Assembly: GCF_963675165.1 (NCBI RefSeq)
Contig: NC_087385.1
Location: 1,798,501 to 1,862,500, forward strand
Source of the DNA: Halichondria panicea
Taxonomy: Eukaryota; Porifera; Demospongiae; Suberitida; Halichondriidae
Length of the DNA: 64,000 bases
Direction: 5' to 3'
Below the pieces are notes generated by a model. It was not told where the DNA came from. It saw only the letters and a list, made by a program, of their open reading frames with translations, and ran no database searches. The stretch's first letter is position 1; each line of letters begins with the position of its first letter. Below, one piece after another: positions 1 to 64,000 of this stretch. The position numbers and the translations under genes are program-made.

Positions 1-130
1 TCTTCAGAATCTTTCGTAACATTATTTGTTCGCACAAAGTTTCTATTCAACTTATAAGTTAGTCTAGCTTGCACTAAAGCACTAGCTTTTTGTTAGCTAT
101 ACAAGAGTCAGAAAAGAGCTGTAAAACTAG
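1..130 (+). repeat. Fragment of interspersed repeat family A (tail part)
   Basis: Similar sequence, beginning TCTTCAGAATCTTTC, recurs at 34800-34925, 35040-35165 and 62306-62420, and inverted at 6721-6808. In the fuller copies (34575-35000 and 62065-62530) it follows a head with a TG microsatellite. Only the tail is inside the window here. Confidence 0.7.
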
Positions 131-440
131 CTACCGTATAGCGAATGACATTCTGACAGAAGAGCTCTCTGTCCTCGCCCTCCTCGTCCAGGTAAGTCTC
201 TACTCTATTGTAGTAGCGCTTAGTCCCATCATCGAGCCGAGGTAAGGAGTTGGTTATCTTTGCTTCCATATGCCACGTGGGTTAAATAAATCCTAGTCAT
301 TGCGCATGCGCATCTACCCTACAACAGTAGATGGGCCGGCCCCGCCTAGGGAGTTTTTTAGTGTAAATACTCTCGATCTCATCATTGAAAGACATTCAAG
401 CAATTTGTGTGCAATTCAAGGTACTAGGTACATACATACT

Positions 441-3400
441 ATGGATATCATTTCAGCCGTTAAAGCTCAAGACTTGGATGCTATTGAAGCAGCAATTGAA
501 AGAGGAGAAGACGTAAACAGTGTGGATCCGCTGGACAATGTAATGGTTTTTAGATGAAGAGGGGTGTGCCCTGTTTTGTTCTGTAGATAATAACTCTTAC
601 CCTACAGGATGGTATTACACCTCTCTTTATAGCAGCGAGACATGGTTTCACAGAGATGGTCACCAAGCTGCACTCATGTGGAGCAACTATGGACAAAGCT
701 ACCGTTGTGAGTCAGATTGTCCAGTTAAAAGTACCGCATAAGCTCTTTTTAAGGTGCCCCTCTAAAAATGTGCCATGAAGCCTCTAAAATAATTTTTGAA
801 ACTCCAAATGGGAGCTCCACCACATGTGGGTAATTATTTTTAGACAGTGCGTTGGTAGATAGAGGTAAAATGAGCAAACAGATCACAGAATTCTTCCTTC
901 CACATCTGGGCAGCCCCCAAGCCAAAACGAACCACATATATGCAGTACCTCTTTAACGTGTGTAACCTACGCACAGGCCTGTTGGAAGACCAAGAGCTAC
1001 AGGTGCCATATGCACAGTCCATTTGCAAAGCTGTTTTTTTATCTCTAATTAGAAGGCGCCCCTCTAAAGACGCGCCATCCAGCCTCAAAACTAATTTTCC
1101 AACCTCCTAATAGAGCCACCTTTACCAGTGTAATTATTTTAATGTGGCGCCTTAAAAACTTATACGGTACAGCGATTCCCATGTCCTATTGTAAGAGAGT
1201 ACTATGGTGTGAGTAACTTTCTTTGCATTGTATTGATCAATGCTTAGCTGACTGCACATAAGGCCAGGCAAAGTAGATTCCTTGTTTCTCATCTTATCCA
1301 CTTCCTCAATTATTCATTATTGCTTCATCATAATTTATAATTATTATGATTATCAGCACTAGGGTCGCCTAAATTTTTAGCCAAAAGAGCACGTCATTAA
1401 GAAATGAAGGGGTGTGTCATTAGAGCAATATATTGACGGTCAAGGAGGCATACTTTTACCACAAGCGGGGGCTGATAAAAAACAAGGATTCTACTTTGCC
1501 TGGCCTAAGCTCTGGTATGCATGTGTGTACACATGCAGCGTGGGGATACTCCACTTATGTCAGCGGGCTGGAATGATAATCCAAGAACTGTCAGGGAACT
1601 ACTCAGATGTGGAGCTTCTGTTGATCTGGCAAACAAAGTAAGGGGTTAAAGTTTCTCACGGTCTTAATAATCACTGTTATGACTTCCATATCTGATTATT
1701 TAAGGATGGGAATACACCGCTAATATCGGCAGCGAGAAGAGGCCACAAAGATGATGTACATGAGATACTCCTAGCGAAAGCCACTGTGGATCTAGCTAAT
1801 AATGTAAGTGCAACGCTGACTATTAAATCTCTATATTTGGTTGGTGTTTTTTACTATTATTGCTTGCATGAAGAAAGGGGACACAGCACTTATCGTCGTG
1901 GCAGCCATGCTTGGATACAAAGGTACAGTAAGGGAACTGCTTTCATCTGGAGCAACTGTGGACTTATTAAACCTCGTAAGTTTGCTACTGAAGCCTTGTC
2001 TGCAGACATTTATACAATGGGTACTAGCTGGCATACCTATGCCATATAGGTATGCCATTGAAAATCTATACTGCAAACAGTGAAAGTGATAATGTGTATC
2101 ATGTAGCATGCTCCAATACATGATGTTTTAGAAAATCAGTTATTCCCAATTGTCATCAGTTTTTGTTGGTTTATAGGAGGAAAACAACCCACTTATCTTG
2201 GCAGCAAAGAATGGACACACGGATATCGTCAGGCAACTACTACGCTATAAAGCAACAGTCAATGTGGCGAATAAAGTGAGTAATATCATGCAGCTATGCA
2301 GTTTGATGATGATGCATGCATCTGGCGTTGACTTTAATTGATTGTGTATATCCCACAGTTAGGGGACACTCCTCTAATCCTAGCAGCCAGGTTTGGTCAC
2401 ACAGATATTGTGAGGGATTTGATGTCAGCCGGAGCCACTGTGGATTCTCTAAATAGAGTGAGTACCATACATATATTATTCCTCACATGTATAATTATAA
2501 TAGGCATTCGTATCCATATAATATACTGTTGACTGGCTGTAATGTGATATACAATGCACGTTCTTATTTAGCATTTGTACCTTCAATTGCTGTTACAGTA
2601 TAACTGTGTGTCTATATTCCCTATTACAGTAATAGGTTAGTGGGAGTGCGCGATCACATCTGCTAGTATATTTAACCCCATGCATTTTATGTTACAGGAA
2701 AGAAGTAGCGCTCTTATCAGGGCCGCATTTTTTGGACATACTGACATTGTCAAGATACTGTTGTCGTCGGGAGCACATGTTAATCTGGCTAATAATGTTA
2801 GTCGCTAACATTGTATAATTATTATCTGTTGAATTGTCACACAGTATTCTATAGACTGGGTTTAATATTAATCCCAATGGCTACATATACCTTATTTTAC
2901 ATCGAAGGTCAAAGTTTGGAATTTTCCTGTATTTAGTCTTGCTCTTGCTGCAGCAGCCATTGCATTAATTTTGGACTCTTTGAACTTTTTTGCATCCTTT
3001 TTAGCAAGCATTCGTATTTTCATTTCGGCACACAGATTGGAAATACTCCACTCATTTCGGCAGCTATTAATGGACACACAGAGACAGTTGGGACTCTTCT
3101 TTTATCTGGAGCCTCTTTAAATGTATCTAATGAAGTAAGTTATATAGTGAAACCTATATTTCATAGCGGTAACCCCTGCATTAATTGACTGCAATAAATA
3201 TAGGTGGCCTGCATGCTAGCATGCACAGGTTGAATCACGTGCTACGTACAGTGAGGATTATAACAGTCTACATGGTCAAAAACCGACTAAGTGGCTCAAA
3301 TGACAGGCCCACTATCAGCTTTAGCAGACACTATTGACCGACCGACCGAGTATGCTGAGCTGGCTAGCATGCGTACTATATTAATTAATTTACCAATGTG

Positions 3401-6400
3401 TAAGAGAAGTTTAGCCATTTGATGGTTATTAGTATGGCTGCTGGTTTGAAGCAGTGCTAGGAAGTAACAGTGGCTACCTTCAGGCAGTGGCTATTGAATG
3501 TTGAAGGACCTGAAATATTTGTGTGTGTAAACAATGAAAGCACCACGGGTGCTGAGATGCCTCGGTGGATATGTCAAAGCTAATAACGTAAAAGTTATAT
3601 CATGATGAACATTTTTGCATATGGCTAATCACAGGGAAACTCAAATAGTTGGAAATGATGATTATTGCTGCCAAAGTACAAAGTCTAAAATTAATGGCTG
3701 CTGCATCGGTAAAGCCTTGCATCACTCTTGCAGCTATACCATGCAATAGCTAGCGTTCTAGTGCAGAGCTAACTACTATATATAAGTAGAGTAGCAACAC
3801 TCCATACGGACAAGTTTTGCTACACACTCTTCTGAAAGGCTACAATGGCATTCCAAGTAAGCAAAACTAGGCATAACTCAAGAGCGAAGCATTATCTTAC
3901 AAATCCACAAATAAAAATTCAAAAACGTTACTAGAAACCTATATAGAAACTCTTACTTGCATGTTCATTGATCCTTGAGCAGCTGTAGCACACACACACA
4001 CAAAGACATACTATCGTATAGCTTGCTTGCGCATGCGCACCGAGGCATAAAAAGCCCAGAAATTTGATCAGCGACACTTCAATCGTCTAGTATACTATAG
4101 TATATACATACAGAGCTAGAAGTTGAACAATCAACATTAGACCATTGGATTAACTATTAATTACTGTTGTAATTTGAAATAGCATGCTGGCCTAGCATAT
4201 AAAGTCAATTACTGATCATTTTATACAGCATGGTCTGGCATGCAAATGTCAGCTAGAAGAATCGTTGACTTGTATATGCATAATTATATATGGACTTGTT
4301 ACCTATATGTAGCTGCATGTTAATAATTATGAGGGTGACATTCTTGTGTACAGTAGACAGGCTTCACTGCATGTGTCTGAAATATACTTCAGTTCCTTGA
4401 TTGTGTATGTTAACATCACCACATGTATAGGCTGGAAACACTTCTTTGATGGAAGCAGCTCAGAACGGTCATGCTGGGACAGTCAGAAAACTCATTTTGT
4501 CCGGAGCCTCTTTTGACAAGGCTAACAAAGTAAGCAATAATAATATACTATCTACAAAAAATTATGCTTCATTCTTCATCAGGTTGGCAACACTGCACTT
4601 ATTGCAGCGGCCATGGGAGGCCATAAGGATATACCATCGTGGAGCTTGTGTTGTTAGGAGCCACAGTAGATCTACCTAACAACTTAAAGGTCAGAAAACA
4701 TTTTGTTTATGAATAATTGCTGGCCTGTATGTTATGATCCCCTATATATAGCTGCAAATACTGTATATATATGCTTGATCAGAGGCCGCTTTTATATAAA
4801 AAATTAACGAGTGTTACAAGCTGCGCTATGCTAATGCCTCTTACTATAATATAGAGTGTATATAGAAGAGGTAATTAGTTTGCTTTTTAATCCTGCGATT
4901 ACAAATTCTATATTATACATGCACAATGCATAATAAACTGCAAGTAACTGTATCATGCAACTCACTTATATTTCAAGGTCTATATCTAGTGTATAGTAGT
5001 CATAACCAGCACGCTTATACACGCTACATGTTCCATTATAGTTCTATTTGTGACAGGGCCAATGAAAACGGACCTTAACACGGCAATAATTAAATTAAGC
5101 TATAGGCCAATTTAGTAGAAATGAAAAACATGGGCAAAAATTTTTTTTTTTCACAGGTGCTAACTTCAACCCTTCCTCTACCTACCTGTAAAAATTTGGG
5201 TCTCTACGAAGCTTTAAACAGGTCAAGCGCGGACGTTGAAGAAACTCACCGAACGTTCATTTTTTACAATGAAATTTACTGTCTACGTGAGGGGAAATTC
5301 CCTGGGAATTTCCCTATTATTGTTAATTATTTTTAACAAATAAAAGATGACAACTTGTACAGGACTATTTCATCAGCCCAGTACTTACAATCATCAAGAG
5401 GAGCCAGGTATATTATAGCTCCACTTCTTAACAAACATAATTTAGCAACAGAAATAGATTAGAAAGAGCAGCTATCTAGCTAGCTAGCTTGGCGTAGATC
5501 CACTCTTGTTTCTTTAGATGTACGTATCCCGTGCCACTTGTCTTCATAAACACTCCATAACAACCTACAGATAAGTAGTAAGTTAAGATAGACACAATAT
5601 CAATGTCACTTACATTCTAGCCAATAGACAAGCGTTTCTCAGGCCTCCGACACTTACCACCACCTGGGGGAACCATCAATATAAATGTTATACGACAATT
5701 CCACGCAGTTTCCTGGGCCCTCCATGATGTGATCACCCATCCCATCAGGCCTGTTACTACTAAGCACAATGGCAGTGATACCAGTACTAAATTAAAGGAG
5801 GAAAGCTTCTTATAAGGCTACTAATAAGTTGGATCAAGCCTTAGATCGATACGGATGAATACTAAGTGAAAGACTACCTATAATAGATCACTTAGGCTTC
5901 CTTTAAGCTGTATGAAGGACAGAGACACTTTCTGTAGGCTCCATACAAGTGAGGGATCTTTTATAAGACTGATACATTACACAGATAATAAGTACAAGCT
6001 TATAACAAGACATGAGAGCTTACCATTTGAGCGACGGGAGTCCTTGTCTCTTTATTTCTTCGAAGATCCTTCCTAGGTGCCAAGCAATCCAGCTACATAG
6101 CTATACTAGCTAGCTAGAGAGTCCTAGAACGCCTAGCCTTCATCTAACTAACTTGTCTTATCCAGAATATCTTTTACTAAGCTTTATGAGTATACGGAAG
6201 TGCCCGGAAGCCAATAATTGAACTTCAATTATCATGACGTTTGAGCGTCATTTACTCAAGAGGGCGTTGCAATACCTTTGTAGCGTTCCCTCGAACATAT
6301 CTCCGGAAAGAAAGTAGCTAGGAGGTCGATCTTGGTATCATTTTGAAGCTTAAAGGACGCCCTATCAGATTCAACAATAAAAACTGATTCGAAAATGCCC

Positions 6401-9400
6401 GCGTTAAGGTCTGTTTTCATTGGCCCTGTCACATTTAACTTTATTGGAATATCTCTTTTTACTTGGTGTGGTCAGTCATTAGAAAGTACTACACGTGGCT
6501 CATGGACTAGGTGTGTTATAAATTGCTAAAAGAGATATAACGTCTTTCTTATTTTGATGGCAAAAATTTTGCTTAATAGCCTCGTTCATAGGGCGCAGCG
6601 CAGATAGTTTTCGAGGGTCCACTGCAGATTCAATGTGAAAGCATCACGTGCACTACTCTGTTTCCAATTCCCTTTTAAAACTGTTCAATCTATTCAGCTC
6701 TGCAGCTCTATTCTCACTCTTGTAGCTAACAAACTAACAAAGCAAGGCTAACTCATAAGTTGAATAAGTTTGTGCGAACAGATGATGCTATGAAAGATTC
6801 TGAAGAGACCTTCACTGTGAGTCAAACTATCCTTATACCACACTTACGTCACCACTAATTGATCTCATTGGTCAACAGCTGTAGGATATATAGAATATTA
6901 GCAGGCCCCAGGCATGCACAGTTTTCAAGTTGTTTTTTAGTTTTTTCATTTGTTCAAGAAGGTAAGCAAAAAGAAAAAAGCCATGCTTGACTGTACTAAG
7001 ACTCAAAGCAACGGCAGAAACACGGAAGGTGCTCTCCAACAAGATGGCTAAGCTTCCATGGGTCCATAGGCGTGGTTTATATAGATACATTTTATCCAAG
7101 AAGAGGTTGCAACTCCAGTAAGGGACGTCGAATGGTCAACGCTTGGACCAAGGAAGCTGTTGAGCATCTGTAGGAGTCGACGTGTTGCTCAACTAGCTCT
7201 TTGACGGCTGTAAAATCCGGCATAGTCTTGTTCTTTTTTGCAGTCTGCATCGTGGATTGAATTGTTGCTATAGGGGGAGGTCTTTTTATAGTGCTGCGGT
7301 CACGTGGTATAAATTAGATATGCCACACCTACTCGGAGGATATGCACCCCATATATCCTCCTCTTAGGTGTGGTATATCCTATACATAACTTGAAAAATA
7401 AGCTTTAGCCAGTTCACGAATCAAAATCCAAGAAAGCATGGCTAGAAGCCTATAGAAGCTGTTAGTTTTCGTCACATTGCAATCCGTTGCATGAGCAGTT
7501 ACAGCTGGAACAAACACACATACACACACATACGCACACATGCACAGTCAGCCTTACCGTATCCCTTGTGCGGCTACGCCTCGAGGTATAAATAAAAAAG
7601 GGGTGATACGTTGAAGCAAGGGCTTATAAAGAGAAGAATTAAAGCATGCAACTCACTATAATTATATCCTATATGTAGTCACCATGCATACTTCATATCA
7701 GAGGCAGGATCTAGAAACTACTAGTTATTTTACCTGCCTGCCGGGTCTAAAATGTTGGTAATCAATTTGGTCTGGCCTTATTGTATGTGTGTTGTATTTG
7801 TATATATAGGGTGGAGTTACACCGCTTATGGCTGCACCAAATTATGGCCATTTAGATGCTGTTAAAGAGCTACTATCGTCAAGAGCCATCGTACAAATTA
7901 CTAACAAAGTGAGATTTACTGATCTGTCCCTAAATTATCATGCACTACAATGTCCATGGTGATTGAATTATTCATATTCTGCATCGCATATAGATGGATA
8001 AAACTGCATTGGCAGTGGCTAAAGAATCGAGGTTTTTAAATGCCGCCACTATTGCTTGTCTGGAAGCAGCTGCTCGAGGGTATATGACTGTAAGTGCACC
8101 CCCATTACTCAATGGAATGTTCATTTTTGGTTAATGATTTCAGCCACGCCAGCGTACCCAGTCAGAAGCAGACTCTAAACGTTCAACCGTAGCTGATGCT
8201 AACTTGGAAGAGTGAGCTGTGGGGTTGACTAGTATACGTACTTAACTTGGGTCGATACAGATCCCACAAAAATGCTTTTAGCCACAACTATTCTTTATAG
8301 CTTTCTATATGTATATTTTACTGCTATTGTATTATAGCATGATAATATTATATTGCTTTATCTTTTCTTTATATTATATAGGGAGAGAAAAACAAGACGT
8401 CAGACAGGTGGAGAGGAGCTATTATTCAAACACCGTACTGGTTTAGAGGACTTACTCGCTACGTCTCTTAAGCGTAAGTACATAATGATATATAGATTAT
8501 TTTGCATGCATCGAATAGTATTTTATCGAACACTCTCATGGAATATCGAGTTGCTTTTCTCAAATAGAAGCCTCAAAAAGTGCTGTATTGTACTCTAAGG
8601 GTATCTTATCATTCTTTACACATGAATGCAGCTATCCCAGGTGTCTCTATTGAAAGCCATACTAAACTGGAAGTAACAAACGATGCTCAAAATTTTCATT
8701 GGAAAGGATATGGGTTTAATATGTTTATACCCAAAGATTGTCTGCCAGCTAAAGCTGAATCCAAGCATTACACTATACACTTGTATGCAACTATCTCACA
8801 AGAATGTTACCGCTTTCCTAAAAATCACGAATTGATGAGTGCCGTGTACTGGATCAGATGTAACCCTCTTTGTCGATTTAGAAACCCTATCACTATTGAA
8901 ATACAACACTGTGCATATAGAGAGGCAGTTAAAGGTCTTTCATTTGTAAGAGCACTTTGCTCCCAAAAATATCTCCCATACAATTTTAAGAAATTGGAAC
9001 CACAGGGCTCCTTTTCTGACAGTTCCAGTTATGGATCCATCTTGTTAACTGGTTTTAGTGGCATCGGTATTGTAAGTTCGGTTGATCCGCCAATTCCAAG
9101 CTCGATGGAGCCTCAACGCAAGCACACAGCCACTCTCTACTATCTTAGTAAGAGCATCAATAACTGGACAATTCACCTCGCAATAACTTGGGACCTTGAA
9201 ACTTGCATCAATGTGAGTGAGGAGTAAAGTATATAAGTCATGTGTGTATACATGTAGCCTTCTTTCAATTATGAGTTGCATGATGTTGTGACATCGTTTT
9301 GCTCTATTATATATAGAGTGTGAAGAAGTATTATGATACTGATGGTCTATGGACGAAAGGTGCTTTTCTCAGTGCAGTTGAGATTATGGGCGATAAAATT

Positions 9401-10293
9401 GAGGTTGACATTCCACGACCTGATTTAGTGAATGGTTGGATCTTGAGACCTCTAACCGCCAAATTTGTAAGTGTTCTTTTCTTAGCATGAAAGTGACGTC
9501 ATTCAATATTCAATGATAGTACAGTGCATGATAAAAATATTGTTTACCGATAGAGGTTCAATCAAAATTAATCTGTTAATCCAAGGTTTGTTTTTCACCA
9601 TGCGTTCTTGTTGCAGCTATTAATAAAGACAGTGAACTACTATGAGCCTGGCAAAGCAGTCCCTTCCATTCAAATCAAGGCCGTGTTTCGGCACCAAAAT
9701 TCCGCTTCAGATTCAGTACCAGAACTGTTTTATCAACTTGCTCTGAAAGGGATCCAGGAGCCAAACATAATCACCATTGATATTGACCCTTCTCTGTCAA
9801 TTATAGAGAGCCAATGCACTTTTCAAGCAGGCCTAGGTACATGTACATGTTCACATAACAGGTGTTCACTAATACATCACTTGCATGCGCGTGCATTATT
9901 TTGTATTACATGCATGCATGTACCTTACTGTGTAGTTATACTTATACAGGTGTTTCTGTTGAACTTCAAGAAATAATGCGTAACACCGGTATTCGAAAAG
10001 AAGATTTGAATAACGAAGTTACTGATGAGAACGTTAGGCGTTTTGCCTCTAAATTTGCTGATTATAACTGGTTGGAATACGCTATCATTCTTGGACTCGA
10101 TGAATCTGAAAGAAGAGCTATCAGGACAGATGTGCAACTAGACAATGAATTTTTGAAGGCTCACGAAACGCTGCAAATGTGGCACAAAAGAAATGGCTAT
10201 AGAGCAACCTATAGAATTTTGTTAGACGCATGCTGTAGCCACAAGAATATGAGACTTGCTATGGACTTATGCCATTTTATTAAAGCAATATAA
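441..10293 (+). CDS. Multi-exon gene: ankyrin repeats, ZU5-like domain, C-terminal Death-like domain
   Basis: I assembled this gene from splice signals. Exons: 441-539, 608-706, 1539-1637, 1705-1803, 1874-1975, 2177-2275, 2359-2457, 2698-2796, 3036-3134, 4431-4529, 4583-4689 (frameshifted), 7810-7908, 7994-8089, 8144-8212, 8382-8473, 8632-9212, 9317-9466, 9617-9836, 9950-10293. Most ankyrin exons are exactly 99 nt, phase 0, each giving one 33-residue repeat of the form xGxTPLxxAAxxGHxxxVxxLLxxGAxVDxxNx. After them come a short basic linker, a ZU5-like beta domain and a Death-fold C-terminus ending at TAA 10291-10293. The start ATG at 441 (MDIISAVKAQDLDAIE) is chosen because the first exon then is also 99 nt; an in-frame ATG at 300 is possible. 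By family knowledge such proteins are cytoplasmic scaffolds or receptors in apoptosis or innate-immune signalling; the partner is unknown. The exon model is strong except for the frameshifted exon and possible missed exons in the long introns. Confidence 0.85.
608..4529 (+). CDS. Ankyrin-repeat exon array (one repeat per exon)
   Basis: Nine intact repeat exons lie here (608, 1539, 1705, 1874, 2177, 2359, 2698, 3036 and 4431), with an ag before each and a gt donor (mostly gtaagt or gtgagt) after each. Eight are 99 nt; the 1874 exon is 102 nt and has one extra residue in its first helix (VVAAMLG). Repeats read for example DGNTPLISAARRGHKDDV and LGDTPLILAARFGHTDIV. Because all are phase 0 and symmetric, exons can be lost, gained or skipped without breaking frame. 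The repeats are similar but clearly diverged, so expansion is not very recent. Confidence 0.85.
750..1165. repeat. Intronic direct repeat pair
   Basis: Two diverged copies of a unit of about 100 bp (about 752-845 and 1048-1160) share the motifs GCCCCTCTAAA, GCCATC/GCCATG and GAGC(T/C)CCACC. They sit in the intron between ankyrin exons 608-706 and 1539-1637. No coding potential is seen; probably a SINE- or MITE-derived repeat. Confidence 0.4.
3735..4050 (-). repeat. Repeat family B copy, reverse orientation
   Basis: Reading the minus strand, the copy starts with the hairpin head TGCCTCGGTGCGCATGCGCA, then a short TG tract, then a body shared with 52393-52770 and 60330-60560. The plus strand ends at TGCGCATGCGCACCGAGGCA. 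It sits in the long intron between ankyrin exons 3036-3134 and 4431-4529. Confidence 0.65.
4583..4689 (+). pseudogene. Frameshifted ankyrin exon
   Basis: The exon begins like its neighbours (VGNTALIAAAMGGHKDI), but about 5 extra bases near 4631-4637 shift the frame, giving a TAG stop near 4654. In the shifted frame the rest of a normal repeat is still readable (VELVLLGATVDLPNN). The exon is phase 0 at both ends, so splicing from 4529 directly to 7810 would keep the full protein in frame. It is either a dead exon that is skipped, a polymorphic null, or a base error in the assembly. Confidence 0.65.
5050..6432. mobile_element. TIR element in ankyrin-gene intron
   Basis: Inverted ends of about 33 bp: GTGACAGGGCCAATGAAAAC at the left and its near-perfect reverse complement at 6400-6432. 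The interior (about 1.4 kb) shows no recognisable transposase, so this is a non-autonomous DNA element. I could not define a clear target-site duplication. It separates ankyrin exon 4583-4689 from 7810-7908. Confidence 0.7.
6721..7600 (-). repeat. Family A copy (reverse) split by a second insertion
   Basis: The head of family A lies at about 7383-7600 and its tail at 6721-6835, both reverse oriented. The roughly 540 bp between them (about 6838-7372) begins ACCACACTTACG and ends TAGGTGTGGT, looking like a separate short-TIR insertion. A local palindrome at 7320-7376 (TATGCCACACCTA / TAGGTGTGGTATA) is part of that insert. Confidence 0.5.
7810..8473 (+). CDS. Last ankyrin exon, divergent repeat and basic linker exons
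   Basis: Exon 7810-7908 is the last clear repeat (GGVTPLMAAPNYGHLDAV). Exon 7994-8089 (MDKTALAVAKESRFLNAA) looks like a degenerate capping repeat. Exons 8144-8212 and 8382-8473 encode a charged, probably disordered linker (PRQRTQSEADSKRS; EERKTRRQTGGEELLF) leading to the ZU5-like exon. The phases are compatible: 8212 leaves two bases, completed at 8382, and 8473 leaves one, completed at 8632. Reading straight through 8212 would meet a TGA, so splicing there decides the frame. Confidence 0.75.
8632..9836 (+). CDS. ZU5-like domain exons
   Basis: Exon 8632-9212 encodes about 194 residues with the pattern of a ZU5 domain: a GVSIESHTKLEV opening, a GYGFNMFIPKDCLPA turn, YTIHLYATI strand, a long hydrophobic strand MSAVYWIRCNP and RNPITIEIQHCA, matching the conserved P-V-x-I-x-I-x-H-C-A core of the family. 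Exons 9317-9466 and 9617-9836 continue with beta-rich sequence, possibly a UPA-like region. In UNC5, PIDD and ankyrins this module packs against the Death domain. The assignment is by motif memory, not a profile search. Confidence 0.7.
9950..10293 (+). CDS. C-terminal Death-like domain exon
   Basis: The last exon encodes about 114 residues. A helix-rich stretch begins NEVTDENVRRFASKFAD, followed by NWLEYAIILGLDESERRAI and LKAHETLQMWHKRNG, then YRATYRILLDACC. The order of helices and the W-x(n)-LGL, ML/MW-W positions fit a Death domain. It would mediate homotypic Death-domain interactions. The stop is TAA at 10291-10293. Confidence 0.75.
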
Positions 10294-10860
10294 TCTTTGT
10301 TAATTGTTTTTCTTTGTACCAGCTCAATGAATTTTAAAAAGTTTGGGAGCACCTGTCCAAAACATGTTTAGCTACGCCCACTTTTGTTGACCACCACCCC
10401 CCCCCCCATATTACAGCAGTGCATCACAGTAAATTAAGGTTATTACTTTGTGTAAATGTCCCGAAATATGCGACTATAATTATATGTGCATGTATAATAT
10501 TTCTGTACTGTATGTTGTGATACTAATTCGTTCTCAAGGTTCTCCTGTTCTCCGCGTTTTAACGGTTCTCCTATTCTCCACGTTCTTTGCATTTTCATGG
10601 TTCTCTTTGTTCTCTGTGTTCCTTGCGTTCTCCTGTTCTCCGTATTATCACGGTTCTCTGCGCTCTGAATACGATCGTCGCATTGAGCGGCTTGTTTTGA
10701 GGTCAACGCACAGCTGGCCTCGAGACTTGTATCTCTGCTTTTGAGCAAAATTGGCGAAAATAAAATTTTACCCCCCCTCGTTTTAAGCTTACAGGCACTA
10801 AAAACTAGACTAGAAGTAATCCGCAAGAGAAGTTTAGAGAAATCCCGGCCAATTAGTGAT
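10294..10860. other. Post-gene intergenic stretch with low-complexity tract
   Basis: After the Death-domain stop there is a C-run at 10395-10407 and a degenerate tandem tract rich in GTTCTC/CTGTTCTCC at about 10528-10670. I see no coding region or RNA gene. Confidence 0.4.
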
Positions 10861-12267
10861 CATAATTAGTCTGATAGAATCTAAACACACAATCTAGACT
10901 AGTAGATCATCTAGCTAAGCCTAAGGTATAGCTAGCTATAGTGCTTGCAAACTTCCAGTTCCAAGTCCATGTCCAGCTTGCTGCAGGCAAAGTTTTATTA
11001 GTCGTAGACCTCTGCGTGGGCAGTCCAACATCTCTAGCTCAGTATGCCCACGCTCATTTTCACCCTTCTACCACCCTTCTACCCTCACGCGACTTCCCAA
11101 TACTTTTTCCTAACTCTACGTCTATTTCTTTCTTTATTCCTCCAATTAATACCGTATTTTATCTCATTGAACGAATAATACAGTATTTTATCTTATTGAA
11201 CAATTATGGATAAAGAACAAAAGGCGATAATAACGGGAAGGTTTCCATATGCTGACTCAACAAATATTATTTGTTGCTGACTCAGCACTCTATATGCAAT
11301 TTTAAATCAGCTAGCTAGCTAGCTACATTAGTTCTAGCAACTCTTCAATCTATGGTTCTAGTGAGGCAGAGCTCATGTCAATGATTCTTCCAGAGACTAG
11401 ACTCATGCATATAGATCTACACTACTGTGGACTAGACTCATCTACTTGTAAGAAGGTAAAAGGTATATAAAAAGGAGGAACCTCAGTCTGACTTTATCAA
11501 TACCTGCTTCTATACAACCAACTACAGGTAGTACTGTACTGTATGTAGGTGGCTGTTGATTATGTCAAGAATTGCCAGCATGAACTCGTGAGCATCTTCT
11601 TGGTTTATACCTGTTTGGAGCGTGGTATGACTATCCTATATAGCCGAATGTCTTTGTCTATCGCTATATAGGGTTGGACAGAAGGGTTATGGCTGCCAGT
11701 GATGCATCTCAATAAAAAAGTAAGCAGCTTTTTATTTTATTCTAATAACAATTACTATCACTTTTCAGCTGAGAGTTTTCAGCTGAGAGTTTCCAGAGGA
11801 AGAAACGTGGGATACATGCAGCCTCACTATACATGATAACTTTTCACTTCACTTCACTTCCCTGAACATAATTTCTGTTACAAGTTTTACATCAAATGTG
11901 CATTAATAGTCTCTGTACCATGACTGGTATAATCAATGAAACTTGGAAGCAAAGCATGTGTTTCAAATGTTTATGCATGCCTCCTCCAACATGCAATAAT
12001 TATGATCAACACTGAAACCATAATTATGAACCACTAACTCAGCCATAATGTATTTAATAGGATTGGCTTACATACAATAAATTTATAAGGCTCTTGATAG
12101 CACCAGGGGCACTCCAGAGGGCCAGGGAGCACTCTCTTGTGCTCCTGATAGCACAAGAAAATATATAGAGGGCGATCATAATTCGAAAGTGCCAAGTCAG
12201 CATATGGAAACCTTCCTGTTAATATCACCATTCTAAAGAACAGAAAAAGGAGAGCCTGTGTAGAGGC
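10860..12267. repeat. Copy of the outer TIR-element right arm, itself interrupted
   Basis: The stretch 10860-11218 repeats 21140-21485 (inside the outer element in the BEL 5' LTR), and 12233-12267 repeats 21480-21511, ending in the same GAGCCTGTGTAGAGGCTA terminus. No left terminus was found, so the copy looks 5'-truncated. Between the two parts lies a separate insertion (11221-12232). Confidence 0.65.
11221..12232. mobile_element. Nested TIR element with 8-bp target duplication
   Basis: Ends are inverted: GGTTTCCATATGCTGACT near 11239-11256 pairs with AGTCAGCATATGGAAACC near 12193-12210, extending outward with mismatches. The host copy is uninterrupted at 21475-21490, where AAAGAACA occurs once; here AAAGAACA flanks the insert on both sides. 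An 8-bp duplication is typical of hAT-type elements. There is no transposase ORF. Confidence 0.6.
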
Positions 12268-12379
12268 TAGATTTACACAAGCTGTAGCCCAGAGTCACCA
12301 GTCCCTTTTCTCCCGCCGCCCCCGTCCAACCAGAGAAAAGGGAGTGGCTTGCGAGTCTACTAGCTCGCAGCATGCAAGA

Positions 12380-12938
12380 TAGCCTGAAGGCAGAGGAGGT
12401 ACGACACGGTCACATGACCAGCCAAAAGGATTATGAATCTCATTAACTTGTGCATGAATATCATTCAAGACTGTGTACTTTGATAGTGGATTTGGTTTGG
12501 CGTGTATCTTTCAAGAAATACACTTGATGTTTCTAAGATCAGGATGGTTGATTGCTGGGCTTATACTGATGTGAAATAGCTTTTCAACCAGTTTCAACCA
12601 CCACTTAGATTTTGAGATATTATTGTTTTTAGTGTAATTCTGTTTTAGAGTATTTATTAAGTATTCTGTGCCTGCATTCAGGATAGGATCACTGCCAACA
12701 TCTGAGCCTTGGTTCTTACAACAAATCTAATCTCTACTTGTAAAGCTCTAGCTACTAGCCAGCAACAAATTCACTGAGTTTTATGCTCTCAACTTGTTTC
12801 TTTATGGCGCTTACTTGCCACCAGTTGAATGTCGTCATTGGAATGCATTTTTAACGACTTCTTTGTCTTTCTTGCCTCAATCAAGACATACCAGCCACGT
12901 GAGCTTAACCGCGTGTCGTACCTCCTCTGGCCTGAAGG
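12380..12938. mobile_element. MITE-like TIR element, copy 1
   Basis: The left end TAGCCTGAAGGCAGAGGAGG is mirrored at the right end, CCTCCTCTGGCCTGAAGG. The body is shared with 13329-13840. No coding capacity is credible; the short ORFs are shadows. Confidence 0.65.
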
Positions 12939-13328
12939 TAGTCTGGCCCCAGACCACTCCCTTGCACGTGATCTGACATGTGCCAGGGAGAGGGTCTGGC
13001 ATTTAGAGTCACTTTTCTTGGTTCAGATGTCAAAATTTGACATCTCCAACCACTTCACAGAGGAGGTTGATAGTACTTGACCTTTGTCATTTTTAAAACT
13101 ATGCCAGTAGGCAATGGCTAACTTAAATTCCTGTATACATCAACTAAAAATGTTATTTCAAGTACAGAGAATCTTTCAAATCTCCCTAAATCTGTATAGG
13201 AGTAGAGATAATAGCCAGCCAGTTTTAGCATCGTCACCACGCCCATTTCCGACATGCCCACTTTTGACTGTAGAAAAGTGACTCTGTTTGCCAGACTCTC
13301 TCCCCTGGGAGGAGTCTGGCCTCGAGAC

Positions 13329-13840
13329 TAGCCTGAAGGCAGAGGAGGTACGACACGGTCACATGACCAGCCAAAAGAATTATGAATCTCATTAACTTGT
13401 GCATGAATATCATTCAAGACTGTGTACTTTGATAGTGGATTGGTTTGGCGTGTATCTTTCAAGAAATACACTTGATGTTTCTAATATCAGAATAGTTGAT
13501 TGCTGGGCTTATACTGATGTGAAATAGCTTTCAACCAGTTTCAACCACCACTTAGATTTTGAGATATTATTGTTTTTAGTGTAATTCTGTTTTAGAGTAT
13601 TTAATAAGTGTTCTGTGCCTGTATTCAGGATAGGATCACTGCCAATATCTGAGCCTTGGTTCTTACAAGAAATCTAATCTCTACTTGTAATACTCTAGCT
13701 TCTTTATGGCGCTTACTTGCCACCAGTTGAATGTCGTCATTGGAATGCATTTTTAACGACTTCTTTGTCTTTCTTGCCTCAATCAAGACATATCAGCCAC
13801 GTGAGCTTAACCGCGTGTCGTACCTCCTCTGGCCTGAAGG
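13329..13840. mobile_element. MITE-like TIR element, copy 2
   Basis: This is the same family as 12380-12938, in the same orientation and with the same inverted ends, differing by small indels (about 45 bp are missing near 13690). The spacer between the two copies (12939-13328) holds nothing recognised. Confidence 0.65.
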
Positions 13841-14630
13841 CGCCATGGAAGCAGATTGGTTGCCTAGTTCGTTCCTAGTATAAGTTGGCTTGGTTACAAC
13901 TTCTCTTCTGTAAACGGACTTCCGAGCTGCTACCAGAACTCTGTTCATTTCGACTTATAGTACACAGCCAAAAATCCACGGGGCGTGTCAGGTCCGTTAC
14001 AGGACGTTTACCACATCCTGATACAGGACCGTTGGGTAGACACTACTAAACAGGCCGTTCACACACAGCCTGTAAAGTACAGTAAACAGCCCGATTTAAT
14101 AAGCTAGTATCATGCTTCAAAAGGTCACAATTCAAAGACAAAGAAGACAAGAACAAGATATATTATATAATTATATTAATTTCTGTTCAGCTACATTATG
14201 TCTCTCATTATCATGTCCGTGTCTTCACATCCCCACGGTGGCACTGCAGATAAAAACAACCAGTTGAACCATACGTCACATAAGTATACTAACTTACTGT
14301 ATTTATATTCGTCTTGTTTTTGTGCACAAAGATAGACTCTGAGGAGAAGAGGCTGGGAATTATACAAAAATACACCACTGCTTACCGGCGTACTATGAAA
14401 TCAGTGAACAGCTTGAAGGGCCGTTCTTCATCTCCGAGATAGCTCGCCAGCTGTATCCTATTCACATAGATTAAACTAAGTTGCTTACCAGGCAATTGTT
14501 GCATTCTCTTTATCATTCGTCTAAAAACTTCAATCTATGAGGCATATAATGCATCACCAAACACATACAAAATAATGGCACTTACCTAACACATCCAGAC
14601 TCCAACTCGGCATGCCAATAAAGAAATCTA
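13841..14630. other. Stretch without recognised gene
   Basis: I see no convincing ORF, exon or inverted repeat here. It lies directly downstream (minus-strand sense) of the retroelement C-terminus and may include its 3' untranslated part. Confidence 0.3.
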
Positions 14631-15853
14631 TTAAGGTATAGCCAGCTCCGCAGCGATAATTGCCTTGCCGCGAGAAGATCTGGCTCCTCTTATTGCCTGG
14701 ATCGAGGATCTAAGCAGTGAAAAGGAGAGGCGGCATCTTAGCCAGTTGAGGGTTTTGCAGTACTGATTGTCCCATTTGTGCGAGAGCAGGGAAGCCAATC
14801 GTTTGTGGAAGGTTGTGGCCTCTCTGCCCATCCCTCCAGTAGTAGACATTACCAAGGGTGTAAATGATGCATGTTCAATTTCTCTTACTCTCTGTTCATA
14901 AGATCTTTTCTTCTCTCTTTCATGTTTCTTGTAGCAAGCAGTTAGTGGGCCTTTGTTTGATGGGGCATGGGGATTGAACACTCTTACATCGAAGTAGGTC
15001 TTTTCCAGTCTGCCTCCCCATACCCCGTTCGCTGAGATGTCTAGACGAGCTCCCTCTTGAGTGTTGGCTGTAGCACACCGGAGTGTTTCTTCACAGTAAT
15101 TGGCTGCAGGTCCGGTTCTATGCGAACGTCGTTACATACTTCAGTGAGCAGGTCCGCGGTTAAGTCTCTTATCTCGTTGTGCCTAATAGTCGGAAAACCT
15201 CCTTTGGCACACGAGAGAGCAGCGTGTTCAGTAGAAAAGGCTTTGCCGCAGTCACAATTTGTTGGAGTGTTTGTTGGGTTCCAGCCATATCTCAATGCTA
15301 GGGCATCTTGGAAAGCTCCCTTGTGTAGGGTAAAGCCATGTTCTGACAGTGGGAGTGCCGTCAGCCATGAGGAAGCTCCCTTCTTGCTGGCAAGATCCAT
15401 TGCTCTTTGCAGAGTGTCTGGGAGAAGTTGATTTAGCTCAGTGGCTTTTGACTTGTTCTCATGATTATTCAATCTCCTAACATCTTTCTTCTGGGCCAGT
15501 TGTGTGTCAAGAGTTTCCAATCTATAAGCATGGTCCTGCAATTGAATTCCATCAATGAGAGGCCCACAAATAGCTAGTGAGGATCGGAATTCCCTTTTTG
15601 CCTTCTTCGATGGAATGCTGATGCCCAGTCCCCCTAGGCTGGCAGGTAGTGCATGTAGGGTTGTTTCGAGGTTATTTGGTGGTGGTCTCCCCGTAAGGGC
15701 TGGAATTAGGTTTGCTTGGATACATTCATCAAGCGGTTGTAACAGCTGACCAATGGCAGGCATTACTCTGCTCAGATAGGTCCATTTGCTCATTAATCCA
15801 TGATGTCTTACCTTGGATCTGTACTGTATAGGCTGTGGGAAGTGTATGGTCAT
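14631..15853 (-). pseudogene. 5'-truncated non-LTR-type retroelement C-terminus with endonuclease-like motif
   Basis: Two minus-strand reading frames (15853-15041, then 14981-14631 and a little upstream) form one broken coding region; a frame change falls near 15060-15095. The protein has the post-RT thumb-like region (LSRVMPAIGQLLQPLDECI, LPASLGGLGI), then a zinc-binding motif CDCGKAFSTEHAALSC directly followed by RHNEIRD, and then EGARLDI and YFDVRVFNP. A CxxC-HxxxC plus RHN followed by spaced acidic residues resembles the restriction-like endonuclease end of R2/NeSL-type elements. The C-terminal part (TTGGMGREATTFHKRL, LRCRLSFSLLRSSI) is common in retroelements of marine invertebrates. No RT domain remains upstream. 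Confidence 0.7.
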
Positions 15854-16368
15854 GCAGAGCCTCCAAGTAGAAACTTTTCTTTTCAGTATTAATCAGCGTA
15901 TTTAACCCTTTAACCGTCGGATTCTTAATTAACAGTGAAGTGAAATGTCTGTAAATTCTCTATCGGGTTTCCAGAGCAATAAAATGCCTAGCAACAATAT
16001 ACCAATAGAATGCCCATACAACAATGAATAAAATGGTGCAACATGTGTTGCCATAACAACCACGGTTATTACGCTTACCCGTTTTTATCATTTTAAATGC
16101 TCGGCCAGCGGTGAGATAAAATCCAAAAATTTTTTTTTATGGATCAGCCTATCATATGGTATAAAGGCTTGATTTTCACATCATATGATTTTCACATCAT
16201 ATGAATTGACGATTGACGATTAAAGGGTTAATTAATGATAATTTTCAGTATAAAACGATTGGAAATGAGATGAAATGCTGTTTAGTGGCTTTGTAATTGC
16301 CCCGCCCCTTCAATAAAGGGGCGTGGCAAGCGAGACTTCGTTTTAATTAAATAAAAAGAAGCCAGTTT
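15854..16368. other. Non-coding stretch with small inverted/direct repeats
   Basis: Contains AACCCTTTAACCGTC near 15904 and its inverted form GACGATTAAAGGGTTA near 16215, and a duplicated TTTTCACATCATATGA at about 16171-16203. This suggests a small TIR element of about 330 bp (15904-16231). No gene is seen. Confidence 0.4.
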
Positions 16369-16369
16369 A

Positions 16370-17020
16370 GGCCACTCCAAATGAGACTGTAGTTTCCCGT
16401 CCAACTCGTGCTTCCTGCTTTAGCTACCTCATTGATAGTCATTATGGCCCTAATTATCAATGAAATATTGAAATAACTTTTTTCTTGTTCTTTGTTGCCT
16501 CTAAGCACATTGGTTGGCTGAATTTTTGTGGCTAATCATTGATGACGGACCAATTTATAATTATATTCATAGTAATGAATAATGATAATACTGCTCACAT
16601 CCGCTTTTATAATTTACTGGAGTCTCTGACGGGAAACTACTAGTCGGGCGCCGCCGCCCTCTACCGTTGCCCGGAAGGAGGTCGGGAATCAAGCCTATCC
16701 ACAGTTTTGTTCTGTTGTTGGAAATCCAACAATTCCACCAGCTCCAATCAGATTGCAGTATCTCAAGGGGATTGATCACACCCACTCAACTGTGTACCAC
16801 GTGTGAATTTTGCACACGTTGGATTGAGAGGCGAGGCCAACACCCACTTTAATAAATGATATTCATCGCTATTGGTTAGCACCCACATAGAATGAATGAT
16901 ATTCATGATACTATTGTGTAACAGGCCAGAACAAAACTGTGGATAGGCTTGATTCCCGACCTCCTTCAAGGAGGGCGGCGGCGCTCGACTAGGAAACTAC
17001 AGTCTCATTTGGAGTGGCCT
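16370..17020. mobile_element. Foldback/MITE element with nested inverted repeat
   Basis: Outer ends: AGGCCACTCCAAATGAGACT at the left and the inverse AGTCTCATTTGGAGTGGCCT at the right. A second inverted pair lies inside (16625-16710 against 16920-16990), containing CGGGAATCAAGCCTATCCAC and a GGCGGCGGCGC block. The layout looks like a TIR element inserted in, or recombined with, a relative. Confidence 0.65.
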
Positions 17021-17328
17021 TAGTAATAATATAGGAGTGGCTATTTTAAGCTTACCTTTGCTTGCCTACTAGCCTGGCATAGCTGAAGAGAGCTGGTCTA
17101 GACACCGTCAGGCGTCTAGAGCTAGCTGTGTTGTTTCTTCTGGCTGGTTGCTGCGCAGTAAGTGGAGGGAGGGGCTGACTAATTGAACAGAGAGGGGGAG
17201 TGGCTCTGTACCTTTCGCTTTGAGGGAGGGGCTGGCTGCTCATATTCTGTCCAGGCTGCGCAAGGATTTGAGTGTGGACAGCAGCCCTGGTGTGTGGACG
17301 AGCTCTCTTTTCCTGGCCTAGTTGTCTT

Positions 17329-17578
17329 CTAGACTCGAGACCATCTGTTCGTTATCTGAAAGAACCCCTGGTCAAGTTCCAATGTACGTAGCACTTGTCC
17401 AACGGTCCAGGAATTTCTTGGACCGGTAATTGCCCATGCCCACGCAAGGTCCGCCCCAAGGTGTATTACCCATGAATATCATTATGATGCTATAAAACGC
17501 TGACTCAGCTGGACGAGTGCTACATTGGAACTTGACCAGGCGTTCTTTCAGATAACGAACGGCTGGTCTCGAGGCTAG
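17329..17578. mobile_element. Short TIR element (about 250 bp)
   Basis: The left arm (CTAGACTCGAGACCATCTG, then GTTCGTTATCTGAAAGAAC) is the reverse complement, with few changes, of the right arm at 17540-17578. There is no coding region. It is a typical MITE by size. Confidence 0.6.
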
Positions 17579-17579
17579 C

Positions 17580-18240
17580 ATTGCTTGTGAGAATGGTAAT
17601 GGGAATTGCTTTCTTCACCCTGTAGCCGGCGAGATTGGATATGATATCAGTACAGTGTACTAATGTCATTACTTCCTGCAGCTTTATACGACAGGACTGG
17701 CAGATTAGAAATTGCTTGGTTTGACAAACAGTTTTGGAAGTTTCTTTGCTGTTGCTTACATGTAGATGTTGACATTGAGTCCAGTCCATTGACTATCACT
17801 TGCCCACTGGATTGTGAAATCGGTGAATGTATTGCCAGTATAGCCACGCATTGGTAAATTGTTTGGGACTGTGGGACTGTAGGACAGTACATGTAAGTAC
17901 CGTTACGTAGGTACGTAGATCTGATGTCTGAACCATGCCAGTCGTACATGGCACACAAGTAGATCGAGGTAGAGAGTGTCACACCGTGTACCAGCTGATA
18001 GAGGAACATAAGTTAGTATGCCTGTATGGTGGCAGAGTACCAGGAGGTACCTGTATCTCAGTAGATGCATAGATTGAAGAGCTACTCTTCAATCTATGGT
18101 AGATGTTAGCTTCGTCTTCAGACTTGCTCTGCGTAACAGCTTGTGTCTCGTTCTCATTTCTTCATTTCCTCATTTCCTCATTTCCTCATTTCTGTTTTAT
18201 CACAACCCCTCATCAAGACGGGTTGTTATAAAACAGGGAA
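17580..18240. repeat. Dispersed duplication, copy 1 (partner at 30572-31203)
   Basis: The text from GCATTGCTTGTGAGAATGGT through the TTCATTTCCTCATTTCC tract is repeated at 30572-31203 with indels. The 3' part here (18150-18300) is an inverted pair of TCATTTCCTCATTTC / GAAATGAGGAAATGA around GGTTGTTATAAAAC, able to fold into a hairpin. Confidence 0.6.
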
Positions 18241-18400
18241 TGAGAAATGAGGAAATGAGAAATAAGAAATGAGGAAATAAGAAATAGGAAATGAAGAAAT
18301 AAGAAATAGAATAATAATAATACATGTAATATATTTATGGTTACAATCATCACCATGGCATTAATTTTCATCACAATAATTATGACATTATTATAAATAT

Positions 18401-18543
18401 AGGTTATAGGCTGAGTCCAAGGTCTCTATGGGGTTTTGAGAACCGAAGGCCCGAGGCTGTAGCATCTCGAGCGTAGCGAGGGTGCTACTAAGGGCCTAAG
18501 GGTCTCAAAACTCCATAGTGACCGTTGGACGAGGCCTATAACT
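18401..18543. repeat. Palindromic element
   Basis: AGGTTATAGGCTGAGTCCAA ... GGTTTTGAGAACC is mirrored by GGGTCTCAAAACTCC ... TTGGACGAGGCCTATAACT. The loop contains TAGCGAGGGTGCTA. It is similar in design to the palindrome at 47022-47158. Confidence 0.55.
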
Positions 18544-19072
18544 GATTTAGAATAGTGCTAAGCAAGCTAAGCTATTATTAACACAAAGAAGACTCTGTTT
18601 CTACAAACCTCAAGCAACATTAAAGCTTTGCTCTGGCTAGTCTACATAAAAAAAAATCACATTGAAGGCAGTTTCTGTCTCTTGCATAACAAAAACGGTT
18701 AATAGAAAGTTGCTATTCTACTTAGTAGTTAGCTCTGCACTAGAGCACTAGCTATTGGTAGCTGCAAGAGTGAGATAAAAGCTACAAAGCGGCACTGCAG
18801 AACACAAAGACTTTTAAAATTAGTTTTTAATGATGCACTGCATCATCGTTACTATGACTTTGTGTGTACTTGTGCATGTATAAAACAGATGTTGCTAAGC
18901 ATTCCATGTATGATTGTATGTATCATGTAAAAAATGTTAAATGCATGTAGTGAACATAATTATAATAGACCTCCATAGAAGACCTCTGAATGACTGAGAG
19001 GTCTCTATAAAGGACCTCCAAGTAACCAATCAGATTGCACCATTTGTGACAAGCATTTTCTAATAATAATCA

Positions 19073-19509
19073 AAACTAAAAAACATTTGCAATGTGAACG
19101 TTGCTAGGATTGCCAGGAAAAGGAAAAGCGCGAAAAAGCGAAGAAACAAGAAATTCGGCGTGTGCATAACTCCAATCCGTTACAACTTCATTCCTGTTTT
19201 AAGCAATTTTTTGTTTTTGTTTTTGTGCTTTTCCGCAAATCCTTCAGTAATTTTTATGAATTTTTTGCAAGGTATGTATTGTGTTTGTGATGTTTTCCCT
19301 TACAGTGTTGAGGAAACATGCAAGTGTTGGATGTGTGAGTGGATGCATTGTGAATTCTTCTCGGTTCATTTTTACCCAACTTGTGTTTTGATTCTAAAAT
19401 CATTATCAACAGTAGGCCACTCGACTGTACACATGTTCATGACGTTGTAACGGATTGGAGTTATGCACTTGCCGAATTTCTTGTTTCTTCGCTTTTTCGC
19501 GCTTTTCCT
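19073..19509. mobile_element. TIR element, 3'-shortened copy (family of 28986-29486)
   Basis: The left arm starts CAAAACTAAAAAACATTTGC and includes GGATTGCCAGGAAAAGG and TGCATAACTCCAATCC. The right arm is the inverse but stops at CAATCCTAGCA, lacking about 30 terminal bases present in the 28986 copy. Confidence 0.65.
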
Positions 19510-19580
19510 TTTCCTGGCAATCCTAGCAGATAAATGTGACATTGATTAATTTGTTTTTGTCCTGTAATCTTGTTGAAGAT

Positions 19581-19701
19581 TGTTGGTGCATACATGTTAT
19601 ACCTTATTACGTAATATTTACTACAATTCAAACCATAATTTGCTGCTGTTAAGTTGTACTTTTGGACTCTAGTATTTAGCCTCACTATTGTTTAACATTT
19701 C
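19581..19701 (+). repeat. 5' LTR, left part
   Basis: Begins TGTTGGTGCATACATGTTAT and matches 27716-27836 of the 3' LTR over its whole 121 bp. It ends in TAACATTTC, the 9-bp site duplicated by the TIR element that follows. Confidence 0.9.
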
Positions 19702-20022
19702 TAGCCTCGTTCCCAGGCCTTACTTTTTCCTACTGTTGTCACTGTTCATCCGTAAACATAAGAAAGACATAGTGAGGCAGCAAAGAAAGAAATGGGCGTA
19801 CAGTTAAGAAAAAGTAAGGCCTGGTTTGGGAAATCGCGTGATCCACAAGGATTTTTATGAACGTGGGCGATATGTAGCCCACAATCGTGACGTAAGGTAT
19901 TCTCCCACGCATTCAGAGTAAGACTGTACTGTACTGTACTGCACTGAGACAACCACCAAGCTGTGCTGCAAGTCAGATCAGAGAACCAGCGTGGCCAGCT
20001 CTGGTGGCAGTAGCTACCTGCT

Positions 20023-21064
20023 TAGCCTCGATTCCAAGCCGCTGAGAAAGGCGGCCTGGTATACACTGTTTACGCATGCGCCAGAATTACCAAGAATCTT
20101 GGTAATCGTAAATTGCAGTATATTTATCAGTATTCTTATTCCGCATTAGTTTGTAAAACATTGATATCCGTTTCATTCATAATGATGTCATTGAAAAAAG
20201 AAATCTAGTCCAAGTTGTGTAATGGCTGCTACCTTCTCTTCTGCTCTTGTGTACGCGTTATCCTGTGTTGGAATACCAGGTCTAGTCTTGAAAGACAAGC
20301 AGCTGGAGGCGTTGAAGTGTCTGTACGCTGGTGTTTATGTGGGTACCGTACCGACCGGCTATGGCAAGTCCCAGAGCAAGTCCATCTGCTTTCCAGACAC
20401 TCCCTTTCTTGATTGATGTGAAGCTTGACAGGACCAGTGCACCTCTCACTTCCTCTTGTTTCTCTGAGTGAAGCCATCTTCAAAGTGTTGGTGTGTCTGT
20501 TCGACGTTCAGTGCCATTCTCTCTGGAAGGAAGTATTGTTGTGACATTTGCCGAAAATTGGTCACAGAGTAAGTACGTGGTATCTGATCCGAGAACTGTG
20601 TGGCCTGAATGTGTATCCGATCCGAGGGACTTGTTGCTTGAGTGTGTATCCGGACTTGTTGCTTGAGTGTGTATTAATGGATAGTGCTTTCAATGGTAAA
20701 TCTATTGTGTAAATCAATAAGTAGTCCTCACATTATGTTACGTCACAGCCACTGTACTTATCCACATTTATTTTTTACCCACAGGTTTAACTAATTTCTT
20801 ATGAGATTAACTTGTTGCCTGAGTGTGTATCCGATCCAAGCCTCAAATTAATGAATAAATCTACAGAGCTGATGTTTTACTTAGCTGTCTCTGTCTACAG
20901 TATATGCAGAGAGGTAGCCTCTTCTTTTTCTTTTTTCTGTTCTTTATCACAATAAGATAAAATACGTTCAATGAGATAAATACGGTAAATAATAAATTAA
21001 TTGTCCACCCACGCGCCAACAGTAAATACCAGGCCCACTATTCAAGGGGCTGGAGTCGAGGCTA
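20023..21064. mobile_element. Inner TIR element with RecQ relic, 9-bp target duplication
   Basis: Starts TAGCCTCGATTCCAAGCC and ends with the inverse-type GGCTGGAGTCGAGGCTA. The 9-bp CTACCTGCT occurs at 20014-20022 and 21065-21073. It sits inside the outer element, so three insertions are nested here: BEL, then outer element, then inner element. Confidence 0.85.
20222..20445 (+). pseudogene. RecQ-like helicase N-terminal fragment
   Basis: An ATG at 20222 opens a short frame with LKDKQLEALKCLYAG and the Walker A segment VPTGYGKS, the layout of the first helicase lobe of RecQ-family ATPases. The frame then ends early; a neighbouring frame continues with FLIDVKLDRTSAPLTS. That matches a similarly shifted frame in the element at 54557-55357, so this is the decayed start of a helicase gene carried by the TIR element. 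DEAH and later motifs are absent. Confidence 0.65.
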
Positions 21065-21520
21065 CTACCTGCTATATGATAGTGATGACTAAGCTATTCT
21101 ACTATAGCATGTAGAAAGACACAAGAAAAGGTAATAGTGATAGAATCTAAACACACATTCTAGACTAGTAGATCATCTAGCTAAGCCTAAGGTATAGCTA
21201 GCTCTATAGTGCTTGCAAACTTCCAGTTCCAAGTCCATGTCCAGCTTGCTGCAGGCAAAGTTTTATTAGTCGTAGACCTCTGCGTGGGCAGTCCAACATC
21301 TCTAGCTCAGTATGCCCACGCTCATTTTCACCCTTCTACCACCCTTCTACCCTCACGCGACTTCCCTCCTTTTTCCTAACTCTACGTCTATTTCTTTCTT
21401 TATTCCTCCAATTAATACCGTATTTTATCTCATTGAACGAATAATACAGTATTTTATCTTATTGAACGATTGTGATAAAGAACAGAAAAAGGAGAGCCTG
21501 TGTAGAGGCTATAACATTTC

Positions 21521-21779
21521 CTCTCTTTGTTTATGTGAGCCCCACCCAGGGCCTCCATCACTGTACTTTGTGCTCCTGCAGCCATTTTGTACTCACTTTG
21601 CTCTCTATCTAAGAATTGTTGGCACAGCAATAGTGAAGTCAATTTGCATGAATGCTTGCTATAGTTTAGTTACAGTATTTCAATTGCATATAGCGGAATA
21701 GAACCTGTTTCTATTTAGATCTAGCCTGTCTAGTATCACTTATCTAACTATTTGTCTATACCGAGAAAGGGCTCAAACA
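21521..21779 (+). repeat. 5' LTR, right part
   Basis: Matches 27837-28097 of the 3' LTR with only a few differences and ends in CTCAAACA. It contains the start of the transcribed leader by family expectation; no promoter box was confidently seen. Confidence 0.88.
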
Positions 21780-21784
21780 TTTAT

Positions 21785-21802
21785 TGGTCCTTCGAACCGG
21801 AT
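21785..21802 (+). promoter_or_regulatory. Primer-binding site, tRNA-Tyr-like
   Basis: TGGTCCTTCGAACCGGAT lies five bases after the 5' LTR. It is complementary to a tRNA 3' end reading CCGGTTCGAAGGACCA, the acceptor end known for eukaryotic tRNA-Tyr with one T-stem base variant. This is recalled knowledge; the host tRNA should be checked. Confidence 0.7.
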
Positions 21803-21859
21803 CCTCAACGGATCGCATTGCAAACAAGTTCTTTCTCGTCCTCGCAATCGTTGCTACAG

Positions 21860-22125
21860 TCTGCACAACGGTGCACGATTCACTTGTCTCTCGGCACAAA
21901 GGTGCACAATTGTTTGTTTATCGCTCGCACAAAGGTGCATTCGCTTGTCTATCGCTCGCACAAGGGTGCATTCGCTTGCACACACGGGTGCATTGCACAA
22001 GGGTGCTCCATTGTAAATCGTTAACTTCTGTCGCACAAGGGTGCAAAACGTTGTTTTCGCTCAGCCCAAGGTGTGCTGTATTGTTTTTGTTTGGTTTTCA
22101 TTCTGCACATAGGTGCAACTCGACG
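21860..22125 (+). repeat. Leader tandem motif array
   Basis: The untranslated leader between the primer site and gag contains about nine irregular repeats of the core CACAA(A/G)GGTGCA, spaced 20-45 bp. It overlaps no conserved protein. Its position suggests a packaging or regulatory role, which is an inference. Confidence 0.55.
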
Positions 22126-22187
22126 GAGCAACACTGAACTCATACTTTGATCAATAATTTATCTCAAACTCAATTCACAGCAGTGTT

Positions 22188-25100
22188 ATGGCTGACTTAG
22201 CGACTCTCAAGAGACGAAGAGGTACTATAAAGGCTAGCCTTGCTAGGCTCACCACGAAACTAGCTGAACTGGAAGACTCGGATCGGGACGCATCCTTCTC
22301 AACCCATGCCCAACAGTACGTTAAGAAGCTTGAAACACTTGATGCTAGCTTCAAAACTCATCACCTCGCTATTATGGACATTGAAAAGGAAGAGCAACTT
22401 GGCGCAGAGCAAGAAGCTCTTGATCAACACGACGAAGATATCAAGACCCTATCTGTGAGATTGCAAGTGTTATTGTCCTCTACTGCTACTTTGACTGTGA
22501 CACCTCCTGAGACTCGCTACCTCCCAGACCGTGCCGTTCTTGAGCGTCGCTCAGCACAACCGCAAGAAAGGCTCCTAGCCATCAGTGAAGACGTCTCTAG
22601 ACTCTCGGGTGATCCCAGCGAACTCCATCTAGTTTTTCTTCATCAAGAACAACTATCAGACCTCAAGAAGGAACTGTCAGACCTCAGAAACGAAGTACTG
22701 GTAATCACCACAGACACCTCAGATGTACTCTGGGTGGATACACAACGACAAGACAGAAGTATATTTGATGCATCTGTGAAAGTTAAGAAGCTGCTACACA
22801 GCCCACCCTCTGATCCAACTGAAACTCTCACACCAGAACCTCATGGTGTCAAGCTACCTAAGATCGATGTACCCACATTCGACGGCGATATGTTACACTG
22901 GAAAACATTTTGGGAACAATTTGACATAGCGATCGACGGCCGTTCAGACATTTCCAACACGGAAAAACTGGTGTACTTACGTCACTCCCTCAAAGATTGT
23001 ACAGCTAAATCTGTAATAGAAGGATTGTCTCACACTGGTGATCAGTATGCTGAAGCTATTGCCTCCCTGAAGTCTCGCTATGACCGTCCTCGCATCATCC
23101 ACCAAGCCCATGTCAGAAAAATCTATGAAGTGGCTAATCTGAAGGAAGGCTCAGGAGAGGAACTAAGACAGCTGCATGACACTGTACAGCAGCACTTACG
23201 AGCTTTGAAAGCGATGGGTCATGAACCCTCTGGCCCCTTTATCACCTCACTACTTGAGCTGAAGCTGGACAAAGAGACCATGTTCGAATGGCAAAGGGCC
23301 AGTCAAGATTCCTCTGACATACCCCACTACAGCAAGATCCTCAATTTCCTCGACCTGCGTGCTCAAGCCTCAGAAACATGCTCAACTGATGCCAAAAAAC
23401 ATCCTCGTTTTGACCAGAAGAAGTTCAACACAAGGACAGTAACCTCCCATACCTCGAGTGCTACAGACGCAACTCCGAAATGTCCCCACTGCAAAACCCA
23501 AAGGCATCCTGTATATGTCTGTCCTCAATTCAAGTCGCTTCCTCACGACAAGATGCTGGCTGTGGTCCACACAAACAGTCTGTGTCTCAACTGTCTTCGA
23601 CCAGGTCACATTGTAAGAAATTGTGTCAGCAACAACCGTTGTAGAAAGTGCCAGAAATCTCACCACACTCTACTTCACAATGAAGCGAAGACTCCACCTG
23701 ATGAGGAAACTTCTGCATTCGCCGTAGCTCCTATGGTTTCAAGCAATGCCCAGCCTGGCTCCTCAGGGAAAGCCCTTCTGATGACTTGCCAAGTACTACT
23801 TCACTCCCCCGATGGCTCGCAAGTCCATGCCCGTGGTCTTATTGACTCTGGCTCCTCAACTTCATTTATCTCTGAGCGCTTGGCACAATCTCTCTGTCTC
23901 CCTCGATCGACTCAGAATATCAGAATCTCAGGGATCGCTGGCATATCCCATGGCTCTCCTTTACACTCAATCGCAAGTTTCAAAATCTCTCCTGTCCTCT
24001 CACCCAAAGAGCAGCTACAAGTCTCAGCAATCGTTGTGCCACGTGTAACTTGCGATTTACCTATTCAACCTATCCATTTCGACTCAAAATGGAAGCACCT
24101 CTCTAACCTCCAACTCGCAGATCCTGACTTTGGACAACCCAACAAGATCGATATACTTTTGGGAGTAGATGTCTACGCCGATGTAGTACTGCAAGGCCGG
24201 CGGAGTGGACCTGTTGGGACTCCTGTGGCATTCGAGACAAAGTTTGGGTGGGTTCTCGCTGGAAGAGTAAACAAGCTCACGATCCCATCTGAAGTTACAT
24301 CTCATCATGTGACAGCTATTTCAGGAGATGATATCCTACGCAAATTCTGGGAATTAGAAGAAGGTCCTAGGGATTGCTCCAACTTCTCTCCAGAAGAACG
24401 TTTTGTCATTCAGCACTATGCGAACACTCACACCAAAACAAACACTGGTCGGTTTGTAGTTCCCTTGCCAAAGAATCCTCAAGCGAAGCCACTTGGCGAG
24501 TCCAGGTCTTCAGCCATCCGTAGATTTCTCTCATTGGAGCGTTCACTGCACGCAAGAAATCAGTTTCAAGAGTTTGCCTCAGTAATGCAGGAATATGTGG
24601 ATATGAACCATGCTGAGCTGGTCCCAGAAACAAACTTGAAGAAACCTAGTGAGAAGGTATTTTACTTGCCCATGCATGCCGTTCGCAAGGAAGACAGTAC
24701 TACTACCAAGCTCCGAGTTGTATTTGATGCTTCTGCGAAGTCAAGCACTGGCGTCTCACTCAACGACACTCTACTAGTTGGACCGACCGTCCATCCTCCT
24801 CTCATTGATGTGCTACTCCGTTTCCGGACTCACCGTGTTGCCTTGACCACGGATGTTAGTAAAATGTATCGGGCCATTGATCTAACCATGGATGACAGAG
24901 ATATGCACAGATTTGTATGGAGAAACGATCCAAACGACCCCCTTTGTGACTACAGGATGACTCGAGTCACATTTGGTGTTTCAGCCTCCTTTTTTGCAGC
25001 CAACATGTCGGTAAAACAAAATGCCATTGACCACGCGACAAACTACCCACTGGCCGCAAATGCTGTAAACTACTCATTCTACGTCGACGATGGGTTGACT

Positions 25101-27665
25101 GGAGCAGACTCCGTCTCTGAAGCTATAGAGTTACAGCGGCAACTTCAAGACCTTTTTTCCCTGGGAGGGTTCCTCCTTCGGAAGTGGACGTCCAGTGAAC
25201 CATGTGTCATCGAAGACTTGCCCGCTGAATTGAAAGATTCCAAATCTACACAGACTATACCTTCATCTGAAGAATATACCAAAACTCTTGGAATCCAGTG
25301 GAACGCCCACAAAGATCACTTCAAGTTGGCTATTGCTAGTCCACCCCCACTCGAAAGCATAACCAAACGTGGGCTACTCTCTGACGTCGCTAAGACATTT
25401 GATGTCCTAGGATGGTTCTCACCGTCGACTATCAAAGTCAAAATCCTAATGCAACTACTATGGGAGTGTAAGATTGACTGGGATGATCCTGTCCCTTCTG
25501 ACATCCAAGATGCGTGGATCCAATGGAGAAAAGAATTACCACTCCTGTCTCAAAAACACATCCCTCGTTGCTACTTTGACAAGAAATCTCAACCTCACTG
25601 TCTACAGCTACACGGTTTCTCAGATGCTTCGGAAGTCGCATATGCAGCGGTTGTATACCTACGCATTACGGACAAGTCTGAGAATGCTCAAATCTCTTTG
25701 GTAATGTCGAAGACAAAGGTTGCTCCAATCAAGCGGTTGACAATCCCTCGTCTGGAACTATGCGGAGCACAGTTGCTCGCCCAGCTGATACACCACGTCA
25801 GACAAGTGCTCGAAATTCCCCTTTCTCATGTTTTTGCTTGGACAGACAGCACTATTGTCCTCAACTGGCTAGATGGATCCCCCAAAAGATTCAAGACCTA
25901 TGTAGGCAACCGTGTCTCGACCATAGTTGATCTCATTCCACCTGACAAGTGGAGACACGTAGCTGGAACAGAGAACCCTGCTGATTGCGCTTCAAGAGGT
26001 CTCTACCCCTCTGAGCTTCTGAATCACTCTTTATGGTGGGACGGTCCGATCTGGCTCAAGGAATCTTCTAGCAGTTGGCCTGAGAAGTTCCCTCTACCTT
26101 CAAACAAGAAAGAAATTGAAGAAAGTGAAGTGTCGCTATCTGCACTCACCCTAACTCCTACCCCAATCATACCCGTTGACAGATTCTCTGGATATAGCCA
26201 CTTGAAACGCATTACTGCATGGATGATTCGTTTTGTAACAAATTTTCAAACAAAAAATCATGCTGAACGAAGCAAGGGAAATCTCTCAATTAGTGAACTG
26301 CAAGCAGCTGAGAATTACTGGGTTAAGCTCATTCAGACTACTCACTTTGGATCTGATATTGTATCTCTTCAAAGAAAACATGCTCTCTCTGCCTCCAGTC
26401 CACTCTTGCCTCTACAACCATTCATTGATTCTTCAAACCTCCTTCGCGTTGGCGGTAGGAGGCAGCTCTCACAGACGTCCTACCAGTCTCAGCACCAAAC
26501 CATACTGCATGGGAAGCATCTCCTTACTCATATGATTATACGCGATGAGCATCTACGCCTGTTACATGCTGGTCCAACACTTCTCGGAGCTTCTCTATCC
26601 CGGCGCTACCATATAGTTGGTGGACGAAAGTTGATTCGATCCATTGCTCGAAAATGTTTCACCTGCCGTAGATATACAGCAAGACCCAAGCCACAAATGC
26701 TTGGACAACTCCCTGTTGAGAGAATTACACCAGGTTTAGTGTTCGACAACGTTGGTGTGGACTATGCTGGTCCAGTCTTAATCAAGTACGGCTACGTACG
26801 CAAACCAAAGTTGGTGAAGGCTTACATATGCGTGTTTGTCTCCCTCTCAGTGAAAGCAGTCCACCTGGAGTTGGTGACTGACCTAACATCTGAGGCATTC
26901 ATTGCTTGTTTCAAACGCTTCATTGCTCGACATGGCCTCCCCTCACTTGTATGGAGCGACAATGGCACAAACTTTACCGGAGCTGCCAGAGAGATCAAGG
27001 AACTCTACCAATTCCTCCAGACCCAATCCACTCAAGACGAAGTCAACCGCTACCTTTCTGACAAAGGAGTGACATGGAAATTCATCCCTCAGCGCGCACC
27101 TCACTTCGGTGGAATCTGGGAAGCCGCCGTCAAATCAACAAAGACCCACTTAAGACGAGTTTTGGGTGAAGTGAAACTAACTTATGAAGAGCTGTCTACT
27201 CTGTTAGCCCAGATTGAGTCCTGTCTCAAAAGCTGACCTCTTGCTTCCCTCGTGAATGACGATGATGGTATAGAAGCACTCACTCCTGGTCACTTTATTA
27301 TCGGCAAACCTCTCACTGCTCTGCCAGAAACGACCCCCTCAAGCCGATCAATTTCTCTCCTAAAGCGTTGGCAACTTTGCAAATCATTGTTACGGCATTT
27401 TTGGAACCGATGGTCCTCAGAGTATGTTACTCAAATTGGACGATTTACGAAATGGCGTCACCCCACCAGAAACATAGAAACTGGCGATTTGGTTCTCATC
27501 CATGAGAATTCACCCATACCCACTAAATGGCCACTAGCCAGAGTCGTCAAAGTACACCCTGGAAAAGATAATTTGGTACGCGTAGCCACTGTTAGAACTG
27601 CTACCGGAACATATACTCGCCCTGTGACGAAGCTAGCATTGCTTCTACCGAACGATGAACAATGA
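22188..27665 (+). CDS. BEL/Pao gag-pol polyprotein, one in-frame stop
   Basis: One frame runs 22188-27236 (1682 codons) and, after a TGA at 27234-27236, continues in the same frame to 27665. Domains by residue: coiled N-terminus (1-200), DUF1759-type gag core near 225-370 (VPTFDGDMLHWKTFWEQF), CCHC knuckle CLNCLRPGHIVRNC near 465, aspartic protease LIDSGSS near 550, RT with YVDDGL near 964, RNase H with FSDASEVAYAA near 1145, HHCC zinc region near 1453-1495 (CFTCRRY), integrase with VDYAGP near 1523, WSDNGTNF near 1588 and GGIWEA near 1641. The part after the stop (ALTPGHFIIGKPL) is the conserved integrase C-terminus. The stop sits where relatives usually have arginine, consistent with a CGA to TGA change. 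Otherwise the frame is open, so the copy is recently disabled or read through. Confidence 0.92.
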
Positions 27666-27715
27666 CTGATGCACACCATTTAATTTGTAAGACCACTTGG
27701 TCTTGGCCGGCGGTA

Positions 27716-28097
27716 TGTTGGTGCATACATGTTATACCTTATTACGTAATATTTACTACAATTCAAACCATAATTTGCTGCTGTTAAGTTGTACTTTTGG
27801 ACTCTAGTATTTAGCCTCACTATTGTTTAACATTTCCTCTCTTTGTTTATGTGAGCCCCACCCAGGGCCTCCATCACTATACTTTGTGCTCCTGCAGCCA
27901 TTTTGTACTCACTTTGCTCTCTATCTAAGAATTGTTGGCACAGCAATAGTGAAGTCAATTTGCATGAATGCTTGCTATAGTTTAGTTACAGTATTTCAAT
28001 TGCATATAGCGGAATAGAACCTGTTTCTATTTAGATCTAGCCTGTCTAGTATCACTTATCTAACTATTTGTCTATACCGAGAAAGGGCTCAAACAAA
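27716..28097 (+). repeat. 3' LTR
   Basis: Uninterrupted 382-bp LTR beginning TGTTGGTGCATAC and ending GCTCAAACA, followed by the target duplicate AAGAT. It serves as reference for the split 5' LTR. Confidence 0.92.
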
Positions 28098-28194
28098 GAT
28101 AATAATAAGTGGTTGTTGGACAAAAGTATATTATACGTCTCGATCCCTTCACTCAGGGAATTGAGGAGTTAGCCTCCTTCACCGGCCTTCTTTT

Positions 28195-28985
28195 CTCAAT
28201 AATGAAAGTGAAATACCTAAGAGGAACATCAAAAAGCAAGAAGTTCAAGAAGAGAAGACAGGACTGGAATAAACATTATTTTATTATCTGTAATTTTTAT
28301 GATAAAAATAATGGCAGCCATGTTTATCTGTAGATGTACTTCCAAGCGCAAAAGCATGGAGGCCTATGGTAGATCCAGTCAGTGCATACGTCTAGCATAA
28401 ATAGTATACATACCTGAAGTGAGAGAATGGAGAGCTGAGCTGAAGAAAGGAGGTTTTGTGTTGATCGATGTCACAGCCACGCCCACCTCCTCATAAGTTT
28501 TTTTTTTTTTTTTTTTTTTTTTTGCCATGTGCGTTGCTGTGGCAGTCATTTAATAAAGATGGCGGAATTGCGTAGGTAAGAAAAGTGGAGCCTGAGAGGT
28601 CATCTGCCTCTTGGAAGCGAACGCAATTCTAAGAAAAACGCCCATGGTCCGGGTTCTAGTCGACTAGAGGCTGTATCTAGAATCTTCTAAACATGTTTGT
28701 ACAAGGAGGAAATGCTTTCCAAGAATGTTACTAACTTACTTAGTCAGTCAGACAAAATGCAGTGAAATATGAAAATAGTGCAATTCTTCAAATATCAATA
28801 GTAATGCTGAGAATATTCATAGAGTATAATATCACACATTTGGACAGATAAAAGGCTAACTAAGCTATCTATCCAGTCCATTTCTTGATGTGGCCTTTCC
28901 CTGCAGAAATAGAGCAGTCTAAACACGAATCAAAATGTGTGCAATAATTGAAAACACACACTACTGCACTGTCAATCCTATGTAC
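28195..28985. repeat. Duplicated segment, copy A
   Basis: Matches 29530-30330 in order, sharing CAAAAGCATGGAGGCCTATG, AAAGTGGAGCCTGAGAGGTC, GCCCATGGTCCGGGTTCTAG and AAACACACACTACTGCACTG-like text. A T-run (28499-28522) is unique to this copy. No gene is supported. Confidence 0.65.
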
Positions 28986-29486
28986 AATCAAACTAAAAAA
29001 ACATTTGCAATGTGAACGTTGCTAGGATTGCCAGGAAAAGAAAAGCGCGAAAAAGCGAAGAAACAAGAAATTCGGCGAGTGCATAACTCCAATCCGTTAC
29101 AACTTCATTCACATGTACTGTTTCAATTTTTTGTTCGTTTTGTGCTTTTCCTGCCTGGCCAACCCTTCATCATACAATTATAGTGAATTTTTTGCAAGCT
29201 ATATAATGTTTGTGATGTTTTCCCTTACAGTGTTGAGCAAATATGTAAGTGTTGGATGTGTGGGTGGATGATTGTGAATTCAGTTATTCGCGGTTCATTT
29301 TTACCCAACTTGTATTTTGATTCTAAAATCATTATCAACAGTAGGCCACTCGGCTGTACATGTTCATGGCGTTGTAACGGATTGGAGTTATGCACTCGCC
29401 GAATTTCTTGTTTCTTCGCTTTTTCGCGCTTTTCTTTTCCTGGCAATCCTAGCAACGTTCACATTGCAAATGTTTTTTTAGTTTGA
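28986..29486. mobile_element. TIR element with arms of about 115 bp
   Basis: The arm AATCAAACTAAAAAAACATT ... AACTCCAATCCGTTACAAC is mirrored exactly in order at 29368-29488. The interior of about 260 bp is non-coding. It lies between the two duplicated segments (28195-28985 and 29530-30330), and its relative is at 19073-19509. Confidence 0.75.
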
Positions 29487-29529
29487 TTCCCTTTCTTTTT
29501 CAGTACAGCAGTATTTTTATACTCTTCAA

Positions 29530-30330
29530 TAATGAAATGTGAAATGCCTAAGAGGAATGTCAAGAAGCAAGAGAAGTTCAAGAAGAGAAGAGAAGACAGG
29601 CCATGCAGACTGGAATATAATTATGAACACATAATTCTTATTACAGTGTTCATTTATCTATGCATGTTAATTAAATACTAGAGTGTATACTTCAAAGTGC
29701 AAAAGCATGGAGGCCTATGGTAGATATCTAGCCAGTAGCATACCTGAGTTGAGAATGGAGAGAAGTTGGAGAAAAGGACTAGACTAGGGACTGTTTGTGT
29801 ACCGATCGATGTCACAGCCGGTTAACCAGCCACGCCCATCTCATAAGTTGCCATGTGCGTTGCTGTGGCAGTCATTTAAAGATGGCGGTATTGCGTAGGT
29901 AAGAAAAGTGGAGCCTGAGAGGTCATCTGCCTCTTGGAAGCGGACGCAATTCTGAGAAAAACGCCCATGGTCCGGGTTCTAGTAGACTAGAGGCTGTATC
30001 TAGAATCTTCTGAACATGTCGGTACAAGGAGGAAATGCTTTCCAAGAATGTTACTTACTAACTTACTTACTTACTTACTTAGTCAGTCAGACGAAACGCG
30101 GTGAAATATGAAAATAGTGCAATTTTTCAAATATCAATAGTAATGCATGAGAATATTCATTGACTATAATTTCACACATTTAGACAGATAAAAGGCTAAC
30201 TAAGCTATCTGTCAACTCAGTTTCTTGCTGTGGTCCTTCCCTGCAGAAATAGAGCAGTCTAAACACAAGTCAAAATTTGTGCAATAATTGAAAACACACA
30301 CAACTGCACTGTCAATCCTATGTACAACCT
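29530..30330. repeat. Duplicated segment, copy B
   Basis: Partner of 28195-28985, with a few expansions, such as an ACTT-repeat at 30055-30080. Together with the TIR element between them, the pair looks like a tandem segmental duplication. Confidence 0.65.
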
Positions 30331-30571
30331 ACTGGTTGTACTAACCTACTGGTTGTACTAATTATTATAATTATAGATGCACAAAAGTAATGACTGATAT
30401 CAGCCAAGAAGCTAGTAGGTGACTAAGTATTTAGTTATCAAATATATAATTATAGTGGCACCTCCACACAGTACAGGTTGTCGGACACATTGTAAGAATT
30501 AAATTTTACCATCGCTTCAGATGGCACAGTGAGCTTTCTTCATTAAAGGTAGCATCAGCTTTCATTAGGCA

Positions 30572-31203
30572 TTGCTTGTGAGAATGGTAATGGGAATTGC
30601 TTTCTTCACCTGTAGCGAGATTGGATATGATACCAGTACAGTGTACTAATGTCATTACTTCCTGCAGCTTTACGACAGGACTGGCAGATCATTAGAATTT
30701 GCTTGGTTTGACGTTTTGGAGGTTTCTTTGCTGTTACTTACATGTAGATGTTGACATTAAGTCCAGTCCATTGACTATCACTTGCCCACCGGATTGTGAA
30801 ATCAGTGAATGTATTGCCAGTATAATTATATATAGCCACGCATAGGTAAATTGTTTGAGACTGTGGGACTGTAGGACAGTACATGTAAGTACCGTTAGGT
30901 AGGTAGATCTGATGTCTGAACCATGCCAGTCGTACATGGCACACAAGCAGAGAGTGTCACACCGTGTACCAGAGGAACATAAGTTCTGTATAGTGGCAGA
31001 GCACCAGGAGACTTGTCACCAGGAGGTACGTACCTGTTGCTCAGTAGATGTTAGCTTCGTCTTCAGACTTGCTCTGCCCATAGATATGCTCTGCCTAACA
31101 GCTCATTTCTCGTTCTCATTTCTTCATTTCCTCATTTCCTATTTCTTATTTCCTCATTTCCTCATTTCTCATTCCCTGTTTTATAACAACCCCATCAAGA
31201 CAT
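30572..31203. repeat. Dispersed duplication, copy 2 (partner at 17580-18240)
   Basis: Same order of text as 17580-18240, including GTACCAGCTGATAGAGG-like sequence and the TTTCCTCATTTCC tract. Short ORFs in it are repeated in both copies and are not genes. It ends next to ACATACCAGCCACGTGAGCT, also found in the MITEs at 12380 and 13329. Confidence 0.6.
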
Positions 31204-31569
31204 ACCAGCCACGTGAGCTGAATCTACACGGAAGTGATTGTGCGCACGTGCTCCGTTTCCCATCCCTCCCCTTTTTATAGTCTGATATTATCATTCTATG
31301 AAGACAGTCTACTTTATACTATACTAAGAACAGCTACTTTCTGGAAGAAATAGAAGTTGAGGTAGGTACTTAAACACATGCACTATATATTATTGTAATC
31401 ATTATAATTACGTCTAGTCACTGCATACCCGCTTGGTATTGATCTAGCTTGGTACGATCTACTGCATGTGTAAGCATGTTGACATGCTGCACTGACTCTA
31501 TCAATGGCAACTCTACCTATGTTGTATGTATTTTCTATGATTATATATATGGACTCATAATTATTCCAG

Positions 31570-34500
31570 AGAACCTCTCAAACGATTCCTCTACTACTGC
31601 TGGTATGGCACAACAGCCTACCATAGCAAAATCCCCAGAGGTATCAAACGAGGACTCTTCGAGTCTCTCAATTGTCGAGCCTCAGTCCTGCAGTGGACCG
31701 GATACACCTCGAAATCCACCTGTTTTTGATTTTCACTCAGCGACATGTGCATCGAGCATCATGAATGGTACGCGTATACACTGCTGTCTCTGGCTCAATT
31801 CACACACTGTACACCTTCTATACTTGATACTTACATTTCAATTGCATGCATGGGCAATCATTCTCATAATTATACATTTTGCCAGTATATCCGAGTCCAG
31901 TTCTGGTTAGTGTACATATTGAGGGAACTGTGTATAGTCATTTGCGAAGGAAATTATAGTATCACTAAACTGCATTTACATGCATAACTAAGCTTTTGAC
32001 TTCACCTCAGCAATATATCAGTGGGAACTTTGAGAGGTGACATCATTTTATTTTTATTTTCGCGGGTACTGCTATTTCTGGGAATAAGAGTAAAATCACA
32101 AAAATGTGTACTCGCAGATAATTGGAAAATGCAGTAAGTATTGAATGTCACTTGCGAGTAATTAGCTAGTAGAATCGCTATGAATAGCATTAATTTCACA
32201 ACTTGAGCAGAGAATTTGCAAAATGGGCTCAACATGCAGTAAAATCGCGGACAAATCTACCTGTCAGGTTACTATAATTATAGTACATTGTATGCATGCA
32301 TGCATGTGCATGTGTTGGGCTGCATGTGATCATGATTTTCATTATCACTGCAGGAGGCCTGCCATATTTGAATATATTTATAATTATGTGTACATAATTG
32401 GTAGGTGGGATATAAACCAGACTTTGTTATGCTATTCTCAGGTCTGAAGCTTCGGCTCAAAAATTGTACCACCACTCAGCTTGCTTCCTACACATACGCC
32501 TTGTACCCGTTCATGGACAAGTGCGTGGCTGTGGACTGGAAAATCATGGTCACTGATGATGTGCAGAGTCATCACATTCGTTGCCACCAGTTACAGGCTG
32601 GGGACAAGCTCTCAGTGCTATTGTCTAACTTTAAAAAACAACATGCCAAAGCTGTGATCCTCATCAATACACAGGACAACTACTCTATTGTCCCTCAGTT
32701 CCTGGAAGGTGAGTTTGTGAGTGATAAGGTTACAAACAGCACTGCATGTGGTGTTCACTATCGTATTTTCTATGAGCATCATATTGTTATAATTATTCAT
32801 AGGGCTGTAGTAGATTACAGAGCTTTCATTTGTCCTGCTCTAGCCATTGATTCTTAATAGTTAAAGTTGATATTGCTGTACTGTACAGACAAAAGGTGAA
32901 ACTTCATGCTTTAATCTATACAATGAAAAATAATGTTCATTTTACATTCTACAACTCTAGCTATTTCCTGCATTGATATACAGTGGCTTTCCACACATGT
33001 AACCTTTGCAGGCTATACTCCAAGAGCACTGTAACCACAATGTAGTGATTTACCTGCTGTGTTATTTTAGTCCACCCACACCACCTATACACATCACAAA
33101 CTGAATCAACAGTAAAGTAAAATACTGATGCATCTTACACTTGGATACTGCAGACTTTCATACAACTCAAATTTAGGGGGGGGTGTACATTTACTACTCT
33201 ATTGCACAGCATTTGTCACTCCTCCTACTCATTGGCGCTCGAGGTCAACAAGGAAAAATCCAATTTTGAGCAACTTATGCAGTGGTATTATAGTTAAACC
33301 CAGATAAAATGAATGAATATAGTAAATACAGGCCCTCGGCTCCCTATTCCAAAGTTTTAGCTCGTATCAAGCAACAAGTAGTAGAGCTACCATCCTTCAG
33401 TCAGACGAAATATGAGAATAGTTGATCGTATAAGTGGAAAATTTGACGATTATTTGGCGAATGAGCCATAATTATTTTGCGTTTTTTTAACAGCAATGAG
33501 GTTGTGTCCACCAGAAAACTTAAATTTGGCAATCTTTGGTAAAATTTGCCAAATCACCAAATTAAAAAACCCACAAATTTTCTTATATATATACCTTAAT
33601 GTTACTATTATAAACGGGTACTAATTTTAGCGAATTTGTAATCAACGCTAAAGTAAGTACGCTAAAACGCATTAAAAAAATCTTTTTTAGAATGTACGCT
33701 AAGCAAGCTAGCCCTTTTTTCATCTGTATCTGACTCCAAACTTCCTTAAAACTACGTCTTTTGCAAATATTGTGCTAATCAATTTGCCAAATCCGCCAAA
33801 ATTTAGTACCCTAAAAACAGAGAAAAATCTGAGAAGCTAAAATTACTACCCGTGTCTATAATAGTAACATTATATTGCATTTTGCAGGTCATGGCAATTC
33901 CAGTTAATTCTTATGATTGTTTTGTTGGGTTGTTACTTTGACAATCATAACAGAAGCCAACCAAAATACTGATTACCCTATATATATTTACTTCATTGTG
34001 AACTTTGGAGTATAGCTATAATTATATAGCATCTGTACCAGGCCGATTTTTTTTAATAGAACAATACGACCTAGTATTGATTGTATCTGGGCAATTTTCA
34101 CATTCCAAGTGCAGGTTTCTGCCCAGGATGAGTTGAGTGGTGGCTAGACCACAATAGGGGGGTCCGGGAAATTTGAGTGTTTATTTACGCTACATTCAAT
34201 TTCAGCAATTCTAGAGACAAATTACACCAGAACATTTATTGAAATAAAAAATTAACATTGAATCACTAAAAATAGATTGTTAGTCTCTTCTGCATCATGA
34301 TCACTATTATATACAGTAGCTGCTAGCACTAGCACTGGAATCAGTTTCTTGGCATCTCCTCTTAGAAGTGTAGGACTATATACTGTCTATATCTCTAAGT
34401 CTTTGGATGTATATAGTCTAAAAGAGTTCAGAATAGTTTACTAACTTGTACTTGTAATATTCTTGTGGCACTGATTATTGCTGAGTAAGCATGCAGTAGT

Positions 34501-34598
34501 GCTGCCTCAGCACATTAATGCGCGTGCTCAGAACAGCTGCAGCTGCAGCTATAGCTAGCTAGCTTGGGATACGGTAAAGCTGACTGTGTGTGTGTGTG

Positions 34599-34629
<31 letters not shown>

Positions 34630-37600
34630 CGTGTGTGTTCCAGCTGTAACTGCTCAATGGTTGCAATGCGATGAAAGCTAACAGCTTCTATAGGCTTCTA
34701 GCCACGTTCTCTTGGATTTTAATTCGTGGATTAGCAAACTATATAAAGCTTCTTTCTCGAGTTATGGCTAGTTTGACTCACATTGAAGGCTGTTGCAGTT
34801 TCTTCAGAATCTTTCATAGCATCATCTGTCCGCACAAACTTTCTATTCAACATATGAGTTAGCCTTGCACTAAAGCGCTAGCTTTTTGTTAGCTACAAGA
34901 CTCAGAAAATATCTGTTAAAACAGCTAGCTAGCAGTAGCCATTTGTGAAATTGATCTCTTTGGACACACCCTTTAATTATTCCTGTGGATGTAATGCGCA
35001 TGCGCGCTCATTCCCCATGTGTGAGAAAATGAGCAACAGCTCTTCAGAATCTTTCATAGCATCATCAGCCTGTCCGCAAATGCAAACTTTCTATTCAACA
35101 TATGAGTTCTACCTTGCACTAAAGCGCTAGCTTTTTGTTAGCTACAAGACTCAGAAAATACAGCTAGCTATAGCAGTGCCATTTGTGAAATTGATCTCTT
35201 TGGACACACTCTTTAATTATTCCTGTGGGTGTAATGCGCATGCGCGCTCATTCCCCATGTGTGAGAAAATGATCCAGATCCAGATCCTCCTGGCAGAATC
35301 ATCTTTTTCTTGAGGGCCTGGTAAGCCACAAAACACTACCATATCACAATATATATAGATAACAATATGCATGTACACAAGTCTTTTCTTCTTAGATATT
35401 ATATACACTGAACTATACAGATCCTGGAAGAATCAATTTTGTTCTTTCTTGAGGTCCTGCATGGTAGCCACATAATACAATAGATAACAACAATAGATGC
35501 ATGTAAATAAGTATTTTCTTCTCAGTGACTTAATATAGATAAGCTAACTTTAATAAAAAATTCATTATAGAAACTACTGTAACACTAATACTTTTTGAGC
35601 GAAAGCATAACATGGCGAGAAGCATTAGCAAGCGCACGCTTGCAACACTCGTAAACTAAGTTCTCATTTCATCTATAATTATATAGTGAGCGCAACATAC
35701 TTTTTGCTTTCCAGTAAAGACGGAAGTTTCAATTCTTGTTGAAGCTCACAGATAACTTTTACCTGCCCAGTTTTACTTATAAAATAGTTTGAGTAATCTC
35801 GTAAAGTTTTTTCGGAAGGTAATTTTATAAAGCCAGCAGTTCTCATCCCATGTTAGCTTGAATGGTTGTTCAGCAAGCTTACAATAATGCGCGCGACAGT
35901 TCTCATCAGCTCTATATATATACAACCCAATATGTTGGTAGTACAACTGAGTCAACAACAACCTTAAGATTACAAGCAGTGCTATCACTTTGATCATTCA
36001 CTGGAAGCCGGTGACGTGTACTACCAGGGTGGTGACGTGTTGGAGTAGATTGAAGCTGGCGTTGTTTAGGGGTGGAGAGAGCAGGGGTGTCTTCTTTCTT
36101 CTTCAGTGTACTCTTTCTAACAGTAAGCTTAGACTTGCGGGACATTACTATACAAATGTAGATGAAACAAGTGATGATTACACATTCATGCACATAATAT
36201 AATTGCCGTACATCCATTCGATAAAAAACTGGAATGATCACTAATCATATAAGGGGATGTTTATTTAAATTTTATTCATGTTACACTTGCATTTTCCCGA
36301 AAAAGGGATGATAAGTAGTGCTACTTTTTGTAGCACTAATTTCTGTACCAGCTGATCTATGACAATTTTTTGCGGGCTTGGGGTGATACCACATCATTTA
36401 ACAACAAGAAGACAAATATAATTATCAGCATGTTCACTGGTATATCTTTTCTTTAATCGTACACATTTATCCCTTTTTCTCTAATATAATATACTAATTA
36501 TTTATGCGAAGATACCAGCATGCCTTAATTGAGCCATCAGGCCTACAGCGGTTGGATGGGAAGCGCCCAGATGGCGTCACTATGGTGCCTTGGAAGTATG
36601 GGAAGCTGCTTGTGACGTGCCTGGACACATTTGCCCCATCCTATACTCCCTATAAGTACCACGGAGGCAGGGCTTGTATAGCTGCAGGAACAGAAGAGGA
36701 ATGAGGCAAAATACACCAGCCTTGGTTCCCTGCACTGCTTCACCCCAATAGCCACAGGGACACCTGATATTTGTCCAAGAACTATAGGTGCATGAGCGTG
36801 TTACCGGGGATAAAAGTTCTCCTACCGCAAAGGCTATCAGTCGCAGTACAGCGCGGGAATGCGGCCTCAGTAATGGGACAACCCTTAAGTGCGCTAGAGT
36901 AGGATGATCTTCTTAAGTCTGACGTAGGAAGTCTGACGTAGGAGCACATTTTTATAATTTTTTTATGTGCTCCTGGATATAATTATCGAGACACTGTTTT
37001 CTGACAATAGCAGTTATAATTATAGTATTCTCCCATTGCAGGTATGAACAAGAACACCATCCCAACGGTTGTCATTACTCAATATGACGGTAACATCCTG
37101 CTGGACATTTTGGACAAAAATCGTGACAATGTTCAAGCCCGATTGGAAGCTGAGAGTGATGTGGACGTCCTCGTTGGAGGAGGGCATGGACATTTTATCG
37201 GTACAGCTATAGTTCTCTTGCATGCATATGGATGTCATGTACACATCTGTAAATTGGTTTTAAAAGTGCTACAAGAGTATAGTGCCAATCCTAGTTATAA
37301 GCCTACTGGCTTTAACAATACTATATAATGCAGGGGCGTAGCCAGGGGGGTGCTAGGGGTGCTCGAGCACCCCCAACCATCCTGAGTCAAGTATATACAC
37401 TGAAATCACAGAGAAATGTATCTGATTATCCAGCTGAGCAGTTACACAGTCAGTGCAGTTAGGCTGTTAGCTAGCTAGTTAGCAAGGAAAACGATTCAGT
37501 CTAAACTGTGAGCTATTCTGGCTTAAATCTATGAACTAGTTCGGTTATTCTCTTTTGTGATCGTGGCCAGCTTTTCAATGCGGTTCAGCCATGCCCAACT

Positions 37601-40600
37601 TGGCAGATAAGTTAATTATGACGTCTTAATAAGACTAAATTTCGGCGCTTTGTGCCCTCTTTCATCTATGATAGCACCCCTTTCTCGCTACGCCCCTGTA
37701 ATGGCCGGGCCTATATGTGACAGGCTCTGGGAAACAGACCAATTGGAGTATAGATATTGGTATTGAGCAATAGCCAGATTTATAGACTAAAGTGTAAATT
37801 TTTTTCTTGGCTATCTACTACAGTCTTTCTACTACACCTCTCTGCAAAATCTGATGCTCTGAATCCAACTCTTTCCACCAAAGCGCTTTGTCTAAGCATC
37901 CACCATTACCTTACTTTTCCCAATTTAGCAATCTTTGAGTGGGCGTTTCTCATCTTCTATTCTTTGCTCTATCATCTGGTATATAGATCGCCAAAAATAT
38001 AGCTTGCGCCAATTGGTCTGTTTTCCCAGAGACAGGGCCGTAAGAACCAGGGAGGCAGTTCCCAGCCCCCCCTGGTTTTCAGACAGTGAAATGGGGTGGG
38101 GCTCTCTGCAGCCAACAAATCACAGTCCTGATATTATATTTAGTGCCTTTTAATCTAACTACATTGGTTAAATGCATGTGGTTTGTTGCATCAACACTGT
38201 ACAGTAACTAAAGTAAGTTGATCCACATGCAGCTGAAATTTATATAGCTAGAGCTCACTATGGCACAAGGAGTATTCATTCTTTTTTCTCTTCAGTACCT
38301 CAGCCTGCATGCCCATGATTAAGAAGGTAGGCAAACTAAGACCTTCTTCTTACGAAGCTCGATGAATTCCCAGCGTCTATTCTTAGTTTATATACACAAG
38401 TCGCTAACTGATTCGCTTGACTTTGAAGCAGTTGCTCGTGACTTTGCTTCCACCAACACACGTCGAATAAACTATTTTGCTATAGCTCTCAGATGCAGAT
38501 TATTTCATTCATGTATCTTTCTCCTGTTCATCTCTGAGAACATTCAAATGTAAAAAGTTCGCCTCCGGCGGAACAGGAGGGGAATTTCCCTTTCCCGGAC
38601 TCATCCCCTGCGTCGCAAGGAGAAGGTCCATTCCTTTTTTCTGACCCTCCACCTAAACAATTTCTTACGGCCCTGACTGAGCCTGTCGCATAGCTATAAA
38701 TGTAGTTTTGAAGTTGAGTTGTGAATCTGGTTGCCTGTACATTTTAGCAGGCTAGCTACGTTCTTGTGTCTCTGTTGGTAATTATTGAATTAACAGTTAC
38801 ACACATGTGCAAACAAATAATTATATGTTGGTGGGGCATTGCAGAATATTGGGTCCATGTGGCACGACCAAGAATCACATCAAACCAGAGATTGCTCTTC
38901 AATCTCTGCTCACACTCTGGATGATTTAAGCCACAGAGCTAACTCTCAATCAATATCAAGTATCGAGTATCCAACTTTCAACAATAACTTCTATAGAATC
39001 TAGCCTCTCCACTGAAATTATTTTGCTGATGACAGGAAGTGAAATTCAACCGCAACTAATTAAAAGAGATGTGGCTTCTGGCCAAAATGTTTCTGCTGCT
39101 GGCGCGCCCAGGGAAAAAACTAGCTGGGCAGGTTGCTCCCCCTTTCTATAAATCCTGGCTACGCTCCTGCATGTATATATAATAATTATAGTATATATAC
39201 CGGGTACTAATTTTAGCGAATTTATAATTAACGCTAAACTAAGTACGCGCTAATAATAAAACGCAATTAAATGATAAAAAAAAAATTTTTTCTTTTCTTT
39301 TTTCTAATGTACTTTTGAGAGTATGCTATAAGCAAGTTAGCCCTTTTTTCGTCTGTATCTGACTCCAAACTTTTCATTCAACCTTAACTCACACATTAGT
39401 TACTAGTAGCCCATGCAGAATCCAGCAATCTGATTGGTCAGTACAGGGTTTCTATTTTCCATATTAACCTGTAAATTCTCATATAAACCTGTAATTTTCA
39501 TATTCACAACAACCATTCATTATTTTGTGTTTTTCAAACATGTTTTTTGTAGATTGTATTATAAAAAACAATGAGAAGTAACTGTTCTGTTTTTGGTAAT
39601 GACATAAAATTATAATGTTCAGTCGCTGTTAATACGTTCGTTGTTGGATGTAGGCATAGAGAGATTGATGGTAACGTTGCAGGTACTAAAGTTAAAGTTT
39701 GGAGGCATAAATTGACAGCAGTTGGTTTGTGAGTTCTGTTGCACTGCCATCTGTGAGTGATCAGTGTGTACCAGTATGTTAATTGGCTTTACGTTGAGGA
39801 TGTCTGAAACTGACTTCTTTTGACACTCAGAAGTTCTCTTGTAGCTGCGAACTCCTTCCAAGCTTCGGTGTCCAGTTGTTTCCATTATCATTTGTTCGTC
39901 CACTCCAGCGTTGTAGAGTCTAGTAGCAGCAGTTGCACGGAGAGAATGATTCGTTCGGTACCCCTTAATACTAGCTGCAGAGCATAGTCGAGCCACTGTT
40001 TGGTCCAGTGTATTGTGGCCAATTGGTTTGTTCGAAAACCAAGTAGTAGGTGTTGGGTTTTTCAAGGCTCGAAAGTAAAATGAATTTTTAGGACAATCTT
40101 TTGGCAGGAGCTATTGGTAAAGCTTGAATAGCCGAACGAAGCATCTTTCAGGGTTTTCGGGATTGTTGTAGTGAGACACTACTTTTGGCTTGAGTTTCCT
40201 GCATGCCTTTCAAGCCTCCTGGTCGATTTTTAGATATGTCTTCTTTGTATTTCAAATACGACCGCTGTCCTTCAACTTCAATTACTTGAATTTGGCATGG
40301 TTCTGACCTCAATTGACGATGTTCGCTACCACTTCGTAGAGCAAAGTAGACACCATTCATAAAAGTACCGTATCAACCAGTGCTTGTGGAGTTTTGCATC
40401 CAAGAAGACCTTTGTTCCATAGAACTTCTTCTTCTTCTGTTAGAGGTTCAGCCTTCTTCTTTTGTGACCCTAGCCCAGCTCTCTGCAAGCGCTTCATTTC
40501 GGAGTCTAGGCACATTCGAAAGTCAGCAAAACAAGCATCCTTGAACAGGTCAATCCCGGGATTTCCATTCCATCGCAAATACCTCTGTATGCCACTCACA

Positions 40601-43600
40601 ATGTGGTGCAGTGTATCAGGGGGAAATTCTGAGCCATTGTTCTTCCGAATCTGAAAAATGAAGCATTTCAGATTCGTTCCTCGGATTTCAGGTCACTCAT
40701 AGTAGAATAACATCCCCATGGCACTTTAATCGGTACTCACACCAGTCATTCCATAGCTTGAAGCAGCTAGTACTTTGTATCTGAAGTTGTGCTATTAGGA
40801 ATAGCATTCTTCTTCAATTTTTCCATCTCATTTTTTGTTAACTGAGGTGCAAATGCACGCACTTGCTTGGAGGTAGAGGCACTGCTTGAAGAAAGCTTCA
40901 TTCGCTTTGAGTTAGGTAGAGAAGATTGTGCAGGTTCTGTTGGCTAGTCCAGCTCCTCCTCCTTTCTTTGTTTTGTAGAAAGAGTAGCCAGCTCCGCCTC
41001 CACATTTATGTCGTAGAGGGCGGGGTCTATGGGCTCGGTCATTATTATGCCGAGTACTTCTTCAGAAAAGAGCTTGTCTAGGCCTAGGTCCAGTGTGGAT
41101 TATAAAAAATCTGACAGGAACTGACTTATGTCAGACCATAACCAAAATGCTCTGTCATTGTAGTTTCTTGTTCTGCCATGACTGTCTCAAGGCCCGACTA
41201 ATGAGGAAAGTCTAGGGCCTGATGCCCTGAGACATGGATCTACCATGCATTATTATTTATAGCTCATTGACGTTCATTCTGATAAAATATGATATAAATA
41301 ATTATGACAGTCTAATTATTAATATGCACAAGTGAACATTTAGAGTAAACCACTGAAGATCAGCCACCATGATAAATCGGCCGCTCGTACGCCAACACAG
41401 CACTTGCAAATTGATTTATTTTTGCTACTATATAGAGCTCTTGATGTGATGTTCCTATGAGCCAAACGAGACTTGCAACCAACGTTGTGTTCCGGAGTTA
41501 GAGTTAACTTTCCAGCGCTGCCGAAAGTACATATATTCAGCCAATTGCATGTATTTCCGGCACAACGATCTTCTCTAGAGTATGGAGGCACGATCCAGCT
41601 AAGATTAACTTCTAGTAGTAGCTAACTATGTCTACTAGCTGCATGCAAAATATGAAACTCTGTGGTGCAGCTGTTCCGCTACTAGCAACGCTTTTTTCTC
41701 ACAAATCTACTGATTGAAATTCGGCCACGCCCCATTGCAGGTTATAACATCATTAGCCTCGACTCCAACCGCCCCAACTATTATAAACAGCAATCCTCAA
41801 AGATTATATGGTAACACAGACAAAATAGACAAAATAGACTACAAAAAGAACATAAAAACAATAAACAATATTATTATTACTACTGGCTACACGACATACA
41901 AAACCATGTTTTTTGAGTATCATTAAAAACAGCGTTTGGAATGTTTTCGCAATCCTGGTGGTACCATTTACTGCAACTGTCACATGACGCCATATCCCCA
42001 AACCTCGATGTGACTTCCACATCAGAATATCGGCACCTACAGTATACAGGAACCTGCGTTTTTGCGACTATTGTCTTGGGGCAATCCCTTTTTTTTGCAG
42101 CTCGTGGGAAGCGTGACAGTTCACGATTGTTGAAGCAACGCTCCAGATGAACTCTCATCATCGATTCATCGTAGCTGATTTTCAAAGGGTTTCGACCAGA
42201 ACATAAATCATAAGCCATAGCGATGGCAAACAAACCACAAGAATCACCAGTATACTGAAGTTGAACATTCACAACTTGGATTGTGAAACGATCTTTCATA
42301 CAATGGAGAATCGTGCAAGACTGTTCAATAATGGTAGGGCCAGGTTCTATGTGAAGACTGTCATACAGCTGTATTTCACTTGCATCAGATGATAATTTAT
42401 TTGATAAGCACGCCCAATGAAATCCTCCAACATGAATTATTTGCACAAATTCATGAGCTGACGATCTCCACTGGAGATTTTCGAGCAAGTACATAGTATC
42501 TTGAAGTCCGTTTTGATGAGGGAATTCTCTTCTGAGCAGCATATTTGCAGCAGAAATATGATTTGCTGACAGCCAAGCATTACGTTGAAGGGCTTGTTTC
42601 TCATAAAGAGAGAGACCAAGATCACTAACCCAATCTTTTAAGCACAGATTTGTTTCTGAGTCATCAAGCAATGATTCATTGGATACTTGAAAGTGTACCT
42701 ACAGATACAATGACATACGTAACAAGATGCTCATAGAGCATCATAACAAATATCTTACCCCACGAAAATTACCCGCTGTATGATATACAACTCTATGATA
42801 TTATCCTATGGAGTGTAACTGCACAAGTAATACATTATTTACCTTGTATGCCTTCGAGTCACCAGCACGTGTACTAAAGGGCGTAGATTTGACATTCCTT
42901 GCAGCACTTTCCCCGCTGCTTTTCACTGGGCTCTCAGGATCAATGACAACAACAGGAGCTTGGTCGTCTGGAGCTGCATTTTACCATGAATATACAGTCA
43001 GTACAATACATGCATGTACACAAATACAAACCTGTCTCGGTCTTTCTCCCAGTCTGAACACTCACTCCTATAAATGCACACCAGAATCACGTGGTAACAA
43101 AACAATGAGACCCACACATATACAAGTACATGTACATGTACATGCACATTACTTACCAGCGCGTGTCCTAGATCGCGTAGATTTGACATTCCTTGTACAT
43201 GTAGCACTTTCCCCGCTGCTTTTCACTGGGCTCTTAGGGTCAACGACAACGACAGGAGCTTGGTCGTCTGGAGCTGCATTTTACACAGTAAGTACAATAC
43301 ATGCATGTACACAATGCAAACCTGTTTTCTTTCTCCCAGTCTGAACACTCACTCCTATAAATGCACACCAGAATCACGTGGTAACAAAACAATGAGACCC
43401 ACACATATACAAGTACATGCACATGTACATGCACATTACTTACCAGCGCGTGTCCTAAACGGTGTAGATTTGATGGTGGTTGTAGAACTTTTTCCACTGC
43501 TTTTCACTGGGTGAGCTTGGACGTCTGGAGCTAATTAATTGAGAAGGTCAATCCACATGTGTAGATATACATGTATACATTGTGACAACTCACATGTACT

Positions 43601-46600
43601 AAGAGGAGAACTCTCAAAACCACCGCCACTGAATGTATACGTATCACATAGGGTATCTGACCAGTTATCCGGAGGATCTATGTACATGTACACGACTGCA
43701 TGACGTATAAAGGAACACGACAATTTGTATTGTGACAGCAATCATAATTATGTTCACACATAAGCTCACCAGTTACTGTTATTTTTACAGGATTGGTGGC
43801 CTGATCCCTACTGTGATGATTGGGTGGATCTGTATGAGCACAAAACTTATACATAGTTGCTACGGATAAAGGGATAGGAGGAATAACTCCACAAGTAATA
43901 AAGGTGCATTACTTACCAAACAGAGAAAGCTGAAGAGGGCTTACAAGTAAACTGTCCTCATCGCTGTCACACACCTCATCTGTAGTACGATAAACCGAGT
44001 AAGCACAGCACATGTAACAACAGTTAAACAAGCCAAATACCTTTTGTCTCTGTCTTGCTCTTGTCTTGTTTCTCAGTCTTGCGACGGGTTCCTATAGTGT
44101 ATAATATGAATGCATGTATGCAATGTACAAATAATTATGATGGTAATAATTATTATGAAACCTACCTGTTGATTTTGGTTTCGATTCAATAAGTTTTTTT
44201 ATATCATCTGATACAGCTGAACCTAACGATATAAAAGTATACTATAATATATCTATGTGTAATATTCGGACTTACTTTTCTTTAATTCTCTGATGTACTT
44301 ATTTTGCTCTTTTCGGAATTTCTCTTGTGCTTTATCCACTTCCTTTAATTCCATTTTTTGCCTTTCTTCTGAAGATGTTGCCACTCTAGATGTCTTTCTC
44401 GGCTTGATTGTTGGAAGCTTATGGATTGGCTCAGGGTAAGTTAAAATTTCTTTAAGGGGTCTTCCAGCAGTTGGATATGTGTAGTTTCTGGAAGCATCAG
44501 TTTCTTTTCGGGAGTACGACTTTCGTGACGGAGTCAACAATGGCAGAAATGGCAACCCATTCACATCTTCTTCCAAAACGCTTTCCTCCAGATACTCAGG
44601 TGGCATGATTTTACTCCTGTCAAGTGGATACACTCCTGTTGTTTCAAATCCGGACTGAACATTTACCATCGTTAGTGCCTGAACCCATGCCTTCTTAAAC
44701 AGACTGCTAAACGAGAATCTGCTGAGCACCTTTCCTGGATTTTGGGCCAAATATTCATGGCAGAATTGACTATAGCGAATTTTAAGGGGACCGAAAATCC
44801 CCTTATCAAGTGGCTGCGACAGGTGCGTAGTATTAGGGGGGAGAATAAAGAGAATAACTTTTTGCTTTGCTGCAAGACGGATGGTTTCAGGTGAATAGTG
44901 TGTGCTGTGTCCATCCATCAATAGCAATAATGGGCGAACAGCAGGGGCATAACGTAGAAATAAGTTATTAAACCAGACGTCGAAAAGCTCAGTGTCAATC
45001 CACCCATTATCAGAGAAAGCATGCAACGTCCCATGAACTTCACCAGCTGCCATGTCAGGGTGCATGGACTTCCCATTCCAGATAACCATCGGGGGAATAC
45101 AGTAACCAGCAGCACTGACACATGCAACTACAGTTATTTGGGTCTTTTTTCCACTCGTGATACATGAAGGATTTTTCATTCCTTTTTTGCAAACAACTTT
45201 TGGAGGATGGTGGTCCAGAGGCATGCCTGTCTCGTCAACATTAAAAATATGTGCTGGTGTGTCTAGAAGGTCATACTCTACTAGAACCTTCTCCAACATG
45301 TCAAAGTAACTCGAAATAACTTCTGGATCTGTGGCTTTTGCTCTTGCTACAGACAATTTAGGAATTCGCAAAACTAGTTCCGAGTGTCGCTTTGTGAAGC
45401 TTTCATACCAACCATGAGTGACTGTGACCTTGACTCCTTTACGGTCGCACACTCTTTGCACAATTGCAATTACATTACTTCTGGTTTTAGGAAAGCCAAC
45501 AGAGGCACATCTAATCAAGAACCTGGTCAGTTCTGCTTCTTCTGCATCAGAGAGATACTTGTTTGGGCCACTTTTGGCACCAGGAAGAGTGCTTCCTCGA
45601 TAGTAATCGCCCAGTGTGGACCTAGGAATACCATATTCTTCAGCAGCACGTCGTTGACTCAACGTACCATTTCTAATAGCTGAACAAGCAGTGCTTACGG
45701 TTTTCAAATCCCAATGCTTGTATGAGGGTGGGCGATTTTTTGAGTTAACTTCACATACAGTCGCAGCTTTCTTAGTACGGCTATAAAATATTCTTTCTTT
45801 TAGCGGTACCTCAGCCATATGTAACCTACAGAATAAGCAAAGACAAAAATAAATGTTCAGCACCATAATTGTGGGGTTCTAAGTTTGTCTCAAAGTGAAG
45901 TGAAGCTGTTGTTATTACAACACTATACAAGCACACTGTAAACCATTGCCAAAACATAGATACAAATTATGGCCATGAAGCTAGCTAGCTCATTAATTAC
46001 CTAGAAGCGAGCCTAGAAGCACCTAGTACCTGGAAACACGTCTCACACAGTAGCACTTTCGATTTATCCACGTGGCAAGATAGTTTTGAAAGCAATGGGC
46101 GTGGCTGAATTTCAATCAGTAGATTTGTGAGAAAAAAGCGTTGCTAGTAGCGGAACAGCTGCACCACAGAGTTTCATATTTTGCATGCAGCTAGTAGACA
46201 TAGTTAGCTACTACTAGAAGTTAATCTTAGCTGGATCGTGCCTCCATACTCTAGAGAAGATCGTTGTGCCGGAAATACATGCAATTGGCTGAATATATGT
46301 ACTTTCGGCAGCGCTGGAAAGTTAACTCTAACTCCGGAACACAACGTTGGTTGCAAGTCTCGTTTGGCTCATAGGAACATCACATCAAGAGCTCTATATA
46401 GTAGCAAAAATAAATCAATTTGCAAGTGCTGTGTTGGCGTACGAGCGGCCGATTTATCATGGTGGCTGATCTTCAGTGGTTTACTCTAGTCATTGAACCA
46501 TCCTATAAGTATTCAGCCAGTGAAATGGTTGACTCATCTTCATCAGGACTGGTTGTAGAGCTAGATGTGCTTGTTTTGCTCAGATTCACAACACAGTCAT

Positions 46601-49600
46601 GGTATAGTGTTTAGTGATCTTTCTCCAGTTCAATGGACTTGCCTCTTCCTACATAAACTTGTCTCTCAGGCTGTTTGACAGCTAAATGCTGAGAAGAGTG
46701 ACGGTTAGAGGGCATAGCTAGCCTGTAGGTACGTAGCTACTTTACAATCTATTCTTAATTTCGCACGTGGCTATTTAGCTTGCTGAATCAGCATCCAATA
46801 GCAACTAATTAGCTTGCTGAATCAGCATGCATATAGAGCGCATGCGCAACTAGATCTCGAGTACTGGCAGGTCATTGTGGCAACCCAGAGCTAAACTGAC
46901 CGGTTATTCAGGTTCTTGGGTCGGTAAATAGCCGAATGCCGACCGTTATAATCCACACTGCAGGTCTTCGTCCGCGTCCATTCTTTCGGTTAGTTTTTGA
47001 AATGAACCTAGCAACTAACTCGTTAGATACTGTTTAGTCGGTATCTATATGGGAATTATAAGCCCGTAGACACTCGTAGTACCCTCGCTTTGCTTGGGAT
47101 AGTACAGCAGGCCTTTGGGCTTATAATTCCCATAGATACCTCCTAAACAGTATCTAACTATTATTTATTGTGGTAATGAATTTGCTACAAATCTGCCAAA
47201 ATTAGTACCCTAAAAACGGAGAAAAATATGAAAACGCTAAAATTACTACCCGTCTATAATAGTAACATTAAGGTAGGCATGATTGTGTCAATATCAGCTA
47301 TATATATATATAGGCAGAGGAGGTTGGACATGCATCATAACTTGTCAGCTGATATTCTTCTTCTGGACACTCATGCATGCATAGCTCACAACCTCCTACC
47401 ACATGTGCCTATATCTATGGAACGCCACCTGGGTCAAAAATAGAGTATCAGCATCAAGGACCAGACTGTCAGCAATCAGTGATTCCAGGAAATCAATGTA
47501 CTAGCAATCAGTGATTCTAGGAAATCATGTACCGTATATCTTCTAATTTATCGGACAGCAAAAAATAATTATTTTGGAAATTGTCCGGGTATAATTGGAA
47601 CAGATTTTTATAGAGCATGCAAAGTGTCCGTAGAACAAGCAAGCAGCTGCATGCGAGCTAGCTAAGTTTAATAGAACAGTGTGCGACTGAATAGTTGCAC
47701 TAGCTATCTAAAACTAGCTCTCAAAGCTATCTAACTGCAGCACTCTAAGTCTTACTTGCCGTCTATGACAACTTTTCAAGGGTATTGTCCGGATATTTAG
47801 AACAAATGTAATATTAAAGCACTGGAGTGTCCGTTGTATTAGAACAAAGAAAATTGCCCAAAAGAGTGTCCGGGGTAATTAGAAGTGTCCGATAAATTAG
47901 AAGATATACGGTACTACCAATCAGTGATTCCAGGAAATCGATCCAGCAATCAGTGATTCTAGGAAATGGATGGGCCTGCAATTGATTACCAGTACAGTAC
48001 TGTGATCCTGTACTGGCAGTGGCTAGTGATGTCGCAATGCTTGCAGCTTTGCAGTCACGTGACCTATTGCAAGGTCAGATGTTGACAGGATACTACTTAA
48101 CACAGAAATTCCTTCCTGCAGCTTTTTTGCTTGGTCTTCTGTGAAGGACATTATTGTTGTAGGGTAGAACCGAGCAACTGCCACGTGGCCGTGGCTTGTC
48201 TTGCAATAACTTTGTCATGTGACTAGACTAATCTGCCATGAGGCCCATGACTGGAGGAGCACCGATTACCTGAAATCACTGGTTTGCTGGGTGCATGCAT
48301 CAGTTACCTGGAATCAGTTGCTGGCGCATCGATTCACTAGGTCTAGATATTGCAGGCCCCACCCATTTCCTAGCATCACTGATTGCTAGTACATCGATTT
48401 CCTGGAATCACTGATTGCTAGTACATCGATTTCCTGGAATCACTGATTGCTGACAGTCTGGTCCTTGATGCTGATACTCTATTTTTGACCCAGGTGGCGT
48501 TCCATATATATCATCCATGCATGCCTGTATAGTAGTCAAAAAACAGTCTAGAGTTGTAATTCGCTACAGTTTACTAAGAGCACTGAATATGCCCGCACGC
48601 ATGCAGATATATATACTGTACCCTCGCCGCAATAATATGTGTGTAGTGTCATTAGCCTATAGCTGAATAACATATATAGCTAAACTGACAGGGGTTTAGT
48701 AAGCAATAAAATCATGGCGGTAATACTGAACATAACATACAGCTAGTGCACTGACTGAAATACACACAACAGGACTAACTAGGAGAACAGGAAACCATAT
48801 AAGTACTCTTTTGCTACGAACATCTTTCACGAAGGTATCTTGACTCAATAATGCGTCCACCCAGAATGAAGAATTTGAGCATGCAAAGTAGCTAAAATGA
48901 CATATTAGTGAGTATAGTTCGCTGGTACTAAGATATGGCATATATAAGTTTCACTGTGTGGTTATCTTTGCCCAGATGTGTATGCAGAGAGCAACTATAT
49001 AGTCCAACTAGTTCGAGCACTGAAGTACTAACCCTCGGCTGTTGACATGAATCGTATAGGTGCAAACTGTCCGGAATTGGCCGGGACTGTCCCAGACTTA
49101 GCACCCCTGTCCCTTGTCCCGAAATGAAACTGCTATTATTAGTCAGAGCCTCTCTGTACTATATACTCGCTACTATGGGACGAGCCTCATGGCTCGCCCT
49201 AAAACCCATGGCCGCCCGCACGCCTCGAGTATAATAATGAATGTCGATCATCTAATTTTATATAGGCTACTCTACTTTACCTTGGGTTGCTGTTCCTTTC
49301 GTTTTGTGGAAAAACATGCATGCAGAATGTATACTTAATGCAACAAATGACACACAACGTCTTCAGGTTGTGTCGAGATTACAGTAAACTGTTGTGTTGA
49401 TCATTCTGTACTGATATGCAGGCAATGAACCGGCTATACGAAATCAGAAGGTCAATAAGGGCTTTGGGCTGATGGAAAAATTCACGGAACACATGTTTAG
49501 TGAGGAAAAAAGGCCAGTGCTTGTATCAAATGATCCAGCCGTGTTCACTATGGTGATGTCCACCCTCACAAACTATGAGAAATGGGTGAGGATGGTTTCA

Positions 49601-52292
49601 GTTATACATTATATATATATATATACACTATAATTGCCAAGCGAGAAGCGAGGCGAATAATCGTACTACCTGGTTCTGGCCCATGCATGTATAGTATAAT
49701 TATATGTAATATATAATTATGTCTGTAACGAATGTGAGTTGGGCTCCCCCGGGGCGAAGGAGTAAAATAATTCAGATTCCCGAGGCCTGGCTCAATTTCC
49801 TTGGAGATTATACATCGTAGTAAAAAAATGTGCACTTGCACAAAGCTGCTTTATGGGCATCATTGTGATTCATTTCATTCACGAGATAATTGCACCCTTT
49901 AATTATTCCTGTGGATGTAATGCGCTCATGTTCAAGTCTAGCTGAGACCTTAGCTGTTTATTAATGTTAATGTTTTATTACTCTAACCGATTACCCACTA
50001 TAACATTTGCCGTTGTTCTATTAATCCCCCCAAACCCACCACCTCATGTTTTCATGGACATTTTTTTAGATATGTTGTAGTTTATTCATTCACCTACACA
50101 TGCAATTGTATCAACACCATTTCTTAGAAAGGTTCCATATCAACAAATAAGTACAACTACTCACATGCACATTGTGGTAATCTATCGATGCACTAGCTGT
50201 ATCAATTTCTATAGGACACTATAACTACAGGATGCATGCTCTTATACATTTATATTACAATCTACAGCCATGCATGCATGCACACCACTGTGCAACTTTA
50301 GGGCATCTTGTATATAGACAACACAGACCGGACACCCTATATAGGGTGCATGGGAACATGAAACACCATGGACTGCACAACTTTATAGGACACTACAGAC
50401 ACTATAGACACACACTTCAATAGGGATCCTGTCCACGTAGCTTTAGTGCGCTGTGTAATGGCTGGTGCCTGGAACTAAAGCCGCTTTTAGCTGGTATAAG
50501 CTTCTTATAGCAATTGTCAACGAAGCTTATAATTATTATCTAATATATCCATGCTGTAAATGCAGCGCTATATATATATACAGCTTAAAATACACAGTGT
50601 GAGAAACAAACCAACGGACTAGTATTGAGTACCGTACACGCATCAGACACAATGATGGTAGAGAGACGCTGTTAAAATGCTGACACAGCTTATTTTGTAG
50701 TTCACATACCAACTGTTTTGACAGCTATATATATATAAACCAATAGTGCTATTTGTTATTCCTGCCACCACATATGCCTGTGGTAGCTTCCCTGTTAATG
50801 TAGATTTTTGTGTATGAGACAGTGATTTTCCTTCAGGCAAATAAAGACAATAAGCACCCCACGGTTAACAAAGCCCTGAGGAGGATAAAGCCACACTTTG
50901 ACAAGCTATTTAACAAGGACCTTCCCTTCTACCTGGTGTTTGCCTATCGTCTTTACATCAGGTCTGCATACTACCAGTGTGACGACATGGGAAAGTTTAT
51001 CACAGCATGCCTGAAGAAGATTGAGAGCTTTGAATACAAACAACTAGCTCAAATAATAAACGACTTTATCAAAAGGTAAATATTTACATCGGAGACCAAT
51101 TCTGCTGTATATATAGAATTGAGAGTGAGGTTGTTTATTGTTTTTTCGTGCACCTGTTTACTTTTACACTTCGATTTCAGAGGAGACTTTCAAGTGATGT
51201 ATGGCACTACAAAGGAGGAAGAAAGTGTGAGTATGTTCTCGGTCATGGAGTGTGCTTGTCTGGTGTTGTCGAAGGTCTCTCAAAATCTGGAGAGTCAGAG
51301 TCAAGGGCCTGCCAACCCAAGACCAGTTCTCCCCAAGTTTTGTTGCATAACAATGATGTGGTGTAAGTATGAAACTGCATGTCATTGATAAATAATATAG
51401 GAATCTGCATGCATTCTAATATACACGTTTCAACTTTTAAGATAATTATACATGCCCAAATTGCAGCCTTTACATGTAATACGTATACTTAGTCTAACGG
51501 ATATGATTCTGAAATTCGTCAGTTATGCCTCGGTGCCCATGCGCAAGCAAGATATATACGGTACTGTGTTTGTGTGTTTGAGAAATTGGAAATAAAAACA
51601 TTAATTTGGGTATATACATCCGTCGAATAAGACCTTGGTCTCTGACTCGAACGGGCTGTTATATAATTTCAAACTTCAAAATTCTCGAACAGGACGATGA
51701 CCACCCTCCAGTTCATAGAATACACACATGCTTATCTGCTTATCTTATTACGATTGTCTTAAGGGTTGTGTGAGCAAATAGGCAGGTTAGCTATATAATA
51801 TAGCTGTTCTGTTGAAGACTGTCGACAATTGGAAGGCTGCCCTTTTGTCAGCACGACCTCAATGTGAATAGCTTGCAATAATAATTCAATTATATAGAAA
51901 CTTTCCGTTTGGTGTGCGACTGAATTCTTGCCCACCCATACTTTGTACACCCTTCAATTAAACACATGCACACTATCGTAATACCTTGCTTGCGCATGCG
52001 CATCGAGGCAATAATTATGTTCATATTTCTTGTATCTCCATGCAGTGTCATTGGCTCTCAAGTTTCACAGTGAGTGTAGCAAAGTTACAAGTGTAAATCT
52101 CCGAGATTGGTATGACAGTTTTTTCAAGAATCATCATCGTATCATCCTTAACGACGATGTGATCAAAGATTTGGTGGAAGGAATGGATTTTGTTCGTCTC
52201 CTATACCTACCAAATGAGCTCTGTTTCAAATTTAAACACATGGCTGATTTAGTTTTGTCAGAAAAATTCATTCGACCGTTCAAACATCTTAG
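31570..52292 (+). CDS. Multi-exon host gene of unknown function (PA-like segment), interrupted by transposons
   Basis: Exons chained by splice sites and phase: about 31570-31767, 32442-32708, 37042-37200, 49422-49585, 50837-51075, about 51181-51226, about 52046-52292. The first three junctions are all phase 1 completing a glycine; the next is phase 0, then phase 2. The first exon is Ser/Pro-rich and likely disordered. The second and third together ([20 protein letters not shown]; then [21 protein letters not shown]) resemble a protease-associated (PA) fold pattern. Later exons are helical and charged ([20 protein letters not shown]). The last has [20 protein letters not shown], faintly like the end of ORC3, but neighbouring exons do not support that. 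The 5' start, the last two junctions and the 3' end are unresolved; two genes are possible. Confidence 0.5.
32442..32708 (+). CDS. Exon of the unknown host gene, first half of PA-like segment
   Basis: Bounded by CTATTCTCAG and GTGAGTTTG. It encodes [20 protein letters not shown], then [20 protein letters not shown] and [19 protein letters not shown]. It is open throughout, and its phase-1 ends fit both neighbours. The pattern of a basic helix followed by AKAVILIN strand is like the middle of PA domains, but no family is certain. Confidence 0.6.
33598..33872. mobile_element. Short palindromic-end MITE
   Basis: Ends TAATGTTACTATTATA / TATAATAGTAACATTA are inverted, followed inward by ACGGGTACTAATTTTAGC / GCTAAAATTACTACCCGT. 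A second copy of the same element is split, its halves lying at 39200-39378 and 47178-47270. Confidence 0.7.
34036..34110 (+). repeat. Left-end fragment of the TAGCCTCG TIR family
   Basis: ACCAGGCCGATTTTTTTTAA followed by CTAGTATTGATTGTATCTGG closely matches 54568-54640, the left end of the element at 54557. No right end is near. Confidence 0.5.
34575..35280 (+). repeat. Family A repeat with duplicated tail
   Basis: Head GGGATACGGTAAAGCTGACT, then a TG microsatellite (34587-34640), then a body shared with 62090-62430. The tail (TCTTCAGAATCTTTCATAGC to TGCGCATGCGCGCTCATTCC) is present twice in tandem, at 34800-35020 and 35040-35260. Confidence 0.65.
35940..36147 (-). CDS. Possible small exon, basic Ser/Thr-rich
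   Basis: Reading minus from an ATG near 36147, the frame gives [19 protein letters not shown] and then [20 protein letters not shown], a basic low-complexity nuclear-type sequence. I do not recognise it. It may be the first coding exon of a minus-strand gene, or chance. Confidence 0.25.
36504..36704 (+). pseudogene. Retroelement C-terminal fragment
   Basis: The frame reads [20 protein letters not shown] and then [19 protein letters not shown]. This is a commonly repeated motif of retroelement polyproteins in marine invertebrates (KRPDG-T-PW-GK-L-D-TC-DT-A-SY), with an internal deletion after KLLV. It is a short orphan fragment in the intron between exons 32442-32708 and 37042-37200. Confidence 0.5.
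37042..37200 (+). CDS. Exon of the unknown host gene, second half of PA-like segment
   Basis: Acceptor TCCCATTGCAG, donor GTACAGC. It encodes [20 protein letters not shown] and then [13 protein letters not shown]. The phase-1 start completes the glycine left by 32708, and the phase-1 end completes glycine with 49422. The next coding exon in phase is 12.2 kb away, beyond a transposon cluster. Confidence 0.6.
37330..37700. mobile_element. Short TIR element
   Basis: Starts AGGGGCGTAGCCAGGGGGGT and ends CTCGCTACGCCCCTGTA; the ends are inverted (CAGGGGCGTAG / CTACGCCCCTG). Non-coding. Confidence 0.5.
37718..38690. mobile_element. Nested TIR elements
   Basis: The outer element begins TGACAGGCTCTGGGAAACAG and ends near GAGCCTGTCGC (38678-38688). 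CAATTGGTCTGTTTTCCCAG at 38008-38027 mirrors the left interior. A second element bounded by AGGGCCGTAAG (38034) and CTTACGGCCCT (38662-38673) lies inside. No coding region is credible. Confidence 0.5.
39619..41100 (-). pseudogene. Decayed Crypton-like (DUF3504) tyrosine recombinase gene
   Basis: On the minus strand, pieces in order are an acidic N-terminus, a Ser-rich linker, [16 protein letters not shown], then [20 protein letters not shown] and [16 protein letters not shown] (40357-40599), [17 protein letters not shown] (40148-40360), and the catalytic end [15 protein letters not shown] with [14 protein letters not shown] (39619-40065). The Arg, His-x-x-Arg and Tyr of the tyrosine-recombinase signature are visible in the last piece. 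Stops and frame changes separate the pieces (near 40103, 40146, 40760 and 40940). The order fits Crypton-derived DUF3504 proteins (relatives of ZMYM/QRICH1). It is very likely a dead transposon gene, and the pogo-type element lies just upstream of it. Confidence 0.7.
41343..41738. repeat. Left terminal inverted repeat of the pogo-type element
   Basis: Reverse complement of 46091-46486. The two arms pair at coordinate sum 87829. It contains an 83-codon open frame that is identical in both arms, which is a by-product of arm identity and not a gene. Confidence 0.9.
41880..42698 (-). CDS. Ulp1-like cysteine protease and PHD finger exon
   Basis: The last exon encodes 272 residues. The protease core shows [12 protein letters not shown] (catalytic His), IQLYDSLH (Asp), [16 protein letters not shown] (oxyanion Gln and nucleophile Cys), the order and spacing of C48 Ulp1/SENP peptidases. 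A C4HC3 PHD finger follows: VYCRCRYSD, then [18 protein letters not shown] and WFCMSCSQ, ending at the stop at 41880. All catalytic and zinc residues are present. Ulp1-like proteases occur in several other transposon groups by general knowledge, but there usually as separate ORFs. Confidence 0.85.
   Translation of the reverse strand, partial: VHFQVSNESLLDDSETNLCLKDWVSDLGLSLYEKQALQRNAWLSANHISAANMLLRREFPHQNGLQDTMYLLENLQWRSSAHEFVQIIHVGGFHWACLSNKLSSDASEIQLYDSLHIEPGPTIIEQSCTILHCMKDRFTIQVVNVQLQYTGDSCGLFAIAMAYDLCSGRNPLKISYDESMMRVHLERCFNNRELSRFPRAAKKRDCPKTIVAKTQVPVYCRCRYSDVEVTSRFGDMASCDSCSKWYHQDCENIPNAVFNDTQKTWFCMSCSQ
41880..45818 (-). CDS. Fusion gene: pogo-type transposase - SIM-like repeats - Ulp1-like protease - PHD finger
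   Basis: Minus-strand exons: 45818-44276, 44222-44166, 44091-44041, 43979-43917, 43829-43770, 43677-43594, 43530-43444, 43273-43157, 42973-42843, 42698-41880. Each has an AG acceptor and a GT donor. All junctions are phase 1 except the last (phase 0), and the sum is 3012 nt, exactly 1004 codons with stop. I chose ATG 45818 (MAEVPLKER) because an acceptor-like CTGTAG lies just upstream. Without splicing at 44275 the transposase frame ends seven codons later, so a transposase-only product is also possible. By family knowledge the first part cuts and joins DNA, the protease cleaves SUMO or another ubiquitin-like tag, and the PHD finger reads histone tails. Fusion in one protein is my prediction from the sequence; RNA evidence is needed. 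Confidence 0.8.
42843..43530 (-). CDS. Three tandem duplicated exons with SUMO-interaction-like motifs
   Basis: Exons 43530-43444, 43273-43157 and 42973-42843 are related copies, each starting (S/A)PD(V/D)QA and containing PVKSSG(K/E)S and KST(P/R). The second and third contain [11 protein letters not shown] and [11 protein letters not shown], a hydrophobic V-V-V-(V/I) core next to acidic residues, the layout of a SUMO-interaction motif. Flanking intron sequence is duplicated with them, including the GTAAGT-ATGTGCATGTACAT-rich part. All begin in phase 1, so copy number can change freely. Confidence 0.7.
44276..45818 (-). CDS. Transposase exon (psq/CENP-B HTH plus DDE domain)
   Basis: Residues about 30-75 hold a psq-type helix-turn-helix ([20 protein letters not shown]). 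Residues about 85-155 hold a CENP-B-type second DNA-binding helix bundle ([15 protein letters not shown]). The DDE_1 catalytic core follows: first Asp in [10 protein letters not shown], second in [12 protein letters not shown], third in [10 protein letters not shown]. Thirty-five residues separate the last two, i.e. a DD35D spacing. All three acidic residues are present and there is no internal stop, so the enzyme may be active. The tail [17 protein letters not shown] is a charged helix ending at the splice donor GTAAGT. Confidence 0.88.
46091..46486. repeat. Right terminal inverted repeat of the pogo-type element
   Basis: Mirror of 41343-41738. The gene is read away from this end, so this arm probably holds the promoter; a 5' untranslated intron ending at the CTGTAG just before the start codon would lie between the arm and the transposase exon. 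Confidence 0.88.
47022..47158. repeat. Palindromic element
   Basis: TTAGATACTGTTTAG ... TGGGAATTATAAGCCC is mirrored by GGGCTTATAATTCCCA ... CTAAACAGTATCTAA. The loop holds TACCCTCGCTTTGC, related to the loop of the palindrome at 18401-18543. Confidence 0.6.
47411..48510. mobile_element. TIR element with repeated CAGTGATTC motifs
   Basis: Inverted ends ATGGAACGCCACCTGGG / CCCAGGTGGCGTTCCAT are followed by AATAGAGTATCAGCATCAAG and its mirror. Both sub-terminal regions carry repeated AATCAGTGATTC(C/T)AGGAAAT units (at least four on the left, four inverted on the right), a layout often used as transposase binding sites. The interior has no transposase and carries a second element. Confidence 0.7.
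47532..47911. mobile_element. Nested TA-flanked MITE
   Basis: Ends CCGTATATCTTCTAATTTAT / ATAAATTAGAAGATATACGG are inverted and flanked by TA at 47530-47531 and 47912-47913. Further inside, TGTCCGG-type motifs repeat. Size and TA target suggest a Tc1/mariner-type MITE. Confidence 0.65.
49422..49585 (+). CDS. Exon of the unknown host gene
   Basis: Acceptor CTGATATGCAG, donor GTGAGG. It encodes [20 protein letters not shown], then [20 protein letters not shown] and NYEKW. It is open, phase 1 to phase 0, and fits 37200 upstream and 50837 downstream. No family is recognised. Confidence 0.55.
50837..51075 (+). CDS. Exon of the unknown host gene, helical
   Basis: Acceptor TTTTCCTTCAG, donor GTAAAT. 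Eighty codons with a coding look: [39 protein letters not shown] and [19 protein letters not shown]. It starts in phase 0 after 49585 and leaves two bases at 51075. Confidence 0.6.
51527..52013. mobile_element. TIR element with hairpin ends, in intron
   Basis: Begins ATGCCTCGGTGCCCATGCGC and ends with the inverse GCGCATGCGCATCGAGGCA. The interior resembles 54400-54540. It lies between the possible exons 51181-51226 and 52046-52292. Confidence 0.6.
52046..52292 (+). CDS. Candidate exon, weakly ORC3-like
   Basis: Acceptor CTCCATGCAG, donor GTGAGTTG. The frame gives [20 protein letters not shown], then [12 protein letters not shown] and [18 protein letters not shown]. The KLH-ECS-NL-DW-F pattern is reminiscent of a segment near the ORC3 C-terminus, but the rest does not match what I remember of that protein. 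The link to the upstream exon is uncertain in phase. Confidence 0.4.
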
Positions 52293-52392
52293 GTGAGTTG
52301 AACAACCTAGTCTTCGGTAGTGTATGAGAAGAAATATATCGCTTTTTCTCAGGGTTAAACAGTTTGGCCATGGAAAAGTCATGATTTTTATG

Positions 52393-52770
52393 CCCCGGTG
52401 CGCATGCGCAAGCGAGGTATACGATATAGTAGGTATATATAGTGCATGTGTTTGTGTGCCTGTGTGTGTATGTGTGTAGACTGCTACAGATGATCAAAGA
52501 TCAATGAAGTGCAAGTAAGAGTTTCTATAGGCTTCTAGTCATGTTTTCTTGGATTTTAATTCGTGGATTTGCAAAATAATGCTTTGTTCTCGAGTTATGC
52601 CTAGTTTTGCTTACTTGGAATGCCATTGCAGCCTTTTCAGAAGAGCACGTATAGCCAAACTTATTTACCGAGTGTTGCTACTCTACTTAGTAGTTAGCTC
52701 TGCACTAGCTATTGGTATAGCTGCAAGAGTGAGAAGAGAGCTGCAAGGCTCTGCTGATGGCAGCCATTAA
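52393..52770 (+). repeat. Family B repeat copy
   Basis: Hairpin head CGGTGCGCATGCGCAAGCGA, then TG-rich text, then the body GTTTCTATAGGCTTCTAG ... CTTAGTAGTTAGCTCTGC. Related copies are at 3735-4050 (reverse) and 60330-60560; a tail fragment is near 18715-18780. Confidence 0.65.
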
Positions 52771-53138
52771 TTTTATACTTAAACTACACGTTTTTAACAA
52801 CAATCATGGTTGATCATCACCCACTCTTTGAGTGTTTGCATGCAGCAATTTACATGGTTTCATCCAGGATTGTAAGTTTGGGGGGAAAAGCTTGAAAAGA
52901 TACAGCGCGAAAATTGTGAGACCACGCCCACTTCCGGTCACCACACCCCCTATATTGTGTTGTTGGTGCCTATTAGCGATGTACTCCTGGCAATGTGCAT
53001 TGACAGGCAACTCCATATAACTTAGTATGCTGGTTTGAAATTGTGGACCACAAAAGCAATGGATAGATTTGTGGTAATACTATAGGTTATGACCAAGCAT
53101 CCTCTAGCAAAGCTACATGTAGCGTGTCTAGTTATAGT

Positions 53139-53450
53139 ACCCCTCTCTCTCTCCCTCTCCCTCTCCCTCTCTCTCCCTCTCACTCTCTCCCTCTCTCCCT
53201 CTCCCTCTCTCTCTCTCTCTCTCCCTCTCTCTCTCCTCTCTCTCTTCCCTCTCTCCCCTTCTTCCTCTCTTCTCCCTCTCTCTCCCTCTCCCTCTCTCTC
53301 CCTCTCCCTCTCTCCCTCTTCCTCTCTCCCTCTCCCTCTCCCTCTCCCTCTCTCCCTCTCTCCCTCTCTCTCTCCTCTCTCTCTCTCTCTCCTTCTCCCT
53401 CTCTCCCCTTCTTCCTCTATCTCCTCCTATTTCCCCCTCTCTTTTGGGGG
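53139..53450. repeat. CT-rich microsatellite/minisatellite
   Basis: About 310 bp of nearly pure CTCTCC and CTCCCT repeats on the plus strand. ORFs in it (Ser/Leu/Pro or Arg/Glu/Gly) are composition artefacts. A C-run follows at 53482-53498. Confidence 0.9.
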
Positions 53451-53550
53451 GGAAGCTGAGCATTCTGGGGGGTAAGCTTCCCCCCCGCCCCCCCCCCACT
53501 AAATGAAACCCTGGCAAATTGAAAAAATGTTCATCATGTGCATAAAATTG

Positions 53551-53962
53551 AGTAAACAATGGAACTTTGAACGACATGGATTTTCGAACGATTTAGCACT
53601 ACGGTAAGCAAAAGCAAATAGTGCTATGCAGAATCTGACCCTACACAAGCCGACTTACATGCCTTAGGAACTTTGCTGGGTTGAATAGCAACGTCGCAGC
53701 TCTTGCAATGATGACGTAGTAAGAAAAGTGTGCGATAGTTGGAATTTATTTTTTTCAGAAATTCCAACTATTGCACACTTGTTTTGTGGCTTATTACGTC
53801 ATCATTGCAAGAGCTGCGACGTTGCTATTCAACCCAGCTTGTTCCTAAGGCATGTAAGTCGGCTTGTGTAGGGTCAGATTCTGCATAACAATGTTTGTTT
53901 TTGCTTACCGTAGTGCTAAATCATTTGAAAATCCATGTCGTTCGAAGTTCCATTTGTTTACT
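53551..53962. mobile_element. Foldback element, about 200-bp arms
   Basis: AGTAAACAATGGAACTTTGA ... at the left is mirrored by ... GTTCCATTTGTTTACTCTA at the right with very few mismatches, meeting at a short loop near 53745-53760. The end AGTAAAC / GTTTACTCTA equals the terminus of the pogo-type element at 41343. Non-coding. Confidence 0.75.
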
Positions 53963-54326
53963 CTAGTAGCTTTATGTTATGTAGCTTTGGCATCTCCACC
54001 GAGGCATCAGCGCTTTCTTGTCATGCTTAAAGCACATTAGTGATACCAGGAGGTGTGGTGATACTTATTATTGGGATCTTACTCAAGCATCCAATCAAGC
54101 TCTGAGAAATCTTCAGGGGAATATACAGCACAAACTAGTAAAATAAAACGTCCTATAGCTTTGTGTTCTTCTCAGTACAATACTCCAGGGCGGTTTTTTC
54201 TTTACAGGCCGCCAAGCACCTTACAGTCCGTTCTTTATTAGATCTACATGTATACCTCATGAATAATTAATGCAGTTCGTAAACTTAATATTGAAGGCAG
54301 ATGAGTATCATTGGAATAATTATGCC

Positions 54327-54545
54327 TTAGTGCGCATGCGCAAGCGAGGTATACGGTAGTGTGTGTGTGTGTGCGCGTGTGTGTGTGTGTTTGGGAGATT
54401 TGAAAAATAAAAAATAAATTTGGGTGTATATCCGTCCACTGAAACCCTGCTGACTCATATAATAACTTCAAAAATTCAAATTTCTCGAACAGGAAGATGA
54501 CTGTTTTCCCGTTCATAGCATACAACACATATCAATGACAAACAC
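54327..54545 (+). repeat. Hairpin-headed repeat (relative of 51527-52013)
   Basis: Head TGCCTTAGTGCGCATGCGCA, a TG tract, then text parallel to 51570-51730 (CTCGAACAGGA-GATGAC). It ends next to the TIR element at 54557. Confidence 0.55.
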
Positions 54546-54556
54546 ATATCAATGAC

Positions 54557-55357
54557 TAGCCTCGGTCCCAGGCCGATTTTTTTTTAATAGAACGAAGTTG
54601 AAAAATACGGCCTGGTATTGATTGTATCTGGGCGTGGCAGGAACCGGAAACTAAAGCAGAGATTCTTCACATTTTGCTTCCTGCTTTTTTTCTGTAATAC
54701 TAAAGGTGTACGTAGAGGCATTTTACTCCCGTAAAACTTACAGTAATGTAGCTCCGTGTCATGTTCTCAATTTATAGCTAGCTAGCTAGCTATGGCATGC
54801 AACGCGTTGTTTGTTTGAAGCAAGATGGCCTCACTCTCATGGCAGAACAGGCCCAGGCTCTCAAGCTCCTGTTTGAGGGAAGGGACGTGTTTATCTGGTT
54901 CCCAACGGGGTATGGCAAGTCTCTCTGCTATATCAGTTGCTACCCTTTTTAATGGACTACAAGCTAGGTAGGACCAAGGCTCCTCCTGTTGACAAAAGTG
55001 TTGTTCTTGTTAATTGTCTCTCCCCTTGTATCTCTCATCATGAGACTCATAATTGACCAGGCAGGAGTCTAAACAATAGAGGTGTTTCTGCTGCCATCCT
55101 CAGTAGCTCAGTAGCAATAAAGGAATCGACAAAAATTTGGTTGCCACTGCCAAAGAAGTGTCTTCTGGGAAGTATTTCCTGCTGTATACTGCCCCAGAGG
55201 CTGTTGTTGAAGACCACTGTTGGAGGATTCATTTTTTGTGTACCAGAGTCAATTTATTAAAAAACCACGCCCAGATCACGCCCAAATACAATCAATACCA
55301 GGCCTAGTAGGCGACCTAGCGTTCAATTGGAGACGGATCGGCCTGGGATCGAGGCTA
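54557..55357. mobile_element. TIR element with RecQ relic, 9-bp target duplication
   Basis: Starts TAGCCTCGGTCCCAGGCC and ends GGCCTGGGATCGAGGCTA. The exact 9-bp ATCAATGAC flanks it at 54548-54556 and 55358-55366. It is 801 bp long and has no transposase. Confidence 0.88.
54810..55045 (+). pseudogene. RecQ-like helicase N-terminal fragment
   Basis: The frame reads LMAEQAQALKLLFEGRDVFI and then FPTGYGKSLCYISCYPF, a RecQ-family motif I (Walker A) region. After a shift it reads FLMDYKLGRTKAPP and a VVLV-SPL segment typical of motif Ia. This parallels the copy at 20222-20445. Stops and frame changes show it is dead. Confidence 0.65.
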
Positions 55358-55366
55358 ATCAATGAC

Positions 55367-56218
55367 ATGCTATTTGTTAAATGTAGTGCAGTCCAACATA
55401 TAATTGGTTTAATCTTATCCTGTGTCCTAAGAAGAAATATAGCTAGAGCAGTAGTTATAGTTAAACACATTGGAATAGCAACCGGGGGTAACTAGACGTC
55501 CGACCTTGAGAATCGGAAACGGTGGATTAAAGATCTTTGGAGGCGCGCCAACTCTCCCCACACGTCTAGCACATTCCCAGTTGCATATTTTAATAACAGT
55601 CACACGTTACTTAGTACATTATTGTAACCAGTTACAATGTTGTGCTATTAAGAAAAACTACAAATAGACAATTATATTAAAATATACATAATAATTTTTT
55701 TTAGAGGCTTAGAATTGTAGGCTTTATTGTAGGAATAGTTGATACAATTACTAAGTATGCTGTTTAGGCTTCAAGTATACACTATAGAATGCTAGTGGTA
55801 TGCACAATATTCGTTTGCTTACTGCATGGTTTCTTTCCTCGCCATTTTTAAAAGTTCCATGTGCTTTCTGGTATCACATGATTCCTTTTTAGCTATTAAT
55901 TTTATTGTTGTGATGCTCTTTATCATATGGGTACTGTGTGGGACTGCAGGGGCTAGAGTGTTGTGTTCCTCTAACCTTGTGGTTATTGTGTTGTATTGGT
56001 AGCTAAAGAGAAGCCATAAACTATGCCCACGCTTTTGGACCACTCATTTTTTTGGGGTTTTTTTTGTATTTTGGTCATTCGGCATTTTGTCAAAAGAAAT
56101 TTTTTTTTTAATTATATAATTATGTGTGTGTGAATGGGTTAGTCTTCTATTGGGAACGTAAAAAATGTTTGGTTCTTAGAATTATCTCCAGGCATTAGTC
56201 AAAATAACTAGATATCAG
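55367..56218. other. Stretch without recognised gene
   Basis: No exon, ORF of note or strong repeat was seen between the helicase-bearing TIR element and the minisatellite element, apart from T-rich runs near 56050-56110. Confidence 0.35.
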
Positions 56219-56599
56219 TAGCCCCGTTTACACGAGGCCTTTAATCCGGGTTGGAATCCGGATTAAACCTAACCGCGCTCATGTAAACGGCCCTTATCCG
56301 GGTTCTAATCCGGATTAGCCAACCCACCTTTGGAGGTGGTTCAGATTTGTGTCAGAAGCGGTTTAGCTGTGAGTAAGCTAATTCTGAGGTGTTGTACATG
56401 TTTGTGAGTGTTTCTAGAGTAAGCCTGTAGCTTTCTATCAGTCCAATGTTTGCGCAAATGAAATTAGTGGTCATTTTACTATGCCCACTACTCAGAAAAA
56501 TCGGCTATACCTTGGTATAAAAAATCACAATTCATGAATATAATTAAACCTATTGGCATCAATATTATGGTTACATTGTATGCATGGAGTGTAACATAT

Positions 56600-58800
56600 A
56601 ATTATGTCACTACTGTAACAACTGTAACGCCATAGTCACCACTGTGTAACAACTGCAACACACGTCACAACTGCATGTAACAACTGTAACACATGTCACC
56701 ACTGTAACAACTGTAACACCAGTCACCACTGTAACAACTGTAACACCAGTCACCACTGTAACAACTGTAACAACTGTAACACCAGTCACCACTGTAACAC
56801 CAGTCACAACTGTAACAACTGTAACATATGTCACCACTGTAACAAGTCTGTCAGCACTGGAACAATTGTAACAACTGTAACAACTGTAACACCAGTCACC
56901 ACTGTAACAACAAAACTGTAATACATATCACCACTGTAACAACTAGTCACCACTGTAACAACTGTAACAAGTAATACCAGTCACCACTGTAACAACTGTA
57001 ACAACTGTAACACCAGTTACCACTGTAACAACTGTAACACCAGTCACCACTGTAACAACTGTAACACCAGTCACCACTGTAACAGCTGTAACACATGTCA
57101 CCACTGTAACAACTGTAACACCAGTTACCACTGTAACAACTGTAACACCAGTCACCACTGTAACTAGAGCACTAAAGTGCAAACCCTCGGCTGGTGACTG
57201 ATAATTAAGAAACCAGAAGAGTGATAATGCAGTGCATGTAGCATGTATGACTAGCATGCGCTAGCACAGCAACTCAAGAGCAATAAAACTAAACTAACAA
57301 CGTACATGCATGAGACATGCACTATGGACTGGGATCACAGCAAAGAAGTCTTAGACTAAGAGAAGTATGGCTCCTTCCAGGCTGGAGTACGTATAGGATC
57401 CAGAGTCAGTCAACAACCAGTCACAATTCTACTTTCTTGACAATTGTTCCTGGTACGGGATCACTTTAGCTGAAAATACATAATCAAGCCTTGACTACGT
57501 ATTTTCAGCGGAAGTGATCCCGTACCTTGACTCAAGGCCACGTGGCAAGTTTAAGCTTCTTAGCTTTTGCTCGCTTTTACTCGACAAAGAAGCTTTAACA
57601 TCAAAATCTGCCACTATTTAAACCAAGATATTGTTGTGTGAAGACTACCTATGCTGCAAACGCAGTGCTATGGCATCCAGGTGAGTAGATATACTCGTTA
57701 CAAACAAACAAACAAACAGACAAACAGACAGACTACTATAACCCGTGGCCGCCCACGCGCCTCGGGTTAACAACTGTAACACCAGTCACCACTGTAACAG
57801 CTGTAACACCAGTCACCACTGTAACAGCTGTAACACATGTCACCACTGTAACAACTGTAACACATGTCACAACTGTAACAACTGTAACACCAGTCACCAC
57901 TGTAACAACTGTAACACCAGTCACCACTGTAACAACTGTAACACTTGTCACCACTGTAACAACTGTAACACTTGTCACCACTGTAACAACTGTAACAACT
58001 GTAACACTCGTCACCACTGTAACACCAGTCATACAACTGTAACACTTGTCACCACTGTAACACATGTCACCACTGTAACAACTGTAACACCAGTCATCAC
58101 ACTAACAACTGTAACACATGTCACCACTGTAACAACTATAACACCAGTCACCTCTGTAACAACTGTAACACATGTCACCACTGTAACAACTATAACACCA
58201 GTCACCTCTGTAACAACTGTAACACATGTCACCACTGTAACAACTGTAACACTCGTCACAACTGTAACAACTGTAACACATGTAACAACTGTAACACATG
58301 TCACCACTGTAACAACTGTAACAGCTGTAACACTTGTCACCACTGTATCAACTGTAACATCTGTACAACTGTAACACTTGTCACCACTGTAACAACTGTA
58401 ACAACTGTAGCACTTGTCACCACTGTAATGACTGTAACACTTGTCACCACTGAACAACAGTAACAACTGTAACACTTGTCACCACTGTAACAACTGTAAC
58501 ACATGTCACCACTGTAACGCTAGCAATTGTAACGACTGTAACAACTGTAACACTTGTCATACTGTAACGACTGTAACACTTGTCACAACTGCTGTAACAA
58601 CTGTACAACTGTAACAACTGTAACACTTGTCACCACTGTAACAACTGTAACACTAGTCACAACTGTAACGCTAGTCACCACTGTAACAACTGTAACACTT
58701 GTCACCACTGTATCAACTGTAATATCTGTAACGCTAGTCACAACTGTAACACTTGTCACATGCAACCAACAACTGTAACACTAGTCACAACAGTAACACT
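56600..58800. repeat. Minisatellite, left arm (units of 9 bp: GTAACAACT, GTAACACCA, GTCACCACT)
   Basis: The usual higher-order unit is 27 bp, the three 9-mers in order, with frequent loss or gain of one 9-mer and variants such as GTAACACAT and GTAACACTT. The array is interrupted at about 57167-57768 by an insertion. Confidence 0.88.
57167..57768. mobile_element. Insertion inside the minisatellite
   Basis: Non-repeat DNA starting AGAGCACTAAAGTGCAAACC and ending GCCGCCCACGCGCCTCGGGTT. It contains a hairpin (GTACGGGATCACTTTAGCTG against CGGAAGTGATCCCGTAC at 57456-57525). Similar end sequences occur at 49013-49045 and 49200-49232, suggesting another element family. Confidence 0.5.
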
Positions 58801-58849
58801 AGTTCTTATAGAACTTATATAGTCTATAGTGGTGCCAGACTATAGTGTT

Positions 58850-60030
58850 ACAGTTGTGACTAGTGTTACAGTTGTTACAGTGGTGACATGTGTTACAGTT
58901 CTGTTGTTACAGTGGTGACTGGTGTTACAGTTGTTACAATTGTTCCAGTGCTGATAGACTTGTTACAGTGGTGACATATGTTACAGTTGTTACAGTTGTG
59001 ACTGGTGTTATAGTTGTTACAGTGGTGACTGGTGTTACAGTTGTTACAGTGGTGACTGGTGTTACAGTTGTTACAGTTGTTACAGTGGTGACTGGTATTA
59101 CAGTTGTTACAGTTGTTACAGTGGTGACTAGCGTTACAGTCATTACAGTTGTGACTAGTGTTACAGTTGTTACAGTGGTGACATGTGTTACAGTTGTTAC
59201 AGAGGTGACTGGTGTTACAGTTGTTACAGTGGTGACAAGTGTTACAGTTGTTACAGTGGTGACATGTGTTACAGCTGTTACAGTGCATGGTGACTGGTGT
59301 TACAGTTGTTACAGTGGTGACGTGTGTTACGGTGGTGACTGGTGTTACAGTTGTTACAGTTGTTACAATTGTTCCTGTGGTGACAGATGTTACAGTTATT
59401 ACAGTGGTGACATGTGTTACAGTGGTGATATGTGTTACAGTTTTGTTGTTACAGTGGTGACTGGTGTTACAGTTGTTACAGTTGTTACAATTGTTCCAGT
59501 GCTGACAGATGTTACACTTGTTACAGTGGTGACATATGTTACAGTTGTTACTGTTGTGACTGGTGTTACAGTTGTTACAGTGGTGATTGGTGTTACAGTT
59601 GTTACAGTTGTTACAGTGGTGACTGGTATTACAGTTGTTACAGTTGTTACAGTGATGACTAGTGTTACAGTTGTTACAGTAGTGATATGTGTTACAGTTC
59701 TGTTGTTACAGTGGTGACTGGTGTTACAGTTGTTACAGTTGTTACAATTGTTCCAGTGCTGACAGACTTGTTACAGTGGTGACATATGTTACAGTTGTTA
59801 CAGTTGTGACTGGTGTTATAGTTGTTACAGTGGTGACTGGTGTTACAGTTGTTACAGTGGTGACTGGTGTTACAGTTGTTACAGTTGTTACAGTGGTGAC
59901 TGGTATTACAGTTGTTACAGTTGTTACAGTGGTGACATGTGTTACAGTTGTTACAGTTGTGACGTGTGTTGCAGTTGTTACAGTTGTTACAGTGGTGACT
60001 ATAGCGTTACAGTTGTTACAGTAGTGACAT
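58850..60030. repeat. Minisatellite, right arm (inverted units)
   Basis: The same 9-mers in reverse complement (GTTACAGTT, GGTGACTGG and variants). Within it a longer unit of about 240-280 bp containing CAATTGTTCCAGTGCTGACAG recurs near 58935, 59485 and 59745, so there was a second level of duplication. Confidence 0.85.
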
Positions 60031-60202
60031 AATTATATGTTACACTCCATGCATACAATGTAACCATAATATTGATGCCAATACCCTTATTATAGAGGTT
60101 TAATTATATTTATGAATTGTGACTTTTTATACCAAGGTATAGCCACTACCTGACCCGGATTCAATCTGGATTCGACCCGGATTAGGTGTCGTGTAAACGG
60201 GG

Positions 60203-60206
<4 letters not shown>

Positions 60207-60295
<89 letters not shown>

Positions 60296-60330
60296 TTAGG
60301 GTGTGTGTGTGTGCGTGCGTGCGTGGACTG
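60207..60330. repeat. (TG)n microsatellite
   Basis: Nearly uninterrupted TG repeat of about 85 bp, then a degenerate part, at the head of a family B copy (body 60330-60560). Confidence 0.92.
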
Positions 60331-60560
60331 CTACAGCTGCTCAAGGATCAATCCAGTGCAAGTAAGAGTTTCTATAGGCTTCTGGTCATGTTTACTTGGA
60401 TTTTAATTTGCTTTGTTATCGAGTTATACGTACTTTTGCTTACTTGGAATGGCATTGCAGCCTTGTCAGAAGAGTGCGTAGCGAAACTTGTCAACAGTGA
60501 GAAGAGAGCAGCAAGGCTCTACTGTACTGATGCAGCCATTAATTTAGGCTTGAACTTTTG
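60330..60560 (+). repeat. Family B repeat body
   Basis: CTGCTACAGCTGCTCAAGGA and TTTCTATAGGCTTCTGGTCA match 52475-52560; GAATGGCATTGCAGCCTTGT matches 52615. The usual head with GCGCATGCGC is replaced by the TG tract next to the minisatellite element. Confidence 0.6.
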
Positions 60561-60675
60561 GCATTGATCGTTTTTAACAACAATTATGGTTGATCATTAC
60601 CCACTCTTAGAGTTTCCCTGGCAAAAAATCAATGCAAAAATGTTCATCAAATTCATAATGTGTGTATAACGCTAT

Positions 60676-62000
60676 TAGAGTAAAGTATAATTGGACAGCT
60701 GCCGGAGGAGAACGGATGGGCGAAACAAGCTGATTTTTCACCTGACAATAGGTCTACCTATTAACAACATAACGATAGCCCAATTCTAAAATCTGAATGA
60801 AATATACACCAAAATGTGGTCGTGTCTGATATATTGATTAATCAAACATAATATCAGACACAGGAACATACAAATCACTGAAGAGGCAGAGCCACAAGAT
60901 TAAGGTGCTTTTGGTAGCTAAAAGACTCCCCTACAAAACAAAAAAGCTACATGTATCCTACGCATGACAGCAGCAGTTACAAAACCACTAACAGCACTAC
61001 ACAAATATCAGACAGTGCATGGGTATATAGCTCATACACACTCACAAGACCCTTTTATCATATGCAAGAATGCTTGTATGTAAATGGTATTAATGGTTTA
61101 GGGTCATGAATGGTGTAACAGGGTCTCTCAGCATCGATAACACTCCTGAAGATTAACTTGCTGATTCTGCACGAAAGTATCAGTCAGAGGAATGGACAGC
61201 ATTTCTAGCTAGGATCACAGATAATGCTATAGGCCTACCATAATAGATCTGGAAATGTAGTTACAGATTTAATCTGAGAATCCATGAAGTTAAAGGTTTA
61301 GCTGGGCGTAGCCTGGCACCCGTTCCCAACGGGTGGCCGGGGGACATGCTTATATAGGATTTGTACTGCTGCACTGAGGAGTGCAGCCCAATCAGATTGC
61401 AGTATTTTTAAAATAACGATATTCATAACCGGATGTGTGGTTTATAATTTTATTCATGATGCTTACAGAGCAGTATTGCATAACACAGCAGAACAAATCC
61501 TACATAACGTGTCCCCCGGCCACCTGTTGGGAACGGGTGCCAAGCTACACCCAGCTAGTAAAGGTTCTTGTGAGTACTTATGGAGCATGACCTTTGACCC
61601 CACTGTCTGATATTTGTGTACATGTAGTGTAGTTAGTGATTTTGTAACTGCTGTCATGCGTAGGATACATGTAGCTTTTTTGTTTTGTGAAATGTTGTAG
61701 GGGAGACTTTTAGCTACCAAAAGCACCTTAAATCTTGTGGCTCTGCCTCTTCAGTGATTCGTAGGTTCCTGTGTCTGATATTATGTTTATTTTGTCTGAT
61801 TAATCAATATATCAGACACGACCACATTTTGGTGTACATTTCATGCATATTTTAGAATTGGGCTATCCTTTTTTGAGGTTATGTTGTTAATAGGTGGACC
61901 TATTGTCGGGTTAAAAATCAGCTTGTTTCGCCGACCCGTTCTCCTCTGGCAGCTGTCTGATTATAATTTATGTTCTGTCTGATAATTGATACTTTACTCT
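60676..62000. mobile_element. Foldback TIR element with arms over 300 bp
   Basis: The left arm (from TTAGAGTAAAGTATAATTGG) is mirrored at 61600-62000 (ending GATACTTTACTCTAG). Shared inner text includes ATATCAGACACGACCACATT and TACATGTAGCTTTTTTGTTTT. The centre holds a second inverted element. The terminal GAGTAAA again matches the pogo-type ends. Confidence 0.7.
61303..61560. mobile_element. Nested MITE
   Basis: AGCTGGGCGTAGCCTGGCAC ... CCCGTTCCCAACGGGTGGCC at the left is mirrored by GGCCACCTGTTGGGAACGGG ... AGCTACACCCAGCT at the right. Length about 258 bp, inside the loop region of 60676-62000. Confidence 0.65.
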
Positions 62001-62064
62001 AGTAGCTTTATGTTATGTAGCTTTGGCACCTTCACCGAGGCATCAGCACCCACGATGCTTTCAT

Positions 62065-62530
62065 TATGCCTCGAGGCGTAGCCGCACGAGGGATATGGTA
62101 AAGCTGACTGTGTGTGTGTGTGTGTGTGCATGTGTGTGTGTATTCCAGCTGTAATTTATCAACTGTTGCAATGCGACGAAAACTAACAGCTTCTATATAG
62201 GCTTCTATAGCCACGTTCTCTTGGATTTTGATTCGTGGATTAGCAAACTAAAGCTTCTTTCTCGAGTTATGGCTAGTTTGACTCACATTGAAGGCTGTTG
62301 CAGTCTCTTCAGATTCTTTTGTAGCATCATTTGTTCGCACAAACCTTTCTATGCAACTTATGAGTTAGCCTTGCACTAAAGCGCTAGCTTTTTAATAGCT
62401 ACAAGAGTCAGAAAAGAGCTGTTAAGAAGCTCAGTATCTCACTTAGTAGCCACAGGAGTGCCATTATTAATTTTTGTGAACTTGCAGACACACCCCTTAT
62501 TCCTAGATCTAATGCGCATGCGCTCATCAT
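62065..62530 (+). repeat. Family A repeat copy
   Basis: Head GCCTCGAGGCGTAGCCGCAC then GAGGGATATGGTAAAGCTGA, a TG microsatellite, and a body and tail as at 34575-35000. This is the most complete family A copy in the window. Confidence 0.65.
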
Positions 62531-62636
62531 CACCACATGTGAGAGAATCCAGGCAGAATCAATTCTTTTTGAGGTCCTGGTAAGCCACAAACACTACAAT
62601 TATACCAGAATACAGTAGATGCATGTACACAATATA

Positions 62637-63752
62637 TAGCCTCGATCCCAGGCCGAGTTTTCGCTTTTATAACGGTTAGGCGAACAACTGGGCCTGGTAC
62701 TAGTTGTCTGCGCATGCGTCAGTCGTTCGTCAGATTCTGACGAATAGATATTCTCGTTCACTTTCGTGACATTTATATTCGTGTACTATCGTGTACTAGA
62801 AGTCAGTTCCCGTTTTATCATTATTGGAATCGATTGGAATGGCTCTTAGCTGAAGCTTCTCTCTTCTCTGAAGCTTATTCTGAAGACTGAACAACAAGGG
62901 AAGAGGTATAAAGCTTTGTCAAGCTTGTTAAGGTCAGATATTTTTGTGTGGGCCCTATGGCTATGCTATCAAGTCTTGTTCATGTTTGGCAAGATCTACC
63001 GGTAGGTAGACTATAGTTTCATCATTAATATGGTGGATCAAGTGAAGAGTGTGAGCTAGAGAACTTGGTGCTGCCATCATCAGCTCGTCGACAATGACAC
63101 TATAACACGAGAAATTTAATATGTATAGATCTACACGTATTTAGAATGTCTACTTCTCTGTACAGGAGCAATGGCTAATATCCAGCTATCCCAACAGTGC
63201 TCCTCTTGGCTATACTAACGGACGAGACTGGACAGTTTGAGGTAAGGGTTTAACCGTCTTTGGTTTCTTTTAATATTGTCCTATACTCACAGGACTGGAG
63301 TATGACCTGCTCATTCGAGCGTTGCTGGGTAGCTCAGAGACATCAAGAGAATCTACGTTTTCTCAAGCAAAATTTAACTGAGTTACGAGTTGGGGCCTAG
63401 AATCAGAGAAGTCCAGCAGCCTGGTAAATCTTTTTGAAACGTAATTTGAAGGCATTCAATCATCCTGAAGTTTCCCTGGCTCACTGTAATTGTGCTGCAG
63501 CACAACTGGCAACTCCCCAGGCCTTTGTGAAGCAGCTCCCTATGTGCATCTTTTGTGTACTCCCTATGTGCATCTTTTGTGTACTCACTCTGTGCATTTT
63601 CTGTGTACAAATTTCGATTATTGATTTATTAAATATTTTTGCCGACCACAAATATACAATGAAAATTTGACGCATGCGCAGACAACTAGTACCAGGCCCA
63701 GTTGTTCGCCTAACCGTTATAAAAGCGAAAACTCGGCCTGGGATCGAGGCTA
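62637..63752. mobile_element. TIR element with perfect 84-bp arms and RecQ relic, 9-bp target duplication
   Basis: The left arm starts TAGCCTCGATCCCAGGCC, and the right arm is its exact reverse complement over about 84 bp. CACAATATA flanks it at 62628-62636 and 63753-63761. It is 1116 bp long. Identical arms imply recent movement or arm conversion. Confidence 0.9.
62900..63010 (+). pseudogene. RecQ-like helicase relic (Walker A deleted)
   Basis: A frame reads YKALSSLLRSDIFVWA and continues LCYQVLFMFGK with a gap exactly where PTGYGKS should be. The same segment order (QALKxL-xxDVFxWxPTGYGKSLCYQ-LPF) is found in the two sister elements. The short length and missing core make this tentative alone; it gains weight from the element family. 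Confidence 0.5.
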
Positions 63753-63761
63753 CACAATATA

Positions 63762-64000
63762 TAGATATACTCCTTTTAGAAACTTTTATACTTTTAGACT
63801 GCTTGTTATAGATACTATACTTTCTGTAGATAGATAATTTTATTACCTCTTCTATAACACTCTAATACTTTTGAGTGAAAGAAAAAACATGGCGAGAGGC
63901 ACGCTTGCAACACTCGTTACATATATAAGCAGTACTTTAATCAGATCTGCCTAAGACATACTTCATGCAAATTAATTATTATGTTTCACATCGAATGCTG
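63762..64000. other. Window end, no feature
   Basis: Text near 63840-63910 (AACACTCTAATACTTTTGAG, AAACATGGCGAGAGGC) repeats 35575-35660, so this is part of another dispersed repeat cut by the window edge. Confidence 0.4.

Follow-up and report, generated by a model that had tools for sequence, protein, structure and literature searches.

A pogo-superfamily transposon of Halichondria panicea with a predicted fusion of transposase, Ulp1/SENP-type protease and PHD finger

The window analysed here, a 64,000-nucleotide stretch of Halichondria panicea DNA, contains a transposon in which a transposase and a SUMO-type protease appear to be parts of one gene. This raises two questions: are both made as a single protein, and what would the protease do for the element?

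The element and its ten-exon gene

The first-pass annotation had proposed a pogo-type transposon with TA-flanked terminal inverted repeats (TIRs) of about 395 bp. This was borne out: the element is TA-41343..46486-TA, with TIRs of 390 bp that are identical at every base. TA was found at both ends in six of seven other copies inspected, and the remaining copy (L030) had TA at the sole end found. A Pfam-type domain search of the window protein matched DDE_1 (1.7e-20) and HTH_psq (3.3e-10), but not HTH_Tnp_Tc5. The catalytic Asp residues of the core are D195, D302 and D338, and 35 residues separate the last two (DD35D). Judged by its TA target site, TIRs, DDxD spacing and HTH_psq, 41343..46486 is a pogo-superfamily DNA transposon (IS630-Tc1-mariner group). 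Its features are as follows.

41341..41342, no strand: TA, left end, target-site dinucleotide, read from the sequence
41343..41732, plus strand: left TIR, 390 bp, 3' side of the gene, 100% complementary to 46097-46486
46097..46486, minus strand: right TIR, 390 bp, 5' side of the gene
46487..46488, no strand: TA, right end, read from the sequence
44276..45818, minus strand: exon 1, ATG, HTH_psq and DD35D pogo transposase core (D195, D302, D338)
44166..44222, minus strand: exon 2, linker
44041..44091, minus strand: exon 3, basic linker
43917..43979, minus strand: exon 4, acidic linker
43770..43829, minus strand: exon 5, linker
43600..43677, minus strand: exon 6, linker
43444..43530, minus strand: exon 7, repeat-exon copy without the VVV core
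43157..43273, minus strand: exon 8, SIM-like repeat (11-letter motif)
42843..42973, minus strand: exon 9, SIM-like repeat (11-letter motif), tandem-duplicated exon
41880..42698, minus strand: exon 10, Ulp1/C48-type protease (H823, D842, Q877, C883 of the fusion) and C-terminal PHD finger
41880-41882, minus strand: stop codon, end of exon 10

The ten-exon, in-frame fusion proposed earlier held in that the join is open and all introns are GT-AG; its length was corrected from 3012 nt to 3006 nt, an open reading frame of 1001 aa. Domains on the joined frame supported the proposed order of transposase, linker with SIMs, protease and PHD finger, namely HTH_psq, DD35D core, a linker with two SIM-like repeats, the Ulp1/C48-type protease and the PHD finger.

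Two separate genes could in principle share the transposon, with the transposase ending after exon 1 and the protease using its own start. If exon 1 is left unspliced, its frame closes at a stop roughly 20 nt beyond the donor (ORF 44253-45878), which would allow a transposase-only form as well. However, residues 489 to 782 of the fusion lack any Met, which leaves no start for a free protease within these exons, and a stop lies immediately 5' of exon 10 in that exon's frame, with no in-frame Met there. Phase-matched joins in two diverged families (L033 and L034) and in a shorter derivative, together with single-ORF fusions in other elements, also speak against two genes, which we consider very improbable. 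The gene model was thus shown to predict a single spliced protein comprising transposase, SIM-bearing linker, Ulp1/SENP-type cysteine protease and PHD finger.

Protease, PHD finger and linker motifs

The catalytic His, Asp, Gln and Cys occur in order and are invariant in 11/11 cassettes. A database search with exon 10 (alignment A2) found 232 relatives, and among the 120 of them listed the active site was kept almost throughout (120 for H and Q, 119 for D and C). The predicted fold matched NEDP1, Ulp1 and SENP1, which places the domain in the Ulp1/SENP (C48, CE clan) fold. PF02902 gave no match to the window protein at E<=1; in relatives, L047 scored above the cut-off, L045, L046 and L049 matched below it, and L048 had no match. 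The VIA-align rows lay mostly over the protease (model 15-195) and thus say nothing about the PHD finger.

The NEDP1 match ranked level with Ulp1/SENP; as NEDP1 is a NEDD8 protease, the SUMO and NEDD8 protease folds are about equally good matches and the tag cut may be either. NEDD8 or ubiquitin rather than SUMO is nevertheless a doubtful target, since SIM-like motifs sit before the protease domain and the protease matches among the 60 profile rows shown were SENP1 and a Ulp1-like SUMO protease. SIMs fell within the 60 aa that precede the protease in six of nine cassettes (shuffle P 0.0003 and 0.0023 under two rules, both written after the motifs had been seen); a first count, of enrichment within each single linker, was not significant.

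The PHD finger was matched at 1.7e-8 in the window protein, and its best profile matches were the PHDs of DIDO1 and PHF2. An aromatic-Met-Trp cage is formed by Y219, M236 and W245, at positions that we take to correspond to those of the ING/DIDO PHDs; 99 of the 120 listed relatives have Y/F, M and W there. The finger therefore looks like a putative H3K4me3 reader. The SIM motifs and the PHD cage are the only features that lean towards SUMO at active chromatin.

Copies, the core-less derivative and a proposed function

At eight further places in the genome the same TIRs enclose both parts, whole or in pieces. Transposase and protease lying in unrelated elements, the case named at the outset as one that would refute the fusion, was looked for among these copies and not seen. 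Furthermore, L033 and L034 carry the same parts joined in the same splice phase 1: L033 by one 182-nt intron, in frame with 0 stops in 844 codons, and L034 by three introns, in frame with 0 stops in 893 codons, both counted from the stop before exon 1. Two other diverged families (L036 and L037) have TIRs around both parts, both elements being broken. Every one of the ten pogo families sampled has the PHD tail. In four pogo families of the genome the PHD finger is present without the protease, and a search of them for the Ulp1 core found none; the protease is therefore dispensable for some. The predicted protease-PHD part was shown to accompany the transposase in several of the genome's families.

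In this genome the same cassette also shares single ORFs with transposases of the Ginger-like, Mutator and P types. In the cassette tree the seven pogo-borne cassettes grouped as a single clade (99/97), separate from the five carried by other elements, and the pairs L033+L038 and L034+L035 recurred in both trees.

A 2.9-kb derivative without the catalytic core has HTH, SIM, Ulp1 and PHD parts spliced in frame. It is open at four of six loci, with phase-correct joins of 481, 481, 481 and 482 aa in L026, L027, L028 and L029, respectively; L030 and L031 are broken. L027 and L028 lie at different sites and are identical over 2942 bp. The derivative has presumably spread, moved in trans by the transposase. 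It recalls the KP-type repressors of the P element, which are internal-deletion derivatives that keep the DNA-binding end and spread; unlike these, it also has a complete Ulp1-PHD module.

The comparison of L028 with L029 shows 0/1315 differences in exons 1' and 10 and 12/1461 in noncoding DNA (P 6e-4) with the SIM exon left out; that exon has 7/131 differences, and when it is counted in, the contrast vanishes. Divergence from the window was 1.35% in exons versus 1.60% outside them for L026, 1.54 versus 1.55 for L029 and 1.17 versus 0.75 for L025. Exon and non-exon divergence thus appears alike overall, and constraint among near copies appears weak. Of ten pairs compared for exon 10, a single one had a dN/dS below 1 at P<0.05 (0.19, P 0.037); most near copies had too few changes for this ratio.

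Transposons can capture host exons, and such weak constraint would fit protease-PHD exons that are a captured host fragment, carried as recent functionless passengers. This origin is at odds with the single pogo-borne clade set apart from the other cassettes, with the pairs recurring in both trees and with the invariant catalytic residues, and we regard it as the least probable of the explanations weighed here.

SUMO promotes silent chromatin (PMC8131101). We infer that the fusion probably removes SUMO at chromatin and so counters silencing. The HTH part would direct the protein to the two ends of its own element, the SIMs would hold SUMO or SUMO-coated proteins, and the PHD finger would hold active, H3K4me3-marked chromatin; there the protease could strip SUMO from factors of silencing or repair, which would keep the element transcribed or allow its excision and repair to be completed. 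The derivative would be a deSUMOylase targeted to the TIRs and lacking transposase activity. As a whole, a predicted pogo fusion with a spreading derivative and deSUMOylation at its own chromatin is our preferred explanation, at a probability of about 0.55.

Less probably, the fusion is real and the protease serves transposition rather than acting on silencing, taking SUMO or a related tag off the transposase or off repair factors at the excision site. Activation of repair factors was raised for Ginger1 by Bao et al. (PMC2836005 excerpts), and the physical joining of protease and transposase also speaks for this role. A derivative that has lost the catalytic core but not the protease, open at most of its loci, and a PHD finger resembling an H3K4me3 reader both fit action at chromatin better. 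A tentative extension of the deSUMOylation reading, which we would not favour at present, makes SIM-Ulp1-PHD a portable counter-silencing module of at least four unrelated transposon superfamilies in one animal genome, with the pogo-derived, transposase-less and TIR-addressed deSUMOylase guarding the whole family in trans against SUMO-dependent silencing.

Hosts use SUMO to silence mobile DNA. Transposase, SUMO-type protease, H3K4me3-type reader and SUMO-binding-like motifs recur together in several families, even in part in the core-less derivative. The fusion opens the idea that transposons counter silencing by deSUMOylation to direct tests, and the natural derivative parts the two functions without engineering.

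Known elements and database relatives

Ulp1-like proteases in transposons had been taken to be generally separate genes. This is wrong: Ginger1 transposases with C-terminal Ulp1 were tabulated by Bao et al. in 2010 (PMC2836005 excerpts), and the Ginger-like, Mutator and P-type elements above have single ORFs. In Ginger1-9_HM both Ulp1 and PHD are on the transposase, so the fused architecture, with transposase, C-terminal Ulp1 and PHD in one gene, has precedent in another superfamily. The Ginger1 core is a Gypsy-type integrase, whereas the present element has a DD35D transposase, HTH_psq and a TA target site; its DDE_1 pogo core places it outside Ginger1. Transposon proteins that contain Ulp1 and/or a PHD finger are also known from Mutator-like elements (Ulp1; cited in PMC2836005) and from Rehavkus (PHD finger; PMC6446971), but their transposase superfamily is unrelated, and neither SIM-repeat exons nor a core-less derivative was found in the excerpts describing them.

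The pogo survey of Gao et al. 2020 (PMC7386202 excerpts) gives elements of 1.2-5.2 kb and proteins of 300-977 aa. The present element shares their TA target site, HTH_psq, DDE_1 and DD35D and is within their length range; its 1001-aa protein is just above theirs, and its ten exons, protease and PHD finger set it apart. That survey gives TIRs of comparable length (392-856 bp) for some insect elements alone, and its main text does not contain the word PHD. No pogo fusion is described in the excerpts of PMC2836005 or PMC3212892, and those of PMC10027918 have no PHD, Ulp1 or C48. Among the literature matches listed, from a search outside which Repbase and most subscription papers lay, no printed pogo-Ulp1 precedent was found. 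What is new, as far as searched, is the pogo host, the presence of a PHD tail throughout the ten pogo families sampled, and the derivative without the catalytic core.

Residues 730-1001, searched at fusion length in a 5.8-billion protein set, yielded 476 candidates, of which none reached E<=1e-3; the set seemingly consists of unspliced ORFs, so the lack of a fused match is no evidence of absence. The viral contigs searched held no relative. A transposase search gave 390 relatives, 120 of them listed. Contigs of 820161 and 1674267, matched on size, were in both the exon-10 and the transposase lists, which may point to linkage of the parts elsewhere. The short size 2564 was also common to both lists and may be a chance match.

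Structure of the transposase-protease gene

The pogo element of the window is flanked by TA dinucleotides, as the first-pass annotation had stated, and its terminal inverted repeats (TIRs) are 390 bp each with no mismatch between them, a correction of the earlier figure of about 395 bp. Its minus-strand gene comprises 10 exons and 9 introns, all GT-AG. The ten-exon open join was retained, and its length was revised from 3012 nt (1004 codons) to 3006 nt, encoding 1001 aa plus a stop codon with no internal stops. A 15-nt perfect inverted repeat encloses the whole element, which, given this surrounding repeat, may have inserted within another short transposon.

Positions around the element
41341-42 and 46487-88: bordering TA dinucleotides
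41091-41105 and 46946-46960: the two arms of the enclosing 15-nt repeat (CAGTGTGGATTATAA)

In a profile search, exon 1 matched HTH_psq (3.3e-10) and DDE_1 (1.7e-20), and the catalytic Asp residues were located at 195, 302, and 338, with 35 residues separating the last two. Exons 2-9 are short and each is entered in phase 1; the lengths of exons 2-8 are multiples of three, exon 9 being the exception. Exons 7-9 are tandem copies of a single exon, two of which contain the core PVVV(V/I)D resembling a SUMO-interacting motif (SIM), and exon 10 encodes the Ulp1/C48-type protease and a PHD finger (PHD match 1.7e-8). The HTH, the DD35D core with all three Asp, the SIM-like repeats, and the C-terminal PHD finger of the first-pass annotation were all recovered.

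Between residues 489 and 782 of the window protein Met is absent, and in the frame of exon 10 the codon directly preceding it is a stop; therefore, these exons provide no start for a free protease. Diverged pogo relatives in the same genome carry the same join. In L033 (48% identity to the window transposase, 43% to its protease), one 182-nt intron links the two parts in frame, and in L034 the in-frame link runs through three introns with an exon DEDVVIVE... in between; counted from the stop preceding exon 1, these joins span 844 and 893 codons, respectively, with no stops. L035 has a broken transposase, but its protease exon and one of its linker exons share phase 1. Two further broken copies, L036 and L037, have TIRs of 262 bp (92%) and 322 bp (92.5%) enclosing transposase and protease parts. 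The open window join and those of L033 and L034, the TIRs around both parts in L036 and L037, and the single-ORF fusions with other transposases listed below uphold the proposed in-frame transposase-protease-PHD fusion, which we consider real with a probability of about 95%. At the level of genomic DNA, a single predicted spliced frame, conserved active-site residues, and joint occurrence across families were demonstrated.

Copies of the window family and tests for selection

Nineteen TIR matches pair at nine places, the window included, one end of L030 being partial. Three are long copies (the window, L025, and the decayed L032), and only the window copy has an open fusion. L025 has lost its transposase frame and contains nine repeat-exon acceptors, eight with a VVV core, each exon being open to its donor in the same phase; these tandem exons represent exon-number variation in a linker that possibly binds SUMO. 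The other six (L026-L031) are internal-deletion derivatives lacking the sequence from approximately transposase codon 165 to a repeat-exon donor. L030 and L031 are broken. Exon 1 is shortened (exon 1') in L026, L027, L028, and L029 and ends at GATG/GTGAGT in phase 1; exon 1', a SIM exon, and exon 10 join in frame to encode 481, 481, 481, and 482 aa, respectively. Because L026 and L027 share flanking DNA, these four represent three insertion sites; L027 and L028 do not differ over 2942 bp. Judged from these copies, the core-less derivative is spreading.

With the SIM exon excluded, L028 and L029 differ at 0/1315 sites in exon 1' plus exon 10 and at 12/1461 noncoding sites (Fisher 6e-4), and L026 and L029 at 1/1315 and 10/1461 (P 0.013); the comparison of L026 with L028 was uninformative. 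The excluded SIM exon differs at 7/131 sites, probably through exchange between repeat copies, and the contrast vanishes if it is included; gene conversion could be the source of the contrast that remains. Relative to the window, exon indels in L026, L028, and L029, copies that share history, are all multiples of three, compared with 6 of 11 non-exon indels of L026 that are not; frame-breaking exon indels exist in L025, L030, L031, and L032. Substitution rates are similar in exons and elsewhere (L026: 1.35% vs 1.60%). The exon 10 dN/dS was 0.19 for the window against L026 (P 0.037), 0.26 against both L028 and L029 (P 0.106), and 0.64, not significant, against L025, and near-copy pairs excluding the window gave no signal. 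Purifying selection among the near copies is suggested by these data rather than demonstrated; the active site, which is invariant across cassettes (the protease parts carried by transposons), is the deeper evidence of constraint.

History of the cassette

From 86 genome matches, 12 diverged loci were sampled and 11 used, one being set aside for its withheld bases, which gives ten families with the window. Six contain the protease (the window; L033 and L038; L034; L035; L036 and L039; L037), L039 being a copy of L036 with the protease deleted. The four families without it (L040, L041, L042, and L044) keep a PHD finger, matched with profile E values from 5e-7 to 2e-5, close to the 3' terminal repeat and far downstream of the transposase exon. 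No PHD match was found in L039, and the L038 sequence stops short of the element's end. In the transposase tree, these four families form one side of a poorly supported branch (42/25), and a single protease loss in their lineage is possible. The protease tree places all seven pogo cassettes in one clade (99/97; 200/200 bootstrap trees) against five non-pogo cassettes chosen out of 142 matches. The pairings L033 with L038 and L034 with L035 were found in both trees; the positions of L036 and L037 disagree, without strong support. This pattern fits one acquisition by pogo elements followed by joint descent of transposase and protease.

Relatives of exon 10 also occur without a pogo transposase in this genome, three of them in single ORFs with other transposases.

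Ulp1-PHD cassettes outside pogo elements
L045, 398-2668: 757-aa ORF, cassette at C-terminus; Ginger-like by a GPY/F-type motif (our reading; no integrase by Pfam)
L046, 2-3427: ORF of at least 1142 aa, cassette at C-terminus; Mutator PF20700 (5e-13)
L047, 462-3905: 1148-aa ORF, cassette at C-terminus; P-element HTH PF12017 (1.5e-5)
L048, 1560-2834: cassette after an ORF resembling L046 by eye
L049, 3701-4570: cassette

The C48 match lies above the Pfam cut-off in L047 and below it in L045 and L046, and the PHD matches of all three lie below. The pairing of Ulp1-PHD with a P-type transposase may not have been described before. Ulp1 is reported in Ginger1 transposases, one of which, like the window element, has both Ulp1 and PHD (PMC2836005), C48 peptidases in Cryptons (PMC3212892), and PHD in Rehavkus (PMC6446971). 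The earlier view that Ulp1 is generally a separate gene in other transposons is contradicted by the single-ORF fusions and by Ginger1. A pogo survey describes elements of 1.2-5.2 kb and proteins of 300-977 aa, and the word PHD is absent from its main text (PMC7386202). Among the literature matches listed, as far as their text extended and with Repbase reports outside the scope, no pogo-Ulp1 fusion was found.

Proposed function and other features

A SIM-like motif lies within the final 60 residues before the protease in 6/9 cassettes under either of two rules, ELM-type or our own and applied once motifs had been seen, against shuffled means of 1.70 and 1.30 (P 0.0023 and 0.0003); farther upstream, 3/19 stretches have one. 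An earlier count of enrichment within linkers was not significant. The closest solved relatives of the PHD finger in a profile search were DIDO1 and PHF2, and 99 of the 120 relatives listed combine Y/F, M, and W at the positions of the trimethyl-lysine cage.

We propose that the HTH part would bind the TIRs and the PHD finger active chromatin, where the SIM and protease would act on SUMO and alter silencing of the element. In yeast and plants as well as in animals, SUMO favors silent chromatin (PMC8131101). The protease of the window fusion is very likely active; SUMO is its probable target, ahead of NEDD8 or ubiquitin, and we lean towards a counter-silencing role over one in repair. Because the SIM-exon differences weaken the constraint argument, we lowered our estimate for SIM-Ulp1-PHD as a portable counter-silencing module, with the core-less derivative protecting the pogo family in trans, and now regard it as unlikely.

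Other features of the window
22158-27236, plus strand: 1692-aa open frame, in our reading similar to a gag-pol polyprotein from an LTR retrotransposon of BEL/Pao type
47022-47158: inverted repeats (27 and 18 nt) in a nested arrangement, probably forming a hairpin or a small foldback element
57742-59717: extended arrays of simple sequence in which both strands contain long open frames; probably a minisatellite rather than a gene
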